Below, piece after piece: positions 1-21,129 of a stretch of DNA of 21,129 bases; position 1 is the first letter of the stretch; every line of letters begins with the position of its first letter. The stretch is from a virus, in the IMG/VR virus record IMGVR_UViG_3300024518_002267, positions 1-21,129 of that record. The stretch is one strand, 5' to 3'. The position numbers and the translations under genes were made by a program. Under the pieces are notes generated by a model. It did not search any database. It was not told the DNA's origin and saw only the letters and a program-made list of their open reading frames with translations.

Positions 1-213
1 TACTATGCCTTTATCTCCTTGTGCCTGAATAGACTCATCTAACGTAGCCTTAGCTGTATCCGAAAGAGAGTCCACAATACTTGAACCTGAGCCAAACAAG
101 AACTCCACAATAGGGTTACCATCATTGGCTTCAGCTAAAACCTCTAGGTCATCAATGCCTAGAACACTACCAGACTCCAGTTCAGATAAAATACGGTCTA
201 GCTTATCAGCCAA
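1..213 (-). CDS. Partial CDS, unknown; 5' end of the next late gene
   Basis: An open minus-strand frame runs from a TTG start at 213 off the left edge of the window, giving about 71 residues with no stop. The product is acidic and begins LADKLDRILSELESGSVLG, followed by a stretch rich in Asp, Glu, Ser and Gly. A GGAAG Shine-Dalgarno sequence lies about nine bases upstream of the TTG; an in-frame GTG at 222 is the alternative, but the SD would then touch the start codon. It overlaps the end of the giant gene by 8 bp, the tight packing seen throughout this arm. An acidic helical N-terminus downstream of a portal gene could suit a scaffold or virion-assembly protein, but that is only a guess from position. 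No domain is recognised. Confidence 0.6.
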   Translation of the reverse strand, partial: MADKLDRILSELESGSVLGIDDLEVLAEANDGNPIVEFLFGSGSSIVDSLSDTAKATLDESIQAQGDKGIV

Positions 214-3200
214 CGGGATCACCTTCCAGATATCGGTAGTAAATTGGGGAGAAAGAAATGTTATCGGCTAGGACACTGTATATCATTGAATCCCACAGGA
301 TGGCTATATCTTGATTGCTCTGGGCTGAGAGAGTAGCAGATCCTCCAAGTTGCTTTCGCCTATTAAGCTCAGCCTGAACAGTAGACCTCATATCTAGGTA
401 TTGGCGAACACCTTCCATATCTGCTCTGTCATCCATAACAGGAGATTTGGATATATCTCGTAAGGTCTTAATCCGAGTATCCCACTTGAGACCATCACGT
501 TGGTTGAAGTCTCTCCACCAGGCTGGGTACTTCTCTGCTATAGATTGAGTGAGTTGCCGCTTAAGGGCAGCAAGAGGTTCGGCTTCCTTAACACGAAGGC
601 TAGCAAGTCCTCTTGTTTTCATCTCCACTTCAATCATATCCATAGCCTTGATATACTCTGTCCATCCAAGCCTCTTGTCGGCTTCTTCGATAGTACCAGT
701 ATCTGGGTCCAAGGTCAAGATACGGTACCTACGCTCAGCTTCATCCCTGAACTTAGGATCATCGGTGGGAGGATTACTCAACTGCCATGCGAAAGCTGCT
801 GTGGAAAATTCACCCGTCGCCGAGTCCTCACCGATAATGAACCTACCGAACTCGGGGTACTTAGTAATCAAAGCCTCTACTGGTTCTCTAGCTTCATGGG
901 CTGTCAGTGTAGGCGGGATCCCTGTTATAGAACTAGTGCGGCTGAGGGTAAGGCTGATAAATTCACTACCAAACTGGTTAATGAAAATCTCATCCGCATC
1001 ACTAGCATAGTTCTCCTGGAGGTCACGGTATATATCTATATATGGCTTCAGTGGTGAATCGAATATAGGTTGAGCAGGTGAGGTAAAATTAGCCACTGTT
1101 TGGATTGTGAACAAGGCTCTTGCGGCTCCATGTACTTCATCAAGAGTAGGAGCATCACTACGGATACCTGCACGATATTCATAGTCCATCCATGATGCAA
1201 CATTGGCAAAATGACTTTCATAACTCTTGTCAGCCTCAGGGCCACCATACCAAGCTCGGAGTCTCTTGAGGGTTGGCGATAGTAACAGGTCTAATGAGTT
1301 GGCCTGAACACCATAAGGAAGGATAAACTTGAGGGATTCTTCAAGGTCTGGTCGATCCTTAACAATCTCATTCACTGGAGCTTGAACAATAGGGCCAAAA
1401 CCAGGCAACGGGTTATTGAGTATAAGGTTAAATGTAGTCTTACCAAACCTCATACCACCTTCAGCCAGATATTTTTGCCAGCCAGTGAGGCCTAAACTAT
1501 CCGACATCTTCTCACTCATCTGTATCTGGATGAATTCATTACCCTCATCATCCTTGACCATGAGACCAGCCTTATCAGGGGCTTGCCACAATAACTTAGC
1601 TCGACCGATGACGCTTGGGTCTTGGAGAGCAATCTTACCCCATACAGTAAGAACCTCTTCCCAAGCATTAAAGAATGGAAAAATAAATTTGAGGTTATCA
1701 GCGAACCTACTAGCTTCGGCTAAGTTATAAAGGTACTCATTCACCTGCTGTAGAGCAAAGGCTCTAGACTGTGTAGCCATTGAGGCTACTACAGCCTCGT
1801 CCAATACGTCTACACCTTGAGAGGCAAGGAGGTTACGTTGCCGCTTCATCTCTGCGGCATACACATGCTTAAAGAATGGCTGGCGACTCAAGGTATCAGT
1901 AGGTAGCCTACCATACAAATCGAATGAGGTAGATAATGTTTCCCTCATGAGTTTAATAACCTCACTATTACCGAGGGTCTGATCTACAATCTCAGCATGG
2001 ATGGTCTCAGGGCGCAATGCTTCATCCACAGAGGAAAGCATGGATTCGGTCACCTTGTTATTGAGGGCTCCATCAATGAGATCCTCGTTATAGCCCACCG
2101 TGTAATAATCAATGAGTTCATCCACATCATCAACCCATTTGGTGGTGTTACCCTCTCGCCATGGCATACGAGTGGCGTACTCTCTACCGTCTGAAGTCTT
2201 GAGCCACTTCCGTCCAGCGTCTTTTACAGCCTCTACAGTATCGTCTAGTAAGGATGCTTCCAACATAACCCTAGCCAATGGGTCTCTACCTATCTGATCC
2301 TGAAGGGCTCTGGTCCAAGCAGGGGTATAGGTCTTACTGCCCTTAGACACTGTGGACCATTGGCCTGTTGATTTCGATACAAGGTGGTCAAAGATACCTG
2401 ATTCAGTACGACCAAGAAGGAGCTCGAATTCCTGATTGATGGTTGCATTAGGCCCATTGAAAGCTGCTCTAGCAGAGGCAAGCTTTTCAGTACCAGCATC
2501 CAGAAGGTCATCATAAAACTCAGGGTCCATCATCCTTAGTCTTTGTGTACCTCTAGATACAGTACCAGCCGCTCTAGCTGACACATGGGTACCTATAGAA
2601 GCAGGAGCACCGAATAAGGTAGCTAGTCTTTGACCCCCACTAATACCTCTATCAAATGTAGCTAGAGCCTGTGGAACTTCCCCTACTTCTATAGCAGCAA
2701 GATGGTGTAGGAGACTACCCGTTTTTGCAAGGATACGGAGTTGCTCATCTGCAACGACTCTGATTGGCCAGCCTCCTCTAAGCAAAACGCTTGGCTTCCA
2801 TACATTGTAGAAGGATTCTAATAGTTCAATGGGGACATCTCTTGCGGACCCAAAACGAGTAGTCCATTTACCGACGGCACTGGACACTCTATTCAATTCC
2901 TTAACATCAGTAAGTGGGATCCAGTTCTGCAATTGTGTACCAAGGAGAGGCATGTGCATCTCTATAGTCTCACCAGTACCTTCATCATACCACCTAACTA
3001 GGTCCGTATCTGAGTCAGGTGAATAGCGGCGAGAGGCTAAAATTTTTCCAGCCGAGGTTCTACCACTACGGGCACTTTCCAAAGCCTTCTGAATTTGTTC
3101 CTTACTCATGCCTCCTCTACGAGCAGCAGCCTCAATTATTTCCTCATCCATAGCATGAGCAATACGAACCTTTTCCTGCTCAGAGACAGCGGACATCCAC

Positions 3201-5212
3201 TTCTCTCTCCAATACCCAGCCCGTTCTGAGCTAATATAGGTTTCACCTAAGAGGGAGTGGGCTTCTTCCATCTGTCTAACCACATGAACATCAGCATTGG
3301 TATCATGGACATTAACCCAAGGGTGAGGTCGTTTCTGATTTACAGACCTGAGAGGCCTAGCGAGAGAACTATTCTGATACCAATTGGAAGACCGTATAGA
3401 TTCCCTAGTTGTGGTCAATCGTGAATAACGGGGAGGAGCATCTAATACAGCTTTCTTGGACATAGCATCATACCAATTAGCCATCTCCATCTGATTGTAG
3501 ACTTGGTCAATCTCTTCCTGAACCGCTTCCTTAAGGATATCATAATCAGCCGTACCCATCTTGGCCTTATTAGACATCATACCGTGATATGCCATCTGCC
3601 TCTTTGCGTACACCTCTGGACCTAAGGCAAGGTCATCTAGTTCCTGAGTTAGAGCCTTAAGTCGAGCAAGGCTCTGAGGCGGAATGGTAACTGCATCTGG
3701 TATTTGAATGCCGAGACCCATAGCAGCTGCAAGGATAGTTCTTCCCTCAGCGTAACTAGTAGCATTAGACATAAGATCCGCAATAACATGGCCACCAGGC
3801 ACATTGTCGAAGTATACCCTACGGTTATAATCAGCGGTATTACCAACCATATCATTGATAGCCATGGTAGTTTTTTTATCACCGAGGACGTAATTAACTA
3901 AGTCTGTACCCCCATTCTTTTGGGCACGAATAGCCTGCATGTATTTGATGGCACCAGACTCACCACCAACCCCATAAGCTTCCTTAAGTCCCATTACCTC
4001 AGTATGTAAATCATTGAGGTGGTACAGATCCCCTGGCTCAATCGCTTGGCCATCAGGGGTATATAAGGTTTCATTCAAACGAGTAGCTGGTTTAAGGTGT
4101 TCAGGTACATCATCAAGATGTCGGGTAAAATCAAGTTCAGCCTGACTAAGTGGACGAGCGTTCTTTACTTTACCGCCAAGGCTATCTGTAACAGTAATGA
4201 GGTTTGCTTGCTCTGGGAACCCATCTGGACCGAATGATGGGGAACTGAAGTCATCGAGTACTACAGGGAGATCCTCTGGGTCTAGTTCTAGAAGTAGAGG
4301 CGCATCATCGGCGTTCTTGGCATACAGGTTGCTAGCGTAACGTAAAGCCTCATCTTCATCTGCCATCAAGTACAGGGCTCGGTCTCGTGTTGCATCCCCT
4401 AGCTCGGACTTCCGGACCACAGTATAAAGTGACCGACCTCTGGACCCTGTAATTTTCAAATCAAAGGCTGACTCTACACCCTCATCAACCCACTGTGGTA
4501 CAGCAGCATCCATGCCATAAGCCCTTTGAAACAGGGTAAGCTTTCTAGCTGTGTCAGGGCTCCATCTTGCTCTAGCTACCTTAACAGCTTTACCTGCTAA
4601 AATTTCAGGTTGGGTCCACCAACGAAGTGCGGCATCAATAACACCAGTAGAAAAGTTGAAGGCTATACCGCCCATAACTTCTTCCCTCTGGTAGTCAGGC
4701 ATATCCCACAATCCAAACAGATTACCTATCGTTATTTGACCAGGTGAGTTGAATTCCGTCCTCTTGTAAAGGTTACTAACATCAAGGGTAGCCTCTTCAC
4801 CGCCAGGTACAAGACTTGCAACCCCACCCAAAGCCGCACCACCTACACGAGATATGGATGCATCACCAGGCTCAAGGCCAGGGATTACACTATCAAGGCC
4901 TAGAGGAACTTGACCTAGAGCCGTTTGCATCTCATTGGAATAAATCAACTCACCTTGTTTAAAGACCTCACCAATAACGTCATCTATTGGTGTTACTTCC
5001 TTAACAAACCCACTAACCGTAGCAAGGCCTGTACTAGTAAATACATCCTCTAAGCCTTCTGAGACTTGACCAAAGCCCGTAGCAAAAGGATCACCAAGAC
5101 CTATCTCCTCATCAAGAGGGACCCGGGCAAGGTCAATAGCAAAGCCAATAGGAGCAGAGGCTATATCTGCTGCACCTTCAAATACCTTTTTGAATCTGTC
5201 CTGCCAACCCAT
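206..5212 (-). CDS. Giant virion-associated protein (1668 aa), function unknown
   Basis: This is the longest gene in the window, about a quarter of its length. It starts at ATG 5212 after a clear GGGGAGAGG Shine-Dalgarno, and its start shares one base with the TAA of the preceding gene. The N-terminus (about 1-200) is Gly/Ala-rich with weakly hydrophobic segments. Residues about 261-320 (SLYTVVRKSE onward, with LYLMADEDEALRYA) have a pattern loosely like an ADP-ribosyltransferase-type fold; I rate this weakly. Around residues 1165-1210 lies an aromatic stretch (FIFPFFNAWEEVLTVWGK) of a kind I associate with very large internal virion proteins of actinophages. Most of the protein looks helical and charged, without a signal peptide or clear transmembrane helix. 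Its place after the portal fits an ejected inner-virion protein or a polyvalent minor capsid protein. A role as tape measure is possible but the sequence is not obviously coiled-coil. Confidence 0.8.
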   Translation of the reverse strand: MGWQDRFKKVFEGAADIASAPIGFAIDLARVPLDEEIGLGDPFATGFGQVSEGLEDVFTSTGLATVSGFVKEVTPIDDVIGEVFKQGELIYSNEMQTALGQVPLGLDSVIPGLEPGDASISRVGGAALGGVASLVPGGEEATLDVSNLYKRTEFNSPGQITIGNLFGLWDMPDYQREEVMGGIAFNFSTGVIDAALRWWTQPEILAGKAVKVARARWSPDTARKLTLFQRAYGMDAAVPQWVDEGVESAFDLKITGSRGRSLYTVVRKSELGDATRDRALYLMADEDEALRYASNLYAKNADDAPLLLELDPEDLPVVLDDFSSPSFGPDGFPEQANLITVTDSLGGKVKNARPLSQAELDFTRHLDDVPEHLKPATRLNETLYTPDGQAIEPGDLYHLNDLHTEVMGLKEAYGVGGESGAIKYMQAIRAQKNGGTDLVNYVLGDKKTTMAINDMVGNTADYNRRVYFDNVPGGHVIADLMSNATSYAEGRTILAAAMGLGIQIPDAVTIPPQSLARLKALTQELDDLALGPEVYAKRQMAYHGMMSNKAKMGTADYDILKEAVQEEIDQVYNQMEMANWYDAMSKKAVLDAPPRYSRLTTTRESIRSSNWYQNSSLARPLRSVNQKRPHPWVNVHDTNADVHVVRQMEEAHSLLGETYISSERAGYWREKWMSAVSEQEKVRIAHAMDEEIIEAAARRGGMSKEQIQKALESARSGRTSAGKILASRRYSPDSDTDLVRWYDEGTGETIEMHMPLLGTQLQNWIPLTDVKELNRVSSAVGKWTTRFGSARDVPIELLESFYNVWKPSVLLRGGWPIRVVADEQLRILAKTGSLLHHLAAIEVGEVPQALATFDRGISGGQRLATLFGAPASIGTHVSARAAGTVSRGTQRLRMMDPEFYDDLLDAGTEKLASARAAFNGPNATINQEFELLLGRTESGIFDHLVSKSTGQWSTVSKGSKTYTPAWTRALQDQIGRDPLARVMLEASLLDDTVEAVKDAGRKWLKTSDGREYATRMPWREGNTTKWVDDVDELIDYYTVGYNEDLIDGALNNKVTESMLSSVDEALRPETIHAEIVDQTLGNSEVIKLMRETLSTSFDLYGRLPTDTLSRQPFFKHVYAAEMKRQRNLLASQGVDVLDEAVVASMATQSRAFALQQVNEYLYNLAEASRFADNLKFIFPFFNAWEEVLTVWGKIALQDPSVIGRAKLLWQAPDKAGLMVKDDEGNEFIQIQMSEKMSDSLGLTGWQKYLAEGGMRFGKTTFNLILNNPLPGFGPIVQAPVNEIVKDRPDLEESLKFILPYGVQANSLDLLLSPTLKRLRAWYGGPEADKSYESHFANVASWMDYEYRAGIRSDAPTLDEVHGAARALFTIQTVANFTSPAQPIFDSPLKPYIDIYRDLQENYASDADEIFINQFGSEFISLTLSRTSSITGIPPTLTAHEAREPVEALITKYPEFGRFIIGEDSATGEFSTAAFAWQLSNPPTDDPKFRDEAERRYRILTLDPDTGTIEEADKRLGWTEYIKAMDMIEVEMKTRGLASLRVKEAEPLAALKRQLTQSIAEKYPAWWRDFNQRDGLKWDTRIKTLRDISKSPVMDDRADMEGVRQYLDMRSTVQAELNRRKQLGGSATLSAQSNQDIAILWDSMIYSVLADNISFSPIYYRYLEGDPVG

Positions 5213-5712
5213 TACCTCTCCCCTGGGAACTTAGGGACTTGATGAGGTTGAATACCTAGTTGAGCCCGTAACCTTTGAGCAAGGATCTTCGTCTGAGTAG
5301 TAGCATTGGGCAATGATGCCAAGCGCATAAGCATCGGGTACCACGATTTGACTTGCTGTGCGGATAGTTCTTGGTTCAGTTTATCAGGACTAGGTAAAAG
5401 ACTCTCAGGTCCTGCACCTGGACCATTGCTAATACCAGAAGTAACAGGCTCACCAGGGAACTGTGTAGGGTTCCCTAGGAGACTACCATTCTGAGCATTG
5501 AGTGAGTCCAATGGAATTTGAGACAAAGACCTACGAATAGGCCCAGCATCACCATGAGCCACAGTAGGGGTATCAGTAGGTACTGGTGTACCTGGTGTAC
5601 CTGGCAAAGCACTCAGGTCAGACCTATTAGGTCCCTGAGCGAACGGAACAGATGCTGGTCGAGGTACTCCATCTGGTACCCTTGCTCCACCTCGACCTGA
5701 ACGGTCGGTCAT
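5212..5712 (-). CDS. Pro/Gly-rich small protein, probable virion accessory
   Basis: 166 residues. ATG 5712 follows AGGGAAG and the stop of the previous gene (TAA then ATG, no gap). The stop TAA shares its last base with the ATG of the giant gene (TAATG), so the two are probably translationally coupled. The first about 115 residues are low-complexity, rich in Pro, Gly, Ser and Thr (for example GTPGTPVPTDTPT), and look disordered. The C-terminal about 50 residues (from ELSAQQVKSWYPMLMRLA) look helical and end in a short Pro-rich tail. No family is recognised. Its position between portal and giant virion protein suggests an assembly or linker role, which is inference only. Confidence 0.75.
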   Translation of the reverse strand: MTDRSGRGGARVPDGVPRPASVPFAQGPNRSDLSALPGTPGTPVPTDTPTVAHGDAGPIRRSLSQIPLDSLNAQNGSLLGNPTQFPGEPVTSGISNGPGAGPESLLPSPDKLNQELSAQQVKSWYPMLMRLASLPNATTQTKILAQRLRAQLGIQPHQVPKFPGER

Positions 5713-5892
5713 TTACTTCCCTAGGTTCTTATTAAGAGCTTTGTGGTTGGTCTCTACTGTGGGAACTCCACCGACCTTATCATCAGAGGTTCCCTCATTC
5801 TTACGGTAATTGACGTTACCGCCATCACCGCTAGGAGCGGAACCTCCACCCTCTTCCTTACTACCCTTGCTTCCTTTTCTAATCATTGGCAT
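5713..5892 (-). CDS. Small Gly/Lys-rich protein (59 aa)
   Basis: This gene is easy to miss because of its size. A minus-strand frame of 59 codons fills the gap between portal and the 166-aa protein exactly. Its ATG (5892-5890) shares one base with the portal stop (TAATG), a GGGAGG Shine-Dalgarno lies five bases upstream, and its TAA is followed directly by the next ATG. The product begins MPMIRKGSKGSKEEGGGSAP and stays Gly-, Lys-, Asn- and Asp-rich, so it is probably disordered. It continues the low-complexity character of the portal C-terminus. Function unknown. Confidence 0.7.
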   Translation of the reverse strand: MPMIRKGSKGSKEEGGGSAPSGDGGNVNYRKNEGTSDDKVGGVPTVETNHKALNKNLGK

Positions 5893-7601
5893 TATTGCCT
5901 CCCTTGGCCTAGTGCCAGTAGTTGTGATGGAGATGGTATGTTTGGTATTGCTGGAGGAGCTCCGGGTGCAGCGCCTGGCGGCAGAGGTGCACCTGGAGCA
6001 CCCTCACCCGGAGCGCCTAGTTCTTGAGGTTCGGGGAATGGGTTTTCATTGATCCACTTATATGGTTCCTTACCCTCTTGAATTGCTTTCATCCACTCAG
6101 TCATATGGTTAATGAGAGAAGCGGGAGCTTGTTGAGCTACCATTTCAAAGACAATCTTTTCCAGACGGTCAAGCAAAACCTTACGTCTAGTCTCAGATAC
6201 AGACTTGATATATGGCAAATTCTCCATAACAGTTTGTTCATCCACAAACCCTTGAGCAGCGGTTTGCATCAATTCGGTAAAGCCCTCAAGTCCACCAACT
6301 CCAATACCAAAATCAACAGCTACATTCCTATACCCCATGATGTCTTTACGGGGCGTATAGGTATCTTGGAATTGTTCACCCTTAGCTTTGCCATAGATTT
6401 CTTTCTTGACATTAGGATAAATCTTCTCATCAATGGCAAGAGCAGCAGCCTTAACAAATTCAACGTCAGGTTTCATGAGGTCCCAATAATCAAGAACCAT
6501 CTGAGTGGCATCTTGATTCAAGGCTTGTACTCCACGACCCGTAACTGTACCAGAGCCTGGAGCTTCACCTTGTAGGGATTCTGTATCATGGTTCATAACA
6601 CGAATCAAACGGTCAAGGACATCAAGGTCTCTTTCAATCTGGAGCTCTCCAGGTGGAGACAGGAATTCAGCATTACCTTGCTGGTCCATAATCTCAATGA
6701 CTCGTTCCTGGTGGTCAATGTTGTTAAGGCCTCTGATAACCAACCATGGCCAAACCACATTACCATTATAGGTAAGCTTCTGATTAAGGATCCTTATGTA
6801 TGCAAGCACCAACCCAATGTTCTGTTCAAACTGGCTCTGTCCCCCTAGCTGATTAGGCACATATTGTGAAGTCATACGCACCGGCACAAAGCCTAATTCA
6901 TGACCAACCTCAAAAACCTTTTCCTCGTTAACAAGGAGAGACATTACTTCTTTATCCATATAAGTGATAACAGATACAGGAGTAAGGCCGGTTGACATAC
7001 CTAAAGCTCTTTCTACCTCAGGTATACCATCATATGTATCAAGGACAGATGAGGCAGTCATAGATTCATTCAAGACCACGCTACCCATACTCATGGTATG
7101 CATTTGAGGTTCACTTAACATGCCATATGCAGTAGAGGATAGAGGTATGCTACCAGCACCTGGCTCAGGGAGAACAATACGAGGATCTTTGACAAAGTAC
7201 CTAGGGCCCTTAAGTACAGGATCTGGCATCACTCCGATAGCAGAAGCACCAAAGCCAACAAGATACCAAGAGTACCACTTCATAAGGCTATTGATACTGG
7301 ACTGATTATCGTAGTGAGTAAGGATATGTTCTACCTTGTCAGCCCTACGTTGAGTGATCCTCTGTAGACTGTTAGGCGGTACATGATTGGTAGGGATCTT
7401 ACCCACCATCTTTGAATAGCGATCCCAACCTAACTTGATCCAGTTAGCTACCTTAGGGACTTCACCTCTACGAAACTCAGCCGGCCATAATTGGTCATAA
7501 TTTCCATGGTATACATCAAGAAGGATATCCCAACGAGAATGAGCTTCTCGCCAATAGTCAAGGAGCTCCATTCGATGATTGAGGATCTGTTTCTCGTCCA
7601 C
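5892..7601 (-). CDS. Portal protein
   Basis: Probable portal: the dodecameric ring at the capsid vertex through which DNA is packaged and ejected. The call rests on size (569 residues from the GTG chosen here), an acidic/aromatic N-terminal helical region (YWREAHSRWDILLDVYHGNY), a beta-rich middle (YFVKDPRIVLPEPGAG, then FVPVRMTSQYVPNQLGG), and a helical crown-like part with a long helix ending in LEKIVFEMVAQQAPAS. The last about 41 residues are Gly/Pro/Ala-rich and probably disordered. A longer reading uses TTG at 7613, but GTG at 7601 has GGAG six bases upstream and shares one base with the preceding TAG (TAGTG), the same junction style as its neighbours, so I prefer it. The fold assignment is by pattern, not alignment. 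Confidence 0.8.
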   Translation of the reverse strand: MDEKQILNHRMELLDYWREAHSRWDILLDVYHGNYDQLWPAEFRRGEVPKVANWIKLGWDRYSKMVGKIPTNHVPPNSLQRITQRRADKVEHILTHYDNQSSINSLMKWYSWYLVGFGASAIGVMPDPVLKGPRYFVKDPRIVLPEPGAGSIPLSSTAYGMLSEPQMHTMSMGSVVLNESMTASSVLDTYDGIPEVERALGMSTGLTPVSVITYMDKEVMSLLVNEEKVFEVGHELGFVPVRMTSQYVPNQLGGQSQFEQNIGLVLAYIRILNQKLTYNGNVVWPWLVIRGLNNIDHQERVIEIMDQQGNAEFLSPPGELQIERDLDVLDRLIRVMNHDTESLQGEAPGSGTVTGRGVQALNQDATQMVLDYWDLMKPDVEFVKAAALAIDEKIYPNVKKEIYGKAKGEQFQDTYTPRKDIMGYRNVAVDFGIGVGGLEGFTELMQTAAQGFVDEQTVMENLPYIKSVSETRRKVLLDRLEKIVFEMVAQQAPASLINHMTEWMKAIQEGKEPYKWINENPFPEPQELGAPGEGAPGAPLPPGAAPGAPPAIPNIPSPSQLLALGQGRQ

Positions 7602-10600
7602 TAACCGCTCCAATCACTCATTGTAGTAGTAGCTCTAGGTTGATCGTCGCCCCCAAGCTCTGGGCCTAACCCGTTTAAAAGAGCTTGAAGTAGACCCGGT
7701 TCAATTGCCACTGGCCCCGGTGCTACTGTAGGGTCATTGGCTGAGGTTAGCTGTTGCATGATGGCTGGTATTATATCCTGAGTTGATCCTGCACCTAAAT
7801 CTACAGTCGGATCATACGCTAAAACGAGTTGGTTTGCAACATCAGGATAAATAACAATACCTCCACCTATAGCAGGATCAACACCTACAAGAAGCGTTTG
7901 TAGTAAGGCAGGAGTTATAAACACTGCCCCAGGTGCTACCACAGGATCATATGTGACAACCAATTGCTGTACCAAACCGGGGACTATATCTACCACATAA
8001 GTAAGGGTAGGGTCTATAGCGATCAGTAATTCCTGAACCAAACCTGGGTGAAGATTCATATCCAATTGAGGCAAGAAAGTAACTATCAACTGAGACATTA
8101 AGGCGGGACTAATATCCACAGAACCCGTTGTCAGAGTTGGATTAAAGGCTATCAGGAGTTGTTGTACTAATGCAGGACTAATGTTTACAGCCCCTACAGC
8201 TATTGAGGGGTCAAAGGTATTAACCAGTTCCTGAGCCAACCCCGGTGTAATATCCGCTACATAGGTAAGAGTTGGATCAAGGCCCACTATCAACTGTTGG
8301 ATCAAAGTAGGTATGATGTCCGCAGTAGTTGTGAGAGTCGGATCATAGGATTGTACCAACCTCTGAGCTAGTGCTGGTGATATATCCACGCTCCCAGGGG
8401 TGACAGTGGGATCAAATCCAAGAGCTAACTGCTGAGCCAAGCTAGGCGATATATCAACCGGCCCTGTAGTTAGGGTTGGCAAGAAGGTTTGAATGAGTTG
8501 AACAGCCAAGGAAGGAGACACGCTTACTGTGGTAGTTAGTGAAGGATCAAAAGCTACCGCCAACTGTTGCAATAAGCCTGGAGTAATATCCACTAACCCG
8601 GGAGTAACTGTCTGAGACAAAGCCGTGATAAGTTGTGAAGCTATGGCTGGAGTAATATCCAAGGAGGAAGATGGCGTATAGGTAATCTCAAGTCGAGGCT
8701 CAGTGTATGTTACGGACTCATACATATGAACGGCTTTAACGTCCGTATTAGTGTAAGCATCAGGGTCAAGAACAAACTGGATATACTCTGTATCAAGTGG
8801 CCCATATGAATCTACTAGCTCTTGAATAATGGCCTTTATATCTGGAGATGTAAGGTCAGCATCACCTCCAGCAGTATCCAGTATCCACTTTACTGTGGCT
8901 GTAGTGGGCGTAATGCCATCAAGGGTTGCCCACGATGTAGGAGCAGAGGGGTTATCGGAATCATCACCAACAACATCAATTTCCACATCAGTAGTAGCTC
9001 CGTCTACCCACATCTTGAGAACGGCTGAATCTATGGTTGCACCTACAAGATCATCTGTAAGCTGGAACCTGAAATACATATGAGATGCGTCACCATCATC
9101 ACCAACGGTCTCTACTGTACCAGTAGCACTAAAGGTAGTTGGTGAAAATCCAAACCCATCATTCCCACCAGCATTAATTGCCAGATTCATTGAGGTGATA
9201 GCACTAACAGAAGGTGCAAAAGTAGCTATCAGTTGGGCCTTTAAAGCGGGTGAAATATCAACAGCCCCAACTGAAGCAACAGGGGCAAAGGCGGCTGTTA
9301 AGCTGGAGGCTAAACTCGGAGAAATGTCCTGTGCAGTTACACCTGCAAGCGTATCGAGTGCGACACCTGTGATCCCGACACGGTTGGCAGGGAAGTCTCT
9401 CGTCTGATCACCTGTGCCGGATTCGAGTCGCATATCGAGCGACATGTACTCCGTAGACCCCAACGCTTTCGCTGCGATACCTGCGGCACGGCCACCGAAC
9501 TTCAACCCCGTAGTCGATTGATCGCCACGGTGAAACGACAACCCCGACCCGTACTGAACAATAGTTCCTGTTCGTGACCACCGGAAATGATGGGTGACAC
9601 GGGTAGAGTTTGTGGTTGACGTTTGTGTGGTGAACCATGCACCGAACAGCAGCATGTCGTGGTCGTCGGCGGTGCCGTTGATCCGGTCAGTGTTCGTAAC
9701 CGTCGAGTGAATACCAAGGTCGTCCTCGTCCTCGGCGTCCTGTGGGAACACACCCGTTGTCTGACCGTCCCTGGCTGTGGAGTGCCTGGTGCGAATGTAG
9801 TCTGCGGTGTCGGGCAGTTTGATGGCGGTGAGTTGCACTTCCTCCATCGAATACGAAGTCGAGGTTTCACCGACAGCCACCGTATCAACCGTCAACACAT
9901 CGTTCGCAGCCACATCAAGAATGACCGGCAACGCCGCCCACGACTCGATTGAACCGTCCGAACCGCGGGACATGTTCAAACCCCACGTACCACCGTTGAT
10001 ATTGGCATCGTTGAGCATCAACTTGTGGATGGCACCGTTACGGGTCGTGCCTGATGTCTGCCCGAATGTGTTCAAGATGACTAGGTAATGGCCCGCCGAT
10101 TTCAGCGTGACATCTGTTCCGGACACCCATTCGGCAACTGCCGAGTCAGTCTCCACGTCCTGCGTGTCAAACGAGATGGTCGTAAAAGCTGCATCAGCGG
10201 GGATACCGACACCCGTACCCTGCGCCGATGTCAACGACTGAGCAGCGGCCCTACGGACCTGTATCCAATCAGCCCCGTCATCCAACCGTATAATCTGGAT
10301 GCCACACGAATCCGCTATCTGGTCAGCCAACGCAACAGACGTGTCACCGAAGTTTTGGACCCACACTGTTACGTCATCTGCCGACGAACCAACAACCGTA
10401 TGGTCAACATACGAAGCCGTAATAACGTGGCATTCATCTGCGGAACCTGAGTCACGCAGATACCCGGATGCGTTACCTGAAATGCCAGTCAGGTTCGTGC
10501 CACCGACCTTGACTTGGGTACGAACAACAGCACGGTTGTTGTTCCCAAGGTCGATACCGTTCCACGATGTTGTGGTGAGTATCAGGTAGCGGCCCGTGTT

Positions 10601-10756
10601 CTGAATACGGTACGCCTGATTGCCTGACTGCCTCGTCACATCAGCAGATGTGTCAACCTCGGTGTCGTAGGTGAGTTGCTGCTCCGTAGCGAGGCTGTTA
10701 TTCGATATGAGACTCGTTGCAGGAGCACGGGCTGTGTAAATAGAGCCAACAGCCAT
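7601..10756 (-). CDS. Large repeat-bearing fibre/adhesin-like structural protein (1051 aa)
   Basis: A modular, beta-rich protein. Residues about 1-470 contain what look like three related beta-sandwich units, resembling C1q/TNF-type jelly rolls (for example AGHYLVILNTFGQTSG and ANDVLTVDTVAVGETS). Residues 477-519 hold two copies of a 23-residue repeat. Residues about 524-696 resemble a DNRLRE/CBM96-type carbohydrate-binding domain (SPDIKAIIQELVDSYGP, ending PRLEITY). Residues 700-1032 are fifteen further tandem repeats with core P-[AG]-L-x-Q-x-L-hydrophobic-x-x-[FY]-[DN]-P. This architecture suits a receptor-binding fibre or capsid-surface adhesin. The first 476 codons are richer in GC and CpG than the rest, suggesting separate origins. 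The ATG shares a base with the preceding TAA. There is no signal peptide, as expected of a virion protein. Confidence 0.8.
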   Translation of the reverse strand: MAVGSIYTARAPATSLISNNSLATEQQLTYDTEVDTSADVTRQSGNQAYRIQNTGRYLILTTTSWNGIDLGNNNRAVVRTQVKVGGTNLTGISGNASGYLRDSGSADECHVITASYVDHTVVGSSADDVTVWVQNFGDTSVALADQIADSCGIQIIRLDDGADWIQVRRAAAQSLTSAQGTGVGIPADAAFTTISFDTQDVETDSAVAEWVSGTDVTLKSAGHYLVILNTFGQTSGTTRNGAIHKLMLNDANINGGTWGLNMSRGSDGSIESWAALPVILDVAANDVLTVDTVAVGETSTSYSMEEVQLTAIKLPDTADYIRTRHSTARDGQTTGVFPQDAEDEDDLGIHSTVTNTDRINGTADDHDMLLFGAWFTTQTSTTNSTRVTHHFRWSRTGTIVQYGSGLSFHRGDQSTTGLKFGGRAAGIAAKALGSTEYMSLDMRLESGTGDQTRDFPANRVGITGVALDTLAGVTAQDISPSLASSLTAAFAPVASVGAVDISPALKAQLIATFAPSVSAITSMNLAINAGGNDGFGFSPTTFSATGTVETVGDDGDASHMYFRFQLTDDLVGATIDSAVLKMWVDGATTDVEIDVVGDDSDNPSAPTSWATLDGITPTTATVKWILDTAGGDADLTSPDIKAIIQELVDSYGPLDTEYIQFVLDPDAYTNTDVKAVHMYESVTYTEPRLEITYTPSSSLDITPAIASQLITALSQTVTPGLVDITPGLLQQLAVAFDPSLTTTVSVSPSLAVQLIQTFLPTLTTGPVDISPSLAQQLALGFDPTVTPGSVDISPALAQRLVQSYDPTLTTTADIIPTLIQQLIVGLDPTLTYVADITPGLAQELVNTFDPSIAVGAVNISPALVQQLLIAFNPTLTTGSVDISPALMSQLIVTFLPQLDMNLHPGLVQELLIAIDPTLTYVVDIVPGLVQQLVVTYDPVVAPGAVFITPALLQTLLVGVDPAIGGGIVIYPDVANQLVLAYDPTVDLGAGSTQDIIPAIMQQLTSANDPTVAPGPVAIEPGLLQALLNGLGPELGGDDQPRATTTMSDWSG
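7661..8659 (-). repeat. Fifteen tandem copies of a 23-aa (69-bp) protein repeat
   Basis: Residues 700-1032 of the 1051-aa protein. Representative units begin DISPALAQRLVQSYDPTLT, NISPALVQQLLIAFNPTLT and DITPGLLQQLAVAFDPSLT. Each has a Pro-capped stretch of about 12-14 amphipathic residues ending in an aromatic-Asp/Asn-Pro motif, then a short Thr/Gly/Val linker. Copies differ at many codons, so the array is old rather than a recent expansion. I do not recognise it as a named repeat family. Confidence 0.85.
9200..9328 (-). repeat. Two additional copies of the 23-aa repeat
   Basis: Residues 477-519 of the 1051-aa protein (DISPSLASSLTAAFAPVAS and DISPALKAQLIATFAPSVS). They are separated from the main array by the carbohydrate-binding-like domain. 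The first copy begins at the point where base composition changes. Confidence 0.75.
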
Positions 10757-12036
10757 TACAAACTTACCTTATAGTTCTCTGGCACAAGTGTACCATCCCC
10801 AAAGATAGATCCTGTGACATCAATAGACCCGCAGTTACCTCCGTCCCAAAACTCTCCCCCTTCTTCGGCATAGGTTCTAGTGTTAGTTACTGAGTGGTCC
10901 GAGCAAACAGAGTATTGACCCCATACATAACCTGCGGTATTGTATACCTGAAGCGGACTTATAGCGGCTTGCTGGTATACCACAACATTGTCATACTCAC
11001 AGAATGATCCACCAGCGGTAGCAAACCCTACTTGACCACAATTTAGGAAAGAGGAGTTCTTTACGGTAACATTAGCCCCATCACCATCTCCCATGATGAC
11101 ACCAGTGCCAGAGTCAGAAGTCCATATTACTGAGTCCTGTCCATCAGAGGTTATTTGATCTGTGGTTCGAGCCCCCTCAACCTGAACATCATCCACTATC
11201 CCATTACTGGAAGCGAAGTGGGAAAGACCATCGAAAAAGTTTCCATATCTAGCCTTCAAGTGTGTTATATCAAACCCATTCACACCATTAAGTTGGTATA
11301 CGTTGCAATCATTCTCATTGGTAAAGTAGCTATAAGGGCCACGATCCTCTTCCCAATCACCAACCCAACCAGCAAACTCCTTAGCTATATTCTCTATACG
11401 GATATACTCGATGGTGATATTCGTGGAATTGTAAGCATAAACAAGACCCATAGTACAACCACGTGTATCAATGCGGCGAATGGTTATGTTATTACAATTG
11501 ATTAGGGTAATTGGTCTACCGCCTGATGCCCCACCTGTCCTATAGAAATCCTCAAAGGAGAGATTTTGAATAGTCTGAGTATCCACACCATCTAAAACAA
11601 TGGGAGTTAACTGAGGTGTATAGGACATAAAGGCATCTGGCCACAACCCTGCACCCGATACTGTGATAACAGGGTTAAATGCCGCTATCACACTCTGAGC
11701 CAAACTAGGCTGAATCTCTTGTGTACCCGTAGGGTTAACAATCAGAGGTTCAAGAGCAGTTATTAAGGATTGAGCTATCTCTGGATAAGTAGCCAGAGTT
11801 GGAGGTGAAACAATGGGGTCAAATGCCTCTATCAGCATATCCACTAAATCTGGATACGCCTCAGAGGAAAAAGGTCTGTACCTCTTTACACCAGTACTAC
11901 GACCTAAGATATCAAGAGCAGACGGATCCCCAATGATACCCATAAGGATGGCTCTTACTTGATCCCGTTGCTCCCACTTACCAGGTACCATTCTGCCACG
12001 GTGTTGACCTAACCACTTATCTCGTTGGCTCGGCAT
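10756..12036 (-). CDS. Tailspike-like protein: 23-aa repeats plus right-handed beta-helix
   Basis: 426 residues. Residues about 60-128 hold three copies of the 23-residue repeat seen in the next gene (YPDLVDMLIEAFDPIV, YPEIAQSLITALEPLIV, IQPSLAQSVIAAFNPVI). From about residue 150 to 410 the sequence looks like a pectin-lyase-type right-handed beta-helix, with short Asn/Asp/Gly-bounded strands such as ITLINCNNITIRRID and NITIEYIRIENI, and an Asp-rich loop (IMGDGDGANVTVKNS). Such helices form phage tailspikes and polysaccharide lyases or depolymerases; catalytic residues cannot be assigned here. Its stop shares a base with the ATG of the 1051-aa gene (TAATG). The shared repeats suggest the two proteins assemble on the same virion scaffold. 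GAGG lies four bases before the ATG. Confidence 0.8.
   Translation of the reverse strand: MPSQRDKWLGQHRGRMVPGKWEQRDQVRAILMGIIGDPSALDILGRSTGVKRYRPFSSEAYPDLVDMLIEAFDPIVSPPTLATYPEIAQSLITALEPLIVNPTGTQEIQPSLAQSVIAAFNPVITVSGAGLWPDAFMSYTPQLTPIVLDGVDTQTIQNLSFEDFYRTGGASGGRPITLINCNNITIRRIDTRGCTMGLVYAYNSTNITIEYIRIENIAKEFAGWVGDWEEDRGPYSYFTNENDCNVYQLNGVNGFDITHLKARYGNFFDGLSHFASSNGIVDDVQVEGARTTDQITSDGQDSVIWTSDSGTGVIMGDGDGANVTVKNSSFLNCGQVGFATAGGSFCEYDNVVVYQQAAISPLQVYNTAGYVWGQYSVCSDHSVTNTRTYAEEGGEFWDGGNCGSIDVTGSIFGDGTLVPENYKVSL
11653..11859 (-). repeat. Three copies of the 23-aa repeat at the N-terminal side of the beta-helix protein
   Basis: Residues about 60-128 of the 426-aa protein. The core [YI]-x-P-x-[LI]-x-x-x-[LV]-I-x-A-[FL]-[DEN]-P matches the repeats of the following gene. 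Confidence 0.75.
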
Positions 12037-12046
12037 GGTACCTCAC

Positions 12047-12493
12047 TCAGATTTGAAGGATACCTGAAGCATTCCATGTTACTGTAATGTCTCCACCGTT
12101 CGGTGTGACTGGGAGCCCCGTTGTCGCAGAGTCCCACGTTACAATCAGGGCTGCGTTAGCTGGCGTTGCATTGTAGTGGTACAATGTCAAGTAATCAGCC
12201 GCATCACCTGTGATGGTATTGAATGTCACATTAGCGGCATCAAACACACCGGTGGCAACAACACCCACAGTCTTGGACAGAAGTGGGACATCGGATGAGT
12301 CTGCCCTATCTGCTACCACAACAGCCGTATCTACAGACCCGTAATTACTCGTAGCGGCTACAATAGCGCCTGAGTCCGTCTGGTCAAGAAGTGCAATGTC
12401 AATGGCATCAGCATCAAAGTCCACAGTGGTTAGTGGTGCTGACGGAGTACCTAGCTGGCCATCCCTAAAATCATCATGTACTACAGTAGCCAT
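12047..12493 (-). CDS. Beta-rich small structural protein (148 aa)
   Basis: 148 residues, Asp/Thr/Val/Ala-rich and predicted all-beta. The C-terminus TTGLPVTPNGGDITVTWNAS resembles the ending of a family of small uncharacterised proteins in the structural modules of many environmental tailed phages, often near decoration or tail genes; this link is from memory. A GGGGGAG Shine-Dalgarno lies seven bases before the ATG. The start shares a base with the stop of the 72-aa gene (TAATG), and the next gene begins 10 bp after the stop. A capsid decoration or tail role is plausible but unproven. Confidence 0.75.
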   Translation of the reverse strand: MATVVHDDFRDGQLGTPSAPLTTVDFDADAIDIALLDQTDSGAIVAATSNYGSVDTAVVVADRADSSDVPLLSKTVGVVATGVFDAANVTFNTITGDAADYLTLYHYNATPANAALIVTWDSATTGLPVTPNGGDITVTWNASGILQI

Positions 12494-12711
12494 TAGTTAT
12501 CTCCCCCAGCAAGAGCCGCTGCCATAGCCACCCTATCTTCGTCACTCATAGCGTCAATCTTGGCTTTCGCCTTATCCTCAGCTATAAGCTTGTTGAGTTG
12601 TACCGAGATGGCTCTGGCTCTGGATCTTGACTTGTCAAGGTATTTACCCTTCTCAAGTTGTAAGGTCTCAAGCTCAGCCTCAAGCTCAGCAATCTTCCTA
12701 GTTCTTGGCAT
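12493..12711 (-). CDS. Small coiled-coil protein (72 aa)
   Basis: 72 residues. The N-terminal half is a clear charged heptad-like helix (IAELEAELETLQLEKGKYL), followed by a basic segment (KSRSRARAISVQLNKL) and an Ala-rich C-terminus. It starts inside the end of the preceding gene (14-bp overlap) with GGAG seven bases upstream, and ends in a TAATG junction with the next. It could be a small assembly chaperone or bundling protein; no family is recognised. Confidence 0.7.
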   Translation of the reverse strand: MPRTRKIAELEAELETLQLEKGKYLDKSRSRARAISVQLNKLIAEDKAKAKIDAMSDEDRVAMAAALAGGDN

Positions 12712-13072
12712 CCACTTGCTCCTTTACTGGGTCAAATGCCTGGATCAGTTTCTTTGCTATAGGTATCTGAAGTGTCTGGGTAGGTGGACTGTTGACAGTA
12801 TTAGAGGTCTCAAACCCAGCCCTATCGTCAAGGGCAGACAACCTCTCATATACGGTCTTAGATACAATAATAGTACCTTCATCATCAAGCTGGAGGTGAT
12901 AGGTCTTTACATCATGTGGTACCATACAGGACGAACAAATAGGGAGCTTATAGTTGTGAGGGTTGGGTATTGGACGTTTTTGATCCCTCACAACTAGAAG
13001 CACCCCTTTTAACGTCTTGTGACGAATCCGAATCCCCTGTGCCTTAGGCTTGAGTTGAGGGTCTAGGGTCAT
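12698..13072 (-). CDS. Unknown protein with CxxC pair and one 23-aa-repeat-like C-terminus
   Basis: 124 residues. The basic N-terminus contains a small beta-like region and a CSSC pair (residues 46-49) with a nearby His53, a possible partial metal site. The C-terminus (about 102-117, QIPIAKKLIQAFDPVK) matches the core of the repeat found three times and seventeen times in the two large genes downstream. No good Shine-Dalgarno precedes ATG 13072, but an in-frame stop lies just upstream and no other start is available. Function unknown; the shared motif suggests it belongs to the same structure. Confidence 0.65.
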   Translation of the reverse strand: MTLDPQLKPKAQGIRIRHKTLKGVLLVVRDQKRPIPNPHNYKLPICSSCMVPHDVKTYHLQLDDEGTIIVSKTVYERLSALDDRAGFETSNTVNSPPTQTLQIPIAKKLIQAFDPVKEQVDAKN

Positions 13073-13073
13073 G

Positions 13074-13382
13074 TTATACCAGCACGTATGTCAAGTGACC
13101 AGATACCTGGCCAGTGCTTGTGGTTGTGAGGTTAAGAGCTTCAGCGGGCCCCGTTTCAAGGAGACCAGCATGAGCGTCACCAGCGGTATAACTCTCAGGA
13201 ACTGGACCAGAGATGACAGTAGTTCCACGTTTCCAAACGATGGTCTGACCGGAGGCTACAGTGATAACCACATTAAGAACCACAATATGTTTGCCGGCGA
13301 CGGCTGCGACTATCTCGGTAGTAGTGATGGAGGATATATCTATTGATACCCGATTTGGGCGACTTCTCTTTGTCAAGGACAT
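13074..13382 (-). CDS. Small beta-rich structural protein (102 aa)
   Basis: 102 residues from ATG 13382, preceded at seven bases by a strong AGGAG. The frame stays open to a TTG at 13439, but that extension is filled by a -35/-10 promoter, so the shorter start is chosen. After a basic N-terminus (MSLTKRSRPNRVS) the protein is beta-rich. It ends ALNLTTTSTGQVSGHLTYV, a pattern I recall from small, uncharacterised structural-module proteins of many phages (EALNL...VSGHLTYV). It is probably a decoration or head-tail accessory protein. It is the first gene behind the internal late promoter. Confidence 0.75.
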   Translation of the reverse strand: MSLTKRSRPNRVSIDISSITTTEIVAAVAGKHIVVLNVVITVASGQTIVWKRGTTVISGPVPESYTAGDAHAGLLETGPAEALNLTTTSTGQVSGHLTYVLV

Positions 13383-13410
13383 TGGTACACTCCTAAAACC
13401 ATTGCTTGTA

Positions 13411-13439
13411 TTTATAGCACACCCGCAGGGGTTGGTCAA
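13411..13439 (-). promoter_or_regulatory. Strong sigma70-type promoter for the structural genes
   Basis: Minus-strand -35 TTGACC (13439-13434), exactly 17 bp, then -10 TATAAA (13416-13411) with an extended TGC before it. Transcription would begin near 13404, about 22 bases before the ATG at 13382. It lies in the gap behind the terminase stop, so the structural genes can be expressed separately from terminase. Confidence 0.75.
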
Positions 13440-13442
13440 GTC

Positions 13443-15698
13443 TTAGTCTTGCCTGCGTCTGTAGTTACGAACGGATGAGTGCCCCATACCTGTGGGTTCA
13501 CTCTCTTTACCAACCATGTAATCAGGAAGCGAGTCACGGTATATATGTTGCCTAGGGGTACTGGCCCTTGATACCCGCATCGAATCGGGGAGGATTAACC
13601 GGTTGAAGTCAAAGAACCAGTACCCCATAACCATGTCATTCGTCTGTGAATCAGGATACTCAGTCAATTCCTTAGCAAACTCATTGACGGTTACTCTTGT
13701 AGGAAGGTCATTCTGGTCAAACGGCAAATCTACCTTACCCAGTCGGAACCTACCTGGAAGACTGCCCTCTACACCATGCTCAGGGTCAGCCTTATTCCTA
13801 TGGGTCTCATGCCCCTTGATTGTGGTGTGGTGTGTCTGCATCCACTGGTTGACCCACTTGTGCTGGAAGATATATCGCTGGGCAGCGGCCTGTTCAATGA
13901 TCCACAGAGATATCGGCCAACCCATCGCTTTAGCCTGTTCCTGCCAGTCTTGAGCTATCCCTGTGAATACCCTTCGTTTGATGTCATAGTCAAGGAACCC
14001 TCCAGAAGTCAGGCGGGCTCGCACAAGGTTGATGAGATAATCCTTATCATTTGCCGTATCATAGATCCACCACTGGACTGACCACCAATTCTGAGCAGAC
14101 GGGTCTAGCGTAGCGATAGAGAAGCAGTCAGCAGGATCCACATCTTCTGGTATCTGTAGCAGGCGCCTCTCATAGTTGTAGCAACCGGGGTAGGTGATGT
14201 TGTCATCATCGACACCCCCTGTTAGCCATACCTTCTGTACGAGGTTGTCACTCGTCTCCTCATCCGACTGCTGATACGTGAGGTTGAATTTTCTCGGGTC
14301 AGCGGCTTGCACCTTACGCAGGTGCGTATAAGAGAATCGCTTAGGATCAAGCACACATTCAATGTGGTCACTGTTCTTAATGGAGAGAAGGTTCTGGCAG
14401 GCTTGTTCATCATGGGCCGGGAACTTGTAGTAGCGGTATACTTTCCTACTCTTACGCATTCCACCGGATATATCTGGCGTGGCTAATTCAGAGTAGTCCT
14501 TGCCATACTTATCTACAAGCTCCCGTTCCAATTCTTCCCGAACCTGCTGCATCTCTTCCTCAGTAAACTGTGAGGTAACCTCGTTGAGAGTAGCCTCATC
14601 AACATCATCATCCGTCTGATACGTGAGGTTCTTACAGTGGGCATAGATGTCAAACTTACCAAACCTTGTACCGATCAAGGCAACGAGGCCCCCAGGCTCA
14701 CATCTCGATTCAGCCTCAGAAAACCACCACTCAGTAGTTGCCTCACGTTGCTCAGCCGTTTTAGAATTGTTCTTATCGGCAAGATCGTCCCACAGGTTGA
14801 TATCGAATCGCCCACCGAGAAAGCCCATATCTTGAGAGAGTGAGGCAACAGTAGACTCCTTCTCACCGGTCAAGAACGCCGTCTGGATATCACTCAGGAT
14901 CTGGTGGATATCGTCCTCTGGGTTATTGAGGCGTCTTTTGATTTCTCCAGCCGTCGGATCAAACCCCGCTAGAGCCAGCTTGTAGTCCATGGTTGCTTCA
15001 TGCCCCTCCACTCCATCGACAATGAACCGGTCAGCCCTCCATTCTTCTGGCTCCAGCGGTTTAAACCTGCCATAGTAAATATTCAGGAGTACGTTCTTCT
15101 CCAACGTATTACGCAGCCGGCGTGTGTACTTAGAGGACTGCCCAGTCGTGCGTGCCCCCAAAGCAATCCGAATATCACGGTTCCGGGTAATCAACCAGCC
15201 GGGAAAGTCATGCGTTATTGTGGTTGACTTACCCCCACCCGGCGGCGTATTCACAATACCCTTGATGACTTCAGACTCCACAGTACCAGCAGTAGCTTGT
15301 CCGGACTCCCACCAAGCCATCAAAATCTGGACCATCTCAATCTGCCAAGGAATGTGGCGTCTACCGAGCATCAAGTTACGCCAGTACCCAAATTCATGCC
15401 ACGCTTGTATAGCCTGCGGATGCACCAACTGATCGTGGTTTCTCTTAGGATCTGGGTACCCCCCATCAGGTCCAGAATCCATAGCGATTCTCTTAGCAGT
15501 CTCAGTAGGGCTTGTACCCCCGTAAGCCTCATTCATAGAGACCATCAACCTACGTATCGTTCCCCGCCCAACTCCCAAGAGCTCCCCAAGCCGGTAAGGA
15601 TTTCTACCCTTCTTGACTTCCTCATAGAACCATGCCTTTGCTTCCACAGAAAGACGTTTCCCTTTCTGATGGAATGGCATTGGTCTTGACTCTGGCAT
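13443..15698 (-). CDS. Terminase large subunit (ATPase-nuclease packaging motor)
   Basis: 751 residues, longer than the usual 450-600. Walker A is TPPGGGKST (151-159), Walker B is in FDINLWDDLAD (298-308), and the coupling motif is LIGTRF (341-346). The RNase H-like nuclease domain shows its acidic residues at D532 (ATLDPSA), E602 (WIIEQAAAQ) and D688 (QTNDMV). It cuts and pumps phage DNA through the portal. The N-terminal about 60 residues carry an HTH-like segment (NPYRLGELLGVGRGTIRRLM) that resembles small-terminase DNA-binding domains; no separate small terminase gene is visible. The ATG at 15698 has no clear Shine-Dalgarno. The 5' end overlaps a forward promoter for the small gene at 15752. 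Confidence 0.92.
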   Translation of the reverse strand: MPESRPMPFHQKGKRLSVEAKAWFYEEVKKGRNPYRLGELLGVGRGTIRRLMVSMNEAYGGTSPTETAKRIAMDSGPDGGYPDPKRNHDQLVHPQAIQAWHEFGYWRNLMLGRRHIPWQIEMVQILMAWWESGQATAGTVESEVIKGIVNTPPGGGKSTTITHDFPGWLITRNRDIRIALGARTTGQSSKYTRRLRNTLEKNVLLNIYYGRFKPLEPEEWRADRFIVDGVEGHEATMDYKLALAGFDPTAGEIKRRLNNPEDDIHQILSDIQTAFLTGEKESTVASLSQDMGFLGGRFDINLWDDLADKNNSKTAEQREATTEWWFSEAESRCEPGGLVALIGTRFGKFDIYAHCKNLTYQTDDDVDEATLNEVTSQFTEEEMQQVREELERELVDKYGKDYSELATPDISGGMRKSRKVYRYYKFPAHDEQACQNLLSIKNSDHIECVLDPKRFSYTHLRKVQAADPRKFNLTYQQSDEETSDNLVQKVWLTGGVDDDNITYPGCYNYERRLLQIPEDVDPADCFSIATLDPSAQNWWSVQWWIYDTANDKDYLINLVRARLTSGGFLDYDIKRRVFTGIAQDWQEQAKAMGWPISLWIIEQAAAQRYIFQHKWVNQWMQTHHTTIKGHETHRNKADPEHGVEGSLPGRFRLGKVDLPFDQNDLPTRVTVNEFAKELTEYPDSQTNDMVMGYWFFDFNRLILPDSMRVSRASTPRQHIYRDSLPDYMVGKESEPTGMGHSSVRNYRRRQD

Positions 15699-15714
15699 AG
15701 ATATCGACTATACT
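15686..15714 (+). promoter_or_regulatory. Forward promoter overlapping the terminase start
   Basis: TTGACT (15686-15691), exactly 17 bp, TATACT (15709-15714); predicted start near 15721. It drives the small gene at 15752. A GCTAGC palindrome (15732-15737) sits between the predicted transcription start and the Shine-Dalgarno. The -35 lies inside the first codons of the terminase gene on the other strand. Confidence 0.7.
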
Positions 15715-15751
15715 ACGACCATAGCAAAAACGCTAGCAGAGGAACAAGGAT

Positions 15752-15937
15752 ATGAACATGATGCACGGAACTACACATCTCCCAACCAGGGGTAGAAAAC
15801 TCGAAACCTCAGACGAGGTAAGAACCTGTACCTCAGATGGCTGTCTCACTATCCTCAGTAGGTACAACCTTAAAGGCACTTGTTTCAGCCATCGCCCTAT
15901 CACTTATGGCCGCACCAGAGGTAGGCCGAGAAAGTAA
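15752..15937 (+). CDS. Small zinc-binding, DNA-binding-like protein (61 aa)
   Basis: 61 residues. A probable metal site is formed by C26, C31, C44 and H47 in a pattern C-x4-C-LTILSRYN-x4-C-x2-H. The short pattern GC-x-T-x-LSRYN-x4-C-x2-H is one I associate with small actinobacterial and actinophage regulatory proteins. The C-terminus GRTRGRPRK is AT-hook-like and basic. The start is 15752 (AGAGGA eight bases upstream) or 15758 (AAGGA seven bases upstream). It is the first forward gene, driven by the promoter at 15686 and carrying a GCTAGC site in its leader. A role as transcriptional regulator is inferred from motif and position. Confidence 0.65.
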   Translation: MNMMHGTTHLPTRGRKLETSDEVRTCTSDGCLTILSRYNLKGTCFSHRPITYGRTRGRPRK

Positions 15938-16035
15938 TGCGGCAAAAATTTTTCTAGAATTTCCGGGACGGACCGAGAAGGTACCTCATAGTATCCTGTG
16001 TTTCGCCAGTTTAAAGTCCCCGTGTCAAACAGAAT

Positions 16036-16049
16036 CGAACACATGTTCG
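16036..16049. promoter_or_regulatory. LexA (SOS) box, Gram-positive/actinobacterial type
   Basis: CGAACACATGTTCG is an exact match to the core CGAAC-N4-GTTCG of the Bacillus/Mycobacterium-type LexA operator, and the inner ACAT also fits R-N-R-Y. It lies in the divergent control region. The promoter it governs is not clear: the nearest forward candidate starts at 16102, and no good minus-strand promoter was found beside it. Confidence 0.7.
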
Positions 16050-16101
16050 TTCTGCTAGTGCTTGCAATTGCTAGCGTTTGCTTGCTGTAGCTAGCACTTA
16101 C

Positions 16102-16130
16102 TTGAGTACATATTGATAGCTGTCTATACG
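16102..16130 (+). promoter_or_regulatory. Weak candidate promoter
   Basis: TTGAGT (16102-16107), 17 bp, TATACG (16125-16130). Spacing is ideal but each box has two mismatches. No gene begins until 16308, so it would give a leader of about 170 bases. A GCTAGC lies just upstream. Confidence 0.3.
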
Positions 16131-16226
16131 CTCACACTCATTCTTTACATATCGTAAAGCGCATGAGCGAGCTATCTATCTAGCAATCAATGATATCTAG
16201 TTATGCGAATGATTACTCTATAGTCA

Positions 16227-16255
16227 TTGACATAGCTTGCTAGCTAGTGTAGAGT
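16227..16255 (+). promoter_or_regulatory. Promoter of the HTH gene with built-in palindrome
   Basis: Perfect TTGACA (16227-16232), 17 bp, TAGAGT (16250-16255). One GCTAGC lies inside the spacer (16239-16244) and three more lie between the predicted start (about 16262) and the ATG at 16308. CTTGCTAGCT (16236-16245) and AGCTAGCAAG (16266-16275) form a 10-bp inverted repeat across the -10. This is the layout of a repressed or autoregulated promoter. Confidence 0.7.
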
Positions 16256-16307
16256 CATACTCAAGAGCTAGCAAGAGAGCTAGCGCTAGCAGAAAGCGAG
16301 AAAGCGA

Positions 16308-16520
16308 ATGTCGAACATGTCAATCGCTGAGATTGCTGAAGCTACAGACACGAATCAGAAAACGATTCGTGCGTATCTTCGACGCAATCATGCACGTTCA
16401 GCAGAGCAGAAGAACAATCGGTGGGGAGACGCTAAGAAAGCATACGCTTTGAGCGCAAAGCTCACAAGCGAGCTTGTCGAACACTTCACAAGCGATACAG
16501 AAGAAGAAGAAAGCGAGTAA
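16308..16520 (+). CDS. Small helix-turn-helix protein, probable regulator
   Basis: 70 residues. Residues about 4-26 form a helix-turn-helix (MSIAEIAEATDTNQKTIRAY), followed by a basic segment (LRRNHARS), an NNRWGDA turn, a second helical part (LSAKLTSELVEHF) and a very acidic tail (TEEEESE). The arrangement recalls the DNA-binding domain of Lsr2-like phage proteins, but this is a visual match. An in-frame stop 21 bases upstream limits the start to ATG 16308 (or 16317). Shine-Dalgarno is poor. The gene is flanked on both sides by GCTAGC palindromes and has one in its promoter, so it probably binds them and controls itself; this is untested. Confidence 0.75.
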   Translation: MSNMSIAEIAEATDTNQKTIRAYLRRNHARSAEQKNNRWGDAKKAYALSAKLTSELVEHFTSDTEEEESE

Positions 16521-16530
16521 CACTCTATCT

Positions 16531-16575
16531 CGCAAGCGAGCTAGCTAGTACGCAAGTGCTAGCTAGCTTCTTGCG
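16531..16575. repeat. Long imperfect inverted repeat downstream of the HTH gene
   Basis: CGCAAGCGAGCTAGCTAG (16531-16548) and CTAGCTAGCTTCTTGCG (16559-16575) pair over 16 positions with one small internal mismatch and a 10-base loop. It begins 11 bases after the HTH stop. No T-run follows, so it is not a standard rho-independent terminator, though as RNA it would be very stable. It contains three of the GCTAGC sites, so it may also be a DNA-binding site. Confidence 0.75.
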
Positions 16576-16603
16576 GTGCGGAGTGGCTATGAGCAGTATG
16601 GCA

Positions 16604-16764
16604 GGCCAACTGGTAACTAAGCGTTATGGCCAGCCAATGGCCTTCCACTGGCCATCCCACAGAAATTAATTGGCCTTCCAACTGATAAATGGGCGTTATC
16701 GAGGCCACACAAGTTTATGGCCGACGTACGGCCTTACCAGTATAAGGTTTGGCCCAAAATGGCC
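16604..16764. repeat. GGCC-centred repeat block with two 22-bp imperfect direct repeats
   Basis: Ten GGCC tetramers occur in 161 bp. Several extend to TGGCCTTCCA-ACTG-like words (16640, 16671 and, more degenerate, 16730). Two longer copies share CCAACTG-N8-GCGTTAT with the same 8-bp spacer (16606-16627 and 16678-16699), 72 bp apart. The block lies directly upstream of the promoter at 16810. Iterons for replication initiation or operators are both possible. Confidence 0.65.
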
Positions 16765-16809
16765 TACCGGGATTACCATCATACCTCATCAATAATTTTA
16801 AATTAGGCA

Positions 16810-16838
16810 TTGACACTGGAACCCATGTGTGCTATCTT
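16810..16838 (+). promoter_or_regulatory. Strong forward promoter for the right arm
   Basis: Perfect TTGACA (16810-16815), 17 bp, TATCTT (16833-16838) with an extended TGC before the -10. The expected transcription start (about 16844-16846) coincides with the ATG at 16845, implying a leaderless first gene. Confidence 0.75.
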
Positions 16839-16844
16839 GAAAGT

Positions 16845-17069
16845 ATGCAAGCAGAGCATACGAGCCCGAATAATGAACGTCCATCACTCACCGAGTCAGA
16901 CTATGACAGAATCTATGAGTATCGGCTGGCCCCACGCTCACAAGACTTACGCCAAGTGCATAAACGCCAACGTAGAGTCAAGACGAAGGGGCCATCTGCT
17001 TACAGAGATCCAACAGCACGTAAGGCCATTCGCAAAGTTCTCTATACCTCTACAAGCAACGAGTATTAG
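16845..17069 (+). CDS. First right-arm gene, small basic protein (74 aa), probably leaderless
   Basis: 74 residues starting MQAEHTSPNNERPSLTESD. It has an acidic/aromatic segment (DYDRIYEYRL) followed by a strongly basic part (RQVHKRQRRVKTKG, then TARKAIRKVL). ATG 16845 is placed at the predicted transcription start, and there is no usable Shine-Dalgarno, so translation is probably leaderless. The frame is open back to 16749, but that would read through the promoter and repeats. Fourteen bases after its stop comes the next gene. The basic character suggests nucleic-acid binding; no family is recognised. Confidence 0.65.
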   Translation: MQAEHTSPNNERPSLTESDYDRIYEYRLAPRSQDLRQVHKRQRRVKTKGPSAYRDPTARKAIRKVLYTSTSNEY

Positions 17070-17083
17070 AAGGGAGGTGACCC

Positions 17084-17440
17084 ATGAAGTATCGCAATCC
17101 AAATGCGAACTTGCTAAACCGATACATGCAAGAGGATGAGAATGCTTGCGCCCATATCCGCAACCTATTCATCATAACGCCATCGAAAGAAGAAATAAAA
17201 GCCCACTACGAAGCCGAGCTTAGTTATGGCAACGAAGATATTGGCTTGACCCTCTATAAGACTTTGGCTAACTGTGTAAAGAGCCTTCAAGCTGACCGTT
17301 GGGCCAGAGAAGATTTCACAAGCCTTGCCCTTACACAGTCACTATGCCCATTGCATTTAATTGATTACGCCATCTGTTTTGATGACGATGACCAAGAGTG
17401 TGCAGCCATTCGTATCATTCATCCAAGCCACGATACCTAA
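17084..17440 (+). CDS. Unknown protein (118 aa)
   Basis: 118 residues with a very strong GGGAGGTG Shine-Dalgarno before ATG 17084. It looks mainly helical, with a middle segment LTLYKTLANCVKSLQADRWA and a C-terminal acidic run (FDDDDQE) before AAIRIIHPSHDT. Four Cys are scattered and do not form a clear metal site. It lies in a forward run of small genes behind the promoter at 16810. No family recognised. Confidence 0.7.
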   Translation: MKYRNPNANLLNRYMQEDENACAHIRNLFIITPSKEEIKAHYEAELSYGNEDIGLTLYKTLANCVKSLQADRWAREDFTSLALTQSLCPLHLIDYAICFDDDDQECAAIRIIHPSHDT

Positions 17441-17457
17441 AGAAAAGAGAGAAGCCA

Positions 17458-17664
17458 ATGCCAGACACACGTACCATCAAACGAGAGATAGACCTACCAA
17501 CCTACTTTGATGATCTGGCCTACGCACGACTCCAACTCAAGGCCCATATCAATGAGCTTCTGAATGGTATCTGCGAGGACCACGACAACATCGACCAAGC
17601 AATCGAACAGTTTGCCTTCCATGCCCGCTTTGAAGCGATCTACCAGTACGAAAATCCATCATAA
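17458..17664 (+). CDS. Small helical protein (68 aa)
   Basis: 68 residues from ATG 17458, which follows AGAGAGAAG. The frame extends upstream to 17398, but that part lies inside the previous gene. The product is acidic and helical (YFDDLAYARLQLKAHINELL, later NIDQAIEQFAFHARFEAIYQ). Its TAA shares a base with the next ATG (TAATG). Function unknown. Confidence 0.65.
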   Translation: MPDTRTIKREIDLPTYFDDLAYARLQLKAHINELLNGICEDHDNIDQAIEQFAFHARFEAIYQYENPS

Positions 17665-17771
17665 TGCAAACATTGACCGAAGCCATTGTAAGTATGTCCG
17701 TCGTTGTGTTGGTCTGCTTTGTCATTCCAGCCATATTCATCATCCAAGAACAGATACGAGACAGGAAGTAG
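17664..17771 (+). CDS. Single-pass membrane peptide (35 aa)
   Basis: A short coupled frame: its ATG (17664-17666) overlaps the preceding TAA. The product MQTLTEAIVSMSVVVLVCF continues hydrophobic through PAIFII and ends in a charged tail (QEQIRDRK). This is one transmembrane helix with a probable cytoplasmic C-terminus. It is too short to assign; small phage membrane peptides can act in host takeover, exclusion or lysis timing. Confidence 0.55.
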   Translation: MQTLTEAIVSMSVVVLVCFVIPAIFIIQEQIRDRK

Positions 17772-17774
17772 TCC

Positions 17775-17858
17775 ATGTATACCCATTGTACCCATTGTGG
17801 ATGCGAACTTAACACGGAATACGAGAAAGACATTGGCCATCATACTGATTGCCGATAG
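17775..17858 (+). CDS. Mini zinc-ribbon peptide (27 aa)
   Basis: 27 codons from ATG 17775 with AGGAAG six bases upstream, three bases after the previous stop. The sequence MYTHCTHCGCEL, later GHHTDCR, gives CxxC-x-C plus HHxxC, enough for one metal ion. The close spacing and good Shine-Dalgarno argue for a real gene despite the size. Function unknown. Confidence 0.5.
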   Translation: MYTHCTHCGCELNTEYEKDIGHHTDCR

Positions 17859-17874
17859 GAGGTAGAGGAGGACT

Positions 17875-18138
17875 ATGAAAACCGTCCAAGTATCAGATGA
17901 TTGGTGTGAGGATTGTCGAGGGAGGGGAACTAGAACTCTCCATGGGATAGCAATCACGTCCGACGAGTTCAATGGACCCGACTGGAATCAAGAGATGAGG
18001 GACGATTATTTCTCCGGAGCCTATGATACTCGTTGTGAGATGTGTGGAGGCACTGGCAAAATAGATCCCGAGGAATACAAGGACCGAGTTGAAATGGAAC
18101 ATATGATGAGGATGGAAGCCCCTCACATGTTCCAGTAA
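17875..18138 (+). CDS. Small protein with two DnaJ-type CxxCxGxG motifs (87 aa)
   Basis: 87 residues from ATG 17875, after a strong GGAGG Shine-Dalgarno. Two half-sites, CEDCRGRGT (11-19) and CEMCGGTGK (54-62), form the classic DnaJ-like zinc finger pattern; there is no J domain. The region between is acidic (DEFNGPDWNQEMRDDYFSG) and the C-terminus is Met/Glu/His-rich. Small phage proteins of this type are common but uncharacterised; binding of unfolded protein or nucleic acid is a guess. Confidence 0.75.
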   Translation: MKTVQVSDDWCEDCRGRGTRTLHGIAITSDEFNGPDWNQEMRDDYFSGAYDTRCEMCGGTGKIDPEEYKDRVEMEHMMRMEAPHMFQ

Positions 18139-18146
18139 GGAGAATC

Positions 18147-18224
18147 ATGAGCCGATACCGTAACATCATAGCCCTTATCATACTTTTCGCCATCTATCTA
18201 TTCACATTAGGAGTCCAACTATGA
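18147..18224 (+). CDS. Single-pass membrane peptide (25 aa)
   Basis: ATG 18147 follows AAGGAG five bases upstream. The product MSRYRNIIALIILFAIYLF plus TLGVQL is a positively charged N-terminus and one hydrophobic helix. Its TGA overlaps the next start (ATGA). The tight coupling supports reality; function unknown. Confidence 0.5.
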   Translation: MSRYRNIIALIILFAIYLFTLGVQL

Positions 18225-18394
18225 ACAACACGCCGCTATGCCGTTGTAAAGAATGCCAACATATTCACGAGGAGTTCATCGAGAAGTTTGGCCACTGGCC
18301 CAGTATGACACACGCCCAGTCTCAAGAACTCAAAGCCAAACGACTCGACAACATCAGGTCTTGGGACCGTATGATGGAAGGTCGTCCCCGATGA
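18221..18394 (+). CDS. Small Cys-containing protein (57 aa)
   Basis: 57 residues, start in ATGA overlap with the membrane peptide and stop in ATGA overlap with the next gene. The N-terminus has C7, C9 and C12 with H14 and H16 (LCRCKECQHIH), a likely metal-binding cluster. The rest is basic and helical (SQELKAKRLDNIRSWDRMM). Function unknown. Confidence 0.6.
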   Translation: MNNTPLCRCKECQHIHEEFIEKFGHWPSMTHAQSQELKAKRLDNIRSWDRMMEGRPR

Positions 18395-18624
18395 GCAATG
18401 CATCCATCAGGTTTGAGGCCGAATCGCTTTTTCATCTCAAGCCACGACGCCAACTCAATAAGTGGTTGGCCGGAGATGATGTCAAGTGCCCCGTTTGCAA
18501 CCAGTTTGTTACTGAAGGCAATGATTGTACCAACCAAGACTACGACCGAGTGGGTTTGACTCTTAGAACCGTCATTAAGCAGATGGGCCAAGAGCGAGAC
18601 AAAGAAGCGGGCCAACCATCATGA
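18391..18624 (+). CDS. Small zinc-finger-like protein (77 aa)
   Basis: 77 residues. The frame is open back to 18253, but the ATGA overlap at 18391 matches the coupling of its neighbours, so MSNASIRF is taken as the start. Residues 33-46 carry KCPVCNQFVTEGNDC (C33, C36, C46), a half zinc-ribbon that looks incomplete on its own. A basic helix precedes it (KPRRQLNKWLAG) and a charged helix follows. Function unknown. Confidence 0.65.
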   Translation: MSNASIRFEAESLFHLKPRRQLNKWLAGDDVKCPVCNQFVTEGNDCTNQDYDRVGLTLRTVIKQMGQERDKEAGQPS

Positions 18625-18860
18625 AATCTTTTACCGCTAGGTACACTCAACGATGTGGAGAGTGCCAACAGTACATCATCGCAGGTAAAGACAAAGTGGT
18701 AAGACTTCACCACAACACACAAAATTGGATCCATGAAACCTGTATGCAAAAACTCATGGACCAAACACTCAGGGAAGACCTTCGTCAAGATGAATTCCAT
18801 GAGTCAATAGTGCCAACCGTAATAGAAGAATACCATCAAGCAATGCTGGAGGAAATTTAA
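18621..18860 (+). CDS. Small zinc-binding protein (79 aa), C2-HC type
   Basis: 79 residues, ATGA-coupled to the preceding gene. C12, C15, H38 and C41 in the pattern RCGECQQYIIAGKDKVVR...WIHETC give a complete C-x2-C...H-x2-C site. The pattern with I-x-x-G between the halves recurs in small phage and actinobacterial proteins, often called PARP-type or HNH-like zinc fingers in loose annotation. No nuclease residues are visible. The C-terminus is an acidic helix. Confidence 0.7.
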   Translation: MKSFTARYTQRCGECQQYIIAGKDKVVRLHHNTQNWIHETCMQKLMDQTLREDLRQDEFHESIVPTVIEEYHQAMLEEI

Positions 18861-18862
18861 AC

Positions 18863-19177
18863 ATGGCTAGCCCACAACGTATCCGCAACGAAGATGTAAA
18901 GGTTCAGTTCAATACCCGAGTTACGCTCAGAATGCGGAACAGTATTGATGATTACCTTGACTACATGGACCGACCCATGACCAGACGTCCCGATGAGACA
19001 GAAGATTGGCCCGCAAGCATTGGAGAAATTGTAGATGAGGCCTTAACGACCTTCTTTGCTGACCATCCAAAGATGACACGTAAGGGTCCAAAGATCCCGC
19101 CGAAGCCGAAGACACAGAAAAAGCCAGCAACCAAAACACCCGCCAAAAAGACAACACCGACAACCAGAAAGAAATGA
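18863..19177 (+). CDS. Ribbon-helix-helix-like protein with histone-like basic tail (104 aa)
   Basis: 104 residues from ATG 18863 with GGAGG upstream, two bases after the previous stop. Residues 12-20 (VKVQFNTRV) look like the DNA-contacting beta strand, 21-35 helix one and 52-68 helix two (SIGEIVDEALTTFFADH), as in Arc/CopG-type regulators. An unusual insertion of about 15 residues lies between the helices. Residues 72-104 are Lys/Pro/Thr-only in character (KKPATKTPAKKTTPTTRKK), like histone H1 or AlgP tails, and would bind DNA nonspecifically. It probably compacts or regulates DNA. The fold call is by pattern. Confidence 0.65.
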   Translation: MASPQRIRNEDVKVQFNTRVTLRMRNSIDDYLDYMDRPMTRRPDETEDWPASIGEIVDEALTTFFADHPKMTRKGPKIPPKPKTQKKPATKTPAKKTTPTTRKK

Positions 19178-19188
19178 AAGGAAACACA

Positions 19189-19356
19189 ATGGATTGGCAA
19201 CAATTTCTCGAGGATAATGGTTTCGCAGACAAGGGATGGGACGTATCGCCTGATGGGGCAATTTTCTATTGCCCGGACGATGGGAACGGTATTGAGCCTG
19301 ATGGCAAATGCTACTGCGGGCAGATCAGCCCACTACTACAAATGGGGATGATATGA
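19189..19356 (+). CDS. Small Cys-containing actinophage-type protein (55 aa)
   Basis: Start at ATG 19189 (MDWQQFLEDN) with AAAGGA six bases upstream; ATG 19174 in ATGA overlap with the previous gene is an equally possible start, adding five residues. C28, C41 and C43 plus the conserved-looking NGIEPDGKCYCGQISPLL and GMI ending resemble small actinophage proteins ending in DGTC...SPLxxxGLI, from memory. The stop is ATGA-coupled to the next gene. Function unknown. Confidence 0.65.
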   Translation: MDWQQFLEDNGFADKGWDVSPDGAIFYCPDDGNGIEPDGKCYCGQISPLLQMGMI

Positions 19357-19673
19357 CCACGTCTAACACAAATTCACCCAGAGACCAATTACTTTTGGGA
19401 CCAAGCAGAGTAGAGGTTCTCAACCAAGCCAACCTTCTGTCTAATTTGGACCAGATCCTCTACCCTGAGGAAGATGGGTTTGCTATGTTCCGAGCCCTCG
19501 ATGAAAATGAGGCCAATGAATTCAAAGAACTAGCCAGACAGAAATATAAGAGGTTCGAACCAATAGAGGGTATCTGGCACCCCATTTACCAAATGGAATG
19601 TGTTCTCATGAACCACGAAGTTTCTTTGTACCGAATTGAGCGAGATGACCCCGAACTCCCAAAAACTACCTAA
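19353..19673 (+). CDS. Unknown acidic protein (106 aa)
   Basis: 106 residues; start at 19353 in ATGA overlap (an upstream in-frame start at 19308 lies inside the previous gene). It is helical and acidic in the middle (LDENEANEFKELARQKYKRF) with an aromatic segment (IEGIWHPIYQMECVL) and a C-terminal EVSLYRIERDDPELP. It looks like a compact globular domain but no family is recognised. It is the last gene of a tightly coupled run; a 113-bp gap follows. Confidence 0.65.
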   Translation: MTTSNTNSPRDQLLLGPSRVEVLNQANLLSNLDQILYPEEDGFAMFRALDENEANEFKELARQKYKRFEPIEGIWHPIYQMECVLMNHEVSLYRIERDDPELPKTT

Positions 19674-19786
19674 AGCGTAGAATCGTTTTTAAGGATTGGA
19701 AATTCAATTACAGTCTCACGACTCACAACGACATATAGCGGCTCCCCCTGTAAGCCTGGGCACGCCGAGAGGAGACCAAAACTACA
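19674..19786. other. Short non-coding gap
   Basis: 113 bp between coupled gene runs. It has a T-run (GTTTTTAAGG near 19685) and a GC-rich patch (GGCTCCCCCTG near 19740). I see no clear promoter with a good -35 and no hairpin followed by a T-run. Confidence 0.4.
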
Positions 19787-20053
19787 ATGACACAATCAAG
19801 AAAACAGAAAAGAAACCAAAACGTACCTCAAACTTCCCAAAAACAAAGAAAACACAAAACCCAAACAATACGGCAAACCGGTAACATCAAGACTTTCACT
19901 GGGCGCCTCATTCACCCACCCCCTAGGGGGGGTGTGAGTCGACCCAGGGTGAGTGTTTCCGCAGTACCCTTGGAGTTCTGGGCATCCATAGACCCAGTGA
20001 AAGAAACACCTGAAGAAACACCTACAGAAAGAGACCCAAAGGAGATTAGATGA
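19787..20053 (+). CDS. Doubtful low-complexity protein (88 aa)
   Basis: 88 codons from ATG 19787. The N-terminal third is Lys/Gln/Asn/Arg-rich (SRKQKRNQNVPQTSQKQRKH), the middle includes IHPPPRGG, and the end is acidic and repetitive (VKETPEETPTERDPKEIR). Support: its TGA is in ATGA overlap with the next gene, and the C-terminal codons look natural. Against: the GGAG upstream is 12-13 bases away, the composition is odd, and the frame crosses a strongly structured nucleic-acid element (19893-20003) that may be the real feature. A TTG-started frame at 19696 overlaps it but is less likely. Confidence 0.4.
   Translation: MTQSRKQKRNQNVPQTSQKQRKHKTQTIRQTGNIKTFTGRLIHPPPRGGVSRPRVSVSAVPLEFWASIDPVKETPEETPTERDPKEIR
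19893..20003. other. Nested inverted-repeat element (candidate structured RNA)
   Basis: Outer perfect 11-bp arms: CTTTCACTGGG (19893-19903) and CCCAGTGAAAG (19993-20003). Inside, CATTCACCC (19909-19917) can pair with GGGTGAGTG (19947-19955) with one wobble. Within that is a palindrome centred at 19924/19925 (ACCCCCT-AGGGGG). Three nested levels in 111 bp are not expected by chance. It could be a structured RNA, a processing or regulatory element, or a recombination site. Confidence 0.55.
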
Positions 20054-20247
20054 TGGCAGTTCAAGTTGATACAATGAAAGGCATTGCCTTTGAATGGGAA
20101 GCGAAGTGTGATGAGCATTTCCATTGCGGGATTTACATTATGGTTGGTGATGATCGTCGGCACCATGTTGATCTTCATGATGTAACACCTCTTGATGATG
20201 ACGATTACTGCGGAGAGTGCGGTCAGATCGGTTGTGCCCACGGATGA
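20050..20247 (+). CDS. Small metal-binding protein with two Cys/His clusters (65 aa)
   Basis: 65 residues. ATG 20050 (or 20053) follows AAAGGAG. A first possible site is C20, H23, H25, C26 (KCDEHFHCGI), and a second is C54, C57, C62, H64 (YCGECGQIGCAHG). Between them is a His/Asp-rich segment (DDRRHHVDLHDV) and an acidic run. Probably binds zinc; role unknown. Stop is ATGA-coupled to the next gene. Confidence 0.7.
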   Translation: MMAVQVDTMKGIAFEWEAKCDEHFHCGIYIMVGDDRRHHVDLHDVTPLDDDDYCGECGQIGCAHG

Positions 20248-20420
20248 TAACCATAATCGAACTCGCCAAAAAGGTCGTAATGGCTTGGATCATTCTTTTC
20301 ACCATCATGATAGTCGGCTATCTGATCCTCTCATTCTTCAACCTACTTCCACCAGACCCTATAATAGTCACGCCAACAGAACCAACATTGTCAGCCTGGG
20401 TCCTATCTGGGTCCCACTAA
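20244..20420 (+). CDS. Single-pass membrane protein (58 aa)
   Basis: 58 residues from ATG 20244 in ATGA overlap; the longer frame from 20217 lies inside the preceding gene. Positive residues (AKK) precede one long hydrophobic helix (VVMAWIILFTIMIVGYLILS), followed by a Pro/Thr-rich tail (LLPPDPIIVTPTEPTLS), probably outside the membrane. A holin-like or exclusion role is conceivable but unsupported. Confidence 0.65.
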   Translation: MITIIELAKKVVMAWIILFTIMIVGYLILSFFNLLPPDPIIVTPTEPTLSAWVLSGSH

Positions 20421-20439
20421 CCAAGCGAAAGGACAAGGT

Positions 20440-20700
20440 ATGCAAGAGATAGACAAGATCCACTTCCAGTCCAGGGACCATAAAGTTCTGTTCCGGAAAC
20501 TACTTGACAAAGGCACATACACCTATACAATGGAAGACTACAACGGAAATGTCATCAAGGAGTCATTTGAGCCAGAGATAAATTTCAACATTTGGACTAT
20601 ACGCCAAGTCGAGTCTCTTTTGGGCGAGTATGGTATTGTAGGAGCAATAGAAGTAAACAGGCACGGTAGATCAAGAAGAGGGGAGACGCACCCAGCATGA
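20440..20700 (+). CDS. Unknown small protein (86 aa)
   Basis: 86 residues from ATG 20440 with AAAGGACAAGG upstream. It contains a likely beta hairpin (GTYTYTMEDYNGNVIKESF) and a helix (IWTIRQVESLLGEYG), ending in a basic tail (NRHGRSRRGETHPA). Stop is ATGA-coupled to the next gene. No family recognised. Confidence 0.65.
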   Translation: MQEIDKIHFQSRDHKVLFRKLLDKGTYTYTMEDYNGNVIKESFEPEINFNIWTIRQVESLLGEYGIVGAIEVNRHGRSRRGETHPA

Positions 20701-20930
20701 CTGTGGAACAATTTGTAGTTGGATCCATCCTCATTGTTATTGTGACAGCATGGGTTGTATGGCAATTTCTATTCATACCACGATTAGATGAGGTTCAAAA
20801 ACAGTTGGCTGACGAACGGGAGCGGAGAGAGTATGCTGAGCATATTATCCGTAACCAAGAGGCAGACACAATGAAACTAGAAGGTGAGTGGGGAGACCCC
20901 ATGGACTTTCTGGATCGAGATATAACATGA
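20697..20930 (+). CDS. Membrane-anchored coiled-coil protein (77 aa)
   Basis: 77 residues in ATGA overlap with the previous gene. One transmembrane helix near the N-terminus (FVVGSILIVIVTAWVVWQFL) is followed by a charged helical stretch with coiled-coil character (LDEVQKQLADERERREYAEH) and an acidic end. The topology resembles i-spanins or small membrane regulators, but no partner lipoprotein is seen. Confidence 0.65.
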   Translation: MTVEQFVVGSILIVIVTAWVVWQFLFIPRLDEVQKQLADERERREYAEHIIRNQEADTMKLEGEWGDPMDFLDRDIT

Positions 20931-21013
20931 GGACACTATTCACCACAATCATTATGGTTACGTTACTGGCTGCACCGGCAGCAGCGATCGAGGAAGGAAC
21001 CGACAATGAGTGA
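20927..21013 (+). CDS. Tiny secreted peptide with signal sequence (28 aa)
   Basis: 28 codons starting in ATGA overlap. MRTLFTTIIMVTLLAAPAAA has the basic-hydrophobic-AxA form of a cleavable signal peptide, leaving only IEEGTDNE as the mature part. No Cys, so not a lipoprotein. It may serve as an inhibitor, a signal, or only as a translational link to the following gene, whose start overlaps it by 8 bp. Confidence 0.5.
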   Translation: MRTLFTTIIMVTLLAAPAAAIEEGTDNE

Positions 21014-21129
21014 CCTGTACCGAATCGACCTAACGAACCCCGACCTACCAACCGGAAGTTATCTCGCCAACGACAGCGAACTTGTTTCGTATCTGAAGAA
21101 CCGTGACGTACTGGTTCCTGATACCCGCC
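21006..21129 (+). CDS. Partial CDS at right edge, unknown
   Basis: Starts at ATG 21006 with GGAAGGA about seven bases upstream and runs open to the edge (41 residues). It begins MSDLYRIDLTNPDLPTGSYL and continues with a helix-like SELVSYLKNRDVLVP. It overlaps the end of the secreted peptide by 8 bp. No family can be assigned from this fragment. Confidence 0.55.
   Translation, partial: MSDLYRIDLTNPDLPTGSYLANDSELVSYLKNRDVLVPDTR

What the first reader, a model, noticed from the sequence alone, without database searches (positions are those of the whole stretch)
7661..12769. A 23-residue repeat family shared by three neighbouring structural genes
Seen: a repeat with core P-[AG]-L-x-Q-x-L-hydrophobic-[FY]-[DN]-P occurs about 17 times in the 1051-aa protein, three times in the 426-aa beta-helix protein and once at the C-terminus of the 124-aa protein. 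All lie in one stretch of the late operon. I know no named family with this pattern. Inference: it is a docking module, such as a helical clip, that joins fibre, tailspike and a small adaptor, with copy number setting length or valency.
Basis: partly seen in the sequence, partly recalled or inferred. Interest (0 to 1): 0.78.

Follow-up and report, generated by a model that had tools for sequence, protein, structure and literature searches.

The report
Phage fibre repeat, 23-residue tandem unit
Neighbouring virion proteins of an uncultured short-tailed phage share a 23-amino-acid building block that turns out to be a divergent form of a widespread, hardly studied repeat of phage tail/adhesion proteins, whose number of copies changes by whole units and probably sets the length of a fibre or spacer.

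Summary
The repeat is real. In-register copies: 17 in the 1051-aa protein, 3 in the 426-aa protein, and one weaker copy at the C-terminus of the 124-aa protein. It is not orphan. Allowing P-x9-[FY]-x-P-T-[VIL] at a 23-residue period retrieves 55 IMG/VR contigs of in-frame arrays but only two contigs of one MAG in 85,000 prokaryote genomes. 25 of 29 arrays match PHROG phrog_8501, 'minor tail protein'; no Pfam or NCBIfam family fits. The window's form is a divergent branch. A bridging contig, L049, carries both styles in two adjacent proteins, with homologues of the window's 148-aa and 124-aa proteins and terminase. Arrays travel with phrog_644, the 148-aa protein's family and a relative of Bxb1's 'tail wing arm': 32 of 40 array records against 0 of 10 controls. 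Near-identical phages differ by exactly one unit. AlphaFold2 gives beta-solenoid-like, not helical, models of modest confidence, a known artefact risk for repeats. Best reading: a length-setting spacer/stalk of phage adhesion proteins. The proposed helical docking clip is not supported; 'copy number sets length' is.

The parts
7646..8665 (-). main array in p1051, residues 698-1037: 15 units of mostly 22-23 residues, consensus V-D-I-S-P-[AGS]-L-x-Q-Q-L-x-x-x-F-D-P-T-[LV]-T-x-G
   Evidence: 37% identity over 286 aa to the L049 array
9197..9334 (-). two further units of p1051 (residues 475-520), separated from the main array by a different, presumably beta-sandwich, domain
7601..10756 (-). 1051-aa array protein: N-terminal non-repeat domains (residues 1 to ~470), 2 units, domain ~525-695, 15 units, short tail
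   Evidence: no Pfam family above its cut-off
11656..11868 (-). three units in p426, residues 57-127, between the N-terminal leader and the beta-helix domain
   Evidence: 24.7, 13.4, 13.2 bits
10756..12036 (-). 426-aa protein, parallel beta-helix (tailspike-like) after the units
   Evidence: Pfam Beta_helix E 4.1e-5, just below its cut-off; weak tblastn to Cellulophaga phage phi17:2
12722..12781 (-). probable single unit at the C-terminus of p124 (residues 98-117, TQTLQIPIAKKLIQAFDPVK)
   Evidence: 12.0 bits, 3 of 300 whole-set shuffles; absent from the L049 homologue
12698..13072 (-). 124-aa protein, homologue in L049 (33% identity, E 1e-14)
12047..12493 (-). 148-aa protein, phrog_644 family; relative of Bxb1 tail wing arm gp31; gene that accompanies the arrays in other phages

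Best explanation
The repeat is a divergent branch of a phage-specific family of ~23-residue tandem units (PHROG phrog_8501 type). Shown: the copies, their register, their kinship to the widespread form, their linkage to phrog_644, and whole-unit changes in number. Inferred: consecutive units stack into an elongated, probably beta-structured rod that acts as a spacer or stalk within adhesion proteins of the virion. It holds globular or beta-helix domains away from the particle, and each unit adds a fixed increment of length. In this phage one module has been copied into a large fibre-like protein (p1051), a tailspike-like protein (p426) and possibly a small neighbouring protein (p124).
For: Copies and register. 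55 viral contigs with in-frame arrays. Match to phrog_8501 'minor tail protein' in 25 of 29 arrays, in phiT46-1 gp23 (4e-15) and weakly in the window array alone (1e-3). At positions NOT fixed by the search pattern, the window units agree with the family better than all but 1 of 5000 column permutations. An HMM of the other viruses only scores p1051 at E 2.5e-8, with every shuffle far lower. Bridging locus L049 with conserved neighbours. phrog_644 lies on the same strand within ~4 kb in the loci where both are seen, in 32 of 40 array records and 0 of 10 controls. phrog_644 relatives are Bxb1 tail wing arm gp31 (PDB 9d93) and minor tail proteins of the Corndog-like phages; the upper baseplate protein Corndog gp60 (PMC13252515) is the presumed counterpart. 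Exact one-unit (23-aa) difference between close relatives. Units sit between domains in p1051, p426 and L049.
Against: No structure or virion proteomics. AlphaFold2 confidence is modest (mean pLDDT 61 and 70), and AF2 is known to invent beta-solenoids for repeats (PMC11795689). In some relatives (L017 group) the protein is almost only array, so the array there may itself be the adhesin and not a spacer. The two AF2 models differ in detail.
Confidence: 0.55

Rival explanations
1. Docking module: units of p1051, p426 and p124 pair with each other and join fibre, tailspike and adaptor.
For: Three neighbouring proteins share the module; the p124 copy sits at a free C-terminus and resembles p426's third copy (TQ..Q..xA...I.AF.PV). 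L049 also has two adjacent array proteins.
Against: In 18 of the 20 loci scanned, at most one gene has units. The p124 homologue in L049 lacks the unit although its two array proteins are present. Arrays of 10-20 units are more than a clip needs.
Confidence: 0.15
2. Receptor-binding array: each unit or groove of the solenoid binds surface glycan, so the array is itself a multivalent adhesin.
For: In the L017 group the protein is an 18-residue leader plus array and a short tail. The family-array model resembles tailspike and depolymerase beta-helices (Kp32gp38 Z 16.6, rmsd 2.8, 223 residues; HK620 Z 14.7).
Against: Fold resemblance is generic and comes from a modest-confidence model. The most conserved residues (P, P, T, L, G) look structural and no conserved charged or catalytic pattern is seen.
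Confidence: 0.2
3. Flexible or poorly ordered proline-rich spacer: the units form no regular rod and only tether domains.
For: Proline every ~11 residues, variable 20-26 spacing, moderate pLDDT.
Against: Strict hydrophobic pattern at -4, -2, 2, 10, 14 and invariant spacing of the two prolines argue for a packed core.
Confidence: 0.1

Closest known systems
PHROG phrog_8501 (133 positions, 'minor tail protein')
   Same: Same 23-residue register: hydrophobic at -2, P at 0, aromatic at 10, P at 12, T-V at 13-14. 25 of 29 arrays match.
   Different: The window array matches only weakly (E 0.07 for the whole protein, 1e-3 for the array alone). The window units have L at 6, A at 9, Q-Q at 4-5 and D-P instead of T-N-x-x-T-F-Y-x-P.
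Mycobacterium phage phiT46-1 gp23 (minor tail protein) with gp24
   Same: N-terminal array of 23-residue units (IRPTSVASRVAVGTPTITTGPLT), phrog_8501 at 4e-15, and a phrog_644-like gene next door.
   Different: Infects Mycobacterium abscessus; array precedes unrelated C-terminal domains; low identity (~30%).
Gordonia phage Gibbles gp37 (minor tail protein)
   Same: N-terminal array (ITPPRANMVIRAYAPTV...). The window HMM finds 9 in-register units and no shuffle scores as high.
   Different: Not matched by phrog_8501; different C-terminal domain.
Pseudanabaena phage Pam2 gp68
   Same: Array of the ALFTNTNSFYSxxV form, near a phrog_644 gene annotated 'minor tail subunit'.
   Different: 143-kb siphovirus of a cyanobacterium (PMC9382816).
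Bxb1 tail wing arm gp31 (PDB 9d93) and Corndog gp60 (upper baseplate protein)
   Same: Relatives of the accompanying 148-aa protein, which place the module in tail/adsorption apparatus.
   Different: They are not the repeat. The window phage appears short-tailed, with no tape-measure gene seen in the relative.

Membership tests
phrog_8501-type repeat family | ~23-residue period with P at 0 and P-T-[VIL] at 12-14, aromatic at 10 | tested here: met
   spacing 20-26, mode 23
phrog_8501-type repeat family | agreement at positions not used to find the relatives (V/I at -4/-2, L at 2, G at 17) | tested here: met
   1 of 5000 permutations as good; HMM without window units E 2.5e-8
phrog_8501-type repeat family | significant match to the PHROG profile itself | tested here: inconclusive
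   E 0.07 whole protein, 1e-3 array alone; unambiguous only through L049 (5.8e-11)
phrog_8501-type repeat family | genomic neighbour phrog_644 | tested here: met
   p148 is phrog_644, E 2.1e-15; linkage
virion tail/adhesion protein | present in the particle | not testable with these tools
   metagenomic contig; no proteomics
beta-solenoid / parallel beta-helix fold | strands stacked in coils of about 20-25 residues | tested here: inconclusive
   AF2 all-beta, pLDDT 61/70, pTM 0.56/0.57; VIA Z 16.6 for the family array, but no Foldseek E below 0.35; known AF2 bias (PMC11795689)
helical clip / docking module | amphipathic helix in the core P-x-L-x-Q-x-L-x-x-x-F | tested here: inconclusive
   AF2 gives strand over AQQLALGF; simple propensities nearly equal (helix 1.12, strand 1.15); family form lacks the helix pattern
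LRR, KH, tape-measure or other named Pfam repeat | match above the curated cut-off | tested here: not met
   Pfam: KH_6 22.6 bits against cut-off 27, nothing else convincing; NCBIfam none

The most novel reading that the evidence does not exclude
The units form a new phage fibre element that both stacks within one chain and pairs between neighbouring virion proteins. Array length and inter-protein attachment would then be controlled by the same 23-residue module, and phages would retune reach or valency by gaining or losing whole units.
Probability: 0.12. Interest if true: 0.75.

Novelty: new variant of a known kind. Interest (0 to 1): 0.45.

Why it matters
The repeat is common in phage contigs, almost absent from the prokaryote genomes scanned, genetically tied to a tail-wing/baseplate protein family, and without a Pfam entry, a structure or, as far as I could find, a paper describing it. 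It is a concrete candidate for how phages set the length of adhesion fibres. Because relatives occur in cultured phages (phiT46-1, Gibbles, Pam2), the idea can be tested directly.

Tried and rejected
Direct relatives of p1051, TerL and p1668 in IMG/VR by peptide words: only the near-identical 48.5-kb contig of the same virus, so no comparison there. One viral scan was wasted on a mis-spaced pattern (diagnosed). A two-unit L..L..[FY] pattern returned low-complexity PFF/PPS proteins (L008-L012, L014, L015) besides the window's own relative: rejected. A single-unit Q..[FY]DP pattern gave three unrelated internal proteins (L074-L076), rejected, and confirmed L049. Streptococcus phage Dp-1 tape-measure hit and phrog_5493 tape-measure match: hydrophobic helical periodicity with another pattern, rejected as kin. 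KH_6 and LPD38 Pfam matches are below cut-off. PDB sequence searches with p1051, L063, phiT46-1 gp23 and the A3 profile found no structure of the repeat. Foldseek against PDB gave no significant match for either model; in BFVD only low-TM matches, mostly to unnamed proteins. Literature searches for the repeat or for phrog_8501 found nothing. A last scan with the 148-aa alignment found only the same two contigs. tblastn of the L049 array against cultured phages found nothing, and that of L046 found only its lectin-like domain.

Full report
What is there. The window is a 21,129-base linear IMG/VR record, 99.93% identical to part of a 48.5-kb contig of the same virus. On the - strand the late genes run TerL (751 aa), 121, 124, 72, 148, 426, 1051 aa, portal, 166 and 1668 aa. 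The longer contig adds a major head protein (phrog_1328, with tblastn relatives mostly among Pseudomonas phages, including Bruynoghevirus), a probable internal virion protein and a possible lysin by sequence, and no tape measure that I could see. I therefore infer a short-tailed phage.

The observation. A relaxed pattern finds 17 units in p1051, 3 in p426 and 1 in p124, all sharing the register P0, L2, L6, F10, P12. A matrix trained on p1051 alone recovers the three p426 copies far above almost all shuffles. The p124 copy is the weakest: 12.0 bits with the p1051+p426 matrix, 3 of 300 shuffles of all non-array proteins reach it, and it is missed by the family HMM at 6 bits. There is no DNA-level tandem repetition, so the units are old and diverged.

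What it is related to. tblastn gave weak hits to actinophage minor tail proteins. Reading these showed arrays with the same period and the same P-x11-P-T spacing. A degenerate DNA pattern built on that spacing, three times in phase, retrieved 55 other viral contigs plus the known relative, essentially all with open-frame arrays of the form xVTLxPALFTNTNTFYSPTVxxG. The same pattern hit two contigs of one Cytophagales MAG in the species-level genome collection. Because the pattern fixed five positions, I tested the others: the window units fit the family at the free positions better than 4999 of 5000 column permutations, and an HMM made without window units scores p1051 at E 2.5e-8 against shuffles. 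PHROG phrog_8501, a 133-position 'minor tail protein' family, is this repeat: it matches 25 of 29 arrays and phiT46-1 gp23 at 4e-15, but the window array only at 1e-3. The window thus carries a divergent branch.

The bridge. Contig L049 (10.2 kb) has two adjacent array proteins (503 and 853 aa) whose units mix ITPGLADQTTVAYDPTV with window-like PDLTQQLVTAYDPT. It also has homologues of p148 (60% identity), p124 (E 1e-14) and TerL (E 1e-13) around them. The p124 homologue shows no unit: its similarity stops just before the place where the window protein has one.

The neighbour. p148 is phrog_644. That family is found in 18 of 19 array records first tested and 14 of 21 shorter ones, against 0 of 10 records without arrays. 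The controls are few, and were contigs that other patterns had retrieved, not a matched sample. Where both lie in one locus they are on the same strand within about 4 kb. p148 matches Bxb1 'tail wing arm gp31' in PDB 9d93 (E 4e-5) and minor tail proteins of Corndog-like phages; gp60 is the upper baseplate protein of Corndog in a 2026 preprint (PMC13252515). That the hits correspond to Corndog gp60 is my inference from gene number and cluster.

Copy number. In a group of near-identical contigs L033 lacks exactly one 23-residue unit, with flanks 96-99% identical to relatives. In this group the protein is little more than the array.

Structure. AlphaFold2 on p1051 residues 690-1051 with 15 related arrays gave an all-beta model, pLDDT 61, pTM 0.56. 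On a family array with 28 others it gave pLDDT 70, pTM 0.57, also beta. VIA-align puts the family model near parallel beta-helices (Kp32gp38 Z 16.6, rmsd 2.8, 223 aligned), and the window model near solenoids (HMW1 Z 14.6, rmsd 3.9, 261 aligned; a curli chain scores Z 20.6 but at rmsd 10.6). Foldseek found nothing significant in the PDB. AF2 is documented to give unrealistic beta-solenoids for repeats (PMC11795689), and the first alignment consists largely of the beta-like form, so the fold is a hypothesis. What I can say is that a helical clip gets no support.

Mechanism. Units lie between domains: beta-helix in p426, globular domains in p1051 and L049. They come in long runs, vary by whole units, and accompany a tail-wing/baseplate family. 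The simplest account is an extendable spacer or stalk in adhesion proteins. A docking role is not excluded in this phage, where two or three neighbours share the module, but it is not the family's general pattern: 18 of the 20 loci scanned have units in at most one gene, with the caution that some are fragments and that a few overlap or represent the same virus.

Verdict. The function remains inferred.

Noticed in passing
window 12047-12493 (-) and loci: phrog_644 occurs once or as two tandem copies (records G005, G006, G027, G030, G038) next to the arrays, and links a short-tailed phage to the tail wing/baseplate proteins of long-tailed mycobacteriophages.
   Followed up: partly
window 13443-15698 (-), TerL N-terminus; L049 793-2976 (-): The large terminase has an N-terminal stretch that looks like a helix-turn-helix (NPYRLGELLGVGRGTIRRLM); the L049 terminase instead begins with cysteine-rich motifs (CAVCGDEVKPPRKKYCSAACAA). 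Possible fused small-terminase or DNA-binding parts.
   Followed up: no
window 206-5212 (-): 1668-aa protein of phrog_10618 (unknown function), together with phrog_8200, 8424, 7578 and 11667 proteins of the same virus, looks like an uncharacterised internal virion/ejection set.
   Followed up: no
L077 6120-6869 (+): A glycosyltransferase-like gene (phrog_34859, phrog_1574) sits among the head genes of the near-identical contig.
   Followed up: no
L071, L072: The only prokaryote-genome hits of the array pattern are two contigs of one Cytophagales MAG; prophage or binned virus not distinguished.
   Followed up: no
L008-L012, L014, L015: Viral contigs encode proteins ending in PFFPPSFGPFFPPSFG low-complexity tails, found by accident with a repeat pattern.
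   Followed up: no
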